Part shown: positions 1-64,000 of the stretch, piece after piece | Layout: each line of letters starts with the position of its first letter | Position numbering within the stretch: position 1 is the stretch's first letter | NCBI GenBank assembly: GCA_943788875.1 | Contig: CALSSA010000002.1 | Coordinates: 62,001 to 126,000, forward strand | Length of the DNA stretch: 64,000 nucleotides | Reading direction: 5' to 3' | From: an uncultured Pseudomonadales bacterium | GTDB lineage: Bacteria; Pseudomonadota; Gammaproteobacteria; Pseudomonadales; Porticoccaceae | Notes under the pieces: generated by a model | What the model saw: the letters and a program-made list of their open reading frames with translations, nothing else | Databases searched by the model: none | Told to the model about the DNA's origin: nothing | Position numbers and translations under genes: made by a program

Positions 1-2
1 AG

Positions 3-362
3 CAGGTACGAGAACTAACAGCAGCACTAGTCGAACAGCATGGCGCTGACCGGTTAGGCTGTCATTTTCACGACACCAGAGCCATGGGTTTGGCCAATGT
101 CTTCGCCGCAGTGGAGTCGGGCATTCGCCGCTTTGACAGCTCTATTGCCGGTCTGGGAGGCTGTCCATTTGCGCCTGGTGCATCGGGAAATGTGGCAACT
201 GATGATATTGCTATGATGTTGCAGCAGATGGGGTTTGATACAGGCATAGATTTAACTAAGTTAATGCAGGCCTCTGATTTGGCTCAGGTATTAACAGGTA
301 CAGCCCCCGGAGGGCGATCCAAGCCTTGGCTTCAGGGTTATTTGACCAAGCAGGCGAGCTAG
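3..362 (+). CDS. mvaB: Hydroxymethylglutaryl-CoA lyase, C-terminal part (cut by window start)
   Basis: This enzyme cleaves 3-hydroxy-3-methylglutaryl-CoA into acetyl-CoA and acetoacetate, the last step of leucine/isovalerate breakdown. The frame is open back to base 3, well upstream of the ATG listed in the ORF track. The extra residues include CHFHDTRAMGLANV, the metal-binding His-x-His segment of the family, so the gene starts outside the window and the ATG at 84 is internal. Downstream, GLGGCPFAPGASGNVATDD is the family signature with the catalytic Cys. The C-terminus is of normal form. Known family members usually sit with leucine catabolic (liu) genes; whether that holds here cannot be seen. 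A 61-base gap separates it from hyuA. Confidence 0.93.
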   Translation, partial: QVRELTAALVEQHGADRLGCHFHDTRAMGLANVFAAVESGIRRFDSSIAGLGGCPFAPGASGNVATDDIAMMLQQMGFDTGIDLTKLMQASDLAQVLTGTAPGGRSKPWLQGYLTKQAS

Positions 363-423
363 GAGTTTTGCTCTCAGCGCTGGCATAACAATAAATAATA
401 ATAAGTATGGTTCGGAGAAAAAA

Positions 424-2493
424 ATGAGCTACAGACTAGGGGTAGATGTAGGGGGTACATTCACTGACCTTCTGCTGATTAACGAAGATACAGGCGACAC
501 CCACACAGCCAAAGTGCCGTCGACTCCAGAGGATTCTTCCATTGGGGTTCTCAATGGCATTGCTCGTATCTGCGATGAATCCGGTGTTAATCCAGCCGAT
601 GTGAGTCGGGTGATGCATGGGACAACCGTTGCCACCAATGCGGTACTGACGGGCCGGGGAGCAAAGGTAGGACTGGTGACCACTGCTGGTTATGAGGATA
701 CCTTGCAGGTGGCGCGATCGTTCTGTCCCGGTGGATTGGGCGGATGGGTCAGCTTTGTTAAAAAGCCATTGTTGGCACCGCTGGAACTGACTATTGGTGC
801 CCATGAGCGCATTGGTGCCGATGGTGAAATGGTTGCCGAATTAAATGAACAGCAGTTGCGCACTGATCTAAAAGCTCTGCATGCTACCGGCGAAGTCGAA
901 GCGCTAACCATTTGTTTTATCAATGCCTATATTAATGGTGCCCATGAACAGCGCGCCGCCGAGATTGCTGCAGAGATTTTTATCGATACACCAATTTCTA
1001 TCTCCAGCGACGTTGTCCCGGAGATGCAAGAGTATGAGCGCACCGAAACCACGGTAGTGAATTCCTATGTGCGTCCTGAAGTGGCCAGCTATGTGAGTAA
1101 TCTGCAAGCGGCACTGGATGACAAAATGGGCTCTGACACTCAACTGTCTATTCTGCGTTCTGATGGCGGTCTGGCTTCAGCCAGAGCCTCGGCAGAGTCG
1201 CCCGTTAATATGCTGATGTCTGGTCCTGCTGGTGGCGTATCCGGTGCGATCTATTTTTGCAGCCGCGCCGGTTACGACAATATTCTTACCTGCGATATGG
1301 GTGGTACCTCCACCGATGTGGCCTTGATTCAAAACTCCCGCGCCCGGGTTCGGCGCGAAACCATTGTCGCCGACGTAAGAGTGCGCGCCCCTTCGGTGGA
1401 TGTGCGCACAGTCGGTGCTGGTGGTGGTTCTATCGCCTTTGTTCCTGAGCTAACCAAAGCGCTGCGCGTAGGGCCTGAGTCTGCCGGGGCAGTACCCGGT
1501 CCTGCTTGCTACATGAAAGGTGGTGAACAGCCAACGGTCTGCGATGCTAATGTGGTGCTGGGTTATCTGCCCTCCGATGTGCAGCTGGGTGGCAAGATGG
1601 AAATTAATCGTGAGGCCTCCGTGGCGGCAGTGCAATCTGTGGCAGATGCTATGGGCATCGACCTGATGGAAGCCGCCGAGGGTATTATCAAGATTGTTAA
1701 TGAGTCTATGTTTGGCGCGTTGCGCCTGGTGTCGGTTGAGCAGGGCTATGACCCTCGTGACTTTGCTCTGGTTGGCTTTGGGGGTGCGGGTCCATTGCAT
1801 GCCAATGCACTGGGCGTGTTAACTGATGCCTGGCCAGTGATTATTCCCCCTGGTCCTGGTGTGCTGTGCGCCTATGGTGATGCCACCACTCAGGTGCAGG
1901 ATGAAGCAGCGCGTACTTATCTGACCATGGCCAGTGATCTGACAGATGCCAAATTAACCGAGGACTTAAACGAGTTGCGCGGGCGGGCTGGTGAGGCTTT
2001 GCTCACCGATAATATCCCCGCCTCAGAACACGAGATTACCTATCAAGCCGATCTGCGTTATGCCGGGCAGGCTTTCCAGATAACCATCGACTTTACCGAA
2101 GACGAGCTGAAAGAGAAGGGTGTTGCCCTGCTTACTGATCAATTTGATGCAGAGCACGAGCAGCTGTTTACGTTTAAGTTAGACGATGGCCATGAAATTT
2201 TAATGATTCGCGCTGTGGCAAAGGCCAGAGCCAGTGCCATTGCCGAACGTCAGATTGGTCAAACAGGTATGAGTCTGGAGCAGTGCATTATTGCTCCCAG
2301 CCGCTTCTACTACGAGGGGAATTGGTACGACGCTAACATCTATGATCGCAACAAACTCAACACCGGTTTGAAGGTTGTTGGCCCGGCAATTGTCGGCGAG
2401 ATGGACTCGACCTCAGTGGTACTGCCTGGCTTTGTTGCCGAGGTGGATGCTGTGGGTAATCTGCTGATCAATCCAGCCAATGGAGGACAATAA
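424..2493 (+). CDS. hyuA: Hydantoinase/oxoprolinase family subunit A
   Basis: This is the ATP-binding subunit of the ATP-dependent cyclic amidase/carboxylase family (N-methylhydantoinase A, 5-oxoprolinase N-half, acetone/acetophenone carboxylase subunit). The N-terminus YRLGVDVGGTFTDLLLI is the Hydant_A_N nucleotide-binding start. The hydantoinase A core includes MSGPAGGVSGA and CDMGGTSTDVAL. At 689 residues it has the normal length for a stand-alone A subunit. The start has a GGAG upstream. It is followed one base later by hyuB, so the two should form one complex. Substrate cannot be read from sequence: hydantoins, 5-oxoproline or a ketone are all possible. The nearby N-carbamoyl amidase-like gene favours a hydantoin or ureide (inference). 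Confidence 0.9.
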   Translation: MSYRLGVDVGGTFTDLLLINEDTGDTHTAKVPSTPEDSSIGVLNGIARICDESGVNPADVSRVMHGTTVATNAVLTGRGAKVGLVTTAGYEDTLQVARSFCPGGLGGWVSFVKKPLLAPLELTIGAHERIGADGEMVAELNEQQLRTDLKALHATGEVEALTICFINAYINGAHEQRAAEIAAEIFIDTPISISSDVVPEMQEYERTETTVVNSYVRPEVASYVSNLQAALDDKMGSDTQLSILRSDGGLASARASAESPVNMLMSGPAGGVSGAIYFCSRAGYDNILTCDMGGTSTDVALIQNSRARVRRETIVADVRVRAPSVDVRTVGAGGGSIAFVPELTKALRVGPESAGAVPGPACYMKGGEQPTVCDANVVLGYLPSDVQLGGKMEINREASVAAVQSVADAMGIDLMEAAEGIIKIVNESMFGALRLVSVEQGYDPRDFALVGFGGAGPLHANALGVLTDAWPVIIPPGPGVLCAYGDATTQVQDEAARTYLTMASDLTDAKLTEDLNELRGRAGEALLTDNIPASEHEITYQADLRYAGQAFQITIDFTEDELKEKGVALLTDQFDAEHEQLFTFKLDDGHEILMIRAVAKARASAIAERQIGQTGMSLEQCIIAPSRFYYEGNWYDANIYDRNKLNTGLKVVGPAIVGEMDSTSVVLPGFVAEVDAVGNLLINPANGGQ

Positions 2494-2494
2494 A

Positions 2495-4378
2495 ATGACT
2501 GCAATATTATTAGAAACCAATAAAGAGCCTCTTGAGAAAGTTGATGTTGATGGCGTGACTGTCGATATTATCGAAAACGCCTTGCGCAATGCGCGGGAAG
2601 AAATGGATGCGGTACTGTTTAGAACCGCCATGTCCCCTGGTATTCGTGAGCAGGGTGACTGCTTCCCGATGATCGCCAACAAAGACGGCAAGATGGTGGT
2701 GGGCCAGTTTGGTTCATTTATCGGGCCTTTTTTAGAAGCCTACAATGATGAGATTGAAGAGGGGGATATTATTCTCACCAACGATCCCTATATGTGTAAT
2801 GCGGCGGTGTCGCATTTGCCTGATTGGGTAGTGTTGGTGCCTGTATTTAAAGATGGCCGTCATATTGCCTGGTCGGCTATGTTCGGCCATATGTCCGATA
2901 ATGGCGGCATGGTGCCGGGCTCGATTCCCATCGAAGCTACCACCATCTTTCAGGAAGGTATTCGTATTCCGCCCACCAAGCTGTACAAAAAAGGCGTACT
3001 ACAGTCCGATCTTCTCGAGCTGATTCTGCACAATGTGCGCACGCCCCAGTGGAACCGCTTTGATCTAAATGCATTGGTGGCAGCCTGTAATACCGCCGCC
3101 AAACGCTGTGTAGAGCTGTCGGTGCGCTTTGGTGACGATGTGCTGTTTTCGACCATGGATATTATGTTGCAGCGCAACTACGATGCTATGAAGCATATTA
3201 TCGGCATGTTTATTCCCGAAGAGCCGCGGGAGTTTGAAGACTATCTGTGCGATGACGGCATGGGTATGGGCCCCTACAAAATTAAATGCACCATGTGGCG
3301 TGAGGGGGACAAGGCAATCTTTGACTTTGCCGGTACCGATCCCCAGGCTCAGAGTTCGGTGAACTTCTTTTTGAACGAAGATATGTTCAAAATGTTTTTT
3401 GGCTCATTCACCATTAATGTGGTGGATCCGCAAATTGTATTTAACGATGGCTTCTATGATCTGGTGGATGTGCGCATTCCTCAGGGCACTTTGTTAAAGC
3501 CAAATTACCCGGCGGCACTGTCGGGCAGAACCCATGCACTGGGTCGTATCTTTGATGTGCTCGGCGCTCTGCTGGGCATGGGCGCCCCTGAGATGATGCT
3601 CAATGCGGCAGGCTTCTCCGATTCACCGCACCTGTTCTTCTCTGGCTATGACAGCAGACCGGGCAAAGGCGGGGAGTGGTTCCAGCTCTTCCAGATTGGC
3701 TTTGGTGGAGTTCCAGGGCGACCTGTGGGCGACGGTCCGGATGGTCACAGCCTGTGGCCTGGATTTACCAATGTGCCCAATGAGTTTATTGAGTCCTATT
3801 TCCCACTGCGTATTGAACGCTATGAAACCATTCCGGATTCCGGTGGCGCTGGTTTGCACCGCGGTGGCAATGGCCTGAGTGTTGCCTACCGCTTCCTCTG
3901 TGATGGAGATATAGGTATTCATGATGAGCGTTGGCTAACTTATCCCTGGGGTGTGCTTGGGGGTGAGACTGGACTGCGTTCGACCAAGCGTCTGGTGCGT
4001 GTGGATGGCTCGGAAGAATGGCTGCCAGCCAAGGCTGAGGGTATTAAGGTTAAGACTGGCGATATGCTCTATTTCAATACCTGGGGTGGTGGTGGCTGGG
4101 GCGATCCATTTGCCCGGGATCCGGAGTTGGTGCGTCAGGATATCAATCGTCGACTGGTGACAGTCGAAGGGGGCAAACGCTACGGTGTAGTTATAACTGC
4201 TGATGGATCTGTGGATATGGCTGCCACTGAGACATTGCGCGCTGAACTAAAAGCCGCCGCTGGCGAACCGGCCCTGTTTAACTTTGGTGGCGATGTTGAA
4301 GATATTCGCAGTCGTTGCGAGGAGGAGACCAATCTGCCCGCACCGGTGAAACCGACCTTTATCGGTGCCTCGCGATAG
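2495..4378 (+). CDS. hyuB: Hydantoinase/oxoprolinase family subunit B
   Basis: This is the partner subunit of HyuA (hydantoinase B/oxoprolinase family). Visible family blocks include FRTAMSPGIREQGDC near the N-terminus, ILTNDPYMCNAAVSHLPD, and the glycine-rich C-terminal WGGGGWGDPFARDP. I place the start at the ATG at 2495, not the tracked 2480: a GGAGG at 2482-2486 lies 8 bases upstream, while the 2480 codon has no site and would overlap hyuA. This gives 627 residues. Translation is probably coupled to hyuA, whose stop is one base away. A TonB-dependent receptor follows after 84 bases. Confidence 0.9.
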   Translation: MTAILLETNKEPLEKVDVDGVTVDIIENALRNAREEMDAVLFRTAMSPGIREQGDCFPMIANKDGKMVVGQFGSFIGPFLEAYNDEIEEGDIILTNDPYMCNAAVSHLPDWVVLVPVFKDGRHIAWSAMFGHMSDNGGMVPGSIPIEATTIFQEGIRIPPTKLYKKGVLQSDLLELILHNVRTPQWNRFDLNALVAACNTAAKRCVELSVRFGDDVLFSTMDIMLQRNYDAMKHIIGMFIPEEPREFEDYLCDDGMGMGPYKIKCTMWREGDKAIFDFAGTDPQAQSSVNFFLNEDMFKMFFGSFTINVVDPQIVFNDGFYDLVDVRIPQGTLLKPNYPAALSGRTHALGRIFDVLGALLGMGAPEMMLNAAGFSDSPHLFFSGYDSRPGKGGEWFQLFQIGFGGVPGRPVGDGPDGHSLWPGFTNVPNEFIESYFPLRIERYETIPDSGGAGLHRGGNGLSVAYRFLCDGDIGIHDERWLTYPWGVLGGETGLRSTKRLVRVDGSEEWLPAKAEGIKVKTGDMLYFNTWGGGGWGDPFARDPELVRQDINRRLVTVEGGKRYGVVITADGSVDMAATETLRAELKAAAGEPALFNFGGDVEDIRSRCEEETNLPAPVKPTFIGASR

Positions 4379-4381
4379 GGC

Positions 4382-4399
4382 GTCAAAGATATTTTTGAC
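4382..4399. promoter_or_regulatory. Inverted repeat overlapping a -35-like hexamer upstream of the TonB receptor
   Basis: GTCAAA-6-TTTGAC is a perfect 6-bp inverted repeat in the hyuB to receptor gap. The right arm lies within TTGACA (4395-4400), a consensus -35 hexamer, although no good -10 is evident at the expected distance. It could be an operator for the receptor gene or chance. Confidence 0.25.
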
Positions 4400-4462
4400 A
4401 GTTAGTTAATAATTAAGTGAGTAAAAGTTAGATAAATAGAAAACATAAACAGGGGAAAAATA

Positions 4463-6982
4463 ATGAAAACTACAAATACTAAGAAGTTTATGGCTTTGGC
4501 CATAGCTGCCACCCTGACATCGGGAGCGGTGGCAGAAGTTACCATCGAAGAGATCGTTGTATCGGCACGGAAACGGGCAGAAAATCTGCAGGAAGTGCCC
4601 ATTGCTGTATCAGTATTTACCGAAGCTCAAATTGAGAGCGCCGGTATTCAGCGTCCGGCTGATTTTATTGGTTTGATGCCAAATGTGACCATGGTTGACT
4701 CCGCCAATGTGGGTGATACCCAAGTCAGTATCCGCGGTATTGTCTCAACCCGTGATGCAGAGTCTACCTTTGCATATGTGGTTGACGGTGTTCTGGTAAC
4801 CAACCCTAACGGCTTTAATGAAGAGCTCATGGATGTCAGCCAGATTGAAGTACTGAAAGGTCCTCAGGGCGCTCTCTATGGCCGTAATGCGGTTGCTGGA
4901 GCAATTCTTGTCACCACTAATCTTCCCGACGAGGAATTCGAAGGCAAGATGAAGGTGGGTGCAGGTAACAATGGTAGTAAAACTGCAAGCTTAACTCTGA
5001 GCGGTGGTTTGGGTGACAATATTCTCGGCCGCTTAAGTGTCAGCCACCGTGAAACCGATGGTCATTACAGCAATGCCTTTACCGGCGCTAACTCAGTTGA
5101 TTTCCTTGAAGATACCACGGTGCGTGGTCGGCTGGTTATGGATATCGATGAGGAGTTATCTCTCGATATTCGTGCAGGTAAGAGTGAAGTGAGTGGTGGA
5201 GCAATTAACTTTAACGCGGTGTTTGCTATTCCTGCGTTTGAAGCTAACTTCAGTCAGCCAGCGTTCTTTAAGGATGTCAATGAGCAAGAGTTTATTTTCT
5301 CTAACAACGTGCCGGGTGAAAATGAGCAGGAAACTTCAGAGTTTTCGATTAAGGCAGATTGGGATCGAGAGGGCGTTGATGTTACAGCGATCTTTAGTTA
5401 CAGCGATCTTGAGGAGTATCTACTCTCTGATGGCACCAGTGCCACATTTTTCGGTTATGAGGGCACACCGGCCTGTCAGGCGGATAAGGTGACATTGAAT
5501 AACCGTCCCTCTGTCTTTGGCGATGGAGGTAGTGATAGAAGCGATCTGTTTGGTGAGTTCTTCGCGCCATTCGGAGTCAACCCTGCGGGAGTGGCTGGCG
5601 ATCAGGTCTATGGTCCCTACACACCCACAGCCTGTGATGGTTATCAGTACCAAGAGCGCAATCAAACAGATACTAGCATTGAAGTTCGCCTGACGTCAGA
5701 CGAAGATGCTGGTCTAAGCTGGATCGCAGGCGCCTATGTTGCCGATATTGAACGTGAATCTGTGGTTGCCTACGGTGCGGACACAGGCAATGGCTTTCTG
5801 CGCCAGCCCTATGTGAGTGCGACGGGCCCAAATCCGACTGATCTGATGTTTAGTGATACATTTGATACTTCAGTGATGGCCGTTTTTGGTCAGGTCGAGT
5901 TTGACATCAGTGATGATATGGAGTTGGCATTTGCTGCACGTTATGACCGTGAGGAGCGTGATGTACAGAATACTGTTCCTGCAGTCGCTGCTTCAGGCTT
6001 GAGCGATAATGCGGGCACTGCTCCGATTAACCCGGCATTTAATGCAAACCTCGATGCGATTCCTAACCGAGATGCCACATTCAGTCAGTTTCAACCTAAG
6101 GTTACCTGGAGTTGGACTGCGGCGGAAGATATTAATGTCTACGCCAGCTGGGGTATTGGCTTCCGTAGTGGTGGGTTCAACTCCATTGGTAGTGAGGCTT
6201 TGATTGATTTTTGGTACAACGATAATGCTGACGGTACTAACCCGGGTAATTTGGTTGACGCCCAGTTGTCGGTAAAAGATGAGTACGATAAAGAAGTCTC
6301 CACCAGCTTTGAGCTAGGCAGTAAAATGGAATTTTTGGACAATCGATTACGCGTCAATATGGCGGTATTCCAGACTGATGTTGAGGATAATCAGTTCTTT
6401 GAATTCTATGCTGGCCCATTTGGATTGATGCGAGTGGTGACAACTATTGATGATGTTGAGATCCAAGGCTTCGAAATGGACTTTAACGCTGTGGTGACCG
6501 AGAATCTGTCGGTCTTTGGCGGAGCAGGCTTCTTGAGCAGTGAGATAATTCGCAACGACCATCGGCCCCTCTCCGAAGGCAATGATGCTCCACAGGCGCC
6601 AGACCGCACTTACAATCTTGGTGCTCAATTTGAAATGGCAGTCTCCAACAGCGTTGAAATGACCGCTCGTTTGGATTGGCAGCATGTCGGTGAGATGGCC
6701 TTCCATACACTACAGGGCGAACTTTCTCCCACGATATGGAACTCTATCTTCGGTGCTCCAGTATTTGATGCAGATATGAGTAAAGCCACGCGCGATGCTT
6801 ATGACACGCTTAATGCGCGAATCTCGTTTGATGCGGAGAATTGGGGCGTGACAATCTGGGGACGTAATATTACCGACGAAAACTATCTGGAAGAGGTGAT
6901 TCCAGCACCTGAGTTCGGCGGATCATTTGTTCACCCAAGTGCGAGGGACTCTTACGGAATTGACTTCAACTATCGCTTTTAA
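4463..6982 (+). CDS. TonB-dependent outer membrane receptor
   Basis: This is an outer-membrane active transporter driven by TonB-ExbBD. A signal peptide (MKTTNTKKFMALAIAATL... ending AVAE) leads straight into a TonB-box-like IEEIVVSARKRAENL. Next come a plug domain (VPIAVSVFTEAQIESAG, VSIRGI, EVLKGPQGALYGRNAVAGAI) and a beta-barrel ending in the typical C-terminal Phe (GIDFNYRF). The length of 839 residues is normal. RBS AGGGGA precedes the ATG. It lies between hyuAB and the cysteine hydrolase on the same strand, so it may import the substrate of that cassette (inference). A strong terminator follows immediately. Confidence 0.93.
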   Translation: MKTTNTKKFMALAIAATLTSGAVAEVTIEEIVVSARKRAENLQEVPIAVSVFTEAQIESAGIQRPADFIGLMPNVTMVDSANVGDTQVSIRGIVSTRDAESTFAYVVDGVLVTNPNGFNEELMDVSQIEVLKGPQGALYGRNAVAGAILVTTNLPDEEFEGKMKVGAGNNGSKTASLTLSGGLGDNILGRLSVSHRETDGHYSNAFTGANSVDFLEDTTVRGRLVMDIDEELSLDIRAGKSEVSGGAINFNAVFAIPAFEANFSQPAFFKDVNEQEFIFSNNVPGENEQETSEFSIKADWDREGVDVTAIFSYSDLEEYLLSDGTSATFFGYEGTPACQADKVTLNNRPSVFGDGGSDRSDLFGEFFAPFGVNPAGVAGDQVYGPYTPTACDGYQYQERNQTDTSIEVRLTSDEDAGLSWIAGAYVADIERESVVAYGADTGNGFLRQPYVSATGPNPTDLMFSDTFDTSVMAVFGQVEFDISDDMELAFAARYDREERDVQNTVPAVAASGLSDNAGTAPINPAFNANLDAIPNRDATFSQFQPKVTWSWTAAEDINVYASWGIGFRSGGFNSIGSEALIDFWYNDNADGTNPGNLVDAQLSVKDEYDKEVSTSFELGSKMEFLDNRLRVNMAVFQTDVEDNQFFEFYAGPFGLMRVVTTIDDVEIQGFEMDFNAVVTENLSVFGGAGFLSSEIIRNDHRPLSEGNDAPQAPDRTYNLGAQFEMAVSNSVEMTARLDWQHVGEMAFHTLQGELSPTIWNSIFGAPVFDADMSKATRDAYDTLNARISFDAENWGVTIWGRNITDENYLEEVIPAPEFGGSFVHPSARDSYGIDFNYRF

Positions 6983-6997
6983 TTTCAGGTAGTATCC

Positions 6998-7044
6998 AAA
7001 GCGGGCTGTGCTTTTAGTAATAAAAAGTGCAGCCCGCTTTTTTA
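6998..7044 (+). terminator. Rho-independent terminator after the TonB receptor
   Basis: AAAGCGGGCTGTGCTTTT and AAAAAGTGCAGCCCGCTTT form a long GC-rich hairpin followed by a T tract, 16 bases after the receptor stop. Confidence 0.85.
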
Positions 7045-7067
7045 TGGTTGAGAAATGAGAGTGACTT

Positions 7068-7664
7068 ATGGCGTCAAACGATCTTGATCAACATCATCTC
7101 GGTCTGGCAGCTAAGCCAGCATTATTAGTGGTGGATATGATCAATGGCTTTACAGACCCCGAGTGTCCGCTGGGAACTGACTGTCCACAAGTGGTGGCCG
7201 CTAACTGCAAACTGTTGAGCGCTTTCCGGCAACTTGGCCTACCTGTTTTTTTTACTACTGTGGTCTATCAGGATGAACAGCAGGCTTGTGTGTTTCGTTC
7301 GAAAGTGCCGGCACTAAATGTGTTGCAGTCTGGCTCTCATTGGGTTGAACTGGATTCCCGTATGGGCCGATTGGCCACTGAGCCGCTAATCGAAAAACAA
7401 TGGGCCAGTGCCTTTCATCGGACGGATCTGCACCAGCAATTACAAAAGTGTGAAGTGGATTCGCTAGTGGTAACAGGGCTCACTACCAGTGGTTGTGTGC
7501 GTGCCTCTGCGGTAGATGGTTTGCAAAATAATTATCGGGTGGTCGTTGCTCGTGAGGCGGTGGGCGATAGAAACCCCAAAGCCCATGAGGCTAATCTTTT
7601 TGATCTCAATGCCAAATACGCAGATGTGCAAACAGTGGCGGAGATTTTGCCCCAGCTAGGTTAA
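7068..7664 (+). CDS. Isochorismatase-family cysteine hydrolase (N-carbamoylsarcosine amidase-like)
   Basis: This is a cysteine hydrolase of the isochorismatase/nicotinamidase fold. The catalytic triad is visible: Asp in LLVVDMINGFTDP, Lys in IEKQWASAF and Cys in TGLTTSGCVRASAVDG. The C-terminal block AVGDRNPKAHEANLFDLNAKYADV is the pattern I associate with N-carbamoylsarcosine amidase and maleamate amidase rather than with isochorismatase itself. It is 198 residues. Upstream hyuAB would make an N-carbamoyl product if it acts on a hydantoin, which this enzyme could then cleave to an amino acid, CO2 and ammonia (inference). It follows a terminator, so it needs its own promoter or read-through. 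Its stop overlaps the convergent flavin reductase stop. Confidence 0.85.
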   Translation: MASNDLDQHHLGLAAKPALLVVDMINGFTDPECPLGTDCPQVVAANCKLLSAFRQLGLPVFFTTVVYQDEQQACVFRSKVPALNVLQSGSHWVELDSRMGRLATEPLIEKQWASAFHRTDLHQQLQKCEVDSLVVTGLTTSGCVRASAVDGLQNNYRVVVAREAVGDRNPKAHEANLFDLNAKYADVQTVAEILPQLG

Positions 7665-8140
7665 ATGTCGGCGTAGTTGCCGCGATAAAATATGAGTGGC
7701 CGATGACCTTTATCGGTAAACTCAAGCACGCGACCGACCAGAATAACATGGTCACCACCATCGTACTGATGCTCAATATTGCACTGAAAGCAGCTGCTGT
7801 AATGGGTCAGCAGAGGCACACCTGAAAGCCCTTCACTGGTTTCCAGTCCTGCAAATCGATCCGCACCAGTTTTAGCAAAGCGATTGGAGATATCCATCTG
7901 GTCATTCGCCAGAACATGAATGGCAAATGCATCCGCAGCAATAAAGTCCTCGAAGCAGTTAGTATCTCTACCAATACTCCACAGCACCAGCGCCGGATCC
8001 AGAGACACGGAATTAAAGCTGTTGGCGGTCATACCGACCTTTTGGCCATTGCTGCCCAGAGTGGTAATTACAGTTACGCCCGTGGCGAAACTGCCCAGAG
8101 CATTGCGGAGATCAATTGTGCTGAAGTTGGAATTAGACAT
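7661..8140 (-). CDS. Flavin reductase domain protein (HpaC/FMN reductase type)
   Basis: This is an NAD(P)H:flavin oxidoreductase of the split-barrel FMN-binding family, which usually feeds reduced flavin to a monooxygenase. The N-terminus LRNALGSFATGVTVITTLG, then GMTANSFNSVSLDPALVLWSI and the late HYDGGDHVILVGRVLEF are characteristic. I choose the ATG at 8140 (159 residues, normal for the family). The tracked GTG at 8239 adds 33 residues without family resemblance. It lies 143 bases downstream of fadH on the same strand and may be the last gene of that set. No monooxygenase partner is seen in the window. Confidence 0.85.
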   Translation of the reverse strand: MSNSNFSTIDLRNALGSFATGVTVITTLGSNGQKVGMTANSFNSVSLDPALVLWSIGRDTNCFEDFIAADAFAIHVLANDQMDISNRFAKTGADRFAGLETSEGLSGVPLLTHYSSCFQCNIEHQYDGGDHVILVGRVLEFTDKGHRPLIFYRGNYADI

Positions 8141-8283
8141 TATTTTTTTGTTCGATATGGTCGGATCATATTGGCCGGCAATGATGGGCGCTGAGCCGCT
8201 AAGTTGCAAGTTCTGTAAGCTAAAAATCCTCAAACCCACCTGATATTTGTATCGCCAATAACAGGCAGGCTGAGTCTTGACTA

Positions 8284-11185
<2,902 letters not shown>

Positions 11186-11290
11186 TATTGATCTCGTTAC
11201 TCGTGCAGGGCTTTTTGTTTTTAAGGCCGAACTAGCGACGCCTTTCGGGTTAGATACGGTTAACTGAGTAAGCCAGATTAAGCTGCTATT

Positions 11291-11319
11291 TTGACACTGT
11301 CAAGATCTGTTGATACATT
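11291..11319 (+). promoter_or_regulatory. Probable tetR promoter with overlapping palindromic operator
   Basis: TTGACACTGTCAA (11291-11303) is a perfect 13-bp palindrome. Its left half, TTGACA, is a consensus -35; a 17-base spacer leads to TACATT (11314-11319) as -10, only 6 bases before the TetR start codon. The layout suggests autorepression through an operator on the -35, which could also control the divergent isomerase-fadH genes. Confidence 0.45.
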
Positions 11320-11325
11320 AGGCTA

Positions 11326-11961
11326 ATGAGTCATTCTAATGTTACCGAGATACCCCGCCCCAGCTACCATCATGGTGATTTGCGGCAGGCCCTGTTAAAG
11401 GCGGCCAAAGAGTTGATCGCAGAGGCAGGGATCGAGAACCTGTCACTGCGCAAGCTGGCCGAGCGCGCCGGGGTATCCCGCACCGCGCCCTACCACCATT
11501 TCTCCGACAAGAATGATTTGCTCTGTGCTATTGCTGCAGAGGGTTTCCGGCGCCGACACCAAAGTGCCAAGGCTACCTTTGAGAATCCTCGTTTGACTCA
11601 GGAGCAAAAGTTTGAGGACTTTATCTGTGGCTATGTAAGATTTGCGGCTGACAACCCTGAAGAATATGAGTTGATGTTTGGCCGCAGAATCTGGAAACAA
11701 GCCAACAGTACGCAGGAATTACGGGATGTTGCCTATCCCTGCTTTCAGCATCAGCTGGAAATGATTCGCAGCTGGCAAGAAGCGGGGTTGTTGGCGAGCG
11801 ATGGTGTAACCGGTGACAGCGCTCTGCGAACCTCTCAGGTGATCTGGGGTGCTGTGCATGGCATAGCCAAACTGCTGATTGACGGCATTTATACTGATGC
11901 AGCGCAGATAGAAGAGATTTCCCAGTGCGCAGTTAAATTATTTATTCAAAAACCCACCTAA
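11326..11961 (+). CDS. TetR/AcrR family transcriptional regulator
   Basis: The N-terminal helix-turn-helix is clear: HHGDLRQALLKAAKELIAEAG, then LSLRKLAERAGVSRTAPYHHFSDKNDLL. The C-terminal ligand domain resembles the WHG-type TetR domain (YVRFAADNPEEYELMFG). It is 211 residues. It is divergent from the dienoyl-CoA isomerase-fadH operon, so it likely represses those genes until an acyl-CoA or fatty acid binds (inference; the ligand cannot be read from sequence). The predicted promoter lies very close to the ATG, so the mRNA would be nearly leaderless. Confidence 0.92.
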   Translation: MSHSNVTEIPRPSYHHGDLRQALLKAAKELIAEAGIENLSLRKLAERAGVSRTAPYHHFSDKNDLLCAIAAEGFRRRHQSAKATFENPRLTQEQKFEDFICGYVRFAADNPEEYELMFGRRIWKQANSTQELRDVAYPCFQHQLEMIRSWQEAGLLASDGVTGDSALRTSQVIWGAVHGIAKLLIDGIYTDAAQIEEISQCAVKLFIQKPT

Positions 11962-12015
11962 GTTATTGTTTTCAATTAAGTAAACCTGCCGACAATCTTC
12001 GATGAATTGCCGCAT

Positions 12016-12031
12016 GGGGCATTAAAGCCCC
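12016..12031 (+). terminator. Weak hairpin after tetR
   Basis: GGGGC-ATTAAA-GCCCC lies 54 bases after the TetR stop. It lacks an immediate T run, so it may be only a weak terminator. Confidence 0.3.
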
Positions 12032-12052
12032 TAAGTCATTGATTCTTTTATT

Positions 12053-12088
12053 AAAATAAATCTAGAAATCTAGTTTTATTTTTTGACA
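12053..12088 (+). promoter_or_regulatory. AT-rich inverted repeat abutting a TTGACA box upstream of the VPLPA-CTERM gene
   Basis: AAAATAAATCTAG and CTAGTTTTATTTT form 13-bp arms with one mismatch around a 4-base loop. They end exactly where TTGACA (12083-12088) begins. No convincing -10 is seen. The next gene starts 123 bases on, so this may be its upstream control region. Confidence 0.3.
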
Positions 12089-12210
12089 ATATCAAAAATG
12101 AGAACTACGTTTACCTTTACCTGTTAAGTAGTTTAGTTTTGTACAAACAATATGGAAATGGTCGCGTTTTGCATGCGCGTTTAGTTTTAGGAGTTTTTAG
12201 GAGCTTGAAT

Positions 12211-12924
12211 ATGAATAGGAATCTATCAAAATTACTGCAGTCACTTGCAGGTGTTGTAATGTTATCAATGGCCAGTTTGTCTATGGCCGCATCTTATACC
12301 TACGATTTTGACGCTGATGAAGATGAGCGTGGTGGGCAACCATTAAACTTTGGCGATTTGAATGTTTATGGTGGTCACTTAATTGATAATGGTAGTTATG
12401 TCGAACTTGAGAGTGCATATGCGTATCTGGATGCTGGTACCAAGTCTGGTTTGGGTGTCTGTAAAGGATCAGTAGATAATAGTGCTGGCGGCGGAAGCTC
12501 AAGTGCCAACAAATGCTTTACTGCTACTGGTGGCTGGGCTAGCTCAGATGACAATATGCAGGTTAATGAAGTGCTTGGCTTTGTTTTTGACGCAGCGAAG
12601 ATTATTTCCAATGTCGGAATTAATGGCGCTCATGAAGATATGCCCGATGGCACCAAGATCTTGATATGGACTGATACTGGTGGTTTCGATCTGCTGGAAG
12701 TTATAGCCGGTAAAATCTCTCTTGGCTTCGAGCTGACTGAGATGGCGATCTTTGGTCCTCTTGGTGGCTGGTATGCCAGCCAGTGGAAATGGGGGCGAGG
12801 CACCACAGCTGATCAGCTTTATATTGCTGGTATCAACGCTGTGCCAATCCCTGCAGCAGCATGGTTGTTCGGTTCGGCATTACTTGGACTGACTGGCCTG
12901 CGCCGTCGTAAGATGGCTGTATAG
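12211..12924 (+). CDS. VPLPA-CTERM sorting-signal exported protein
   Basis: This is a secreted protein of unknown function with an exosortase-type C-terminal sorting signal. The C-terminus VPIPAAAWLFGSALLGLTGL followed by RRRK is the VPLPA-CTERM tripartite signal: motif, membrane span, basic tail. The N-terminus MNRNLSKLLQSLAG...SLSMAAS is a signal peptide. I start at 12211, where GGAG lies upstream; the tracked 12139 start adds residues in front of the signal. The mature part is acidic and Gly/Ser-rich (YTYDFDADEDERGG) with no domain I recognise; two Cys flank an SGAGGGSSSANK-like loop. No exosortase is in the window, so processing depends on a gene elsewhere. Confidence 0.88.
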   Translation: MNRNLSKLLQSLAGVVMLSMASLSMAASYTYDFDADEDERGGQPLNFGDLNVYGGHLIDNGSYVELESAYAYLDAGTKSGLGVCKGSVDNSAGGGSSSANKCFTATGGWASSDDNMQVNEVLGFVFDAAKIISNVGINGAHEDMPDGTKILIWTDTGGFDLLEVIAGKISLGFELTEMAIFGPLGGWYASQWKWGRGTTADQLYIAGINAVPIPAAAWLFGSALLGLTGLRRRKMAV

Positions 12925-12941
12925 GTTACCAACCTAAGAAT

Positions 12942-12974
12942 AAAAAAAACCCCAGCGCAGGCTGGGGTTTTTTT
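12942..12974. terminator. Bidirectional terminator between convergent genes
   Basis: AAAAAAACCCCAGC-GCA-GGCTGGGGTTTTTTT has a GC stem with an A tract on one side and a T tract on the other. It serves both the VPLPA-CTERM gene and the oppositely oriented small lipoprotein. Confidence 0.9.
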
Positions 12975-12993
12975 ATGGGCCAAGTTAACGACT

Positions 12994-13254
12994 TTATTTC
13001 GACATCATGTTATCCAATGCATCGGCTGCGTCATCCAGACTATCTGAGGCATCGTCCATCGCCTCATCTGCCATTTCGTCCATGGCTTCTACTGCGTTAT
13101 CGATTGCTCCCATGGCCTCGTCTTTTTGTGTACTTTCTGGCATGGCTGATGTTGCAGCTGCAGACTCAGCGTCTGATCCCGAGTCGCCGCTGTCGCATGC
13201 GTTGAGTCCGAGGGTGGCAAGAATGGCAAACAGTAACAGGTAACTATGTTTCAT
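12994..13254 (-). CDS. Small acidic lipoprotein, function unknown
   Basis: An 86-residue protein. The lipoprotein signal peptide MKHSYLLLFAILATLGLNAC ends in a lipobox (LNAC), giving a mature N-terminal Cys followed by an Asp/Ser/Gly linker. The rest is a run of Ala/Asp/Glu/Met helix with repeated AMDEMADEAMDD and SLDDAADALD patterns, likely amphipathic helix or coiled coil. A TTAGGAG site supports the start. No family recognised; small periplasmic lipoproteins with Asp-rich helices are common in marine gammaproteobacteria but no role can be assigned. Confidence 0.8.
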   Translation of the reverse strand: MKHSYLLLFAILATLGLNACDSGDSGSDAESAAATSAMPESTQKDEAMGAIDNAVEAMDEMADEAMDDASDSLDDAADALDNMMSK

Positions 13255-13534
13255 AATTTAACTCCTAACCGGATTATTTTAAGGATATGCGTTTGAAGCA
13301 TAGTCAAGTCAGCATGGGCATGCCAGATTCTTTTTGGTCAGTTTCTCGCCAGTTTTTCTGATTGTTTTCGGCTTTGTTGGCTTTGCCTGCAAATAGAGGC
13401 TGAAACATTGTTTAAGTGGTTGCTGATTTTCAGGTGCTGTGGCAAAATTCACGCCCTTTTTGGCTGGGGCTGCAGACTGCGCAATGTAAACGCTGGGTCT
13501 GGCCTGACAAAGCAGTCAAAACAACAAGGTTTAT

Positions 13535-13619
13535 GCGAGTGTGGCGGAATTGGTAGACGCGCTAGATTTAGGTTCTAGTGTCTTAGGATGTGAGAGTTCG
13601 AGTCTCTCCACTCGCACCA
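13535..13619 (+). tRNA. tRNA-Leu (anticodon UAG)
   Basis: An 85-base cloverleaf. The acceptor stem GCGAGTG pairs with CACTCGC, followed by discriminator A and an encoded CCA. The D-arm is TGGCGGAATTGGTAGACGC and the anticodon stem CTAGA/TCTAG encloses loop TTTAGGT, giving anticodon TAG. It has the long variable arm expected of a class II tRNA and a T-arm with GTTCGAGTC. It sits 32 bases upstream of tig. The 280 bases before it hold no gene and no promoter I would defend. Confidence 0.96.
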
Positions 13620-13651
13620 TAATTTATAATGTTTTTAAATGAGGATAACCC

Positions 13652-14962
13652 ATGCAGGTTTCTATTGAGTCGAGCACAGGTCTGGAGCGTCAGCTGAAGA
13701 TTGGTGTACCTGCCGACAAGATTGATCAAGAAGTGACAGATCGTTTGCAGAAGGCCACCAAGACTGTTTCCATTAAGGGCTTCCGCAAAGGAAAAGTACC
13801 GCTGCGGGTTGTCAAACAGCATTATGGTAAAGGCGTTCGCCAGGAAGTGATTGGAGAAATCGTTAACTCCAGCTTCTATGAAGCCATTCAGAAAGAAGAG
13901 CTGCGCCCTGTGGGTCAGCCGCGTATTGACGATATCAAAGATGCTGAGGGTCAGGATCTTGAATACCTGGCAATTTTTGAAGTGTATCCTGAAGTTAAGC
14001 TCGCAGATCTGAGCAAAGTGAAGGTGACCCGCCCGGTTGCTGACGTAAATGCGGAAGATGTAGAGAAGATGATTGGCGTGCTGCGTGATCAGCAGGCGAC
14101 ATTCACAGTGACAGAGAAAGCCGCTGATGATGGCGATCAGGTCAATATAGACTTTGTCGGCACGCACAAGAAAGAAGAGTTTGCTGGCGGCAGTGCTGAA
14201 GCACAGGATCTGGTTTTAGGCTCTAACAGTATGATTCCGGGGTTTGAAGATGGCCTGGTTGGTGTTAGCGCCGGTGACGAAACTGTCTTGAAGCTCAAAT
14301 TCCCCAAAGATTATCATTCCGAGGAACTGAAAGGTAAGGCGGTTCAGTTCGCGGTTAAGGTTAATTCGGTGTCTGCCAAGCAGATGCCTGAAATGGACGA
14401 TGAGTTTTTCAAGCTTTACGGCGTTGATGCTGGTGGCGAAGAGAAATTCCGCGAAGACATTGAAGCCAACATGGAGCGTGAACTGCGCAATGCAATCCGC
14501 ACCAAGGTTAAGAATCGCGTAATGGACCAGCTGTTTAGCCTCAACAAGGTTGATGTCCCAGCGGCCCTGATCAACAACGAAGTTACCCAGCTCAAGCAGC
14601 AGATGGTGCAGCAGTTTGGTGGTGGTCAGCAAATCGATCTGAGCATGCTGCCAGACGAAATGTTTAAAGAGAAAGCCGAACGTCGCGCCGCTCTGGGTGT
14701 AATTGTGTCTGAAGTGGTTAAGGTAGAAGAATTGACCCCAGACGAAGAAAAAGTTCGTGCCCGCGTGGATGAAATTGCCTCAACCTATGAGCAGCCTCAT
14801 GAAGTCGTGGACTATTATTACAGCAAGCCTGAACTACTAAGCTCAGTAGAAGCAGTGGTCCTCGAAGATCAGGTAACTGAGCTGGTACTGTCCAAGGCCA
14901 AGGTTAAAGACGAAACCCAGCCTTACGATGAGGTTGTAAAACCGGACCCTGAGGCAGTATAA
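13652..14962 (+). CDS. tig: Trigger factor, ribosome-associated chaperone and prolyl isomerase
   Basis: Trigger factor binds the ribosome exit tunnel and folds nascent chains. The N-terminal ribosome-binding domain begins MQVSIESSTGLERQLKIGVP and contains the docking signature GFRKGKVPLRVV. The middle FKBP domain (about residues 155-245) reads DGDQVNIDFVGTHKKEEF and MIPGFEDGLVGVSAGDE. The C-terminal helical arms are complete; total 436 residues is normal. RBS GAGG lies before the ATG. It opens the conserved tig-clpP-clpX-lon-hupB-ppiD block. Confidence 0.98.
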   Translation: MQVSIESSTGLERQLKIGVPADKIDQEVTDRLQKATKTVSIKGFRKGKVPLRVVKQHYGKGVRQEVIGEIVNSSFYEAIQKEELRPVGQPRIDDIKDAEGQDLEYLAIFEVYPEVKLADLSKVKVTRPVADVNAEDVEKMIGVLRDQQATFTVTEKAADDGDQVNIDFVGTHKKEEFAGGSAEAQDLVLGSNSMIPGFEDGLVGVSAGDETVLKLKFPKDYHSEELKGKAVQFAVKVNSVSAKQMPEMDDEFFKLYGVDAGGEEKFREDIEANMERELRNAIRTKVKNRVMDQLFSLNKVDVPAALINNEVTQLKQQMVQQFGGGQQIDLSMLPDEMFKEKAERRAALGVIVSEVVKVEELTPDEEKVRARVDEIASTYEQPHEVVDYYYSKPELLSSVEAVVLEDQVTELVLSKAKVKDETQPYDEVVKPDPEAV

Positions 14963-15033
14963 GCCCCCAGGATAGTTACTGGCCCGGAGATCAATCCGGT
15001 CCAGCCTCTGACCGCGTATACAGGCTGTTGTTA

Positions 15034-15052
15034 AAAGGCTAGCATAGCCTTT
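15034..15052 (+). other. Perfect hairpin in the tig-clpP gap
   Basis: AAAGGCTA-GCA-TAGCCTTT is an 8-bp stem with a 3-base loop, 29 bases before the clpP start. No T run follows, so it looks more like an RNA-processing or attenuating structure than a full terminator. Confidence 0.4.
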
Positions 15053-15081
15053 CATTTAGAAATTAATTAAGCGAGGATGCA

Positions 15082-15717
15082 ATGAATTTCCAACTCCCAA
15101 CAGGTATAAGCGGCATTCCAGAAACGGAAGCCAGTGGCTTGGTGCCGATGGTTGTTGAGCAAAGCTCAAGAGGTGAGCGAGCCTACGACATCTACTCCAG
15201 GCTTTTGAAAGAAAGAGTTATCTTCCTTGTTGGACAAGTTGAAGATCATATGGCCAACCTTATTGTGGCCCAGATGCTATTCCTTGAATCAGAAAACCCC
15301 GATAAAGATATTCACCTGTATATTAATTCACCCGGTGGTTCAGTGACTGCAGGCCTGTCTATTTATGACACAATGCAGTTTATCAAGCCGGACGTCAGCA
15401 CCATGTGTATTGGTCAGGCGGCGTCCATGGGAGCATTCCTGCTGACCGCTGGTGCTGAAGGCAAGCGTTTCTGTCTGCCCAATTCGCGTACCATGATTCA
15501 CCAGCCAAGTGGCGGTGCTCAGGGTCAGGCTACCGATATCCATATCCAGTCGCAAGAGATCCTTAAGATCAAAGAGCGCCTTAATAATTTGATGGCTAAA
15601 CATACTGGCCAAACTGTCGATAAAGTGACCGAGGATACTGAGCGGGATAACTTTATGAGTGCCGAAGAGTCGAAAGAGTATGGGCTCATTGATGAGGTGC
15701 TGGACAAAAGAGGGTAG
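15082..15717 (+). CDS. clpP: ATP-dependent Clp protease proteolytic subunit
   Basis: ClpP forms the double-heptamer serine peptidase that works with ClpX or ClpA. The nucleophile is Ser115 in [11 protein letters not shown] and the His is residue 140 in MIHQPSGG; the third catalytic residue is in the late helix region. [19 protein letters not shown] is the family hallmark. At 211 residues it includes a short N-terminal propeptide of normal size. RBS GCGAGGA precedes the ATG. It is followed by clpX, its partner unfoldase, after 87 bases. Confidence 0.98.
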
Positions 15718-15804
15718 AGTGGGTAGTCTTCTAACTAATGGTAGAAGATTGCACCTGTAAGTGTTTGTTTTATATGCCTTTTGCTAGAGTTGCAGGAGAG
15801 AGAA

Positions 15805-17097
15805 ATGAGTGACAATGATACCTTGGGAGATGGCGGGAAACTGCTTTTTTGCTCCTTTTGTGGTAAAAACCAAAATGAAGTCCGTCGCCTGATCGCTGGT
15901 CCCTCAGTGTACATCTGTGACGAATGTGTCGATCTCTGCAACGATATTATCTCCGAAGAAACACAGGTTACCGAGGCTGACAGCAGCCCCGATAGGCTTC
16001 CCGTACCCACAGAAATTAAACATCTCCTCGACGAATATGTAGTCGGCCAAGAGAGAGCTAAACGAATCTTGTCAGTTGCGGTATACAATCATTACAAGCG
16101 GCTACAGGTTAGCGAGCAGACTGGTGCCGACAAATCCGAAGTTGAGTTGGGTAAAAGTAACATTCTGCTGATTGGCCCCACAGGCAGTGGTAAAACATTA
16201 CTGGCTGAAACTCTGGCGCGGATGCTGGATGTGCCATTTACGATTGCCGATGCGACCACCTTAACCGAAGCAGGTTATGTGGGAGAAGATGTTGAAAACA
16301 TCATCCAGAAACTGCTTCAAAAATGCGACTACGATGTCGATAAAGCCCAGCGCGGTATTGTCTATATCGATGAGATCGACAAGATTTCACGCAAGTCAGA
16401 CAATCCATCAATTACCAGAGATGTGTCAGGTGAAGGCGTTCAGCAAGCACTGCTTAAGCTGATTGAAGGAACCGTTGCCTCTGTTCCGCCACAGGGTGGC
16501 CGCAAGCATCCCCAGCAGGAATTCCTGCAGGTAGACACCTCTAATATCCTGTTTGTCTGTGGCGGTGCTTTTGCCGGATTGGAAAAAGTGATCCGCGATC
16601 GCTCGGAAAAGGGCGGCATAGGCTTTAGCGCCGAGGTCAACAGCAAAGACAGCCAGAAGTCTATTGGTGAAACCCTGCTGGATGTTGAACCCAGTGACCT
16701 GATCGGCTACGGCTTGATTCCAGAATTTATTGGTCGTCTGCCAGTGGTGGCAACATTGCAGGAACTGGATCGTGATGCTCTGGTGAATATTCTGGTTGAG
16801 CCAAAGAATGCACTTTACAAGCAATATCAGTCATTGTTTGCCATGGAGTCAGTGGAGCTGGATCTACGCGGGGATGCGCTGGACGCGATTGCCGATAAAG
16901 CTATTGAGCGCAAGACTGGAGCTCGAGGGCTGAGGTCTATCCTTGAAACAGTGCTGCTCGACACCATGTACAAAATACCATCTGAACCAGATGTCATAAA
17001 AGTGGTTGTTGATGGTTCAGTAATCAACGGCGAGAATGAACCGCTGCTGGTTTACGAACATCAAGAGACAAAGAAAGTAGCTTCGGACGAAGGCTAA
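15805..17097 (+). CDS. clpX: ATP-dependent Clp protease ATP-binding subunit ClpX
   Basis: ClpX is the AAA+ unfoldase that feeds substrates to ClpP. The N-terminal zinc finger is complete (CSFC...CDEC). Walker A is [15 protein letters not shown], the pore loop is GYVGEDV and Walker B is [11 protein letters not shown]. The IGF-type ClpP-docking region is present as [10 protein letters not shown] start at ATG 15805 with CAGGAGAG upstream (430 residues); the tracked 15781 TTG adds eight unneeded residues. A terminator follows. Confidence 0.98.
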
Positions 17098-17101
17098 CAA
17101 C

Positions 17102-17126
17102 AAGGCGGCGCAAGCCGCCTTTTTTG
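17102..17126 (+). terminator. Rho-independent terminator after clpX
   Basis: AAGGCGGC-GCAA-GCCGCCTTTTTT: a short GC-rich stem with a T6 run, a few bases after the clpX stop. Confidence 0.9.
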
Positions 17127-17176
17127 TATCTGTCACAATAAATATCCGCAGGCGGAGCAAAATTTGCGTGCCGGAG

Positions 17177-17204
17177 GTTGTTTTTATCCTGCACGGCCCA
17201 ATAT
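17177..17204 (+). promoter_or_regulatory. Possible heat-shock (sigma32-type) promoter for lon
   Basis: GTTGTTT (17177-17183), 13 bases, then CCCAATAT (17197-17204) loosely resembles the sigma32 pattern CTTGAAA-N13-CCCCATNT. lon is classically heat-induced. The -35 match is weak, so this is only a candidate. Confidence 0.25.
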
Positions 17205-17269
17205 AGAAAGCTAGCTGTTAAATTAAGCGGCACGTATTTAACTTCAAAAATCTGTACAAAGAGGTAAAG

Positions 17270-19684
17270 ATGGGTTCCAAAGATATTGATTCAGACGAGG
17301 CAATCTATCCATTGCTGCCACTCCGTGATGTGGTGGTCTATCCCCATATGGTGGTGCCGTTGTTTGTGGGTAGAGAAAAGTCGATTGTAGCCCTGGAATA
17401 TGTCATGGAGGCCGACAAGCAGATTGTTTTGGTAGCACAGAAAAATGCCACTGAAGACAATCCCGGCCTCGAAGATATTTATGAAGTAGGTACTCTGGCC
17501 ACCATTCTGCAGATGCTTAAACTTCCTGACGGCACTCTCAAAGTACTGGTGGAAGGCGTTAGTCGAGTTAAACTGGTCAATGCCCATGAAGGTGAGGCTT
17601 TCCTGCAGACCTCAAGTGAAGAACTCAGTGGCGAACCGGTGGAAGAGCCTGAAGCTGATGCTCTGAACCGCACCACCATCTCATTGTTTGAGCAGTACGT
17701 TAACCTGAGTAAAAAAATTCCTGCAGAGGTTATTACCACAGTCAGCGGCATAGAAGATGCCGACCGCCTGGCCGATACCATTGCCTCTCATATGACCCTC
17801 AATCTTGAGCAAAAGCAGGATGTGCTCGAGATTGCTGATCTGTCCGAGCGTTTTGAGCATCTGATGAGCCTGATGGAATCCGAGATTGATCTATTCCAGA
17901 TCGAAAAGCGCATTCGCGGGCGAGTCAAAAAGCAGATGGAAAAGAGTCAGCGCGAGTACTACCTGAATGAGCAGATGAAGGCTATTCAGAAAGAACTGGG
18001 AGATATGGACGAATCTGTATCCGAACTCGACCAGCTGGAAAAGAAAATTACAGACGTGGGCATGCCCAAGGCAGCCCTGGAAAAGACCCAGTCAGAAATG
18101 GGCAAGCTAAAGATGATGTCGCCCATGTCAGCGGAAGCCTCAGTGTTACGCAACTACATTGACTGGATGGTGGGCGTGCCGTGGAAAAATCGCAGCAGAG
18201 TAAAGCACAACCTGGTCAATGCGGAGGAATCTCTGAACCAGGATCATCATGGCCTGGAAGAAGTCAAAGAGCGCATTCTCGAATTTCTGGCGGTTCAGCA
18301 GCGAGTTAAAAAACTCAAGGGCCCAGTACTTTGCCTGGTTGGACCCCCAGGTGTGGGCAAGACATCTCTGGGTGAATCCATCGCCAAAGCTACAGGTCGT
18401 AAGTTTGTGCGTATGAGTCTGGGTGGTGTGCGTGATGAATCCGAAATTCGCGGTCACCGCAGAACCTACATAGGTTCATTGCCCGGTAAATTAATCCAGA
18501 AGCTATCCAAAGTGGGCACCAAAAACCCGCTATTCCTGCTCGATGAAATCGATAAGATGGGTATGGATAACCGCGGCGACCCAGCCTCGGCATTGCTGGA
18601 AGTGCTGGATCCAGAGCAGAACCACACCTTCAATGATCATTATCTAGAGGTCGACTACGATCTCTCTGAGGTGATGTTTATCTGCACTGCCAACTCTATG
18701 AATATTCCAGGCCCATTACTGGATCGCATGGAAGTTATTCGTATTCCCGGGTACACCGAGGACGAAAAAGTAAAGATTGCAGAAAAATATCTGGTGCCGA
18801 AGCAGCGCAGTGCTAACGGGCTGAAAGAAGCAGAATTGGGTATTACTGAAGACGCATTGAAAGATACCATCAGATATTACACCAGAGAAGCCGGTGTGCG
18901 TGGCTTAGAGCGCGATATTGCCAAGATCTGCCGTAAGACAGTGACTCGGCATGTGCGCGACGACCAGCGCTCAAATGACGTTGTAGGTCCTTCAGAGCTG
19001 GAAGATATGCTCGGTGTTCGCCGTTTTGATTACGGGCGCGCCGAAGCAGAGAATCAGGTAGGTCAGGTCACAGGTCTGGCCTGGACACAGGTGGGCGGAG
19101 AGCTGCTGACCATCGAGGCATCGGCCATTCCAGGTAAGGGCAGGGTTATTAAGACCGGTTCTCTGGGCGACGTTATGCAGGAATCCATTCAGGCAGCGCT
19201 TACAGTCGTTCGCAGTCGTGCCATGACTTTGGGCGTGCGCAAAGACTTTTATCAGGAAAATGACCTGCATATTCACGTTCCAGAAGGGGCCACTCCGAAA
19301 GATGGGCCATCAGCTGGTGTCGGCATGTGTACCGCACTGGTATCGGTTTTAACCGGCATTCCAGTTAAGGCAGACGTAGCTATGACCGGTGAAATTACAC
19401 TACGTGGGCAAGTTTTAAAGATCGGCGGACTTAAAGAAAAGCTGCTGGCAGCTCATCGTGGAGGCATCACAACCGTGGTCATTCCCCACGACAATGCCAG
19501 TGATTTGAAGGAGATACCGGACAATATTAAAGCGGACCTCGAAATATGTCCGGTGAAGTGGATTGACGAGGTTTTGCAGATTGCATTACAGGATTCGCCC
19601 ACTGCTCTGAGCGAAGAAGAGTTCAATCAAACTGGCGCCGCCGAAAAAAATGCTGATTCGGGCGCTAGGCCAAGTACACACTAG
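17270..19684 (+). CDS. lon: ATP-dependent Lon protease
   Basis: Lon is the hexameric AAA+ serine protease for misfolded and regulatory proteins. The N-terminal substrate domain begins YPLLPLRDVVVYPHMVVPLFVGREKS. The AAA+ module has Walker A GPPGVGKTSLGESIA and Walker B FLLDEIDKM. The protease domain carries the Ser/Lys dyad in KDGPSAGVGM and GGLKEKLLAAHRGG. It is 804 residues with a short variable tail. RBS AAAGAGG precedes the ATG. It is preceded by the clpX terminator and so has its own promoter region. Confidence 0.98.
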   Translation: MGSKDIDSDEAIYPLLPLRDVVVYPHMVVPLFVGREKSIVALEYVMEADKQIVLVAQKNATEDNPGLEDIYEVGTLATILQMLKLPDGTLKVLVEGVSRVKLVNAHEGEAFLQTSSEELSGEPVEEPEADALNRTTISLFEQYVNLSKKIPAEVITTVSGIEDADRLADTIASHMTLNLEQKQDVLEIADLSERFEHLMSLMESEIDLFQIEKRIRGRVKKQMEKSQREYYLNEQMKAIQKELGDMDESVSELDQLEKKITDVGMPKAALEKTQSEMGKLKMMSPMSAEASVLRNYIDWMVGVPWKNRSRVKHNLVNAEESLNQDHHGLEEVKERILEFLAVQQRVKKLKGPVLCLVGPPGVGKTSLGESIAKATGRKFVRMSLGGVRDESEIRGHRRTYIGSLPGKLIQKLSKVGTKNPLFLLDEIDKMGMDNRGDPASALLEVLDPEQNHTFNDHYLEVDYDLSEVMFICTANSMNIPGPLLDRMEVIRIPGYTEDEKVKIAEKYLVPKQRSANGLKEAELGITEDALKDTIRYYTREAGVRGLERDIAKICRKTVTRHVRDDQRSNDVVGPSELEDMLGVRRFDYGRAEAENQVGQVTGLAWTQVGGELLTIEASAIPGKGRVIKTGSLGDVMQESIQAALTVVRSRAMTLGVRKDFYQENDLHIHVPEGATPKDGPSAGVGMCTALVSVLTGIPVKADVAMTGEITLRGQVLKIGGLKEKLLAAHRGGITTVVIPHDNASDLKEIPDNIKADLEICPVKWIDEVLQIALQDSPTALSEEEFNQTGAAEKNADSGARPSTH

Positions 19685-19718
19685 AGTTAAACTAATTGAT
19701 GAAATTTAAAAAGTAAGC

Positions 19719-19747
19719 TTGACCGGGCTCTAGGCTGTTGGTATAAA
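19719..19747 (+). promoter_or_regulatory. Sigma70 promoter of hupB
   Basis: TTGACC (19719-19724), exactly 17 bases, then TATAAA (19742-19747), near-consensus on both boxes. It lies about 108 bases upstream of the hupB start, after the lon stop, so hupB can be transcribed independently of lon. Confidence 0.7.
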
Positions 19748-19854
19748 GTTGGTGTAGAAGGCGCTTTTATCTAGGGTTTCCAAGCAATGCAGACCAAATC
19801 AGCGACCTTTTCATCTCAACAGGATCAATCAACTCCATAAGAAAGGGGAATACC

Positions 19855-20127
19855 GTGAACAAATCTGAATTAATCGATGCAATCGCTGATGGCGCAGACA
19901 TCTCTAAAGCTTCTGCTGGCCGTGCTCTGGATTCCGCATTAGATGCGATTACAGGCGCTCTAAAAAATGGTGACCAGGTTTCTCTGGTTGGATTTGGTAC
20001 CTATGCTGTTAAGCACCGCGCAGCTCGCGCTGGTCGCAACCCACAGACTGGTGCAGAAATTCAAATTAAAGCTGCCAACGTGCCAAGCTTCAAAGCAGGT
20101 AAGGCTCTGAAAGACGCAGTAAATTAA
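19855..20127 (+). CDS. hupB: DNA-binding protein HU-beta
   Basis: HU is the small dimeric histone-like protein that bends DNA without strong sequence preference. The 90-residue product reads [19 protein letters not shown] and has the DNA-arm segment [25 protein letters not shown] with the conserved RNPQTG. AAGAAAGGGGA precedes a GTG start. It has its own promoter and terminator and lies between lon and ppiD, the usual gammaproteobacterial order. Confidence 0.98.
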
Positions 20128-20173
20128 GTTATTCACTGGGGGATTCTCTTACTGAGTGAAGACCCTGGTTTTG

Positions 20174-20200
20174 AAAGGCGCATCATTGATGCGCCTTTTT
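20174..20200 (+). terminator. Rho-independent terminator after hupB
   Basis: AAAGGCGCATCA-T-TGATGCGCCTTTTT: a near-perfect long hairpin followed by T5, 46 bases after the hupB stop. Confidence 0.9.
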
Positions 20201-20219
20201 CTTATTAGGACAAAGACAA

Positions 20220-22073
20220 ATGTTGGATAGTTTTAGAAGTAATATGCGTGGCACCGCCCTAGTGATTGTTGTCATTATTGGCGCCGTATTTGTATTCTCA
20301 GGTACAGGATCTTTATTCCTGTCCGGGCCAGGCTCCGAAGTCGCCGTGGTGATTAATGGTGAAAATGTTAGTACGTTGCGCGTGCAGCAAGTAATGGCCA
20401 CCGAAAAGCAGAGGATTCTTGGTGAGAACCAAGGTTTAGATCCAGCGCTGCTCGATGACGAGCTGTTAAAGCCTGGTGTTATCCAGCGCATCATCGCCAG
20501 CACCGCGCTTGCCCAGTCAGCCGCAGAGCAAGGTTTTGTGATATCCGCCAAGCAGGTTAGCGAACTTCTGATCGCCGCAGAAGGTTTTCAGGTTGATGGT
20601 CGTTTTGATCAGCGGACCTTTGAATATGCCGTTCGCCAGCAGGGCTACACCAGCGCCTCCTTCGTTAACATGGTTAAAAAGGACCTGGTTATCCAGCAAC
20701 TTATTGAGGCGATCAACAGCACAAACTTTGTCACTGAAGCCGAAATTGCCAGCCTAGCTAAATTTACTCAGCAGACCAGAGATTATTACTATCTGACATT
20801 GCCAGTGCAGCCAATCGCAGACACAGTCAGCATCTCTGCGCAGCAGGTTGGTGAATACTACGAACAGAATAAAGCCCAATATCAGACTGAAATTGCAGTA
20901 TCGGTAGAAGCCATAGAGTTGAGTCCTGCCTCACTTGTGGGTTCACAAACTGTGACAGAAGACCAGATCCAGGCTCGCTTTGATCAGGAATCTGAGGGTG
21001 CAGACCTCACAGAACAACTTCAAGCAGCGCATATCTTTCTGTCCGATGCCTCAGATGAAAAGCTTCAGGCAATTCAGGCAAGACTAGATGCCGGCGATGA
21101 TTTTGCCGCCCTAGCAGCAGAGTACTCCGAAGACTTTGTATCCGCAGAGGTCGGTGGTGACCTAGGTTTCACCAATGGAGATACTTTCCCTGAGGCGTTT
21201 GAAGCTGCTCTGGCCAAGCTTGAACAGGGCCAGGTATCAGCGCCAGTGCAGACAGAAACAGGTACCCATTTTATAAAGCTGCTCAACCGGCAGCAGCAGA
21301 CGTTTGAGCTGGCCTCAGAGCGCGGCCGAATTGAGCGGGAACTGCTTAACGAAGCTGCCACAGATCTACTGGTCGAAAAGCTCGAAATGCTTAAAGAATT
21401 AAGCTATAGCTCAAAGACTCTGGCAGCAGTTGCCACTGATCTTGGTCTCGAGCTGCAGATCACCGAGCCATTCTCCCGCCAGGGAGGTGTCGGCATAGCG
21501 GCTTACCCTGCGGTTATCAAAGCGGCATTTAGTGCCCAAGTGATGGAAGAACAGTACGCCAGTGACGTGATGGAGCTGGGTGATGACCGTCATGTCGTGA
21601 TCAAGCTCAAAGAATCCTTCCCAGCGCGTCAGAAAGAGCTTTCCGAAGTCCGTAGCTCAGTGGTTGCCGCTCTTGAAGCAACCACTATTCGTCAGCGTAT
21701 CGCCGAGCAGGGCGCAGCATTGCTGGCTAAGGTTGAAGCCGGGGACTCTGTAGAGTCTGTGGCCAAAGCCAAAGGCCTTGATTGGCAGGTTGCCAATGGC
21801 GTCAAGCGTATTTCAAACACAGTTAACGCAGAGGTTCGAGACAATGTGTTCCAGATGTCAATTCCGGCTGGCAGAGCACAACATACAAGCTTCTATGCCG
21901 CCAATGGCGACTATGTACTGGCTTCCCTGACCAATGTCACCGTGGGCGATATCAGTAATCTGAGTGCAGCTGAGAGAACAAGTCTGGTAGCAGCAGTGCA
22001 GACCGCCAAAGGCCGCCACGATGTGCAGGCCTATCAGCAAAGCTTGCTCGCCAATGCAGATGTTGTTCAGTAA
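20220..22073 (+). CDS. ppiD: Membrane-anchored periplasmic chaperone, PpiD (SurA-N/parvulin family)
   Basis: PpiD is an inner-membrane-anchored periplasmic chaperone near the Sec translocon that assists outer-membrane protein folding. The N-terminus MLDSFRSNMRGTALVIVVIIGAVFVFSG is the single membrane anchor. It is followed by the SurA-N-like chaperone region (GENVSTLRVQQVMATEKQRIL) and one parvulin domain at about residues 260-365 (LQAAHIFLSDAS, FAALAAEYSEDFVSAEVGGDLGF). It is 617 residues, normal. AGGACAAAGACAA lies before the ATG. A strong terminator closes the block. Confidence 0.95.
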   Translation: MLDSFRSNMRGTALVIVVIIGAVFVFSGTGSLFLSGPGSEVAVVINGENVSTLRVQQVMATEKQRILGENQGLDPALLDDELLKPGVIQRIIASTALAQSAAEQGFVISAKQVSELLIAAEGFQVDGRFDQRTFEYAVRQQGYTSASFVNMVKKDLVIQQLIEAINSTNFVTEAEIASLAKFTQQTRDYYYLTLPVQPIADTVSISAQQVGEYYEQNKAQYQTEIAVSVEAIELSPASLVGSQTVTEDQIQARFDQESEGADLTEQLQAAHIFLSDASDEKLQAIQARLDAGDDFAALAAEYSEDFVSAEVGGDLGFTNGDTFPEAFEAALAKLEQGQVSAPVQTETGTHFIKLLNRQQQTFELASERGRIERELLNEAATDLLVEKLEMLKELSYSSKTLAAVATDLGLELQITEPFSRQGGVGIAAYPAVIKAAFSAQVMEEQYASDVMELGDDRHVVIKLKESFPARQKELSEVRSSVVAALEATTIRQRIAEQGAALLAKVEAGDSVESVAKAKGLDWQVANGVKRISNTVNAEVRDNVFQMSIPAGRAQHTSFYAANGDYVLASLTNVTVGDISNLSAAERTSLVAAVQTAKGRHDVQAYQQSLLANADVVQ

Positions 22074-22103
22074 AGGGCGCTAGTACACAAACAGCATAGA
22101 TAT

Positions 22104-22131
22104 AAAAAAGGCAGGGTTACCTGCCTTTTTT
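22104..22131 (+). terminator. Rho-independent terminator after ppiD
   Basis: AAAAAAGGCAGG-GTTA-CCTGCCTTTTTTAT: a GC stem with T6, 31 bases after the stop. The A tract on the other side could also serve the convergent mltD gene. Confidence 0.9.
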
Positions 22132-22186
22132 ATATCCATCAAAAACTTAGCGCTTTAAATAGCCTAGGCTCTAAATACTCAGACCT

Positions 22187-23719
22187 TTAGATACGCAGCG
22201 CATTGATAAATAGCGTCAACCGCTGACCCGGCTGTAGAAACTCATGGCGGCTGATCTTATTCCAGCGGGTGATATCACGAATACTTAGATCAAACTTCTC
22301 AGCGATCAAATATAGCGAATCTCCACGGCGCACAAGGTAAGACAGCCGACGTGTATTATCAGTGCTGGGAATCGCCGTAGAATGCTGCACAACCAGCTTT
22401 TGTCCTATTTGTAACGTATCAGTGGATAGGTTATTTGACTGCTTTAAACTGGCTGTAGAGGTCTTAAAACGCACTGCAATAGTCGACAGCGAATCACCGC
22501 GCTGCACCGCATAGACAGACTTGTGGGTCAGCGCATCAGTGTTGCTCGCCAGAGGGCCCTTGCCCGACTGAGGTATATGCAGCACCTGGCCAATTCGTAG
22601 GCGATCTGAGCGCATATTATTTCGAGCCTTTAACTGCAGGGTCGAAATCTTATAGCGCTGGGCAATTTCCGATAAAGTATCGCCACTGGCCACGGCATAT
22701 TCAGTGTAAGGTACCCAGCTTGAGGGATCAGTGGTCGCCAATAGCTCGCGCAGAGGCTCCGCAGAGCCCAGCGGCAGCAAGATATTATAAGACCCGCGGG
22801 GCGGCGTTATAGAGCGGCGGTAGGCCGGGTTTAGCCGGGTAAAGTCCTCACCTTTAATATCACTGATCGCAACAATCTTATTGAGGTCGATCTGGGATTT
22901 GATTTCAACCATTTCAAAATAGGCACTGTCCTCAATTGCAGGCAGTACAATATTATACTCATCAGGCTTCTCAATCAGCGCCGCCAGAGCCAACAGTTGA
23001 GGAACATAGTTTCTAGTCTCTCTGGGTAGCTTGATAGACCAAAAATCCACCGGCTTGCCGAGCTTGCGATTGCGTGCCATCGACTTACGCACATTGCCTT
23101 CGCCACTATTATAGGCAGCAAGGGCCAATAGCCAGTCATTGTCAAAGCGGCGGTGCAAATAATTGAGGTACTTAATGGCCGCCTGGGTCGACAGCACTAC
23201 ATCACGGCGTCCGTCATACCAGCGATCCCGGTGTAGACCAAAAGAGCGTGCCGTAGAGGGAATAAACTGCCATAGACCCACAGCGTGACTATGGCTGTAT
23301 GCCAGTGGGTCATAAGTACTTTCAACAATTGGCAGCAGCGCCAACTCAAGGGGCAGACCCGCCTTATCAAGCTCATCGGTGACATAGAAAATATACGGTT
23401 TGGCGCGGGCAAAAACCGTCGACAGATACTTTGGATTGCGCTGATACCAGCGGATTTGCTTAGCTACCGACTCATGCATCTGCTCCGGGCTCATATCGTA
23501 GCCAGAGCGGATATGCTGCCATAGATCATCAGCAACAGCAGCCTCTTCGACCACAGACCCAGCAGGCAGAAGACTCTGCCCAGCAGTATCCTGTTCAACA
23601 GCAGGCTCGGTGATCACATCCGCAATGGGCGCAGTCTCACAGCCAGTGAGCAATAAATTAGCTAATAAAAGCGCCAGAGCGGGGGTCAGAGTCCCAGAGG
23701 ACGTTTTTGAGGTAGGCAA
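22187..23719 (-). CDS. mltD: Membrane-bound lytic murein transglycosylase D
   Basis: MltD cleaves peptidoglycan between MurNAc and GlcNAc from the outer membrane. The lipoprotein signal ends LLANLLLTGC. The SLT domain carries the catalytic Glu in LPIVESTYDPLAYS and the family block AVGLWQFIPSTARSFGL. Three LysM peptidoglycan-binding modules follow (about residues 345-390, 400-445 and 460-505), each with a GDSLxxIA-type core. The only start consistent with the signal peptide is a TTG at 23719; an in-frame stop lies three codons upstream and there is no ATG before the lipobox. It is divergent from the yafS-like gene. Confidence 0.95.
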   Translation of the reverse strand: MPTSKTSSGTLTPALALLLANLLLTGCETAPIADVITEPAVEQDTAGQSLLPAGSVVEEAAVADDLWQHIRSGYDMSPEQMHESVAKQIRWYQRNPKYLSTVFARAKPYIFYVTDELDKAGLPLELALLPIVESTYDPLAYSHSHAVGLWQFIPSTARSFGLHRDRWYDGRRDVVLSTQAAIKYLNYLHRRFDNDWLLALAAYNSGEGNVRKSMARNRKLGKPVDFWSIKLPRETRNYVPQLLALAALIEKPDEYNIVLPAIEDSAYFEMVEIKSQIDLNKIVAISDIKGEDFTRLNPAYRRSITPPRGSYNILLPLGSAEPLRELLATTDPSSWVPYTEYAVASGDTLSEIAQRYKISTLQLKARNNMRSDRLRIGQVLHIPQSGKGPLASNTDALTHKSVYAVQRGDSLSTIAVRFKTSTASLKQSNNLSTDTLQIGQKLVVQHSTAIPSTDNTRRLSYLVRRGDSLYLIAEKFDLSIRDITRWNKISRHEFLQPGQRLTLFINALRI

Positions 23720-23927
23720 GAATAATCAACTTATATCTATGGAATTAGTAGCGCGGGATTGTAGCGAGCCGGGTGCCATTAAACAATAAGTCACCATCGG
23801 CTAATGCACAGTTAAGGGGTTTAGCTCCCAGGGTCCCTTTATAGCTTACGGATTACTGGCGTTTAACCAAGCCAGCGAACATAATAACCAAAACCACGCA
23901 CAGACAATCAGGTAGCTGCCAACCCTT

Positions 23928-24761
23928 ATGCCAATAAATTTTGTCCGTCATAGTAGCAGAGCACTTTTCGACCGACTCAGGGTGGCGGACCTAGAGGACT
24001 CTATTGCCGATATAGAAGCTTGGGCTGGGCAGGATTTTGCTCGATATCTGCGGCGTCAGGAGCAACTTTTACTGCAGCGCAAATACGCCCAGATGCCAGG
24101 GTACCGGCTAATGCATCTGGGGCTGGCACCAGACAAGCAAACCCTGTCCGGGTTTGAACAGCTGCACAGCTTTCATCTAGCCCCCGGTTTATCCGTCGCA
24201 CCCGGCACATCGGACACAGCGGCAGTTAGCAACTATGCCGAAATACCGCTGCCCTCCGAAGTTGTCGATGTCGCCATACTGCAACATGCGGTTGAGTACT
24301 CCGCCTCACCCAAAGCCGTGTTGGCCGAAATGTCACGGGTCGTCGCCCCAGGCGGTCATATGCTGCTATTTTTATTTAATCCTTATGGTCCAATGGGACT
24401 GCTTAAATTCCCTATGCAACTGACAACAGGTCGCCCCCATTATCGCTTCCACAATCTGCGTAAAGGGCGAGTAGCGGACTGGCTATCACTGCTCAATTTT
24501 CAGGTGCTGGAAATCGATCATGGCGCCTACAACCTGCCATTGCAGCGACCCCAATGGCTAGAGCAAGACAGTCGCTGGGAACGGCTGGGGCAAAAGATTC
24601 GCTTTCCCTTGGGTAATTTCTATATGATTCATGCAGTCAAACGGGAACCCCGAGGTATTGGCAGACAGGCCCAGTTATGGCGACCCGCGGCCAGCAATGG
24701 CTACAACGCCTCAAACTCAGCACTGAGTAACAGGCCCAGCAAGAAGCAAACCCAGCAATAG
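23928..24761 (+). CDS. YafS-like class I SAM-dependent methyltransferase domain protein
   Basis: A 277-residue protein matching the methyltransferase encoded next to rnhA in gammaproteobacteria (E. coli yafS). The late methyltransferase motifs are clear: [42 protein letters not shown]. The usual glycine-rich motif I is weak; MHLGLAP seems to occupy its place, as in the YafS group. Substrate unknown. In E. coli and Pseudomonas, gloB (glyoxalase II) normally lies between mltD and this gene, but here the 208-base gap has no room for it. rnhA follows after 10 bases. Confidence 0.85.
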
Positions 24762-24771
24762 CAGGAATAAT

Positions 24772-25203
24772 ATGAAGTTAGTCGAAATTTTTACCGACGG
24801 CGCCTGCCGTGGTAATCCAGGCCCTGGAGGTTGGGGCGTATTAATGCGTTATGGCAGCGAAGAGCGAAGCTTCTGTGGCGGCGATCCAGACACCACCAAT
24901 AACCGCATGGAACTGACCGCCGTTATCGAAGGTCTGGCAGCGCTTACCCAGCCCTGTGAAGTGGTGCTGAGTTCAGACTCCACCTATGTGCTTAAAGGCA
25001 TTCAGGAATGGATGCCCAGTTGGAAAAAGCGCGGCTGGAAAACCGCCGCAAAAAAACCGGTCAAAAATGTTGATCTATGGCAAAAACTCGATGCCGTTGT
25101 TGGAGAACATAAGATAGACTGGCGCTGGGTAAAAGGGCACAGCGGCCACCGTGAAAATGAGATCGCCGACCAGTTGGCCAATCAGGGCATCGATGAGCTT
25201 TAG
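24772..25203 (+). CDS. rnhA: Ribonuclease HI
   Basis: RNase HI cuts the RNA strand of RNA-DNA hybrids. The four acidic metal ligands are visible: Asp9 in [18 protein letters not shown], Glu47 in [10 protein letters not shown], Asp69 in LSSDSTYV, and the last Asp in [23 protein letters not shown] contains the catalytic His loop. At 143 residues it is of bacterial length with the basic handle region ([15 protein letters not shown]). It lies between yafS-like and dnaQ, the conserved order. Confidence 0.98.
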
Positions 25204-25246
25204 ATCGCTAGTAAAAAACAGCCAGTAATAAACGACGAGCCAGCAC

Positions 25247-25960
25247 ATGAGACAGATCGTACTAGATACAGAAACCACCGGACTGGAAACCTCCCAGGAT
25301 CATCGGATTATTGAAATTGGCTGTGTAGAAATGGTCAATCGCAAACTCACAGGTCGTCATTATCACCAGTACATTAACCCCCAGCGCAAAGTCGACGAAG
25401 GCGCCATGGAAGTGCATGGCATCACCGACCAATTTCTCGAAGATAAACCATTGTTTGACGCCATAGCACCAGACTTCTTCGAGTTTGTTGCAGGTGCAGA
25501 CCTGATTATTCACAACGCACCTTTTGACCTTGGTTTTATCAACCATGAAACCGCCAAGCTGCCCGGTAAAACTGCCGCGATTGAAAAAGGCTGCAGAATC
25601 ATCGATACCCTGGCACTGGCCCGACAGAAACACCCGGGTCAGAAAAATAACCTCGACGCCCTGTGCAAACGCTACGGCGTCGACAACTCCCAGCGTGACC
25701 TTCACGGCGCTCTGCTGGATGCCGAGATTCTTGCCGACGTCTACCTGCTAATGACGGGTGGACAGGTCAACCTCAATATCAATGATCAGTCCGCCTCAGA
25801 CTCCGGTGAGATAAATCAGGCCTCAAACATTCGTCGGCTGCCAGGCAGCCGTCCGCCCCTGCGCGTGATCACAGCCAATGACCATGAAGTTGCTCGTCAT
25901 CAGGCCAAGCTTGAATCCATTGCAGCCACTAGCGGCACCTGTGTCTGGCAGGCGGAATAA
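25247..25960 (+). CDS. dnaQ: DNA polymerase III epsilon subunit (proofreading exonuclease)
   Basis: Epsilon is the 3'-5' proofreading exonuclease of the replicative polymerase. DEDDh motifs are present: IVLDTETTGLE (Exo I), LIIHNAPFDLGFINHE (Exo II) and DLHGALLDAEILADVY (Exo III with the catalytic His and Asp). The C-terminal tail, which in E. coli carries the alpha and clamp contacts, is present to a total of 237 residues. It ends three bases before the predicted hrpA start, so the two may be co-transcribed. Confidence 0.97.
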   Translation: MRQIVLDTETTGLETSQDHRIIEIGCVEMVNRKLTGRHYHQYINPQRKVDEGAMEVHGITDQFLEDKPLFDAIAPDFFEFVAGADLIIHNAPFDLGFINHETAKLPGKTAAIEKGCRIIDTLALARQKHPGQKNNLDALCKRYGVDNSQRDLHGALLDAEILADVYLLMTGGQVNLNINDQSASDSGEINQASNIRRLPGSRPPLRVITANDHEVARHQAKLESIAATSGTCVWQAE

Positions 25961-25963
25961 TCC

Positions 25964-28900
25964 TTGTCCGAGCCATCAGAGAAACCCGAGCCCTCAGCCA
26001 ATAAAGAGCCCTCAGCGGGAAAAGAGCCCTCAGCCAAAAAAGAGCCCTCAGCGGGAAAAGAGCCCTCAGCCAAAAAAGAGCCCTCAGCGGGAAAAGAGCC
26101 CTCAGCCAATAAAGAGCCCTCAGCCAATAAAAAGCAAGCGCCACCCCGCACTGCCAATCAATTCGAGGCGCTAAAAAAGCAGCTCACAGAAACTGTTGCC
26201 AGCAGCGATCTCCATCGCCTCAGCCGACAACTGCAAGATATGCAGCGCCATGCCAAGGGCAACAACGACATCAACCAGAACTGGCAAAAATGGTTGGCGT
26301 CCAAAGACAAGTCGGAACAGCTAGTCAGCGCAAGGCGAGACAGCCTGCCACAGATTAACTACCCAGACCTGCCCGTCAGTGCCAGATCAGAAGAGATCAT
26401 CGAGCTTATCCAAAATAATCAGGTGGTGGTAATCGCTGGCGAAACAGGCTCTGGCAAAACCACCCAGCTGCCCAAGATATGCCTGCAAGCAGGTCGTGGG
26501 GTCAAAGGTATGATTGGCCACACTCAGCCCCGCCGCATAGCCGCCCGCACCGTCGCCAACCGCATCGCCGAAGAACTAAAAACGCCATTGGGCGAAACCG
26601 TCGGCTATCAGGTGCGCTTCTCTGACCAGAGCTCAGGAAATACCAGAATTAAACTGATGACCGACGGCATTTTGCTGGCCGAGATTCAGTACGACCGCTT
26701 TTTAAGCAAATATGACACATTAATTATTGATGAAGCCCACGAGCGCAGCCTCAATATTGATTTCCTAATGGGCTACCTCAAGAACCTGCTTGCCCAACGC
26801 CCAGATCTAAAACTGATTATCACCTCAGCTACCATTGATGTTGACAAGTTCTCCAATCATTTTAATGGCGCACCAGTGGTCGAAGTCTCAGGCAGAACCT
26901 ACCCAGTGGATATTATTTACGCTGGCATAGAGGATCTGGACAGCGACCGAAACCAGATGATTATCGACTGCCTGCGAGATATCGAAGCCAACCAAAAAGC
27001 TGGAGACGTACTGGTGTTTTTAAGTGGCGAGCGTGAGATTCGCGAAGCCAATCTCGCCATCAAACGAGCTCAGTTGCCTCACACCGAAATTGTGCCTCTA
27101 TACGCTAGACTCAGTCTTGCCGAGCAGAGCAAAATATTCTCCGCCCACAAAGGTCGGCGGGTAGTGCTGAGTACCAACGTCGCCGAAACCTCCTTGACGG
27201 TGCCCGGCATTGGCTATGTGATCGACACTGGTCGCGCGCGGTTATCGCGCTATAGTTTTCGCACTAAGGTACAGCGCCTACCCATAGAGCCTATATCCCA
27301 AGCCAGCGCCAACCAGCGGGCCGGGCGATGTGGCCGGGTTAGTAATGGCATTTGCTATCGACTGTACAGCGAAGAAGATTTTAACAACCGTCCTGCCTTT
27401 ACCGACCCGGAAATCGTGCGCACCAATTTAGCCGCGGTCATCTTGCAGATGCTACATCTGCGCATTGGTGATATTCGCAGCTTCCCCTTTGTTGACCCCC
27501 CAGACAACCGCATGATCAGCGACGGCTTTAAGCTGCTCGAAGAACTGCAGGCCGTCAATAGTAGTGGCAAGCTAAGTCCACTGGGTAAAAAGCTGGTTTC
27601 AGTGCCCCTCGACCCAAGATTTGCGCGCATGATTATGCAGGCAGCCCAGACTGGTTCTCTGGCCGAGGTTATGATTATTACTTCAGGGCTGAGCATTCAG
27701 GATCCCCGTGAGCGACCCGCCGACAAGCAGCAGGCAGCCGATCAGGCCCATACCCAGTGGCGCGACCCGGACTCAGACTTTATGTCGCTTTTAAACCTGT
27801 GGCGTCATTTCGAGGCCAAGCGTCAAGAGCTATCTGGCAACCAGTACAGCAAATACTGCCGTTCCAACTACGTGTCATTTCTGCGTATGAAAGAATGGCG
27901 CGACCTGCATCATCAGGTGCACAGTGCCTGTCGTGCGCTCAAGTTTAAAGAGAACCAAAAGCCCGCAGAATATGCCGCTATTCATCAGGCACTACTGTCA
28001 GGCCTACTCGGGCAGGTGGGTATTCGCGAAGACAAATGGGAATTTGCCGGCACCAGAAACCGCAAGTTTTTTATCTTCCCCGGCTCTGGTCTGAGCAAAA
28101 AGCCACCCAAATGGGTGATGGCCGGCTCATTGATGGAAACGGCTAAACAGTACGCCCTCAATGTCGCCAAAATAGACTCAGACTGGCTAGCACCGCTGGC
28201 CGCCCATCTGGTGAAAAAGACCTACAGCGCACCGTTTTACCAAATGAAATCCGGGCAGGTGATTGCCAAAGAGCGGCAGACCTTATTTGGCCTGAGTATT
28301 GTCGAAGGCAAAAATACCGTCTACGGTAATATAGCCCCAGTGGAAGCGCGGCAGATATTTATCCAACAGGCATTAGTCGAAGAGGGCTATCGCGGCAAAG
28401 GCAGCTTCTACCAGAATAATCAGCGTCTGGTCGAAGAGCTTCAGGCCCTGGAGGATCGCTTTCGTCGTCGGGATCTGCTGGCCGAGCAAAAGGTGATTTA
28501 CAGCTTCTATGACGAGCGGCTCCCAGAGGATATTTATAACCTGCCCGCCTTTGAAAAGTGGCGTAAGCAGGCCGAGCAGGGCAATGCCAAACTGCTGCAT
28601 ATCAACAAAGAGTCACTGTTGTTAAGAGGGTTATCCGCCGACGAAGAAGCTCAGTTCCCCCAATCAGTGCAATGTGATGATATGGAATTTCAACTTAGCT
28701 ACTGCTTTCAGCCCGGACACAGCGAAGATGGGGTCAGTGCCATTATCCCATTGCCCTTGTTGCATCAGCTACCGCGTTATTATTTTGACTGGCTGGTGCC
28801 TGGTATGCTGAGAGATAAATGCATCGCCCTAGTCAAGAGCTTGCCCAAGCAGACCAGACGTCACTTTGTGCCAGTGCCAGACTTTGTAGATAAAGTGTTG

Positions 28901-30055
28901 TCGCAAGTTAAAGCTCAGGATCGGCCATTAACTGAAATCCTTGGCCAACAGCTAAAACGCCACACCGGCATCAGCATCGATGAGCAGGACTGGAACGCCC
29001 AGTCCCTTGACCAATGGTACCTGATGAACTTTATCCTGCAGGACGAGGCTGGCAAAACCATCGCCATGGCCCGCAGTCTCGACCAGCTGCAGCGCGACTT
29101 TAAGCAACAGATCAGCGCTGGGTTAGAACAGGCCTCCGACAGCGGTATTGCCAGGCAGGGCATTGTTGAATGGGACTTTGATGAGCTGCCTGAAGAAGTC
29201 GCCCTACAGCGAGGAAAAATAACCATCAAAGCCTGGCCAGCATTAAAAGACTGCGGCGACTCAGTGGCCATAGAAGTAATGGACAATCCATTGACCGCGG
29301 ATAATGTCAGCCGGGCAGGGCAGCTCAGATTAGCGCTGCTCAAAGGCCGCGAGCAGCAGCGATACCTGAGCAAAAATCTACTGCGCGGCAATGATCTGGC
29401 ACTCAAAGCCGCCGCCATTGGCAGCAGGCAGGACCTTGTCGATGCATTAATCAGCGCCAGCTTTCAGGAAGCTATTTTTGCCGATAGCGGACTGGTTCGA
29501 GATCAGCATAGCTTTGACCAAAGCTATGCAGCCGGTATCGGCAATGTGGTTGGCATTGCCCAGCAGCATGCCGATAATATTCTGTCAGTGCTGCCCCAGT
29601 TACACCAGAGTCAGAAGCAGCTGCGGGCATTAGGCCTGTCCGCGGTTTATGCCAAGCCGGATATTGCCAATCAAATTGGCTGGTTATTCTCTCCAGCGAC
29701 GCTCAGGGCAATCTCCGTCAGCCATAGCAGTCAGTACCCAAGGCTGGTGCGGGGCATCATCATTCGCCTGGAAAAACTCGCCTCTCAGGTTGGCAAAGAC
29801 CGCCAGCATATTGCCGATATAGAGGCGCTGGTGCAGCCGATTAATGATATCCAGGAGCAGGCACTGTCTCGACAACCACTTTCCCAAAAGTTGACCGACG
29901 AACTGATTGACTTTCAATGGCTGATACAGGAATACCGCATATCATTGTTTGCCCAGCAACTAAAAACCCGAGTGCCGGTATCCGCCAAGCGTCTGGACAA
30001 AAAATGGCTAGAGATCAGCGACCAGCTTCGGCGGTTCTTGGTCAATAGCCATTAG
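25964..30055 (+). CDS. hrpA: ATP-dependent RNA helicase HrpA with repeat-encoded N-terminal extension
   Basis: HrpA is a DEAH-box RNA helicase linked to mRNA processing and rescue of stalled ribosomes. Walker A is AGETGSGKTTQLPK, the DEAH box is IIDEAHERSLN, and motif VI is QRAGRCGR. The HA2/OB and DUF3418 C-terminal regions are full length. E. coli HrpA is about 1300 residues and starts near the equivalent of FEALKKQLTETV. Here that point is preceded by about 65 residues made of EPSAxK repeats encoded by 18-bp units. The tracked start is TTG with no clear RBS; the first in-frame ATG (26240) would remove the repeats and part of the conserved N-terminus. The start is therefore uncertain, the gene is not. 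Confidence 0.95.
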   Translation: MSEPSEKPEPSANKEPSAGKEPSAKKEPSAGKEPSAKKEPSAGKEPSANKEPSANKKQAPPRTANQFEALKKQLTETVASSDLHRLSRQLQDMQRHAKGNNDINQNWQKWLASKDKSEQLVSARRDSLPQINYPDLPVSARSEEIIELIQNNQVVVIAGETGSGKTTQLPKICLQAGRGVKGMIGHTQPRRIAARTVANRIAEELKTPLGETVGYQVRFSDQSSGNTRIKLMTDGILLAEIQYDRFLSKYDTLIIDEAHERSLNIDFLMGYLKNLLAQRPDLKLIITSATIDVDKFSNHFNGAPVVEVSGRTYPVDIIYAGIEDLDSDRNQMIIDCLRDIEANQKAGDVLVFLSGEREIREANLAIKRAQLPHTEIVPLYARLSLAEQSKIFSAHKGRRVVLSTNVAETSLTVPGIGYVIDTGRARLSRYSFRTKVQRLPIEPISQASANQRAGRCGRVSNGICYRLYSEEDFNNRPAFTDPEIVRTNLAAVILQMLHLRIGDIRSFPFVDPPDNRMISDGFKLLEELQAVNSSGKLSPLGKKLVSVPLDPRFARMIMQAAQTGSLAEVMIITSGLSIQDPRERPADKQQAADQAHTQWRDPDSDFMSLLNLWRHFEAKRQELSGNQYSKYCRSNYVSFLRMKEWRDLHHQVHSACRALKFKENQKPAEYAAIHQALLSGLLGQVGIREDKWEFAGTRNRKFFIFPGSGLSKKPPKWVMAGSLMETAKQYALNVAKIDSDWLAPLAAHLVKKTYSAPFYQMKSGQVIAKERQTLFGLSIVEGKNTVYGNIAPVEARQIFIQQALVEEGYRGKGSFYQNNQRLVEELQALEDRFRRRDLLAEQKVIYSFYDERLPEDIYNLPAFEKWRKQAEQGNAKLLHINKESLLLRGLSADEEAQFPQSVQCDDMEFQLSYCFQPGHSEDGVSAIIPLPLLHQLPRYYFDWLVPGMLRDKCIALVKSLPKQTRRHFVPVPDFVDKVLSQVKAQDRPLTEILGQQLKRHTGISIDEQDWNAQSLDQWYLMNFILQDEAGKTIAMARSLDQLQRDFKQQISAGLEQASDSGIARQGIVEWDFDELPEEVALQRGKITIKAWPALKDCGDSVAIEVMDNPLTADNVSRAGQLRLALLKGREQQRYLSKNLLRGNDLALKAAAIGSRQDLVDALISASFQEAIFADSGLVRDQHSFDQSYAAGIGNVVGIAQQHADNILSVLPQLHQSQKQLRALGLSAVYAKPDIANQIGWLFSPATLRAISVSHSSQYPRLVRGIIIRLEKLASQVGKDRQHIADIEALVQPINDIQEQALSRQPLSQKLTDELIDFQWLIQEYRISLFAQQLKTRVPVSAKRLDKKWLEISDQLRRFLVNSH
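25988..26131 (+). repeat. Eight 18-bp in-frame tandem repeats at the hrpA 5' end
   Basis: Units of GAGCCCTCAGCCAATAAA or GAGCCCTCAGCGGGAAAA type run head-to-tail eight times and encode EPSANK, EPSAGK or EPSAKK. The AGK and AKK versions alternate, suggesting that a 36-bp pair was itself duplicated. Each unit is six codons, so gain or loss of units keeps the frame. Confidence 0.95.
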
Positions 30056-30186
30056 TGACTAACATCTAAAGGAGAGAAAAATATCACAGAATGAAACTTC
30101 CTCAGGCTGCACTAGTCAGAAAAGCATCCTGAAACCAAACTGGCCAGGAAAAATGGAAGAAACTACACTCTCAAGGAGAACATCAA

Positions 30187-30552
30187 ATGTCCAAACAAAT
30201 CATTAAACCATTATCAGCAGCTGTAGGTATTGCCTTTGCAGCCACCATGGCACTGGCTCCAGCAGCCTCAGCAACAGCAAATCCTTTTCAGGCCGACCAA
30301 CTTTCATCTGGGTATAACCTTGCCGATGGCCATGCCGAAGGCAAATGCGGTGAAGGCAAATGTGGCGGTGAAAAGGCCAAAGATGAAGGCAAGTGCGGCG
30401 AAGGAAAATGCGGCGGTGACAAAGCCAAAGATGAAGGCAAATGTGGTGAAGGAAAGTGCGGTGGTGATAAAGCTGCTGGTGAAGGTAAGTGTGGCGGCGA
30501 AAAAGCTGACGATGAAGGCAAATGCGGTGAGGGTAAATGTGGCGGCGCCTAA
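30187..30552 (+). CDS. Bufferin/HvfA-type precursor peptide with nine EGKCG motifs
   Basis: This is a secreted Cys-rich precursor of the MNIO-modified RiPP class. A Sec signal peptide (MSKQIIKPLSAAVGIAFAATM...AASA) precedes the conserved leader-like NPFQADQLSSGYNLADGH. The C-terminal half has nine EGKCG units (four EGKCGEGKCG pairs plus one single) joined by G[ED]KA[KAD][DG] spacers. All nine Cys of the protein lie in EGKCG. In characterised relatives (Haemophilus HvfA, bufferins) such Cys are oxidatively modified by a DUF692 enzyme and bind copper in the periplasm. The next two genes encode that enzyme and its DUF2063 partner. RBS AAGGAGA. A copper role here is an inference from the family. 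Confidence 0.92.
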   Translation: MSKQIIKPLSAAVGIAFAATMALAPAASATANPFQADQLSSGYNLADGHAEGKCGEGKCGGEKAKDEGKCGEGKCGGDKAKDEGKCGEGKCGGDKAAGEGKCGGEKADDEGKCGEGKCGGA

Positions 30553-30579
30553 GTCGTTAGCTCACAGTTGTTAAATAAT

Positions 30580-31413
30580 ATGACCAGCAAATACCCGGTT
30601 AGTGGTGCAGGTCTAGGATTGAGGCGGGCTCTTTTGGGCCCGCTTTCTTCATTGTCCACCGAGCATGTCCAGTTTATGGAAGTGGCACCAGAAAACTGGA
30701 TTAATGTCGGTGGTCGCTACGGCAAAGCCTTTCGCGAATACACCGAAAAATTCCCCTTTGTTCTCCATGGTCTGTCCCTATCCATCGGCTCACCAGCGCC
30801 ACTGGACTGGAACCTGCTAAAGCAGATCAAAGGCTTTATGGCGGAGCACTCAATCCGCTTTTACACCGAACATCTCAGTTACTGCAGTGACCATGGTCAT
30901 CTTTACGACCTAATGCCAATACCTTTTACCCCCGAAGCCGTCGACTATGTCGCTGATCGCATCCTGCAGATTCAGGACTTTCTAGGGCAGCGTATCGCCA
31001 TGGAAAATGTCTCCTACTACGCCGCACCCCAGCAAGAGATGTCAGAGATAGAATTTACCAATGCAGTACTGGAAAAAGCCGACTGCGGCCTGCTGCTAGA
31101 CGTCAACAATATCCACGTTAACAGCATCAACCATGGTTACGACGCCGAACAATTTCTCGCCGCGCTGCCAGGCCACAGAGTGGTCTATGGTCATATCGCT
31201 GGCCATTACAACGAAGCAGAAGACCTGCGAGTCGACACCCATGGCGCCGATGTAATAGAGCCAGTTTGGGGCCTGCTGGAGTGCGCCTATCAACAGTTCG
31301 GCGTATTTCCCACATTATTAGAGCGAGACTTTAATATCCCCCCGGTAGATGAGCTGATGCTCGAAGTTGACCGCATCAAAGCCATGCAGACAGCGAAGCA
31401 GGCATATGCCTAA
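30580..31413 (+). CDS. DUF692 multinuclear non-heme iron oxidase (MNIO; BufB/HvfB-like)
   Basis: A TIM-barrel enzyme of the DUF692/MNIO family, which uses two or three iron ions to modify Cys residues of a partner peptide. Family blocks with His/Glu/Asp/Asn ligands are present: [64 protein letters not shown] and [11 protein letters not shown] choose ATG 30580 (277 residues) over the tracked TTG 30568. It starts 27 bases after the precursor gene and overlaps the DUF2063 gene by 8 bases, so the three form an operon. Chemistry on this precursor is inferred from HvfB and bufferin systems. Confidence 0.95.
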
Positions 31414-32185
31414 AAGCAGGCCATCGTTCCAGCAGACTCAGGGCGCCTTTGCCGCCCATATCCGTCATCCACAGCTGCATCAGGCCCCAGAGCATATTGA
31501 AGATCGCCGCCTGGAAATCTACCGCAACCTGTTCTTCAACAATATCGAATCCTTTTTAGCCTCAGGTTTCCCCATCCTTAAATCGCTAATGGTTGGAAAT
31601 AAGGGGGGTGAGGAAAACTGGACCAACATGGTGCGCGACTTTATCCACAGGCACCAGAGCCACAGCCCCTATTTCTTGCAAATCAGCGAAGAATTCCTCG
31701 CCTACCTGCAGCAAGAATATCAGCCCAGGCCCAATGATCCAGGGTTTATGCTAGAGCTAGCCCATTATGAATGGGTCGAATTGGCACTCGATGTATCGAC
31801 TGCAGAAATTCCCACAGATATCCAGCAGCAGGGCAATGTACTGGACGACCATCCCATCCCGTCTCCCACCGCCTGGCGATTTATTTATCAGTACCCAGTG
31901 CATCGCATTGGCTCCGAGTTCCAGCCTCAAGAGCCCGGGCCTGAAGTCACGGCATTAATTGTTTATCGCAGCACAGCGCTGCAGATAGGTTTTATGGAGT
32001 CCAACCCCGTCACCCTGCGTCTACTGGAAATACTTGAAAGCGAGCAGATCAGTGGCAGAGCCGCTATAATTAAATTAGCCACAGAGATTGAGCACCCAGA
32101 GCCCGGTAAGCTATTTGAATTTGGCACAGACCTGCTGTTGGAACTTAAAAACCAAGAGATTATCTGCGGCTTTCGCCGCATTTGA
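31406..32185 (+). CDS. DUF2063 family partner protein (BufC/HvfC-like)
   Basis: DUF2063 proteins bind the precursor leader and deliver it to the MNIO enzyme. The N-terminal domain [15 protein letters not shown]...[28 protein letters not shown] is the family core. [16 protein letters not shown] and [17 protein letters not shown] follow, and a second domain makes up the rest. ATG 31406 overlaps the end of the MNIO gene, whereas the tracked 31367 start adds 13 non-conserved residues; this gives 259 residues. Known operons often continue with a DoxX-like membrane protein; here none follows and the next gene is mlaA. Confidence 0.93.
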
Positions 32186-32300
32186 GATAGAAAAAGCACG
32201 GAAAGTGGCGTAAAGACAGTGTACCTAAGGCTAATGTGGCGTTAGAATGCGGCTTGCGGGAGAGTGTAAATCGTCACCGCAAAACATTTGCGAGGGAGAT

Positions 32301-33011
32301 ATGAATAAAATAAACCAACTATTTCTAATACTAGTAGCCAGCATCGGCCTAGGGTCGTTCGCCGTCGCCAGTGAGTCCGACAATATCGACCCCTATGAAA
32401 ATTTCAATCGGGCGACCAATAGCTTTAACGAAGTTCTAGATGACTACTTGGCCCGGCCCGCAGCCAAAATCTATACCAACACTATGCCCGACCCACTGGA
32501 AAAAGGCATTGTTAACCTGTTTCGTAATCTAGGTGAAATTACCAACGTAATCAATGACATACTGCAGGGAAAGTTCGCTCAGGCAGCCAATGATTCTGGT
32601 CGGTTCCTGATTAACTCCACCGTTGGCGTGGGCGGACTTTTCGATGTTGCCCAGCGCGCAGGGTTACCTCGAAATGAGGGTGAAGACTTTGGCCAGACCC
32701 TCGCCGTGTGGGGCGTTTCGGAAGGCCCTTACCTAATGTTGCCCTTTATTGGCCCATCGACATTGAGGGATGCACCCTCCAAATTCGTCGATAATTTTAC
32801 AACGCCGTATTCCCATCTGGAAGATGAATCAGCCCGCAATTCAGTTAGAGGCGTGAGCCTGCTGTCCACCAGAGCCGAATTACTGGACTTGGAGAATGTT
32901 ATCTCTGGCGACAGCTACTTGTTTGTTAGAGATGTGTACTTGCAGCGCAGAGATTACTTGGTAAATGACGGCGCCGTCGAAGATGATTTTGGAGATTTGG
33001 ACGATTACTAA
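32301..33011 (+). CDS. mlaA: MlaA (VacJ) family phospholipid transport protein lacking a lipobox
   Basis: MlaA sits in the outer membrane and removes phospholipid from the outer leaflet with the Mla pathway. Family blocks are clear: DPYENFNRATNSFNEVLDDYLARPAAKIY, FRNLGEITNVINDILQGKF, FLINSTVGVGGLFDVAQRAGL and EDFGQTLAVWGV. ATG 32301 follows GCGAGGGAGAT; the tracked 32247 start is upstream of the signal peptide. Unusually the signal peptide (FLILVASIGLGSFAVAS) has no Cys, so the protein is predicted to be cleaved by signal peptidase I and not lipidated. No other mla gene is in the window. Confidence 0.93.
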   Translation: MNKINQLFLILVASIGLGSFAVASESDNIDPYENFNRATNSFNEVLDDYLARPAAKIYTNTMPDPLEKGIVNLFRNLGEITNVINDILQGKFAQAANDSGRFLINSTVGVGGLFDVAQRAGLPRNEGEDFGQTLAVWGVSEGPYLMLPFIGPSTLRDAPSKFVDNFTTPYSHLEDESARNSVRGVSLLSTRAELLDLENVISGDSYLFVRDVYLQRRDYLVNDGAVEDDFGDLDDY

Positions 33012-33085
33012 AGCCGGAGCGCAAGCCAGCTGGCCTGCGCATTTGGTCGTAGACACCAAAGCCCCTGTATTAAAGCCGGAAACTA

Positions 33086-34270
33086 ATGAGTAAACTTGAA
33101 GGTCCAGTTATCCTAGTCGGTGATAACGCGGTTGGGTTAAAGCACTTACAAGCAGACTTCCAAGCAGTTGGAAGTAAGACCCTGACTGCAGCGGATATAG
33201 GGTCCATTGACAGCGCCTGTCACGACCCCCTCAGCCAGCCCGTGGTTCTACTCGCAGAAAACAACCCCATCAACAGTGCAGAAGATATAGCCAAGCTGCG
33301 CCAGCTCTGCGAAGACTACCTGATTATAGTCTGCCTCAAAGATGCCGACAGCAACCAGACTGCTGACTTTTTTCGCCTTGGTGTCGCCGATATACTCACG
33401 CCAGATGGCAGCGCCAAAGCACTAGAACAGACCCTAGAACGGGTCGGGGCCCTGGCAGCGACTCGTCAGCGGGTCAGCGAATATAGTGCCGAACTGGAAA
33501 AAACCAATGTCGAACTACAAGAGAGCCTCCGCCTGCTAAAGCAAGACCAGTTAGCCGGTCTTGAAGTACAAAAGAGTCTAATGCCCGAGAGCCCCTTAGC
33601 CTTTGGCGACTATGAAATATCCCACTCCATCACCCCGTCCCTGTACCTGAGTGGCGACTTTGTCGGCTACAACTTTGTGCTCGACCGCTATTTGCTTTTT
33701 TACTTTGCAGACGTCTCAGGCCATGGTGCCTCATCCGCCTTCGTTACCGTATTGCTGCGCTTTATGATCGGCCGCGTGATTCGCCGCCATATGCTCGAAC
33801 ATGACTATGTGGCTCTGGCCCAGGCACCGGAGGGGCTGGTGGAATATATCAACAATCAGCTTCTGGCCACCGGCCTTGGCAAACATCTGACTATAGTGGC
33901 AGGCTCACTGGATACAGAGACCCGCCAGCTGCGTTATGTAGTTGGTGCTCAGCAACCCCAGCCGATACTGATCAGTGACGGCACGGCGACATTCCTGCCC
34001 GGCAAAGGCAAGCCCGCAGGTATATTTGAAGATGCCAGCTGGGTCGTCGAACAGATCCACCTGCCAGAACGCTTCGCACTGGTACTGCTCTCAGATGGCG
34101 TCTACGACCTGGTGCCGGACAGAGAAATTGCCGACAAAGAGCAGACCCTGCTCAAGTACCTGTCTACCAGCTCCGGCAATATAGACCAGCTTAAAGAAGC
34201 CCTGTTTATCGACTATATCGAAGACCCCCAAGACGATATATCCGTGCTGTTGCTAACGGGGGGCATGTAG
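33086..34270 (+). CDS. Pseudo-receiver/PP2C (SpoIIE-type) phosphatase, HsbR/RssB-like
   Basis: An N-terminal receiver-like domain (residues 1-130), a short coiled coil (YSAELEKTNVELQESLRLLKQ) and a SpoIIE-type serine phosphatase. The phosphatase metal ligands are visible in LSGDFVGYNFV, FADVSGHGASSAF, LLSDGVYDLVP and the terminal DPQDDISVLLL. The receiver lacks the acidic pair (ILVGDNAVG) and the phospho-accepting Asp (VVLLAENNPI), so it probably is not phosphorylated. The STAS gene abuts it with no gap. The same mlaA-phosphatase-STAS order is known in Pseudomonas (PA2800-PA2797 region), where the pair forms a partner-switching module. Confidence 0.9.
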   Translation: MSKLEGPVILVGDNAVGLKHLQADFQAVGSKTLTAADIGSIDSACHDPLSQPVVLLAENNPINSAEDIAKLRQLCEDYLIIVCLKDADSNQTADFFRLGVADILTPDGSAKALEQTLERVGALAATRQRVSEYSAELEKTNVELQESLRLLKQDQLAGLEVQKSLMPESPLAFGDYEISHSITPSLYLSGDFVGYNFVLDRYLLFYFADVSGHGASSAFVTVLLRFMIGRVIRRHMLEHDYVALAQAPEGLVEYINNQLLATGLGKHLTIVAGSLDTETRQLRYVVGAQQPQPILISDGTATFLPGKGKPAGIFEDASWVVEQIHLPERFALVLLSDGVYDLVPDREIADKEQTLLKYLSTSSGNIDQLKEALFIDYIEDPQDDISVLLLTGGM

Positions 34271-34756
34271 TTGAGCGAAGGTAAAATACTGGTCTCGGAT
34301 AAAGACGGCAATTACCTGCTTAAGTTTAGCGGTGACGTGAGGGTCAATCTGTGTGGCTCCCTGAACCATCATATGGACGCCATCTTCGGCAGCACAGACG
34401 TCAAACATGTAGTGATCGATATGCTCGACGCCGAATGTGTCGACAGCACCACCCTAGGCCTGATCGCCAAACTGGCACTGCACTGTCGCAAAGAGTACAG
34501 CATTGATATGCAGCTGTTTTGTCAAAATCCCAGCATATTGCGCACCCTCAACTGTATGAGCTTTGACGAGATTATTGAGATCTGCGAAGAAGTGCCAGAT
34601 ATCGACGCCGAGCTGCATGATATTGAATCGGTTAATTCAGATATCGACGAAGTGCGCCGCCAAGTGCTTGAAGCTCACAAGCTTCTCACCCAGCTAAGCC
34701 CCGATAGTAGTAAGGAATTTACCGACCTTATTCGCGCGCTGGAGTCCGGGCGCTAA
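34271..34756 (+). CDS. STAS domain anti-sigma factor antagonist
   Basis: A STAS-domain protein of the SpoIIAA/HsbA/RssC type, which binds an anti-sigma or effector protein when dephosphorylated. The core strand-helix reads HVVIDMLDAECVDSTTLGLIAKLAL; the DST segment holds the Ser/Thr normally phosphorylated. The extra C-terminal helix (LHDIESVNSDIDEVRRQVLEAHKLL) is of HsbA/RssC type. The start is a TTG directly after the phosphatase stop, implying translational coupling, and the phosphatase is its likely activator. The cognate kinase or anti-sigma protein is not in the window. Confidence 0.88.
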   Translation: MSEGKILVSDKDGNYLLKFSGDVRVNLCGSLNHHMDAIFGSTDVKHVVIDMLDAECVDSTTLGLIAKLALHCRKEYSIDMQLFCQNPSILRTLNCMSFDEIIEICEEVPDIDAELHDIESVNSDIDEVRRQVLEAHKLLTQLSPDSSKEFTDLIRALESGR

Positions 34757-34864
34757 GATTAGTCATAAAGGTTCCACTCAACAGTCAGCTGTGCCAACTC
34801 ATTGCCAAAAAGGCTGTATGATTGAACCAAGCATCATATGCAGGCAGACCCGAGGAATATTTAA

Positions 34865-35869
34865 ATGGCAGATCAAGGTATCGGCAGCGTATCTGAAAAC
34901 CAAGCAGGCGCGAGGAAGCTTGCGGTTGAGTTTAAAGGTGACGGGCTAGAGTATTTTAAAATCTGGATTGTTAATATAGTCCTGACCATATTGACCCTCG
35001 GTATCTATTCCGCCTGGGCAACCGTTCGCAACAAGCGCTATCTCTATTCAAATACCTATGTCGACGACAGCTCATTTAGCTTTTTGGCCGAGCCTCTGAC
35101 CATCTTAAAAGCCCGCCTGATAGCAGTAGGTATCTTTATTTTGGTCACTGTTGTTGGCGGGATCAGCCCAGCATTTTCAGTTATGTTTGGTCTTGCGCTG
35201 ATCATAGCCATACCATTTTTTATCAACCAGTCCCTAGCCTTTAAAATGCGTAACACCGGCTACAAAAACATTCAGTTTCGTTTTGCTGCCACCTATGGCG
35301 AAGCCTTCAAAGTGATTTATCTGTGGCCGCTACTGGGCATGCTCTCGCTCGGTCTGCTGTATCCGTTGGCGGTCCTCAAAGGCGTTCAGTACCGTGCCAA
35401 CAATACAGCCTATGGCACCACCAAATTTGAGTTTAATGGCACCTTTATGGATTATGCCCTGATTTTGCTGGCAGCTGCTGGATTGGGTTTAGTTGCGGCT
35501 ATCATTGTCGCGGCGGTTGGCCAACCTCTGGGCGCTATCGTCGTATTCCTCGCCTACCTGGCAGTGATAGCCTATGTCATTGTCGCCACCAGCAACATGC
35601 TCTATCTGCGACTGCAGCTAAAAGAGCATGGCTTTGATTCCAATATGACCGTGCTTGGCTATAGCAAGACCACATTGATTAATATTGTCTTGATCGCCCT
35701 AACGTTGGGCCTATATCTGCCAGCAGCCCAGATTCGAATGATCAAATATGTGACCAGCTGCATCACCGTTAATGCCAGCGGTTCACTGGATGACTTTGCA
35801 GCCGCAGAGCAAGAAAATGTCACCGCCTTCGGTGAAGAGTTTGGTCAGGTCATGGACTTCGGAGTCTAG
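34865..35869 (+). CDS. yjgN: DUF898 (YjgN) family integral membrane protein
   Basis: A 334-residue polytopic inner-membrane protein with about six or seven spans in three similar hydrophobic blocks. The DUF898 signature KGDGLEYFKIWIVNIVLTILTLGIYSAWATVRNKRYLY appears at the N-terminus and recurs in weaker form later (YGEAFKVIYLWPLLGMLSLGLLYPLAVLKGVQY; KTTLINIVLIALTLGLYLPAAQIRMIKY). Function is unknown. RBS GAGGA precedes the ATG. The M48 protease gene starts 7 bases after it; this pairing is common in proteobacteria and suggests a functional link. Confidence 0.88.
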   Translation: MADQGIGSVSENQAGARKLAVEFKGDGLEYFKIWIVNIVLTILTLGIYSAWATVRNKRYLYSNTYVDDSSFSFLAEPLTILKARLIAVGIFILVTVVGGISPAFSVMFGLALIIAIPFFINQSLAFKMRNTGYKNIQFRFAATYGEAFKVIYLWPLLGMLSLGLLYPLAVLKGVQYRANNTAYGTTKFEFNGTFMDYALILLAAAGLGLVAAIIVAAVGQPLGAIVVFLAYLAVIAYVIVATSNMLYLRLQLKEHGFDSNMTVLGYSKTTLINIVLIALTLGLYLPAAQIRMIKYVTSCITVNASGSLDDFAAAEQENVTAFGEEFGQVMDFGV

Positions 35870-35876
35870 ACCGCCC

Positions 35877-36938
35877 GTGATTACAGGCTATTATTCAGAT
35901 GGTAAAACCTCTGGCCGCGTAACAGCGCGGTTGGATGTTGCCTCTCAATCACCAGCAATGCTAGTGCTTCAGGACGTGGATAATAATACAGAGCTCAATC
36001 GCAGTGACCTCGCTGATATTAAAATCAGCTCCCGACTGGGTGACATTCCGCGGGAGTTTATGTTTACCGATGGCGGTCTGTTTGTATCACCACAAAACCA
36101 GCAGATCGACGACATGTTAAAGGTGCTTAAGGGCGATTCCGACCTGTCGTTATTGCACCGCCTGGAAAGTCATCTCGGCTTAATCCTCGGCTCCATTGTA
36201 GTGGCCTTGGTGGTGAGCTGGCTAACCATCTCGCAGGGTATTCCCCGCGCAGCAGATGCCATAGCCAACAATATGCCCGCGGTTGTAGTCGATCAGTTTG
36301 ATACGCAAATGGCAGTGCTTGATCGCACCCTGTTTGATGCCTCCAAGCTGCCAGACGCAGAACAGGAAAGGGTGCGGCAGCTATTCCAGCCATACCTCAA
36401 CCAACACAGCCAACTCAACCCTAAGCTGCATATTCGCTCCGGGATAGGCGTCAATGCCCTGGCATTTCCCGGTGGTGATATTGTGTTTAGCGATGACATT
36501 ATCCAGTTGGTCAAGAATGATGAGCAGCTTGTGTCTGTGCTGTTTCACGAGCTTGGCCATCTGCAATATAGGCACTTTTTGCGCCGCACATTGCAAGACT
36601 CCATGGTGGTCATGCTGCTGCTATTTTTGGTGGGCGATATTGAGACATTGGACTTGGTCGTAGGTATACCAGCGCTGCTCGCCGATCTGTCCTATTCCAG
36701 AGACTTTGAACTTGAGGCGGACCAGTTTGCCCTAGAGCAAATGCACCGCAATGGTCTCGACATCGACGCCTTTGGCGCAATGATGGAGCTTCTCGCAGCT
36801 TCACAACAGGATGAGCAGCAGAACAAGGATCAAGCAAGCGGATATGACTTTGGGGCGCTGGAAGGTTTTCTATCCACCCATCCCAAATCTGAGGACCGCG
36901 CTGCTATGGTGGAGCAGTTTAGGAATGAGCTGCTCTAA
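35877..36938 (+). CDS. M48 family membrane-associated metallopeptidase
   Basis: A zinc protease of the M48 (HtpX/BepA-like) family. Zinc motif HELGHLQYRH is at about residue 225 and the third ligand is in FELEADQFALEQM. One membrane span (LGLILGSIVVALVVSWLTI) separates an N-terminal beta domain (ITGYYSDGKTSGRVTARLD, typical of M48 proteins paired with DUF898) from the protease. I start at GTG 35877, because the tracked 35772 start reads through the end of the DUF898 gene. It ends with the usual THPKSEDRAAMV. A small hairpin (36988-37004) lies downstream but has no T run. Confidence 0.9.
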   Translation: MITGYYSDGKTSGRVTARLDVASQSPAMLVLQDVDNNTELNRSDLADIKISSRLGDIPREFMFTDGGLFVSPQNQQIDDMLKVLKGDSDLSLLHRLESHLGLILGSIVVALVVSWLTISQGIPRAADAIANNMPAVVVDQFDTQMAVLDRTLFDASKLPDAEQERVRQLFQPYLNQHSQLNPKLHIRSGIGVNALAFPGGDIVFSDDIIQLVKNDEQLVSVLFHELGHLQYRHFLRRTLQDSMVVMLLLFLVGDIETLDLVVGIPALLADLSYSRDFELEADQFALEQMHRNGLDIDAFGAMMELLAASQQDEQQNKDQASGYDFGALEGFLSTHPKSEDRAAMVEQFRNELL

Positions 36939-37019
36939 TTATTGCCTCAGGCGTCCTATATAGTATGTCGACAGGGAGGCATATTGGGCTGTCGTAATGA
37001 CAGCTTGGCTATATCAGAA

Positions 37020-38024
37020 TTACTGACGCATGCGCTCCCGCCGATACTCAATCGGCGTCTTACCCTCCCATCTTTTAAACGCCCGATAAAAAGTGCTGGG
37101 CTCGGAAAACCCTGTCAGATACACAATCTCACTAATGGCTTCATCAGTCTGCGATAACAATCGTCTTGCCAGCCGATGGCGATAGTCATTGAGCAGGCGC
37201 TGAAAGCTGGTACCTGCCACATCAAGCTGGTGGCGCAGATGTCTGGGGCTTACCCCAATGCGCTGTGCCACATTCTCTAAAGTGGTTGAGCCACTTTCCA
37301 GTAACGACCCAAGCTGACTGCGCACGTCGGCAATCAGGTCTTGCTGCTGCAGAATCGCTAAATGTTGATCTGCCGCCTGTATATGCAAATTAAGTAGCTG
37401 GGGCTCGGCATAAAGTGATCTATAACTAAGCAGTGATTCAGGGAAAAACAGCTGAAATGACTTGGCGTTAAATTCTACTGGGCAGCCAAACACTCTCTCA
37501 TACTCGGCGAGATCGGTATTGGGTGGATGGTTGAACAGGATGCGATCTGCTTTGAAGGTGCCATCGGTGACGGCTTGGAAGGCTTTGATTAGGCCTAGTA
37601 CCATGGCTTCGGCAAGATGGGAGGTGGCATGTTGGTGCTCTAGAAAGTAGCTGGTTAAGCAGGTGCTGGGATCTTCACTTATTTGTCCCTGCAGTGCGTC
37701 GCTAATCAGTCGCTGGTAGCTTAATACTCGCCGCAGGCCGTCGCCAAAGGTCAGGCTGCTGAGGAATAGGTATTCTAATATCTGACCTTTGTAGACGGGC
37801 ATTTGCTCACCCATATGCAGGCCGATGCAGGGGTCACCGGAGAGTTCGACCGCGGCTTTCCAGAATCTGGGCTGGGCGCTGAATTGAGTGCGCAGGTTGG
37901 CTTGGTAGAGCTGGTCTGGGTCGAGACCGGAGCGGCGCAATACTTCGTCTGCATCTACGCCCAGATTGACCAGGCCCTGATAGGCCAGTCGCACTAAAGT
38001 GCCGGAGTCTGTTAGTCCTGTCAT
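37020..38024 (-). CDS. AraC family transcriptional regulator (Arabinose_bd/OruR type)
   Basis: The N-terminal ligand domain reads LGVDADEVLRRSGLDPDQLYQ, FWKAAVELSGDPCIGLHMGEQ. The C-terminal AraC double helix-turn-helix reads TLENVAQRIGVSPRHLRHQLDVAGTSFQRLLNDYRHRLA and EIVYLTGFSEPSTFYRAFKRWEGKTPIEYRR. The start may be ATG 38024 (334 residues) or GTG 38036; I favour the ATG. It is divergent from the MaoC-like and acyl-CoA dehydrogenase genes and probably activates them in response to an acyl substrate (inference). Confidence 0.92.
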   Translation of the reverse strand: MTGLTDSGTLVRLAYQGLVNLGVDADEVLRRSGLDPDQLYQANLRTQFSAQPRFWKAAVELSGDPCIGLHMGEQMPVYKGQILEYLFLSSLTFGDGLRRVLSYQRLISDALQGQISEDPSTCLTSYFLEHQHATSHLAEAMVLGLIKAFQAVTDGTFKADRILFNHPPNTDLAEYERVFGCPVEFNAKSFQLFFPESLLSYRSLYAEPQLLNLHIQAADQHLAILQQQDLIADVRSQLGSLLESGSTTLENVAQRIGVSPRHLRHQLDVAGTSFQRLLNDYRHRLARRLLSQTDEAISEIVYLTGFSEPSTFYRAFKRWEGKTPIEYRRERMRQ

Positions 38025-38125
38025 ACTGTTTACCACGAATAAGGACGTCCATCATACACAATTGACCGAAATGACAAAATGATGTTTTTTTGTTGCCAAT
38101 GAATAACAGGGAGAAACACCACATT

Positions 38126-39013
38126 ATGAATGCTATGCATAAGTCTACTAATCAGAATACCGCACAAAACACAGCCCCTATCATTATGGAACAGCTTCCT
38201 AGCATGCCTGCGCTGTTAGGTAAGGCTGCGTTTAAGTCTGGCCATTACCAACTGGGTGATTCGTTGCCCGGATTGAATACTAAGATCAGTGCTTTGCACG
38301 TTAATCCTGCACATCTCTACTCTTATCAATCGCTCTGCGGCTTTGAACAGAGCGATAAGCTGCCGGCGACCTATTTGCATATGTTGGCGTTTCCGCTGTT
38401 TCTAAATATTCTGATTCAGCAGGATTTCCCCATGAAGGCGATGGGGCAGGTGCATCTGCGTAATAAGATTGCGGTGCTGGAGAAGTTTGATTTGCGCGAG
38501 GCGATCAGCATGACTGCGGGTATTAGTCGCAGCATTCTGACAGCCAGAGGGTTGGAATGGGATATTGATGTGCATGCCCATGTTGATAACCAGCTGGTGT
38601 GGTCTAGCGAATCTACTTTTTTACATCGCTGCAAAACTGATGTAAAACGCAGCAGAGTGCTGGTAGCGAAGAAGATGGGCAAGGCACAAACTTGGTCTGT
38701 GGGGGCTGATACAGGCCGTCGCTATTCGCGCATTTCTGGTGACTACAACCCGATTCATTTAACCGATATCACGGCTAAGCTATTTGGCTTTAAGCAGGCC
38801 ATCGCCCACGGTATGTGGAGCAAGGCGAGATGCCTTGCGGCGATGGACCGGCTGCTGCCTGTCGCTGGATATTCTGTTGATGTTAATTTTCATCGACCGC
38901 TATTTTTGCCTTCCCAGGTGCAGTTCTACTCTGGAGAGCGCCAGGGGCAGCAGCGGTTTTCACTTTTTAACCAGGAGGGCGATCAAGCTCATCTGGAAGG
39001 TTTCATTTCATAG
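38126..39013 (+). CDS. MaoC-like (R)-specific enoyl-CoA hydratase domain protein
   Basis: A hot-dog-fold protein. The hydratase-2 motif with the catalytic Asp/His pair is visible: YSRISGDYNPIHLTDITAKLFGFKQAIAHGMWS. The N-terminal half (HLYSYQSLCGFEQSDKLPATYLHMLAFPLFL) is a second, degenerate hot-dog domain, as in double-domain MaoC proteins. I start at ATG 38126 (295 residues), though 38099 and 38135 are possible; the AGGGAG upstream is farther than ideal. Its stop is 9 bases before the acyl-CoA dehydrogenase start, so they form an operon. Likely hydrates an enoyl-CoA made by that dehydrogenase. Confidence 0.87.
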   Translation: MNAMHKSTNQNTAQNTAPIIMEQLPSMPALLGKAAFKSGHYQLGDSLPGLNTKISALHVNPAHLYSYQSLCGFEQSDKLPATYLHMLAFPLFLNILIQQDFPMKAMGQVHLRNKIAVLEKFDLREAISMTAGISRSILTARGLEWDIDVHAHVDNQLVWSSESTFLHRCKTDVKRSRVLVAKKMGKAQTWSVGADTGRRYSRISGDYNPIHLTDITAKLFGFKQAIAHGMWSKARCLAAMDRLLPVAGYSVDVNFHRPLFLPSQVQFYSGERQGQQRFSLFNQEGDQAHLEGFIS

Positions 39014-39022
39014 GACAATTTT

Positions 39023-40834
39023 ATGCCTGATTTTAAAGTACCACTTAAAGATTACTCGTTTCTGTTTAATGATGTGCTGGATATGCAATCCAAGTATCAG
39101 CATGTTAAAGGTGGCGATCAGGCGACTCCAGATATGCTCGATGCTATTTTCAGCGAAGCGGCCAAGTTTAGTGAGACTGAGCTGGCGCCGCTGTATCAGT
39201 CTGGTGACAAGGGTTGCACTTGGAATGATGGCGTGGTCACAACTCCCGCCGGGTTTAAAGAGGCTTATGCCAAGTTTATTGAGGCTGGCTGGACCTCCTT
39301 GACCGGTGCCCCGGAGATGGGCGGCCAGGGCCTGCCGGCTTCTATTAGCATTGCGATCAATGAAATGCTCACTACTGCCAACTGGGCCTGGGCTATGTAC
39401 CCTGGTTTGAGTGAAGGTGCTGTGGCGACCTTGGAAGATCATGGTACCGATGAGCAAAAGCAGACTTACCTGACCAAGCTGATTAGTGGCGTCTGGAGTG
39501 GCACTATGTGTCTTACTGAGCCCCATTGCGGTACCGATCTTGGTCAGTTAAAGACTAAAGCTGTGCCTAACGATGATAGCAGTTACAAGATTAATGGCAC
39601 CAAGATTTTTATCAGTGCGGGTGAGCATGATTTAACCGAGAATATTGTGCATATCGTGTTGGCCAAGCTGCCGGACGCGCCCAAGGGTACCAAGGGTATC
39701 TCGCTGTTTATTATTCCCAAGTTTTTGCCTGCTGCAGATGGTTCTGTAGGTGAGCGCAATGGCGTTCGCTGTGGGTCGATTGAACATAAGATGGGTATCC
39801 ACGGCAATGGCACTGCCATGCTTAACTTTGATGATGCCACTGGCTACCTGATTGGTGAGCCGCACAATGGCCTCAATGCTATGTTTACCTACATGAATGT
39901 GGCCCGCATTGGTACTGCGAGTCAGGGGTCTGCGGCGGCGGAGCGCTCTTTTCAGGGTGCGTCTAAATATGCTCGTGAACGTCTGGCGATGCGCTCTCTG
40001 TCTGGAGTTAAAAACCCCGATGGCCCGGCTGACCCAATTGTGGCTCACCCGGATGTTCGGCGCATGTTGTTGACTCAGCGTGCTATTGCTGAGGGCGGCC
40101 GTGCCATGGTGACTTATGCCAGCCAGTTCGCGGATCTGTTTTCTGCTGGCAAGACTGAAGAGGCGAAAAGCGCTGCTGAGAGCCGACTGGGGTTTTGTAC
40201 GCCAATTCTTAAAGGCTTTATTACTGAGCAGGGTGTGATTGCTGCTAACCATGGTGTGCAGGTGTTTGGTGGCCATGGCTATATTCAGGAGTGGGGCATG
40301 GAGCAAATTTTACGCGATAGCCGCATTGCCACATTGTATGAGGGTACTACTGGTATACAGGCGCTGGATCTGGTGGGCCGCAAGGTGCTGATGGATCGCT
40401 TTAAGCAGCTGAAGATATTTACCGGCGAGATGCTTAGTTTTGCTGCCGAGTCTCTACCCTGGCGCAAAGGCACCAAGGGCAATCTTAAGCATGCCTGGAC
40501 CATTGCTAAGCTGGCAGTGAAATGGCGTTTGCTGGGTTATCGGCTGGCCATTCAGGGCAAGAGAAACCCTGATGCTGTGGGCGCCGGCTCTGTGGATTTC
40601 CTAATGTTTTCCGGTTACGCCTACATGGCCTTTATGTGGGCTAAGATGAGTGCAGTGGCTCAGGCACAGCTTAACGCTGGCGAGGGCGATGCCAAGTTTT
40701 TACAGGAGAAACTGCACACGGCTGAGTTTTTCTTCGAGCGCATGCTGCCTCAGGCTGACGTTCACGCCAAGACTATTGGCGCGAATGTGGGTTCGGTGAT
40801 GGCGATGCCGGTAGATTATTTCGATGCGTCTTAG
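39023..40834 (+). CDS. Acyl-CoA dehydrogenase, long (about 600-residue) type
   Basis: An FAD-dependent acyl-CoA dehydrogenase with an extra C-terminal domain. Visible features: MCLTEPHCGTDLGQLKTKA and FISAGEHDLTENI (FAD/substrate region), QVFGGHGYIQEWGMEQILRDSRIATLYEGTTGIQ with the catalytic Glu in YEG, then the C-terminal extension (LQEKLHTAEFFFERMLPQ). At 603 residues it matches the subgroup including DmdC (methylmercaptopropionyl-CoA dehydrogenase) and several long-chain enzymes; I cannot choose among these. It follows the MaoC-like gene and is ended by a terminator. Confidence 0.93.
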   Translation: MPDFKVPLKDYSFLFNDVLDMQSKYQHVKGGDQATPDMLDAIFSEAAKFSETELAPLYQSGDKGCTWNDGVVTTPAGFKEAYAKFIEAGWTSLTGAPEMGGQGLPASISIAINEMLTTANWAWAMYPGLSEGAVATLEDHGTDEQKQTYLTKLISGVWSGTMCLTEPHCGTDLGQLKTKAVPNDDSSYKINGTKIFISAGEHDLTENIVHIVLAKLPDAPKGTKGISLFIIPKFLPAADGSVGERNGVRCGSIEHKMGIHGNGTAMLNFDDATGYLIGEPHNGLNAMFTYMNVARIGTASQGSAAAERSFQGASKYARERLAMRSLSGVKNPDGPADPIVAHPDVRRMLLTQRAIAEGGRAMVTYASQFADLFSAGKTEEAKSAAESRLGFCTPILKGFITEQGVIAANHGVQVFGGHGYIQEWGMEQILRDSRIATLYEGTTGIQALDLVGRKVLMDRFKQLKIFTGEMLSFAAESLPWRKGTKGNLKHAWTIAKLAVKWRLLGYRLAIQGKRNPDAVGAGSVDFLMFSGYAYMAFMWAKMSAVAQAQLNAGEGDAKFLQEKLHTAEFFFERMLPQADVHAKTIGANVGSVMAMPVDYFDAS

Positions 40835-40877
40835 ATTGCAGGAAGGGTAGCGAAAAAGCTTTAACCCCAAGTAAGAG

Positions 40878-40904
40878 GCCCCAGAAGTTTTGGGGCTTTT
40901 TATT
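40878..40904 (+). terminator. Rho-independent terminator after the acyl-CoA dehydrogenase
   Basis: GCCCCA-GAAGTTT-TGGGGC followed by TTTTTATT, about 45 bases past the stop. Confidence 0.85.
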
Positions 40905-40998
40905 GCCTGCAAACTTTTGATTAGTTTGTTAAGGTCTGCTCACCAATGTATTGAATCTAAGCCGAAAGCACTAATAATAATTATCAGAGAGAGATAGT

Positions 40999-41667
40999 AT
41001 GGAATTTTCAGAAGCAGTTCGCGCACGACATTCCTATCGTGGTTTTTTACCCAAGCAGATTGATGAACAAACCCTGCGTGAGCTTTTTGAGTTAGCTAAC
41101 AAGGCACCGTCCAACTGTAATGTGCAGCCCTGGCATGTGCATGTTTTGTCTGGTGATGCCTGCGACCGTATGCGCGAGAAGATGATGGCTGCTGCTTCGG
41201 CAGAGGCGCCATTTAACCCGGACTTCCCTTGGGAGGGTAAGTTTAGTGGTGACTACAAAGAGCGTCAGATCTGCTCGGCCCTGGGTTTGTGGGAGCATCA
41301 AGGGGTGACTCGGGACAACCCGGAGAAGCGCGCCTGGTCGTGGATGCGCAACTTTCAGTTCTTTGATGCACCGCATATTGCTTTTATCTTTGTGACCGAT
41401 GAATTCCCTGAGTTAGTTAGATTGGCTGGGGATGTGGGTATGTATTCTCAGACCCTGATGTTGGCGATGACCGATGCGGGCATAGGTTCATGCCCCCAGA
41501 CCTCGGTAAGCTGTTACCCCGATCTGGTGCGCGAAGAGCTGGGTGTGGACAGCCATTACAAGTTAATGATGGGTCTGTCGTTTGGTTATATCGATGAGGC
41601 TGACTCGGCGAATAATTTGCGCACTGAGCGAGATCCCCTGGAAGCTACCACCACTTTTTATTCTTGA
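40999..41667 (+). CDS. Nitroreductase family oxidoreductase
   Basis: An FMN-dependent NAD(P)H oxidoreductase of the nitroreductase fold. The N-terminus AVRARHSYRGFLPKQIDEQTL and LANKAPSNCNVQPWHVHVLSG contain the FMN-phosphate Arg/Ser sites. The C-terminal MLAMTDAGIGSCPQTSVSCYPDLVREELG and LMMGLSFGYID are typical. 222 residues. RBS CAGAGAGAGA. It stands alone after a terminator. Physiological substrate unknown. Confidence 0.9.
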   Translation: MEFSEAVRARHSYRGFLPKQIDEQTLRELFELANKAPSNCNVQPWHVHVLSGDACDRMREKMMAAASAEAPFNPDFPWEGKFSGDYKERQICSALGLWEHQGVTRDNPEKRAWSWMRNFQFFDAPHIAFIFVTDEFPELVRLAGDVGMYSQTLMLAMTDAGIGSCPQTSVSCYPDLVREELGVDSHYKLMMGLSFGYIDEADSANNLRTERDPLEATTTFYS

Positions 41668-41695
41668 GCTCTGTGTTGCTGTTAGTCTGTGTGCA

Positions 41696-42919
41696 CTAGG
41701 CAAAAGCTAGCTGGTTGCGGCCTCCGGCTTTTGCCCGATACAGGGCGCGATCGGCTAATTTGATCAGTTGCTCGAAACTTCCTCCCGCTGAACTGTCCAC
41801 CACTCCGACACTGACTGTTAGCCGCAGATTGCTGTGGCGTCTAGATGCGCCTCGGTTTTTCTCACCTTTGGCGCGCTGGGCTGGTCGGGCTTGTTTGTCG
41901 CGAATCACCATATCGTAGTTGGCGATAGCTTGGCGTAGCTGCTCTAGGCAGTCGGCTACTTCAGCCTGATTTTTACCTTTAAACAAGAGGCAGAATTCTT
42001 CGCCTCCATAGCGAAATGCTTTGGCGCCACAGCCGGTTTTGCTAATACAGCTGGCGATCACTCGCAGTGCCTGATCGCCAAGGTCGTGGCCAAAGCGGTC
42101 ATTAATCTTTTTAAAATGGTCGGCATCAATCATCGCCAGACTGTATTGATTACCTGCGGTTTTGGCTGCGGCGAGCAGGGCGCGACGATTGCCTATTTGG
42201 GTTAGTTCGTCATAAAAGCCAATATGAAACAGCCCGCTGGTGATATTGATGGTGAGCAGCAGGCCCAGACCGGTAAACATAATGGCGGAGATATTGGCCA
42301 CATCAATCCAGCCCAAGGTGATGGCCAGTATAATAGCGCAGCCGACGGCGGAGCTGGCATACATCTGTTGCTGCCAGACGGCGGTAAAGAGTGCGCAGGC
42401 AAAGGCTAGGCTGCAGAGCCAGGCGGACAGGGCTGATAGATGAATGCGTCCTATGGCGTCGGCTATATTGGTCTGGCTGGTCTCGGCCATGAGACTGGGA
42501 TTAGCGACCAACAGTTGACCCAGCATAAACAGGCTGAGGGCTGGCAGCAGGGCGATGGCCACTCCCTGGGGGTGGCGCAGGCCATGTTCGGGCAGCCAGA
42601 TTAATATCAGTACAATGATTGGCAGCACAATGCTTAGTAAATAGAAGATCTGTACCGCTGGCACGGTTTGCAGTGGGGCTTGCAGATAGTTGCGAATCAG
42701 CCAATAGGCGCACAGCATTAACAGGCTGGTGGCCAGCTCTTTGCTGTGATTGCTAAATAATGCAATAAGCAGAGCGACGGGCAGCAGTACAAAGGGCAGT
42801 TGCGGCAGCAGGCTGAGCAGGTCAGGGGGCAGTCTGTGCTGTTGCCAGCACAGCATCGTGGCCAGTGCTGCGCAGAGCAATGCGGTTACAATTCGATAGG
42901 CAGCTGGAGATATCGTCAC
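41696..42919 (-). CDS. Membrane-anchored diguanylate cyclase (GGDEF)
   Basis: About eight membrane spans fill the first 230 residues, followed by a GGDEF domain that makes cyclic di-GMP. The domain starts FYDELTQIGNRRALL, keeps the Mg/GTP Asp segment MIDADHFKKINDRFGHDLGDQ, and has an intact active loop FRYGGEEF. The RxxD inhibitory site expected just upstream of GGEEF is absent (KTGCGAKAF), so product inhibition is probably weak. A basic insert of about 25 residues (RDKQARPAQRAKGEKNRGASRR) lies before the LTVSVGVVD strand. The start is GTG at 42919. Imperfect 15-bp repeats lie just upstream. The sensed signal is unknown. Confidence 0.92.
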   Translation of the reverse strand: MTISPAAYRIVTALLCAALATMLCWQQHRLPPDLLSLLPQLPFVLLPVALLIALFSNHSKELATSLLMLCAYWLIRNYLQAPLQTVPAVQIFYLLSIVLPIIVLILIWLPEHGLRHPQGVAIALLPALSLFMLGQLLVANPSLMAETSQTNIADAIGRIHLSALSAWLCSLAFACALFTAVWQQQMYASSAVGCAIILAITLGWIDVANISAIMFTGLGLLLTINITSGLFHIGFYDELTQIGNRRALLAAAKTAGNQYSLAMIDADHFKKINDRFGHDLGDQALRVIASCISKTGCGAKAFRYGGEEFCLLFKGKNQAEVADCLEQLRQAIANYDMVIRDKQARPAQRAKGEKNRGASRRHSNLRLTVSVGVVDSSAGGSFEQLIKLADRALYRAKAGGRNQLAFA

Positions 42920-42980
42920 TGGTCACTAAATCCCTTTGGTCACAATACTTCTGGTCGCAACGCTCTTGGTTACAACATCC
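42919..42980. repeat. Imperfect 15-bp tandem repeats upstream of the diguanylate cyclase
   Basis: TTGGTCACAATACTT, CTGGTCGCAACGCTC and TTGGTTACAACATCC follow head-to-tail at 42936-42980, with a fourth TGGTCAC copy 17 bases earlier overlapping the GTG start. The core is TGGTYRCAA. They are not part of a gene in either direction and could be a multi-site operator. Confidence 0.5.
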
Positions 42981-43044
42981 TTATAGCATTAGAGTTAAGC
43001 TTAGCAAACTGAGATCAGGCTGCCAGATTAGTTGTGATGTGGGT

Positions 43045-43815
43045 TTAGATCAGTACCTGGCTGAGGCCGACAAAGCTGGTGCCGAGCAGTATCCAGCCGA
43101 GTATTCGGTAAAAGCTGCGGCTGTCGCGCTGCAATAGCTGCTGGTGGAATCTGTGGCCAATCAGGTGGCCCAGTGCGGCAAAGGGTAGTAGCAATAATGC
43201 ATTGAGCAGCTGTATGTCGACGTCGGCAATGACGAAGGCTGTCAGCTTGATACTGACCAGTATCCACCAGACCATAAACAATGTGTTGCGAAATTCATGG
43301 GGTTTGATATGTCTGAGAGCGACGGCGATAACCAGCGGGCCGCCAATCAATGAGGTGCCGCTGATATAGGCGGCTGCGGCGAGAAGAATCACATCCACTA
43401 TGCGACTGTTGCTCTGCATAGGTTTGTCAAAGATATAGGTCAGTGCGTAGCCAGCAATTAATGAGAAGATAATAATATTCATTAAATCGGTGGGCAGCAT
43501 TAATAGCCCAATCACCCCGGCCAGTTTTGGCACAATCATGATCAGTAACGTGTAGCGTACAAAGGGCCAATTGATGGTGGCGCTAGTGCTGTCTTCGGGG
43601 TTCTTGTTGCGCTCGGATTGGACAATGGTCAAGCCGGCAAAAAATAACAGGTGCAATGAGATAATCGGCAGGAAAAACACCGGATCGTTGTGAATCAGCA
43701 GCAAAAACGGCAGAGTAAATAACGCGCCACCAAAACCCAGTCCGGAGCGCACAAAGCCGCTCCAGATAAAGATAAGCCCGATCAGGACTATCTGTGGCCA
43801 GGCCATTTCAATCAT
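43045..43815 (-). CDS. TauE/SafE (TSUP) family anion permease
   Basis: A 256-residue inner-membrane protein with about eight hydrophobic spans and the TSUP N-terminal pattern IFIWSGFVRSGLGFGGALFTLPFLLL, repeated in the second half (ISGTSLIGGPLVIAVALRHI). The family exports or imports sulfonates, sulfite or sulfoacetate; the substrate here cannot be told. It follows the SlyD-like gene on the same strand by 27 bases and may be co-transcribed with it. Confidence 0.88.
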   Translation of the reverse strand: MIEMAWPQIVLIGLIFIWSGFVRSGLGFGGALFTLPFLLLIHNDPVFFLPIISLHLLFFAGLTIVQSERNKNPEDSTSATINWPFVRYTLLIMIVPKLAGVIGLLMLPTDLMNIIIFSLIAGYALTYIFDKPMQSNSRIVDVILLAAAAYISGTSLIGGPLVIAVALRHIKPHEFRNTLFMVWWILVSIKLTAFVIADVDIQLLNALLLLPFAALGHLIGHRFHQQLLQRDSRSFYRILGWILLGTSFVGLSQVLI

Positions 43816-43842
43816 AGGATAGCTCGGTTAAGAAGAGCTCGG

Positions 43843-44343
43843 TTAATGACCACAGCCGCCTGCATCATGAATATGGCCGTGGGAAATTTCGTCGTCTGTG
43901 GCTTTGCGAATGGCGACAATCTCTACGTCAAAATGCAGGTTTTTGCCTGCCAGTGGGTGGTTCATATCGACATCGACATTGAATTTGCCGACTTTGATAA
44001 TGGTGCCCGGTTTGACACCATTTTCGGTGTTGACATGAATGTTTTTGCCCGCCATCAGCTTGCCTTCATGCTTGAGATACTTGCTGGGTATACGCTGGGT
44101 ATTGGTAACATTGCGCAGGCCATAGCCATCGGCAGGCATTACCGAGAATGATAGTTTGTCGCCGACATTGGCTTTGCTGACGGCGTTTTCGAATCCAGCT
44201 ATCATCTGGCGACGGCCGTGAAGGTAAACCAGTGGTTTGTCTTCGTCGTAGGTTGAATCAAGGAGTTCGTTATTGTCATCTCTGAGGTTATAGTGAACGC
44301 TGATAGCGTGGTTCACAGAAACCTGAATGGCTTTATCGTTCAT
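43843..44343 (-). CDS. FKBP-type peptidyl-prolyl isomerase, SlyD-like
   Basis: A 166-residue FKBP with the SlyD arrangement: HYNLRDDNNELLDSTYDEDKPLVYLHGRRQMIAGFENAV (FKBP N-part), then the insert-in-flap domain (YGLRNVTNTQRIPSKYL...) and MNHPLAGKNLHFDVEIVAIRKAT. The C-terminus is a short metal-binding tail, HGHIHDAGGCGH, much shorter than E. coli SlyD's. The start ATG 44343 fits the family; the tracked 44412 adds unrelated residues and would overlap smrA. It is divergent from smrA with 72 bases between starts. Likely roles: protein folding and nickel or copper handling. Confidence 0.9.
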   Translation of the reverse strand: MNDKAIQVSVNHAISVHYNLRDDNNELLDSTYDEDKPLVYLHGRRQMIAGFENAVSKANVGDKLSFSVMPADGYGLRNVTNTQRIPSKYLKHEGKLMAGKNIHVNTENGVKPGTIIKVGKFNVDVDMNHPLAGKNLHFDVEIVAIRKATDDEISHGHIHDAGGCGH

Positions 44344-44415
44344 GTTGAGCTCGCTTAAAAGAGGCGCCAAAAAAGAGGCGCAATAGTACAGTAATTTAAT
44401 TTGCAGGGACAAAAA

Positions 44416-45036
44416 ATGTCATCCGATGATGAGATTGAGATGGGCCCCAATGCTGAAGATCAGTTCAGCGCGTTGATGGGCGATGATATTGAGCCTTTAA
44501 CTGGCAAAGGTGCCAGCTATATCGCTCAGCCGGTGGCTGTGACACCTGGGGTGTTGGAGCGGCGTAGGTCGGCTCAGCAGGAGCAGCGCAAGGAGGGTAA
44601 TTTTCTCGACCCTGTGAGTATTATTGAGCAGGTTGACCCCTATGAGTATTTGGAGTTTTGTCGCCCTGGCGTTCAGCATGGGGTGTATAAGAATCTGCGC
44701 ATGGGCAAATATGATATTCAGTCGCGGCTGGATCTGCATCGCCATACGGTAGAGCAGGCCAGGGCGGCTCTGTGGACCTTTGTTGAGGACTGCCAAAAGC
44801 ATGGCGTGCGCTGTGCGCTGGTGACCCATGGCAAGGGCGAGGGCAGAGAGCAGCCCGCCCGGCTCAAGAGTTGTGTCAATCACTGGCTGCGTCAGTTTGA
44901 TCAGGTGCTGGCCTTTCACAGTGCCCAGAAACAGCATGGTGGTGCGGGTTCTACCTACATCCTAATCAAGAAGAACAGCATGGCGCGACTCAGCACCAGT
45001 GAAAAACTGGCTCAGGCGCGCAGGCCTAAATCCTAA
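44416..45036 (+). CDS. smrA: Smr-domain DNA endonuclease SmrA
   Basis: A 206-residue protein with a C-terminal Smr (MutS-related) domain. The conserved motifs are LDLHRHTVEQARAAL and LVTHGKGEGREQPARLKSCVNHWL, plus GSTYILIKK at the end. The N-terminal half is acidic to basic linker. ATG 44416 with CAGGGA upstream is preferred over the tracked TTG. Smr domains nick branched or damaged DNA, or RNA in some bacteria; the precise role here is unknown. Confidence 0.92.
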   Translation: MSSDDEIEMGPNAEDQFSALMGDDIEPLTGKGASYIAQPVAVTPGVLERRRSAQQEQRKEGNFLDPVSIIEQVDPYEYLEFCRPGVQHGVYKNLRMGKYDIQSRLDLHRHTVEQARAALWTFVEDCQKHGVRCALVTHGKGEGREQPARLKSCVNHWLRQFDQVLAFHSAQKQHGGAGSTYILIKKNSMARLSTSEKLAQARRPKS

Positions 45037-45164
45037 GGTTGATCCTCTGCCTGACTGCTGGCGTATACATTCCATAATAAAAATTCAGGGTAGAAATTGG
45101 GGGTGAGGCTATTTTCACTGACAATATAAATGTACTCGCCGAAGGGGCAATAATCTGGCAACTA

Positions 45165-45953
45165 ATGCTTACCGCACTGCCTGTGGTGCTGCTGATTGCA
45201 GTGGCCAATTGGCTGGTGAGCCTGGTTCTGGATCGAGTCAGCACAGCGAAATACAGCTGGTCGCTTATGCTGCTGGCTGCAACACTGATCTACGCCCAAA
45301 TTACCGGCGTTTCCGGCCCTGTGGAAGTTGCGCTAGTTATGATGGTAATTGTCTGGGCAATGCGGTTGTCGATTTTCTTGCTGGTGCGGGATCGCAACCA
45401 GCCGGAGGATAGACGCTACCGAATGATGCGCAAACGCTATTCCCCCCACTTTGGTTTTAAAAGTTTCTACTTAATTTTCATGCCTCAGGCGGTTCTCGCC
45501 TGGCTACTGAGTTCAATCTTTGCGATAGCCCTTAAAAGCGGTGGCGATGCTCCGTTGCAATGGAATATGTACCATTCCGCTGGACTCGGCCTATGGATTT
45601 TCGGATTTTGCTTTGAGGGCTTGGCTGATCGCCAGTTATACGCTTTTAACCGCCAAGTGATAAAGCACAGTCAGACCATGAGTTCGGGGCTGTGGCGCTA
45701 TTGCCGCCACCCTAACTACTTTGGCGAATGCTGTGTGTGGTGGGCTTGGTTTATCTTTGCGATTCCTACTGGCGATGGGGTGGTATTGCTGGCGCCACTG
45801 TTAATGACTGTTTTAATCTTAAGGGTAACCGGCATAAATCTGATCGAGCAGGATATTATTGGGCGACGCCCGGACTATGCTTTTTATCAGGAATCTACCA
45901 GCACATTAATTCCTATGCCGGCTCCCGAGCCTGTGATTCGAGAACTCTCATGA
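45165..45953 (+). CDS. DUF1295 (steroid 5-alpha-reductase-like) membrane protein
   Basis: A 262-residue protein with about six spans. The C-terminal reductase/isoprenylcysteine-methyltransferase-like motif is FEGLADRQLYAFN, SSGLWRYCRHPNYFGECCVWWAWF, and the end IGRRPDYAFYQESTSTLIPMP. Function is unproven; the fold suggests an NADPH-linked reductase or methyltransferase acting on membrane lipids. The start codon has a poor RBS. Its stop overlaps the lipocalin start (ATGA), so translation is coupled. DUF1295 and lipocalin genes also occur together near cyclopropane fatty-acid synthase clusters in other gammaproteobacteria; those other genes are absent here. Confidence 0.87.
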   Translation: MLTALPVVLLIAVANWLVSLVLDRVSTAKYSWSLMLLAATLIYAQITGVSGPVEVALVMMVIVWAMRLSIFLLVRDRNQPEDRRYRMMRKRYSPHFGFKSFYLIFMPQAVLAWLLSSIFAIALKSGGDAPLQWNMYHSAGLGLWIFGFCFEGLADRQLYAFNRQVIKHSQTMSSGLWRYCRHPNYFGECCVWWAWFIFAIPTGDGVVLLAPLLMTVLILRVTGINLIEQDIIGRRPDYAFYQESTSTLIPMPAPEPVIRELS

Positions 45954-46513
45954 TCTGCAAAATACTACTTAAAGCCATAACCGCTGGGACTTTACTCTGG
46001 TTAAGTTCGTTGACTCATGCTGCGCCACCGATGGCAACGGTAAACTATGTTGACCTTGAACGCTTTATGGGCGACTGGTTTGTGATTGCGAACATTCCGA
46101 CTGCGCTTGAGAAGGGTGCGCACAACCCGCTGGAGTCATACAAGTTGGACAAAAATGGCACAATAGCCACCACCTTTAGCTTTAATGCCGGGTCTTTTGA
46201 TGGTGAGGAAAAGGTTTATCATCCCAGAGGCTTTATTAAGGATAAGACGACCAATGCCCGTTGGGGCATGCAGTTTATTTGGCCGATCAAGGCTGACTAT
46301 CGGGTGGTCTATCTGGACGAGGATTATCAGTTCACGATTATTGGCCGCAAAGCCCGGGACTATGTGTGGGTGATGGCGCGCAGCTTAGACATCAGTGAGG
46401 AAAAGTATCAGGAACTGATCGACTTTGTGGTGTCGCTGGGATATCCGGCTGACAAAATCGAAAGGGCTCCCCATAATAACGCTGAATTGGCTCCTCACCA
46501 AAGCACAGACTAA
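45950..46513 (+). CDS. Lipocalin family protein (Blc-like)
   Basis: A 187-residue exported lipocalin that probably binds lipids. The lipocalin signature is VDLERFMGDWFVIANIPT. Downstream are the DYRVVYLDEDYQFTIIGRKARDYVWVMARS strands of the bacterial Blc group. The signal peptide (AGTLLWLSSLTHA) lacks a lipobox, unlike E. coli Blc, so it is predicted periplasmic. The true start is the ATG that overlaps the DUF1295 stop; the tracked 45728 start reads antisense-like noise. It ends convergently, overlapping the bioA stop by 3 bases. Confidence 0.92.
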   Translation: MICKILLKAITAGTLLWLSSLTHAAPPMATVNYVDLERFMGDWFVIANIPTALEKGAHNPLESYKLDKNGTIATTFSFNAGSFDGEEKVYHPRGFIKDKTTNARWGMQFIWPIKADYRVVYLDEDYQFTIIGRKARDYVWVMARSLDISEEKYQELIDFVVSLGYPADKIERAPHNNAELAPHQSTD

Positions 46514-47817
46514 TCCCTGCCAGCTAAAACAGTATAAATACCCTGCATTAGCCGCTTGATCTCACCGTCTGTGCTGACAAAAGGTGGCATCACATAAACC
46601 AGTTTGCCAAAGGGGCGCACCCAGACGCCTGCGGCAACAAACTCCTTTTGTATCTCTGCAATATTGACCGGCTCGTGCATTTCAATCACACCTATGGCGC
46701 CCAAGGTCCGCACCTGTGCCACTGACTCAAGCTTGGCAAAGGGTTGTAGTTGTGACTTGAGCGCTGTTTCGATGCGCTGAATACTGTGCTGCCAGTTATG
46801 GTTTAACAGCAGGTCAATACTGGCGTTGGCTACGGCACAGGCCAGTGGATTACCCATAAAGGTGGGGCCGTGCATAAAGCAGCCTGCTTCGCCGGTGCAG
46901 ATGCCATGGCTAACGTCCTCGCTGCACAGGGTGGCTGCCAATGTCATATAGCCGCCAGTAATGGCTTTGCCGAGACACATAATATCTGGGCTGATACCGG
47001 CCCATTCGCATGCAAATAATTTGCCGGTGCGGCCAAAACCTGTGGCTATCTCGTCGGCAATCAACAGCACATTGTGCTGGTCGCACAGCTCGCGCACACG
47101 TCTTAGATAATGTGGCGAGTAGAATCTCATACCGCCAGCGCCCTGAACAATAGGCTCCAGAATCACCGCTGCAAGCTGCTGCTGGTTGTCACTTATGATG
47201 CTGGCAAATTCAGCGATATCTTGCTCGTCCCAGTCTTCGTCAAAAGCGATTTGGGGCGCTGGAGCAAAGAAGTTCTTCTGCAACACCTCGCTGAACATAT
47301 GGTGCATGCCGGTCACCGGGTCGCACACAGACATGGCAGCAAAGGTATCGCCATGGTAGCCATTGCGCAGGCTAAGCAATTTGTTTTTCTGCGGCTGACC
47401 TTTGGATATCCAGTATTGGAAGGCCATTTTGATGGCAACTTCGACGCCCACTGAGCCGCTATCGGCTAGAAATACCTTATCCAAACCGGCTGGTGTTATC
47501 TGTACTAGCTTCTCACAAAGATTCACTGCCGGGGCATGGGTAATGCCGCCGAACATCACATGGCTAACCGCATCGATCTGCTGTTTGGCGGCATCATTTA
47601 ATACTGGGTGGTTGTAGCCATGGATGGTGCACCACCAGGAGGACATGCCGTCGATCAGCTTGCTGCCATCTGCCATTTGCAGATAGACACCGGCGGCAGA
47701 TACCACTTCATAGGCCGGAATCGGGTCAGTCAGAGAGGAGTAGGGGTGCCAGACAAACTGCTGATCTTTAATAAGGATCTGTGACTGATTTTGATTGATT
47801 TGGGTGATCGAGTTCAA
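46510..47817 (-). CDS. bioA: Adenosylmethionine-8-amino-7-oxononanoate aminotransferase
   Basis: BioA makes 7,8-diaminopelargonate in biotin synthesis, using SAM as amino donor. It is a PLP class III aminotransferase: FVWHPYSSLTDPIP and DGMSSWWCTIHGYNHP are BioA-specific substrate segments, and the PLP Lys is in DIMCLGKAITGGYMTLAATL with LLIADEIATGFGRTG upstream. 435 residues is normal. It stands alone here; the rest of the bio pathway (bioBFHCD) is elsewhere. No BirA-type operator is seen before it. Confidence 0.96.
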   Translation of the reverse strand: MNSITQINQNQSQILIKDQQFVWHPYSSLTDPIPAYEVVSAAGVYLQMADGSKLIDGMSSWWCTIHGYNHPVLNDAAKQQIDAVSHVMFGGITHAPAVNLCEKLVQITPAGLDKVFLADSGSVGVEVAIKMAFQYWISKGQPQKNKLLSLRNGYHGDTFAAMSVCDPVTGMHHMFSEVLQKNFFAPAPQIAFDEDWDEQDIAEFASIISDNQQQLAAVILEPIVQGAGGMRFYSPHYLRRVRELCDQHNVLLIADEIATGFGRTGKLFACEWAGISPDIMCLGKAITGGYMTLAATLCSEDVSHGICTGEAGCFMHGPTFMGNPLACAVANASIDLLLNHNWQHSIQRIETALKSQLQPFAKLESVAQVRTLGAIGVIEMHEPVNIAEIQKEFVAAGVWVRPFGKLVYVMPPFVSTDGEIKRLMQGIYTVLAGRD

Positions 47818-47937
47818 ACTATGGGTGACTCCGATGGAATATGGGATGTGCCAATGATATCAAGGCGGTTGAGGGTTACAAGGCTATCTGGTCTTTATCT
47901 CTAAAACCATCAATACAGCATAACAAATGGAGTTTTT

Positions 47938-48774
47938 ATGCCTGTTTTCAAAGTTAGTTTACTACTTTGTACTACTATCCTAATCGCCGTTCTCGGTAGT
48001 GCGTTTGCCGGTGAAGCAATGGCTGGTATCAAGACAAATTATTGGGCCATCTGGGATAAAAGTAACGAGAATAATAGACGCGTTATAGATCATGGTCTCT
48101 TTGACAGTTTGCTGCAACGCTATGTGGTGGTCAATCACCCTTCTGGTATTAACCGTTTTCGCTATGGCGATGTCAGTCGCGATGATAGCAAAAGGTTAAA
48201 TCGGTACCTTGCGCGCATGGCCAAGATTGATCCCCGGGGTTATTCGCGCCGGGAGCAAAAAGCCTATTGGATTAATCTCTACAATGGGTTGGTGATTCAG
48301 AACATATTGCGCCAGTACCCGGATGCAACGCTCAATACTCAGATCAATAAGGGCAAAAAGCTCATTAAGATAGCCGGCGTCAAACTGAGTCTTAAGGATA
48401 TTGAGAATCGAATCTTGCGCCCTATCTGGCAAGATCGCAAAGTGCTGTTTGCCCTCAGTTGCGGTGCGCTGGGCTGCCCCAACATTCAGCGCCAGGCCTA
48501 CACTGCGGCCAATAGTAAAAAGCTGCTTAACCGTTCGGTGCGAGAGTTTATCAATCATCCCCGCGGTGTGGTTGTCGACAGGCACAGTTTGCAGGCGTCG
48601 AAGATGTTTGACTGGTATGCCGAGGACTTTGGGTCGCAAAAGAAACTGATCAAGTTCTTTGCCCAGTATGCAGAGGACAACAAGGCGCTGTATCTGCTGG
48701 GCTTTAAAGGCACCATTGCCTATGGCTATGATTCCCGCATCAATTCACCAGAAGCTCAGTGGCCGAGCTCTTGA
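47938..48774 (+). CDS. Exported DUF547 domain protein
   Basis: A 278-residue protein with a signal peptide (LLLCTTILIAVLGSAFAGEAMA). The DUF547 core is YSRREQKAYWINLYNGLVIQNIL, LRPIWQDRKVLFALSCGALGCPNIQRQAYTA and VREFINHPRGV. The family's function is unknown; conserved Asn, His and Cys suggest an enzyme. It is divergent from bioA and separate from ttcA by 125 bases. Confidence 0.88.
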   Translation: MPVFKVSLLLCTTILIAVLGSAFAGEAMAGIKTNYWAIWDKSNENNRRVIDHGLFDSLLQRYVVVNHPSGINRFRYGDVSRDDSKRLNRYLARMAKIDPRGYSRREQKAYWINLYNGLVIQNILRQYPDATLNTQINKGKKLIKIAGVKLSLKDIENRILRPIWQDRKVLFALSCGALGCPNIQRQAYTAANSKKLLNRSVREFINHPRGVVVDRHSLQASKMFDWYAEDFGSQKKLIKFFAQYAEDNKALYLLGFKGTIAYGYDSRINSPEAQWPSS

Positions 48775-48899
48775 TAGTGGCAGCTATAGTGGCCCCTATA
48801 GAGGCAAGCTATATTTATTAGGATAAAACTTCTCGGTTCCCTTGGTCAAAGCAGGCCTGTGCAATTACAATAGCCAGCTTTTTACTGGGCGTGCCGGTT

Positions 48900-49775
48900 A
48901 TGTCTATTCATAAAAGTCAGCTTGAGGCCAATCGCAAGACCAAGCTTGAGGCCAATAAGCTGCAGAAACGTCTGCGGCGCAATGTTGGCAGTGCCATCGC
49001 TGATTACAATATGATCGAAGAGGGCGATCGGGTGATGGTGTGTCTGTCCGGTGGCAAGGACTCCTATGCCATGCTGGATATTTTGATGGGTCTGCAGCGC
49101 AATGCGCCGATCAAATTTGATCTGGTGGCCGTCAATCTCGACCAGAAGCAGCCCGGTTTTCCCGAACATGTGTTGCCTGCTTATCTTGATACATTGGATA
49201 TTGAATACCATATCCTGGAAAAAGATACCTACAGCATTGTCACCAGTAAAATTCCCGAAGGTAAAACCTATTGCAGCCTGTGCTCGCGCCTGCGCCGTGG
49301 CACGCTGTATGGATTTGCCGAGCAGATCGGCGCCACCAAAGTGGCTCTGGGCCATCACCGCGACGATATTGTTGAAACATTGTTTCTAAATATGTTCTAT
49401 CAGGGCAAGCTTAAGGCGATGCCGCCCAAGTTGCTGGCCGATGATAAGAAAAACATGCTGATCCGCCCACTGGCCTACTGCCGTGAATCGGACCTGATCG
49501 CTCTGGCTGAACTTAAGCAGTTCCCGATTATTCCCTGCAACCTCTGCGGCTCTCAGGACGGGTTGCAGCGCAATGCTGTAAAAGACATGCTGCTGCAGTG
49601 GGAGCGCCAGTTTCCGGGTCGTATTGATACTATATTTGGCGCGATTAAGAATGTGTCACCGTCGCAGTTAGCGGATACGGCACTGTTTGATTTTGCCGGG
49701 CTTAAGTTGGATCGAGAAGCTATTGAGGTTGATAATGGCGAGCTGGAAACCCATATTCGCGCGATCAACTTATAG
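48900..49775 (+). CDS. ttcA: tRNA 2-thiocytidine(32) synthetase TtcA
   Basis: TtcA thiolates C32 of certain tRNAs with an iron-sulfur cluster. The PP-loop is [11 protein letters not shown]. The two CxxC pairs are [12 protein letters not shown] and [32 protein letters not shown] is the family block. ATG 48900 ([14 protein letters not shown]) is taken; the tracked GTG 48891 adds three residues. 291 residues, normal. putP follows 43 bases later. Confidence 0.96.
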
Positions 49776-49818
49776 GCAGTTTAATAGCGGCAACCGATAA
49801 AAATAATAAGGGGTACCC

Positions 49819-51312
49819 ATGACAGAGCTATCCACATCTACTCTCTCCTCAGCCACCATCGCTGCATTTGTTATCTATGTGGCCATTGTTCTGGCCATTG
49901 GCGTCTTCGCCTATCTGCGTACTAAGAGTGCCACGGATTATTTCCTCGGTGGGCGCAATCTATCACCCACGGTATCGGCGATCAGTGCTGGCGCCTCTGA
50001 TATGAGTGGCTGGGTATTGCTCGGTCTGCCCGGCTATGCCTATGTGGCTGGTCTTGAGGCATTCTGGATTACCCTTGGTTTGACCATTGGCGTGGCGGCT
50101 AACTGGATGCTGATGGCCAAACGGCTGCGCATCTATACCGTGATTCTGGATGATGCAGTGACCATTCCTGCCTACTTGCAGCGCCGCTTTGGCGATACCA
50201 AACCCTGGCTTAAAATGATTGCCTCGGTAAGCATTCTGCTGTTCTTTTTGTTTTATGTGGGCTCTGGCCTGATTGCTGGTGGCAAGCTGTTTAATGCGGT
50301 GTTTGGTCTCGATTATTTGGTTGCTGTGCTCACCGGCGTGGTTCTGATTTTGTTTTATACATTGTTTGGTGGCTTTTTAGCGGTGTCCTGGACTGATGTT
50401 TTTCAGGGGCTGTTGATGCTGGCGGCACTGATTGCTGTGCCTGTGGTGGTGATGTCTGGTGCTGGTGGCATCGGTGGGTTTGGTGATCAGGTGCGGGCTA
50501 TTAACCCGGAGTTATTAAATATCACTACCAATGCCAGTGGTGAGTCACTCAGCACTTTGCAAATTATTAGTCTGTTGGGCTGGGGTTTCGGTTACTTTGG
50601 TCTGCCTCATGTGCTGGCGCGCTTTAAGGCGATTCGCTCTGCGGATGAAGTGGGGGTGGCGACGGTGATTGGCATCAGCTGGTCATTTGTTGGTTATCTG
50701 ATGGCGATTCTGGTGGGTCTCTGCGGTGTGGTGTATCTGGCCAATCCGCTGGCAGATTCCGAGCGCGTATTTATTGAATTGACCAGTGTGATCTTCCACC
50801 CGCTGGTGGCCGGTGTGTTGCTGGCGGCGATTCTGGCGGCGATTATGAGTACCGTGGATTCACAGCTGTTGGTCTGTTCTTCGACTCTGGCCGAGGATAT
50901 CTATCCGATGCTGATCAAGCAGTCCCTCAGTCAGGAGGCGCGACTAAACATAGGCCGTATTGCGGTAGTGGTGTTGGCGCTGCTGGCCACTGTCATGGCC
51001 ATGAAACCCGATAGCAAGGTGCTGGATGTGGTGTCTTATGCCTGGGCTGGGCTGGGTGCTTCTCTGGGGCCATCGATACTGCTGAGCCTTTACTGGCGAT
51101 CTATGACAGCGGCTGGTGCACTGGCTGGCGTTGTCACTGGTGGTGCCACGGTGATTATCTGGGAGCAACTGAGCGGCGGACTGTTTGAGTTGTATAGTCT
51201 GGTACCCGGCTTCCTGCTGTCGCTGGTTGTCATTCTGGTGGTGAGCTCGATCAGTGCTAAACCCTCAGCTGTGGTACATAAACAGTTTGATCAAATGCGC
51301 AGTCAGCTATAG
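49819..51312 (+). CDS. putP: Sodium/proline symporter PutP
   Basis: A 13-span solute:sodium symporter. PutP signatures: AYLRTKSATDYFLGGRNLSPTVSAISAGASDMSGWVLLGLPG (Na+ site), AVSWTDVFQGLLML, and ILAAIMSTVDSQLLVCSSTLAEDIY. 497 residues. RBS AAGGGG lies before the ATG. No putA or regulator is adjacent. Confidence 0.93.
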   Translation: MTELSTSTLSSATIAAFVIYVAIVLAIGVFAYLRTKSATDYFLGGRNLSPTVSAISAGASDMSGWVLLGLPGYAYVAGLEAFWITLGLTIGVAANWMLMAKRLRIYTVILDDAVTIPAYLQRRFGDTKPWLKMIASVSILLFFLFYVGSGLIAGGKLFNAVFGLDYLVAVLTGVVLILFYTLFGGFLAVSWTDVFQGLLMLAALIAVPVVVMSGAGGIGGFGDQVRAINPELLNITTNASGESLSTLQIISLLGWGFGYFGLPHVLARFKAIRSADEVGVATVIGISWSFVGYLMAILVGLCGVVYLANPLADSERVFIELTSVIFHPLVAGVLLAAILAAIMSTVDSQLLVCSSTLAEDIYPMLIKQSLSQEARLNIGRIAVVVLALLATVMAMKPDSKVLDVVSYAWAGLGASLGPSILLSLYWRSMTAAGALAGVVTGGATVIIWEQLSGGLFELYSLVPGFLLSLVVILVVSSISAKPSAVVHKQFDQMRSQL

Positions 51313-51444
51313 AGCGAGCGCCAGCTTTAGCTATCGGCCAACACCATTAGCTGGCCTGTTGGCAGGCAGACTGTGAACCCCGTCAATATCTGAGTAGACA
51401 GAATTTCTTATACTTCGAAAGTCTATTTCGAGGTCTTAAAAACC

Positions 51445-51933
51445 GTGCACCGAGTTAAAATCCACCAGGGCGATATTAACAAGCTATCTGTCGATGCCAT
51501 TGTCAGTGCGAGTGGCTGCGCGTCGCAACTATATGCTCTGCCTGCAACCATGCCTGCGCTCGGCGCTGCACGCCTGAATGAGGCCCAGTGCCCGGTGGGT
51601 GAGGTGGTGATTGGTGCCGCGGACGATCTGCCCGCTGAGATGGTGATTTACACGGTTGGCCCGACTTGGCGGGGCGGTGATTATCAGGAGGAGCAGCAGC
51701 TCGCGTCCTGTTATCACAATGCGATGAACGCGGCTAAAAAACAGAATCTTAAAAGCATTGCTTTCCCGGCCATTAGCTGTGGTGCCTCGGGTTTCCCTAC
51801 CCGGCGCGCGGCGAAAATTGCCATCCATGAAGTCAATCAAGCCCTGCGTCAAAACCCGCTGCTTGAGTCTGTGGTGTTTTGCTGCTTCGACCCGGTGACC
51901 GCGGCGCTGTATCGCAATCAGATGGGCAAGTGA
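51445..51933 (+). CDS. Macrodomain-like protein with degenerate ligand loop
   Basis: A 162-residue stand-alone macrodomain-like protein. The start VKIHQGDINKLSVDAIVSASG and the later EMVIYTVGPTWRGG, NLKSIAFPAISCGASGFPTRRAAKIAI match the ADP-ribose-binding fold. The functional first loop is changed, however: the usual NAAN becomes SASG and the following GGGV...AIHxAAG segment is missing, replaced by LYALPATMPALGAARL. The second loop ISCGASGFP is retained. ADP-ribose hydrolysis is therefore doubtful. GTG start with GAGGT upstream. The 3' end overlaps the convergent antiporter gene by 16 bases. Confidence 0.8.
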   Translation: MHRVKIHQGDINKLSVDAIVSASGCASQLYALPATMPALGAARLNEAQCPVGEVVIGAADDLPAEMVIYTVGPTWRGGDYQEEQQLASCYHNAMNAAKKQNLKSIAFPAISCGASGFPTRRAAKIAIHEVNQALRQNPLLESVVFCCFDPVTAALYRNQMGK

Positions 51934-53156
51934 TTGCCCTTCCACCAGCGAATGCACAATGGTACCGACAAATTTAGCAGGCATGCGGTAAGCATCAGAC
52001 AGTAAAATGCTTGCAGGGAAATAATCTGATACTGCACATGGGCGATATCCAGCACGACAAAGGCCAGTTCGGCCCGTCCCAGCATCCCCAGACCAATTAA
52101 TAGGCTCGAGGCCTTATCAAAATTGCCGATATATCTGGCCGCCAACCCGGCGGACAGTATCTGACCGATAAATAGTCCGACAAACAGAATCAGGCTCTGA
52201 GGTAATACCTCTAGTGCCAGCTGGGAATCGAATACCAATACTGTGCCGAGACTGACAAAAAATACCGGACCAATCCAGGCAAAGGCGATATTGTTAATCA
52301 TATCCTGGGCCTGACGATAGAAGTCGATATTGTGCTCAGGGTGATAATCAAAGTACTCCCGTTTGATAATCAGGCCGGCGATATAGGCACCAATGGCGGG
52401 GTGAAAGCCAAAGTAATCGGCCAATAAACCTACGGTTACCGCAATTAACAGCAGTGCCAGAATGCTATATTCACCATCGCCCATAGAGAGCATCGAGCGC
52501 AGATTAAAGTGCCGGAACCAGGCGATGGGTGGTTGCAGATTTTCGTTGATGGGGAATAACCAGAGGCCAAGAAAACTGACCAGCAGCACAAAAGTAGTGG
52601 CCTTAGCGATAATCAGTAGCAGGCCAGATGCAGTGATTGAGGCATCGCCGGTGGCTATGGGAATCACTATGGCAATGAGAGTCAGAGAGGCGATATTGTC
52701 CAGCACAGCGGAGGTCATTATGCCGGTGGCCGCGGGGGTTTTGTTTAAGCCTTCGGTTTTTAATGACACCATGCTCAATGAGACGGTTGTAGAAGCCATT
52801 GCCAAGCCGCAGAGGAGGGCTGTATTTTTGTCTTGCCAGAACCAGAATGTGGCGCTGTAGGCTACGGCAAATGGTGTCAGGGCGCCAAACAGAGCTATGC
52901 CCCAGCTGCGCTTGATGCTTTTGATAAAGTTGCTGGTGTCTTCTTCAAAGCCCAGTGCAAACATTATGGTGATAAGGCCCAGTTCGGCAAAGTTATTGAT
53001 AAAGTCTGGCAGCTGCACTGGCAGAACGCCTAGATTAACCATGGCTGAGCCAAGAAACAGGTACCACAGAACCGGGGTCAGGCGGGTGCGGTGAGCGAGA
53101 AAGGACGCGACAAATACGCTGGCCCAGATAATAGCTAGAATTTGAAGATCGTGCAC
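51918..53156 (-). CDS. CPA2 family cation:proton antiporter (membrane domain only)
   Basis: A 412-residue protein with about 12 spans of the Na+/H+ exchanger fold: RLTPVLWYLFLGSAMVNLG, NNFAELGLITIMFALGFEEDTSNFIKSIKRSW, TTSAVLDNIASLTLIAI-type Asp segment, and a C-terminal GRAELAFVVLDIAHV. It ends after the membrane part and has no KTN/RCK domain. The start is GTG with CAGGAACAG upstream. It could exchange K+ or Na+ for H+; a coupling to the macrodomain gene is not implied. Confidence 0.88.
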   Translation of the reverse strand: MHDLQILAIIWASVFVASFLAHRTRLTPVLWYLFLGSAMVNLGVLPVQLPDFINNFAELGLITIMFALGFEEDTSNFIKSIKRSWGIALFGALTPFAVAYSATFWFWQDKNTALLCGLAMASTTVSLSMVSLKTEGLNKTPAATGIMTSAVLDNIASLTLIAIVIPIATGDASITASGLLLIIAKATTFVLLVSFLGLWLFPINENLQPPIAWFRHFNLRSMLSMGDGEYSILALLLIAVTVGLLADYFGFHPAIGAYIAGLIIKREYFDYHPEHNIDFYRQAQDMINNIAFAWIGPVFFVSLGTVLVFDSQLALEVLPQSLILFVGLFIGQILSAGLAARYIGNFDKASSLLIGLGMLGRAELAFVVLDIAHVQYQIISLQAFYCLMLTACLLNLSVPLCIRWWKGNHLPI

Positions 53157-53218
53157 AGGGACTGTTCCTGTTGTTGTGGACTCTTCTTAAATCTAGCTGA
53201 TGGCGTGGGTTCGTGCCG

Positions 53219-54940
53219 CTACATTTGTTCCATGACTTCAATACCGAGCAGGTCCAGACCCTGGGCGATGGTGCTGGCGCTGAGTGCGCAGAGTTGCAGT
53301 CTGCTGTTCTGAGTATCGCTATCGACACCGTCTTTTAGCACTGGGCACTGCTCGTAGAATGACATAAAGGCGCTAGCCAGTTCGTAGAGATAGGTGCAGA
53401 TGCTATGGGGGTAGCAGTCTTGGGCGACCTGATTAAGCACCTCTTCAAACTGCATTAGTTTAAAGGCCAGTGCTTTTTCCTGGGGCTCGGTTAGCTTGAC
53501 TGGGGCGGTGAAAGCTTCGGCTTCAATCTGTGCCTTGCGGAAGATACTGCATATTCTAGTGTAGGCATATTGCAGATATGGCGATGTGTTGCCCTCAAAT
53601 GACAGCATGGCGTCCCAGTCAAAAATATAATCATTAGTGCGGGTCTTGCTCAGGTCGGCATATTTGATTGCGCCAATGCCTACCTTGCGGGCAATCACAG
53701 CGATCTCCTCAATGCTTAGATCCGGGTTCTTTTCGCTGACCAGCTTCTCGGCGCGCTCGACCGCTTCCACCAGCAGATCAGCCAGCTTGACCGTGCCGCC
53801 GGCACGGGTTTTAAACGGTTTGCCATCTGGGCCCATCATGGTGCCGAAGGCATGGTGCTCAAGGCTCACTTCTGGCTGCACAAAGTTGGCTTTGCGGCCG
53901 GTTATAAACACCTGTTTCATATGCAGAGACTGACGGGCATCAATAAAGTACAGAATGCGGTCGGCCTGCAAGGTGCCGACTCTGTGTCTGAGGCAGGCCA
54001 GATCGCTGGTGGCATAGAGAAAACCGCCGCCGGACTTTTGTACGATCATTGGCGAGGGATCACCATTTTTGTCAGCCAACTCTTCAAGGAACACCACTTT
54101 GGCGCCTTCGGAGTCAACGGCTAAACCTTGCTCAATAAGAGCGGCCAGTACATTGTCTAGGTCATCGTTGTAGGAGCTCTCTGGGGCAATGTGTTCTGCG
54201 CGCAGTCCGACATTGAGCTGCTGATAAATCTCCAGATTGTGGGCCACGGAGACATCGATAAACTTTTGCCACAGATTGCGGCAGTGCTGGTCGCCGGACT
54301 GCAGCTTGACCACGTAGGCGCGGGCTTTGTCGGCAAACTCTGGGTCAGCATCAAAATGTTTCTTTGATTGCTGATAGAATTTTTCCAGGTCATTGAGCGC
54401 CAGGTCGGCTTGCTCACCTTCACCCAGATGCAGTTCCAGCTCTGCGATCAGCATGCCAAACTGGGTGCCCCAGTCGCCCATATGGTTCTGGCGAATCACC
54501 TTGTGGCCCTGATATTCCAGCAGACGCGCCAGACTGTCGCCAATAATGGTGGAGCGCAGATGGCCGACATGCATTTCTTTGGCTAGGTTGGGCGAGGAAT
54601 AATCAACCACTATAGTCTGTGGGTCCGCGCTGCGATGGTCGATATCAGTGCCCAGCTGCTGGGCTAAAAAGTCATTGTTCAAGGTGATATTGATAAACCC
54701 GGGGCCGGCAATTTCCAGCTTGTCGGCAATGCCCTCAAGGTCGAGATTGTCGAGTATCTTTTGTGCCAGTTCTCTGGGATTGGTTTTCAGCTGCTTGGCC
54801 GCGCCCATGGCGCCGTTGGCCTGATAGTCGCCAAACTGGGGTTTGCCACTGAGGGCGAGCATAGGTGAGCATGGGCTGGGAACTCCGGCGGCTTGCATGG
54901 CGTCGGCAATTCGTTGGTTAAGTCGCGCTTTAATGCTCAT
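53219..54940 (-). CDS. argS: Arginyl-tRNA synthetase
   Basis: Class I synthetase that charges tRNA-Arg. The HIGH motif is in [20 protein letters not shown], and the KMSKS region is degenerate ([12 protein letters not shown]), as usual for ArgRS. The N-terminal additional domain ([17 protein letters not shown]) and the C-terminal anticodon-binding DALR domain ([16 protein letters not shown]...[24 protein letters not shown]) are complete. 573 residues. Divergent from oadG. Confidence 0.98.
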
Positions 54941-55017
54941 TTATGGGTTGCTCTTGTGATTTGGCGAGATTTTGACTGCGGATTGTAGGTTTACCGCCAC
55001 TGAAAGCAAAGTCAAAC

Positions 55018-55045
55018 TTGCAAAAAGTCCCCTTATTGCTATAGT
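55018..55045 (+). promoter_or_regulatory. Candidate sigma70 promoter for oadGAB-bolA
   Basis: TTGCAA (55018-55023), 16 bases, TATAGT (55040-55045), then 64 bases to the oadG ATG. The -10 is near-consensus and the -35 fair. Confidence 0.45.
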
Positions 55046-55109
55046 TTTGCCTTTCGGCCTGAACTTGGGGCCCTCTTAAGGCTAACTGCCAACTATATTC
55101 GGAATTTTA

Positions 55110-55346
55110 ATGGACTCAATACTTATCTCGCAGGGACTCGATTTACTCCTTTATGGTATGGGCACAGTGTTTACTTTTCTGACTCTGCTTGTTGGCGTGA
55201 CCAGCGCAATGTCAGCACTTGTTAACCGCGTCGCCCCTGACGAAGTGGAAGCGATGGTCAGTGCCCCGGGACAGGCATCAGCTTTAGAGCCCAGGCTAAC
55301 CCATATTATTCAGGCAGCGATTGATCAGCATCGCGGCAGAAAGTAG
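55110..55346 (+). CDS. oadG: Oxaloacetate decarboxylase, gamma subunit
   Basis: A 78-residue small membrane subunit. One N-terminal span (GLDLLLYGMGTVFTFLTLLVGVTSAM), then a short cytoplasmic tail, the layout of OadG, which holds the alpha and beta subunits together and binds zinc in some species. It opens the oadGAB operon; oadA follows 71 bases later. It would be unrecognisable without that context. Confidence 0.9.
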   Translation: MDSILISQGLDLLLYGMGTVFTFLTLLVGVTSAMSALVNRVAPDEVEAMVSAPGQASALEPRLTHIIQAAIDQHRGRK

Positions 55347-55417
55347 CGGTTTTTTAACTACAGTAAATTTAGATTCGCCTTACATTAACTACAGATATTA
55401 CTTAAACGGACATAACT

Positions 55418-57208
55418 ATGCCCTCTAAATCCCCTGCGCTTGGTATAACCGAAGTTGTTCTTCGCGACGCTCATCAATCTCTCTTTGCGACCCGTATGCG
55501 TATCGACGATATGCTACCGATTGCTGAGAAGCTCGATCAGATTGGTTACTGGTCTATGGAGTCCTGGGGCGGGGCTACTTTTGACTCCTGTATTCGCTTT
55601 TTAGGTGAAGACCCCTGGGACCGTATCCGTGAAATTAAAAAGGCCATGCCCAATACGCCGCAGCAGATGCTGTTTCGCGGCCAGAATATTCTCGGCTACC
55701 GCCATTACGCGGATGATGTGGTAGAGAAATTTGTTGAGCGCGCGGCGGTCAATGGTATTGATGTATTCCGAGTGTTTGATGCGATGAATGATATGCGCAA
55801 TCTGGAGACAGCATTGCGTGCAGTAAAGCAGGTGGGCAAACATGCCCAGGGCACTATCTCCTACACGGTGAGCCCGGTGCATACTATTGATGCTTGGGTT
55901 GATCAGGCGCGGCAAATTGAAGATGCCGGTGCCGACAGTATCTGTATAAAAGATATGGCTGGTCTGCTGACTCCCTATGTGGGTTTTGAGCTGGTCAGCA
56001 AGCTTAAAAAGGCAGTGGCGATTCCGATTCAGCTCCATGCACATGCCACTACCGGGCTGTCGACTACCACTATTACCAAATGTGTTGAAGCTGGAATCGA
56101 TAATGTCGATACCGCGATCTCTTCTATGTCTATGACCTATGGCCATTCTGCCACTGAGTCTGTGGTATCAATTTTTCAGGGTCAGGAGCGTGACACTGGC
56201 CTGAATGTTGAGAAGATTGAAGAGGTGGCTGCTTACTTTCGGCAGGTACGCAAGAAGTATGCTGAATTCGAAGGCTCACTGCGTGGTGTTGATTCACGCA
56301 TTCTGGTGGCTCAGGTGCCCGGTGGTATGCTCACCAATATGGAATCCCAGCTGCGTCAGCAGGGCGCTGAAGATCGTTTGGATGAAGTGTTGGCGGAAAT
56401 TCCCAAGGTGCGCGAGGACTTGGGCTTTATTCCGCTGGTGACGCCAACTTCACAGATTGTTGGTACCCAAGCGGTGCTCAATGTACTGACCGGCGAGCGC
56501 TACAAGTCTATCTCTAAGGAAACTGCTGGGGTGTTGCGTGGTGAATACGGCGCGGCCCCTGCGGCAGTTAATGCTGAGCTTCAGGCCCGGGTGCTGGATG
56601 AGGGCGAAGAGGCGATTACCTGCCGCCCAGCGGACAATATTGAGCCTGAACTGGAAGCGCTGACCATGGAGTTGGAGGGTCTCTCGGCAGAACATGGTTT
56701 TCAGCTAACCTCTGGCGAGGGGCAGATTGATGATGTGCTGACCTATGCACTGTTCCCTCAGGTAGGCCTTAAGTTTTTGCAGAACAAAGATAACCCGGCT
56801 GCCTTTGAGCCTGTGCCTACAGGCAAGGCTGCAGCTGTGACCAATGATGCTGGTGAAGAACTGTACACCGTGGAAGTGGAGGGCAAGTCCTACACAGTCA
56901 CTGTGGCCAATGGCGGCGATGTCAGTGCGATTATTCCGGTTGGCCAGGCGGCTCCCGCTGTCAGTGCGGCGTCTCCAGCTGTTGCGGCAACGGGCGGTGC
57001 GCCAGTTAATGCGCCACTGGCCGGTACTGTGGTCAAGGTGCTGGTGCAGCCGGGTCAGGCTGTGGCTGAGGGCGAGAGCATTATTATTCTTGAGGCCATG
57101 AAGATGGAAACATCGGTCAGTGCGCCAGCGGCGGGCAATATTGTCGAGGTGCGAGTGCAGTCTGGCGACAGCTGTGCTGTCGGTGATGTGCTGGTCACTC
57201 TGGCTTAA
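55418..57208 (+). CDS. oadA: Oxaloacetate decarboxylase, alpha subunit (biotin carboxyltransferase)
   Basis: The alpha subunit transfers CO2 from oxaloacetate to biotin. The carboxyltransferase barrel starts [23 protein letters not shown] and has [13 protein letters not shown] and [18 protein letters not shown] (metal His residues). A Pro/Ala linker ([15 protein letters not shown]) leads to the biotinyl domain with the lysine in [14 protein letters not shown]. 596 residues. A pyruvate carboxylase subunit B is the main alternative, ruled out by the flanking oadG and oadB. Confidence 0.96.
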
Positions 57209-57221
57209 GGAGCCCTAAATT

Positions 57222-58394
57222 ATGGATAATCTAATCAGTTTATGGGCTAGCTCTGGTCTGGCTCAGATACAATTAGGTCAGCTGGTGATGATGGCTGTGG
57301 GCCTGACGCTGCTGTTTTTGGCGATCAGCAAAGGGTTTGAGCCATTGCTGCTGGTTCCCATTGGCTTTGGTACTATTTTGGCCAATATTCCCGGTGCTGG
57401 TTTTGATGCTGCGCCGGTCTACGATGCCTTTGGGCATATGGAAAGCCCCGGCGGTCTGCTCTATTACATCTACAGCGCTGGTATTGAAACTGGCCTGTTC
57501 CCTCTGGTGATCTTTATGGGGGTGGGAGCGATGACCGATTTTGGTGCGCTGCTGGCTAACCCCAAAACACTATTGCTGGGCGCTGCTGCTCAGGTGGGTA
57601 TCTTTACCACTGTGCTGGGTGCTGTGACCCTGAGCCATTTTGGTATTCTTGATTTTAGTATTCGCGATGCGGCCTCTATAGGTATTATCGGTGGTGCCGA
57701 TGGGCCTACAGCTATCTTTGTTACCAGCAAGCTGTCCCCGGATCTGCTGGGTGCCATTGCGGTCGCGGCCTATTCCTATATGGCGCTGGTACCGATTATT
57801 CAGCCGCCCATTATGCGCGCGCTCACCACGCCTGCTGAGCGTCAAATCAAGATGGAGCAGCTGCGGCCTGTATCCAAAGCTGAACGTATTGTCTTTCCAC
57901 TGACGCTGCTGGTGCTGGTGGCTATGTTGTTGCCCGATGCTGCGCCGCTGTTAGGCATGTTCTGTTTTGGTAATCTGATGAAGGAATGTGGCGTGGTTAA
58001 TCGCTTGAGTGATACCACGCAAAATGCCCTGATCAATATTGTCACCATCTTCCTCGGTCTGGGTGTGGGCTCAAAAATGAGCGCAGAAAAATTCCTCAAC
58101 CCTGAAACTATGGGTATCTTGGCGCTGGGTGCGGTGGCTTTCTGTATCGGTACCGCCTCCGGTGTTTTGATGGCCAAGCTGATGAACTCAATGTCGACCA
58201 ACAAAGTTAACCCACTGATCGGTGCCGCTGGTGTATCCGCTGTGCCTATGGCGGCGCGAGTAGCTAACAAAGTGGGTCTTGAGGCCAATCCGCAGAACTT
58301 CCTGCTGATGCATGCCATGGGCCCCAATGTTGCCGGTGTAATTGGCTCTGCGGTTGCCGCTGGTGTGATGATCAACCTTGTCAGTGGTATGTAA
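57222..58394 (+). CDS. oadB: Oxaloacetate decarboxylase, beta subunit (Na+ pump)
   Basis: The membrane subunit that decarboxylates carboxybiotin and pumps Na+ out. About nine to eleven spans; conserved blocks are [49 protein letters not shown] and the C-terminal [23 protein letters not shown], the family's Na+ and biotin contact regions. 390 residues. Its stop overlaps the bolA start by one base. With PutP nearby it indicates a sodium-based energy economy. Confidence 0.95.
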
Positions 58395-58714
58395 TGGGTC
58401 CTGTAGAGCAGTTGATTAGCGACAAGCTTCAGGCTGAATATCAGCCGGATGTGTTGCAGCTGACCAATGAAAGCTTTATGCACTCTGTGCCTGAGGGTTC
58501 GGAGAGTCATTTTAAACTGGTTATTGTCAGTGACCGGTTTCAAGGTCTGCGTCTGGTGCAGCGTCACCAGAGCATTTACGGCCTGCTTGCAGAGCAGCTG
58601 GCGGGCCCGGTTCACGCGCTGGCGCTGCATACTTACACCGTGGCAGAATGGGCTGAGCAGTCAGCCGGGGCGCCGGATTCCCCCAACTGCTTGGGTGGCA
58701 GTCAGACAAATTAA
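58394..58714 (+). CDS. bolA: BolA family protein
   Basis: A 106-residue BolA-fold protein. The signature is SFMHSVPEGSESHFKLVIVSDRFQGLRLVQRHQSIYGLL with the conserved His and Arg-His, ending LALHTYTVAEW. BolA partners with monothiol glutaredoxins in iron-sulfur metabolism and influences envelope and stress genes. The ATG overlaps the oadB stop (TAATG), so it is translationally coupled to a Na+ pump subunit. The 247 bases after it contain a hairpin and the region upstream of the next lipoprotein. Confidence 0.92.
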   Translation: MGPVEQLISDKLQAEYQPDVLQLTNESFMHSVPEGSESHFKLVIVSDRFQGLRLVQRHQSIYGLLAEQLAGPVHALALHTYTVAEWAEQSAGAPDSPNCLGGSQTN

Positions 58715-58813
58715 AAAGTCTTTTTGACTGGACCAACGACCATCCTGAAAATCTACAAACTGTCTCTAAACGACACTTCTTCCTCACACTTGAGTATTTG
58801 TCCTCTTTACCGC

Positions 58814-58852
58814 ATCAAACTCCCAGTTCACCGATTAGCGGTGGAGCTTGAT
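58814..58852. other. Imperfect hairpin upstream of the surface lipoprotein gene
   Basis: ATCAAACTCC and ACCG on one side pair with CGGT and GGAGCTTGAT on the other: a 14-bp stem with one mismatch, a 6-base bulge and a loop of about five bases. No T run follows. It lies 110 bases before the lipoprotein start and may be a 5'-UTR structure or an operator. Confidence 0.4.
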
Positions 58853-58961
58853 AACTGCTGGTATGACAATGCAGGGTGAAAAATATTTCGTGCGGACTGG
58901 CTTTCGGTTTGACGCGTAAAAAAACAACTAGTTATTTCCATATAGCTTCAAAGGGGGAGTT

Positions 58962-61900
58962 ATGTACTCATCAGTAACAGCCAATGCTGGCAGATCCGTC
59001 AGTATGGGCATCAAAAAGCACCTCGGCGTGATTTCTGCGTTGATATTTTCCTTAGTTTTGTCTGCCTGTGGCGGCGGTGGCGGTGGCGGCGATAACCCTG
59101 GCCCTGCAGTGTCAGGAGCGCCAACGCTTTCAGAGGTTAGCATTTCTTCAGGTGAACTCACCACAGTGACCGTGGGAGACAAGGTGACAGTCACAATCTC
59201 TGCTAGCGAGGCGATTCTTGCGCCGTCAGTGATGATTGGTGGTGTTGCTGTTGATCGCGTCGTGGGTTCTGAGAAAAACTGGACCGCTGATCGCGTAATG
59301 CTCGAAACTGATACTGCCGGTGTGCTTTCTCTAAGCGTCTCATTTAGCGATGTTGGCGGTGAGGCGGGTACGACTGTTACTGATACTACTGACGGTTCGG
59401 CAATTACCCTTGAAATCAACAATGAGGGGGGTGCGGTTGTTGATGGCCCGTTTCAGGCTGCTACAGTTTATGCCGACTACAATGGCAACGGAGTTCACGA
59501 TGAAGGTGAGCCCTCAGACCTGACCGATGCCAATGGCGAATATGATCTGGTTAAGACTACTGATGCTCCTGCAGCCTACAACATTGTTGTTGAGATGACT
59601 GCTGATACTATCGATTCAATCTCTGGTGAGAGCTATGCTGATTCAACGCTGAAGTTGAAGGCGCCCAGTGGTGGTGACGTTGTAACCCCCTTGACTACTG
59701 TTCTGGTCGCAGCACAAGCCGCCGATCCTACCTTTACTGCTGAAGACCTTGCCGTTGCAATGGGCTTGCCTGCAGGAATAGATATTGAGACTTACAACCC
59801 GTTTGCGAGCGGCGTGACCGCCAGCGAAGCCCATGCTGTAGAAAAGGTCTTCCAGCAGGTTATGACGGCGACGCTTATTGTATCTGAGGCTATGGAAGGT
59901 GTTGCTGGTATCACTGGCGCTACCCTTTCTGGGGAAGATGCCAGTGCTGCGGCTCTGCTGGCTGTAACCAACATGATAACGGAATCTACTGTCACGGTAG
60001 ACTTTTCTGAGTCTGATCAGATCGCCGAACTCCAGGAAGCAGCCAAAGACGAATTGCTGGCTCAGGGAATTGTTGATGAGGCATCTGCAGATATCGCTGA
60101 CTATGTACTGGCTAGTGCTGCGGACACCGTAACTCAGCTTTCGGTCGCTATTCAGGCTGTGGCTCTATCTGACTTTGGTGAAGCGGCTTCGTCTTCTGTT
60201 TCGCTGCTCAAGCATGACGCTGCAAGTCAGATGGCAGCGCTGGCAACTGCGGCGGCAGATTTCCTAGAAGCTGGATCCACTGATCTTACTCAGTTGGATA
60301 TCTCTGAAATTCTGACCCTCGCTAGCGCTGATGGTGTTGCTGCGATGGTTGAGGAAAACCAGTCAGAGGTTGAGGCTTATTTGTCAACTCTTGGTGGAAC
60401 AGTATTATCTTGGGGCCTTTTTGGAGGCGTCGAGATCGCTGATGGTGGAGTGTTTAATCACCCGGCTTCTGCTGAATCCTGGGGCGGATTCTACAGCGAG
60501 ACTGATATTTTCCCGCTTGCATTCTCCGTGGGCGGTACTGTCACATTTAATGCTGCGCTTCAGGCCGGTAGTGATCCTGTTAGCCTGGTGTTCCAGTTTG
60601 AAGAAGTCGGAGGTGGAAACGCGTCCTACAACTTCCAGACTGAAGGGGTAGTAGTAGATAGCGAAACCGAGGCGACCTATACCGCCCCGATTCCTGCTCA
60701 GGAGGCCAGCTTAACTTATGAGAGTCTAGTTTTGTTTATCAGTGGGCTAGATTCACCAGTGCAGATCTGTAATGTGCAGGTTTCTACTGGTGATACTGTG
60801 GTTGAAGGTATCCCTTGTGATAGCACTAGCGGCGACTCAGGTACTGGCGACGACTCAGGTACTGGCGACGACTCAGGTACTGGCGACGACTCAGGTACTG
60901 GCGACGACTCAGGTACTGGTGACGACTCGGGTACTGGTGACGCCGATGTTCTTACGCTTACGGTAGTAGCACCAGACGCAACAGCTGTAAGACTAACCGG
61001 GCCATGGTGGAGTTGGGCGTCTGATGGAGGCCCAGCGGCTACCGACAACGCGGATGGTACTTGGACTGTTGTATTCGAGGAAATTCCTACAGAAACTATG
61101 GAATATAAGTGGGTGCTTGATGGTGCTCAGGAAGATCTAGTTGCACCGGCCGCTGCTGGAGAATGTACGGCGCTTGTTGATGCTGGACGCGTAAATACTG
61201 ATTACTCTAGTTGGGGTAACAGATATTGGGTTCTAGACTCAGGCCTTAATTTCACTGACTACGCAGGTGCCTGTGCTCCGACAGAGCTGAGGCTCACTGT
61301 TTCAGCACCTGACGCAACAGCGGTAAGGATGACTGGTCCCTGGTGGTCTTGGGCTGCTGATGGTGGTCCGGAAGCTACTGACAATGAAGACGGTACTTGG
61401 ACGGTAACGATTGATCCGATTCCTACAGAGACAATGGAATATAAGTGGGTCATTGATGGCGAACAAGAAGATCTGGTAACACCGGCAGCGGCTGGAGAAT
61501 GTGGTGATCTCATTGACGCTGGGCGCATAGATACTGATTACTCTGGTTGGGGTAACCGATACTGGATTCTTGATTCGGGCGGCTACTTTCTGGAATATGC
61601 AGGAGCCTGTGCTGAGCCTCCTGAGCCTGCTGATCCCACGCCGACTGTTTTGACGTTTAATGTGTCAGCTCCAGATGCGACAGCGGTAAGGATGACTGGT
61701 CCCTGGTGGTCTTGGGCTGCTGATGGTGGTCCGGAAGCTACTGACAATGAAGACGGTACTTGGACGGTAACGATCGATCCGATTCCTACAGAGACAATGG
61801 AATATAAGTGGGTCATTGATGGCGAACAAGAAGATCTGGTAACACCGGCAGCGGCTGGAGAATGTGGTGATCTCATTGACGCTGGGCGCATAGATACTGA

Positions 61901-62699
61901 TTACTCTGGTTGGGGTAACAGATACTGGGTACTGGATTCGGGTTATAGCTTCACCGATTATGCGGGAGCCTGTGCTGAGCCTGCTGATCCCACGCCGACT
62001 GTTTTGACGTTTAATGTGTCAGCTCCAGATGCGACAGCCGTAAGGATGACTGGTCCCTGGTGGTCTTGGGCTGCTGATGGTGGTCCGGAAGCTACTGACA
62101 ATGAAGACGGTACTTGGACGGTAACGATTGATCCGATTCCTACAGAGACAATGGAATATAAGTGGGTCATTGATGGCGAACAAGAAGATCTGGTAACACC
62201 GGCAGCGGCTGGAGAATGTGGTGATCTCATTGACGCTGGGCGCATAGATACTGATTACTCTGGTTGGGGTAACAGATACTGGGTACTGGATTCGGGTTAT
62301 AGCTTCACTGATTATGCGGGAGCCTGTGCTGAGCCTGCTGATCCCACGCCGACTGTTTTGACGTTTAATGTGTCAGCTCCAGATGCGACAGCGGTAAGGA
62401 TGACTGGTCCCTGGTGGTCTTGGGCTGCTGATGGTGGTCCGGAAGCTACTGACAATGAAGACGGTACTTGGACGGTAACGATTGATCCGATTCCTACAGA
62501 GACAATGGAATATAAGTGGGTCATTGATGGTGAACAAGAAGATCTGGTAACACCGGCAGCGGCTGGAGAATGTGGTGATCTCATTGACGCTGGGCGCATA
62601 GATACTGATTACTCTGGTTGGGGTAACAGATACTGGGTACTGGATTCGGGTTATAGCTTCACTGATTATGCGGGAGCCTGTGCTGACACTGCCCCCTAG
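58962..62699 (+). CDS. Surface lipoprotein with five tandem carbohydrate-binding-like modules
   Basis: A 1245-residue lipoprotein: signal peptide ending SLVLSAC, then a GGGGGGG tether that often accompanies surface export. Next come an Ig-like domain (residues 50-140) and a segment with a Ca-loop-like DYNGNGVHDEGEPSDL. A helical region of about 300 residues and a beta domain (GGTVTFNAALQAGSDPVSLVFQF) follow, then a GDDSGT linker. Five repeats of about 115 residues form the C-terminus, each with VRMTGPWWSWAADGG, DNEDGTWTVT and MEYKWVIDG, a pattern like CBM48/CBM20 starch-binding modules, plus two Cys. GGGGGAG lies close to the ATG; ATG 59004 is an alternative start. The next gene is a TonB receptor, so a glycan-binding role is likely. 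The polysaccharide is not identifiable. Confidence 0.85.
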   Translation: MYSSVTANAGRSVSMGIKKHLGVISALIFSLVLSACGGGGGGGDNPGPAVSGAPTLSEVSISSGELTTVTVGDKVTVTISASEAILAPSVMIGGVAVDRVVGSEKNWTADRVMLETDTAGVLSLSVSFSDVGGEAGTTVTDTTDGSAITLEINNEGGAVVDGPFQAATVYADYNGNGVHDEGEPSDLTDANGEYDLVKTTDAPAAYNIVVEMTADTIDSISGESYADSTLKLKAPSGGDVVTPLTTVLVAAQAADPTFTAEDLAVAMGLPAGIDIETYNPFASGVTASEAHAVEKVFQQVMTATLIVSEAMEGVAGITGATLSGEDASAAALLAVTNMITESTVTVDFSESDQIAELQEAAKDELLAQGIVDEASADIADYVLASAADTVTQLSVAIQAVALSDFGEAASSSVSLLKHDAASQMAALATAAADFLEAGSTDLTQLDISEILTLASADGVAAMVEENQSEVEAYLSTLGGTVLSWGLFGGVEIADGGVFNHPASAESWGGFYSETDIFPLAFSVGGTVTFNAALQAGSDPVSLVFQFEEVGGGNASYNFQTEGVVVDSETEATYTAPIPAQEASLTYESLVLFISGLDSPVQICNVQVSTGDTVVEGIPCDSTSGDSGTGDDSGTGDDSGTGDDSGTGDDSGTGDDSGTGDADVLTLTVVAPDATAVRLTGPWWSWASDGGPAATDNADGTWTVVFEEIPTETMEYKWVLDGAQEDLVAPAAAGECTALVDAGRVNTDYSSWGNRYWVLDSGLNFTDYAGACAPTELRLTVSAPDATAVRMTGPWWSWAADGGPEATDNEDGTWTVTIDPIPTETMEYKWVIDGEQEDLVTPAAAGECGDLIDAGRIDTDYSGWGNRYWILDSGGYFLEYAGACAEPPEPADPTPTVLTFNVSAPDATAVRMTGPWWSWAADGGPEATDNEDGTWTVTIDPIPTETMEYKWVIDGEQEDLVTPAAAGECGDLIDAGRIDTDYSGWGNRYWVLDSGYSFTDYAGACAEPADPTPTVLTFNVSAPDATAVRMTGPWWSWAADGGPEATDNEDGTWTVTIDPIPTETMEYKWVIDGEQEDLVTPAAAGECGDLIDAGRIDTDYSGWGNRYWVLDSGYSFTDYAGACAEPADPTPTVLTFNVSAPDATAVRMTGPWWSWAADGGPEATDNEDGTWTVTIDPIPTETMEYKWVIDGEQEDLVTPAAAGECGDLIDAGRIDTDYSGWGNRYWVLDSGYSFTDYAGACADTAP
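60831..60935 (+). repeat. 18-bp tandem repeats coding the GDDSGT linker
   Basis: A 15-base GGCGACTCAGGTACT unit is followed by four identical GGCGACGACTCAGGTACT units and a fifth with two changes. It codes an acidic flexible linker between the core and the binding modules. In frame, so copy number can vary. Confidence 0.95.
60951..62687 (+). repeat. Five tandem carbohydrate-binding-like modules (period 354 bp in the last three)
   Basis: Module starts are about 60951, 61287, 61650, 62004 and 62358. Modules 2 to 5 are nearly identical over most of their length and differ mainly at silent sites such as GCGGTA/GCCGTA and GATCGAT/GATTGAT. Module 1 is clearly diverged. The linker after module 2 has an extra PEP, making that period 363. 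Confidence 0.95.
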
Positions 62700-62758
62700 T
62701 AGGGTGTGGTTGCTGTGAAAAGAAATGATGAACTTAAAATTTCGGGGAATAAATAGAC

Positions 62759-64000
62759 ATGTATATCCAATGCAATAATTTTGTGAAAAGTGCAGTATTA
62801 GCAGCGGTGGCGTTCAGCGGAGCTACCCAGTCGCAGGAAGTGGTTCGTGACGATAACGCCATTGATGAGATTGTTGTTACCGCCACCAAGCGGGAAACCT
62901 CATTGATGGAAACAGCTGTCGCTGTTTCCGCCTTTGGTCAGGAGTCACTGGATAACCAGGGCGTTAAAAACCTGCTAGACCTTGACGATATGGTGCCTAA
63001 CCTGCAGATTGGCCTTTCGCCAACTGACTCAGGTGTGCAGGTGGTTGTTCGTGGCTTGACCTCGAATAACTTTACCGAAATTGGTGACCCTACGGTTGCC
63101 ATGCACTTTGACGGGCTGTATTCGCCGCGTCCTCAGGCCGGTATGGCTCTGATGTATGACGTAGAGCGAGTTGAGATCAGTCGTGGTCCTCAGGGTACTT
63201 TGTTTGGCCGTAACTCTACCGCTGGTAGTGTTAACGTGATCAGTGGGCGGCCTAACTTTGATGTCGCCGAGGGCAAGCTTGAGGTTGAACTAGGTAAGTA
63301 CAGCCAGCGAGCGGTCAAGGGCTGGTACAACATGCCGGTCAATGATGAGCTAGCGCTGCGTGCCAGCTTCTTGGTTGATCGTGCTGATACCTGGTACAAC
63401 CAGACTCAGGACTTTTATGATCTTGAGTTTGATGTTAACGGCGATGGCGTTATCTCTGCTGACGATGGTGACATTGAGAAAGATGGCATTCCTAATGTTG
63501 ACCAGCGTCGCAACCGTCCTGTAGACGCAAGCGATGCCTACGGCTCTGTTGATCGTTGGGGCGCGCGAGTGGGTATGCGTTTTGAACCCAACAGCGAAGT
63601 AAGCTGGGACCTGATAGCGGATTACTTCCAAGACCGTTCGCCGGGAGGTTTGAGCCTTAAGGATTGTGAGAAAGCTGAAGGCACATTTTTTGCCTGCGAA
63701 CAGGATCAGTGGGACGTGAGCGTGAATGTTCCCGGTAGTATGGATATGACCATGATGGGTCTGCGTTCTATACTCACTTGGGATCTGACTGATGAGATCG
63801 TTATGGAGCACCGTATCGGTTATTCGCAGCAAGAGCGTTCGCAAACTCACGACGCCTCTACCACATATGCTCACCCTGACCATCCCGGTTACGGCTTTCA
63901 GAGAACCTGGTATTCCGCACAAGCGGCCCCAGCAGGATGTACTGGTGGTGGCGGGTCCATGGTTGTGTGTGATGATCTTGTAAACGATCTCGGGCTGGTG
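62759..64000 (+). CDS. TonB-dependent receptor, N-terminal part (cut by window end)
   Basis: This frame is open from ATG 62759 to the window end and is missing from the ORF track. It encodes a signal peptide (KSAVLAAVAFSGATQSQEV), a TonB-box-like DEIVVTATKRETSLMET and a plug domain (VSAFGQESLDNQG, VVVRGLTS, VEISRGPQGTLFGRNSTAGSVNVISG). The start of the barrel follows, with 414 residues in total visible. An EF-hand-like loop DVNGDGVISADDGDIEKDG sits in an early extracellular-loop position, suggesting calcium. It follows the module-rich lipoprotein by 59 bases, consistent with a SusD/SGBP-SusC-like capture and uptake pair. Confidence 0.92.
   Translation, partial: MYIQCNNFVKSAVLAAVAFSGATQSQEVVRDDNAIDEIVVTATKRETSLMETAVAVSAFGQESLDNQGVKNLLDLDDMVPNLQIGLSPTDSGVQVVVRGLTSNNFTEIGDPTVAMHFDGLYSPRPQAGMALMYDVERVEISRGPQGTLFGRNSTAGSVNVISGRPNFDVAEGKLEVELGKYSQRAVKGWYNMPVNDELALRASFLVDRADTWYNQTQDFYDLEFDVNGDGVISADDGDIEKDGIPNVDQRRNRPVDASDAYGSVDRWGARVGMRFEPNSEVSWDLIADYFQDRSPGGLSLKDCEKAEGTFFACEQDQWDVSVNVPGSMDMTMMGLRSILTWDLTDEIVMEHRIGYSQQERSQTHDASTTYAHPDHPGYGFQRTWYSAQAAPAGCTGGGGSMVVCDDLVNDLGLV

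Follow-up and report, generated by a model that had tools for sequence, protein, structure and literature searches.

The start of hrpA in this genome raises the question of why eight 18-bp repeat units stand inside the coding sequence of a conserved RNA helicase, and whether they belong to the protein or to the DNA. The locus lies in a window, the whole stretch of DNA that was analysed, of 64,000 nucleotides and has the following features:

25247..25960, + strand: dnaQ-like exonuclease gene, with its stop codon 27 bases before the array.
25964..30055, + strand: hrpA, ATP-dependent RNA helicase with a TTG start and a repeat-encoded N-terminal extension (from the ORF list, ortholog starts and profile matches).
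25970..25987, + strand: degenerate 18-mer GAGCCATCAGAGAAACCC directly before the array (from comparison with the sister species).
25988..26131, + strand: array of eight 18-bp units, each GAGCCCTCAGC plus a 7-bp spacer, encoding (EPSAxK)8 (from repeat finding and core search).
25988..25998, + strand: first of eight exact GAGCCCTCAGC cores; the others start at 26006, 26024, 26042, 26060, 26078, 26096 and 26114.

The hrpA open reading frame encodes 1363 amino acids and begins 3 bases past the dnaQ stop codon. It scored 1671 bits against the NCBIfam equivalog model TIGR01967 (cut-off 722.75) and 1469 against a second equivalog model, NF008348 (cut-off 1400), and contains the DEAH helicase, OB and DUF3418 domains of Pfam. 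By these scores and domains the ORF is a genuine HrpA. The TIGR01967 match starts at residue 75, past the repeats. An earlier note on this DNA had described eight in-frame units extending a conserved helicase, and this observation is confirmed. The note had called the added segment a tail; it is an extension, but it sits at the N-terminus. Whether the TTG start is used had also been queried. Congeneric hrpA orthologs have a TTG or ATG start in the corresponding position behind dnaQ, which favours translation of the repeats. No alternative in-frame start lies ahead of the conserved region; the next is an ATG 66 codons before the GETGSGKT motif, within the conserved N-terminal region. Together, these features of the sequence make it likely that the extension is translated from the TTG codon. 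A RiPP metallophore cassette lies just downstream of hrpA, at 30187-32185. It consists of an HvfA-type precursor built on KCGExKCG repeats and with 48-bp repeats of its own, an MNIO maturase of the HvfB/bufferin type, and what is probably a partner protein.

Tandem Repeats Finder placed the 18-bp array at 25988-26135 (8.2 copies, score 205) and found a better-fitting 36-bp higher-order repeat at 25988-26124 with a 98% match. The spacers are CAATAAA, GGGAAAA or CAAAAAA, and the units read, in order, EPSANK, EPSAGK, EPSAKK, EPSAGK, EPSAKK, EPSAGK, EPSANK and EPSANK. Because of the 36-bp duplications, AGK and AKK alternate; the stepwise duplication proposed in the earlier note thus holds, and its point that a six-codon period allows in-frame expansion was right. 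The array terminates with a full unit and not exactly at the core, a point in which about half of arrays differ. All eight exact copies of GAGCCCTCAGC in the window belong to this array, and with one mismatch allowed the window has 10 matches (1.56 expected), a number reached in none of 100 shuffles. The array folds worse than shuffles as both DNA and RNA (z +2.2 to +2.6), which rules out secondary structure as the reason for it; one intergenic f41-type array in another genome folded better than shuffles as RNA (z -2.2). The only match to a known RNA family was sub-threshold and lay beside the array. Elsewhere in the window, at 60825-62686, 6.6 copies of an 18-bp TGDDSG-type repeat precede about 4-5 copies of a 354-bp repeat that match at 87-96%, which points to a large repetitive protein, perhaps secreted or at the surface.

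When the HrpA protein was used as a genome-wide query, many secondary matches were confined to residues 1-75 and fell in unrelated genes of its own and related genomes. A DNA search of its own genome with the repeat located six further places. The repeat unit is an 11-bp core, GAGCCYTCAGC, with a spacer variable in sequence and length; spacings within arrays are mostly 17-30 bp. The source genome has 33 exact cores, 32 of them inside five arrays (in hrpA, rhlB, dnaX and an mltC-like gene, and at one intergenic site), and isolated cores occur at chance level. The repeat had been regarded as a feature of HrpA, a view that does not survive now that the same DNA is known from many unrelated genes, where other frames and the opposite strand are also used, and from intergenic sites. 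In rhlB (L043, 3951-4122), a single unit of 17 bp causes a frameshift, so that EPSAxK repeats give way to KSPQRI repeats and the C-terminus is rewritten. Another site in the same genome (L048, C8:176608) has a divergent array whose variant core, AAGCCCTTAGC, lies in an open frame and yields KPLADK repeats; this array may be an old member of the family that is decaying. With C at position Y, the core GAGCCCTCAGC, as at 25988-25998, contains CCTCAGC, the asymmetric BbvCI site; the frequent T at Y argues against a simple restriction link.

Genome surveys used the pattern exact core-N(3..25)-core, or N(3..20) in the first search. Core pairs were present in 16 of 35 congeneric genomes (17 of the 56 relatives searched), in 52 of 392 genomes of the order, covering 32 of 142 genera, and in 7 of 369 genomes of the class, the source genome included. 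Across the phylum, 8 of 399 sampled genomes had pairs of the Y-version core; all 8 were Gammaproteobacteria, and the sample yielded none outside that class. The reversed-pattern control had zero matches in every survey (relatives, order, class and phylum). Some genomes are very rich; two from one family, for example, hold 67 and 60 core pairs. The repeat is thus dispersed over many genomes, and the family appears, on these sequence surveys, to have spread across marine gammaproteobacteria. Many arrays stand at contig ends of draft genomes (L209, L212, L213, L223, L224, L227, L228 and L239), so array numbers are underestimated, with assemblies breaking at arrays. Carriage by phages or plasmids was considered and rejected, as blastn of the array had no match in phage and plasmid collections; a single two-core match among 2.9 million viral contigs (L172) is too little to build on.

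These surveys bear on the simplest account of the locus, in which ordinary local slippage built the array at hrpA and its likeness to other loci is coincidence or contamination. The native hrpA leader held a sequence resembling one unit, and slippage clearly operates in the array, as its 36-bp higher-order repeat attests. Nevertheless, arrays of the same exact 11-mer are found in dozens of genera and the control pattern has no match, which refutes this account and leaves it hardly credible.

The arrays are independent of reading frame and strand. Classified with gene calls that near arrays are mechanical ORFs, 37 are in the sense frame encoding EPSA, 24 are antisense (AEGS), 12 are in the sense SPQ frame and 28 are intergenic. 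Spacings are a multiple of 3 in 353 of 360 genic cases vs 33 of 136 intergenic ones, revealing an in-frame filter within genes. The predominance of the EPSA and AEGS frames indicates that protein composition matters to the survival of arrays. Host genes include rhlB, dnaX, an mltC-like transglycosylase, transketolase, ribD, RNase Z, a copper-type P-ATPase, phoH and ftsY, with fimV, a PEP-CTERM-type ATPase and others in relatives. In transketolase, RibD, RNase Z and the P-type ATPase the repeat stands inside a recognisable conserved protein in each case. The dnaX arrays of two families (L045 and L159) have opposite orientations, which argues for independent insertions.

Could EPSAxK nevertheless be a useful disordered linker or binding peptide that has arisen repeatedly under selection on the protein? 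Among the 76 genic arrays, the EPSA sense frame is the most frequent, with 37, and insertions occur at termini, linkers (e.g. DnaX tau) and loops. HrpA itself is reported to act on, or rescue, stalled or collided ribosomes in Escherichia coli (cited in PMC13159725), and an RNA- or ribosome-contacting tail is imaginable. The earlier note had likewise suggested that the extension binds RNA or ribosomes. That proposal found no support: the extension is missing from the nearest ortholog, which is 92% identical, and from every other ortholog read, and nothing in the analysis links it to ribosome rescue. In other genes this DNA yields KSPQR or AEGS, and it also occurs between genes.

Codon usage also speaks against a peptide under selection. 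Eighty EPSA units were collected through protein similarity with codons disregarded. Glu is GAG in 78 of 80 (background 0.47), Ser is TCA in 77 of 80 (background 0.16) and Pro is CCC or CCT in 74 of 80. The third base of the Ala codon, the first outside the core, is free (GCG 32, GCT 25, GCC 12, GCA 11). A degenerate-codon search of the 56 relatives returned almost only GAG-CCY-TCA-GC. With core codons nearly fixed next to a free wobble base, it is the DNA that is conserved, not the peptide. These data largely refute selection on the protein, which we consider very improbable, and with it the binding-peptide reading. Other comparisons point the same way: the core carries 1.3-1.9 bits per position and the spacer mostly less than 0.5, neighbouring units differ at 3.7% of core vs 18.1% of spacer positions (the spacer five times more often), and the degree of core conservation is the same whether arrays are sense EPSA, sense SPQ, antisense AEGS or intergenic, although absolute core conservation is inflated in all three comparisons because most arrays were gathered via two exact cores. 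The 80-unit codon count and the degenerate-codon search are not inflated in that way. Most likely, then, the extension of HrpA is a by-product that is translated and tolerated, not a conserved binding domain; it is probably a flexible charged segment.

Conservation of the DNA could also mean that a cellular protein or RNA (a regulator, nucleoid protein, nuclease or small RNA) binds or cleaves at the core and that the arrays are functional clusters of sites. The sharp boundaries of the core fit this explanation, as do isolated cores at chance level, which would mean that only clusters matter. So does the placement of the intergenic arrays. All 20 with both neighbours read lie downstream of a same-strand gene, 13 between convergent ORFs and 7 in sense orientation within tandem gene pairs, with none antisense or between divergent genes; most are -19 to +50 bases from the stop codon. 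The dnaQ stop codon, 27 bases before the hrpA array, is the usual setting of these intergenic members. However, array locations vary between species, the host genes share no function, about half of the congeneric genomes have no exact-core arrays, and arrays are often within coding sequence on either strand. A functional site cluster thus seems unlikely, if clearly less so than selection on the protein. Intergenic arrays are often flush with the upstream stop codon (L212, L223, L229, L225 and L219): TGA shares GA with the core, TAG shares G, or TAA stands just before the core.

Comparison between species, with one genome per species, shows the hrpA site without the array. The sister species, whose HrpA is 92% identical, carries TTGTCAGAGCCATTAGCTAAACAAGAGCAAGTG at the site; in the window, the same leader is followed by a related degenerate 18-mer and the eight units. 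In place of GAGCCATCAGAGAAACCC the sister has a single 18-mer, GAGCCATTAGCTAAACAA, with 9 of 11 core positions matched, and from this alignment GAGCCATCAGAGAAACCC is probably an ancestral seed or an old remnant unit. In genomes related to the transketolase case, too, the loop concerned holds single core-like copies. Such copies, in the hrpA sister and the transketolase relatives, are either seeds that attracted an array or remnants of contracted ones.

By inspection, the flanks of about 97 arrays showed no terminal inverted repeats or target-site duplication, unlike those of an insertion sequence or MITE, and neither was seen in the empty-site alignments of hrpA and transketolase. The flank consensus of these arrays is only an A at -1. 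Derivation of the spacer from local flanking DNA is not supported: of 80 arrays, 41 have a downstream flank that departs from the last spacer immediately, and 55 have one that does so within 2 bases; the hrpA array, ending with a full unit, is exceptional in this test. No transposase, reverse transcriptase or trans-acting enzyme was found for the arrays. We therefore infer array mobility from distribution only.

At roughly 70% probability, the hrpA array is a member of a dispersed, sequence-constrained minisatellite family of Gammaproteobacteria, (GAGCCYTCAGC-spacer)n, founded by copying and filtered by tolerance. A new array would be founded where a short core-like sequence lets the DNA of an existing array be copied in, by template switching or recombination over roughly 8-11 bp or by an enzyme that recognises the core. 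Slippage or unequal exchange would then lengthen or shorten it. Selection would retain copies that the protein tolerates, at termini, linkers and surface loops and in multiples of 3 bp, or those sitting harmlessly after a stop codon. The array looks like selfish or machinery-recognised DNA rather than an adaptation of the helicase. It is a tentative further step, one we think has the odds against it, to see a new class of mobile repeat, in which a trans-acting enzyme or core-specific repair seeds chance near-core sites and multiplies arrays, generating disordered protein segments in a frame-tolerant manner throughout Gammaproteobacteria.

Among known systems, the family is closest to Rickettsia palindromic elements and TAACTGA arrays, and it is none of the systems compared here. 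The Rickettsia elements (Ogata 2000, 2002) are described in review as palindromic single insertions of about 150 bp, confined in that account to Rickettsia and in frame in many unrelated, often essential, protein genes, where they are tolerated as added peptide and proposed to be selfish (PMC10969869). The GAGCCYTCAGC arrays are similarly in frame in unrelated protein genes and absent from orthologs. In contrast, their core is by inspection not self-complementary, shuffles fold better than the window array, most units measure 17-30 bp, and the family, a gammaproteobacterial one, forms tandem arrays that use several frames and both strands. TAACTGA direct repeats occur in Beggiatoaceae, Cyanobacteria and Bacteroidetes; they are mostly intergenic, in the BOGUAY genome close to where the downstream gene has its start codon, and in forward orientation place stop codons in all three frames, with some overlapping the stop codons of upstream genes or sitting inside ORFs (PMC4679880). 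Shared features are a fixed short word, dispersed sets of direct repeats far above chance, patchy taxa and a mechanism that is not known. The word here is GAGCCYTCAGC, however, with a longer core and variable spacers; most arrays lie within ORFs, and the intergenic ones come after gene ends. The PARCEL motif, 25 protein residues long and dyad-symmetric at the DNA level, occurs mostly in membrane-targeted ORFs and is thought to have spread by gene transfer and intragenomic shuffling (PMC2996958). It resembles the present family in its tandem coding repeats and punctate taxonomic distribution, but the GAGCCYTCAGC unit is DNA-constrained, frame-independent and found in housekeeping genes. Tandem units, higher-order repeats and in-frame length change are shared with ordinary coding VNTRs or minisatellites, which are locus-specific, whereas the same core recurs here at unrelated loci and in unrelated genera. 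A literature search on the core sequence returned, among the matches listed, only vertebrate or fungal primer or gene contexts, and within its scope, outside the subscription literature, no paper was found that describes GAGCCYTCAGC as a repeat.

If the dispersed-family reading is right, low-complexity tails and linkers on many housekeeping proteins of these bacteria are footprints of a spreading DNA word and not adaptations, and they should therefore not be over-interpreted. Such arrays could also supply raw material for disordered protein regions, and the family offers a testable case of short tandem DNA jumping between genes without an obvious transposon. At one locus (L241, 1466-4669), three adjacent ORFs each have an SPQ-frame array at a similar position, which suggests that these arrays were duplicated together with the gene.
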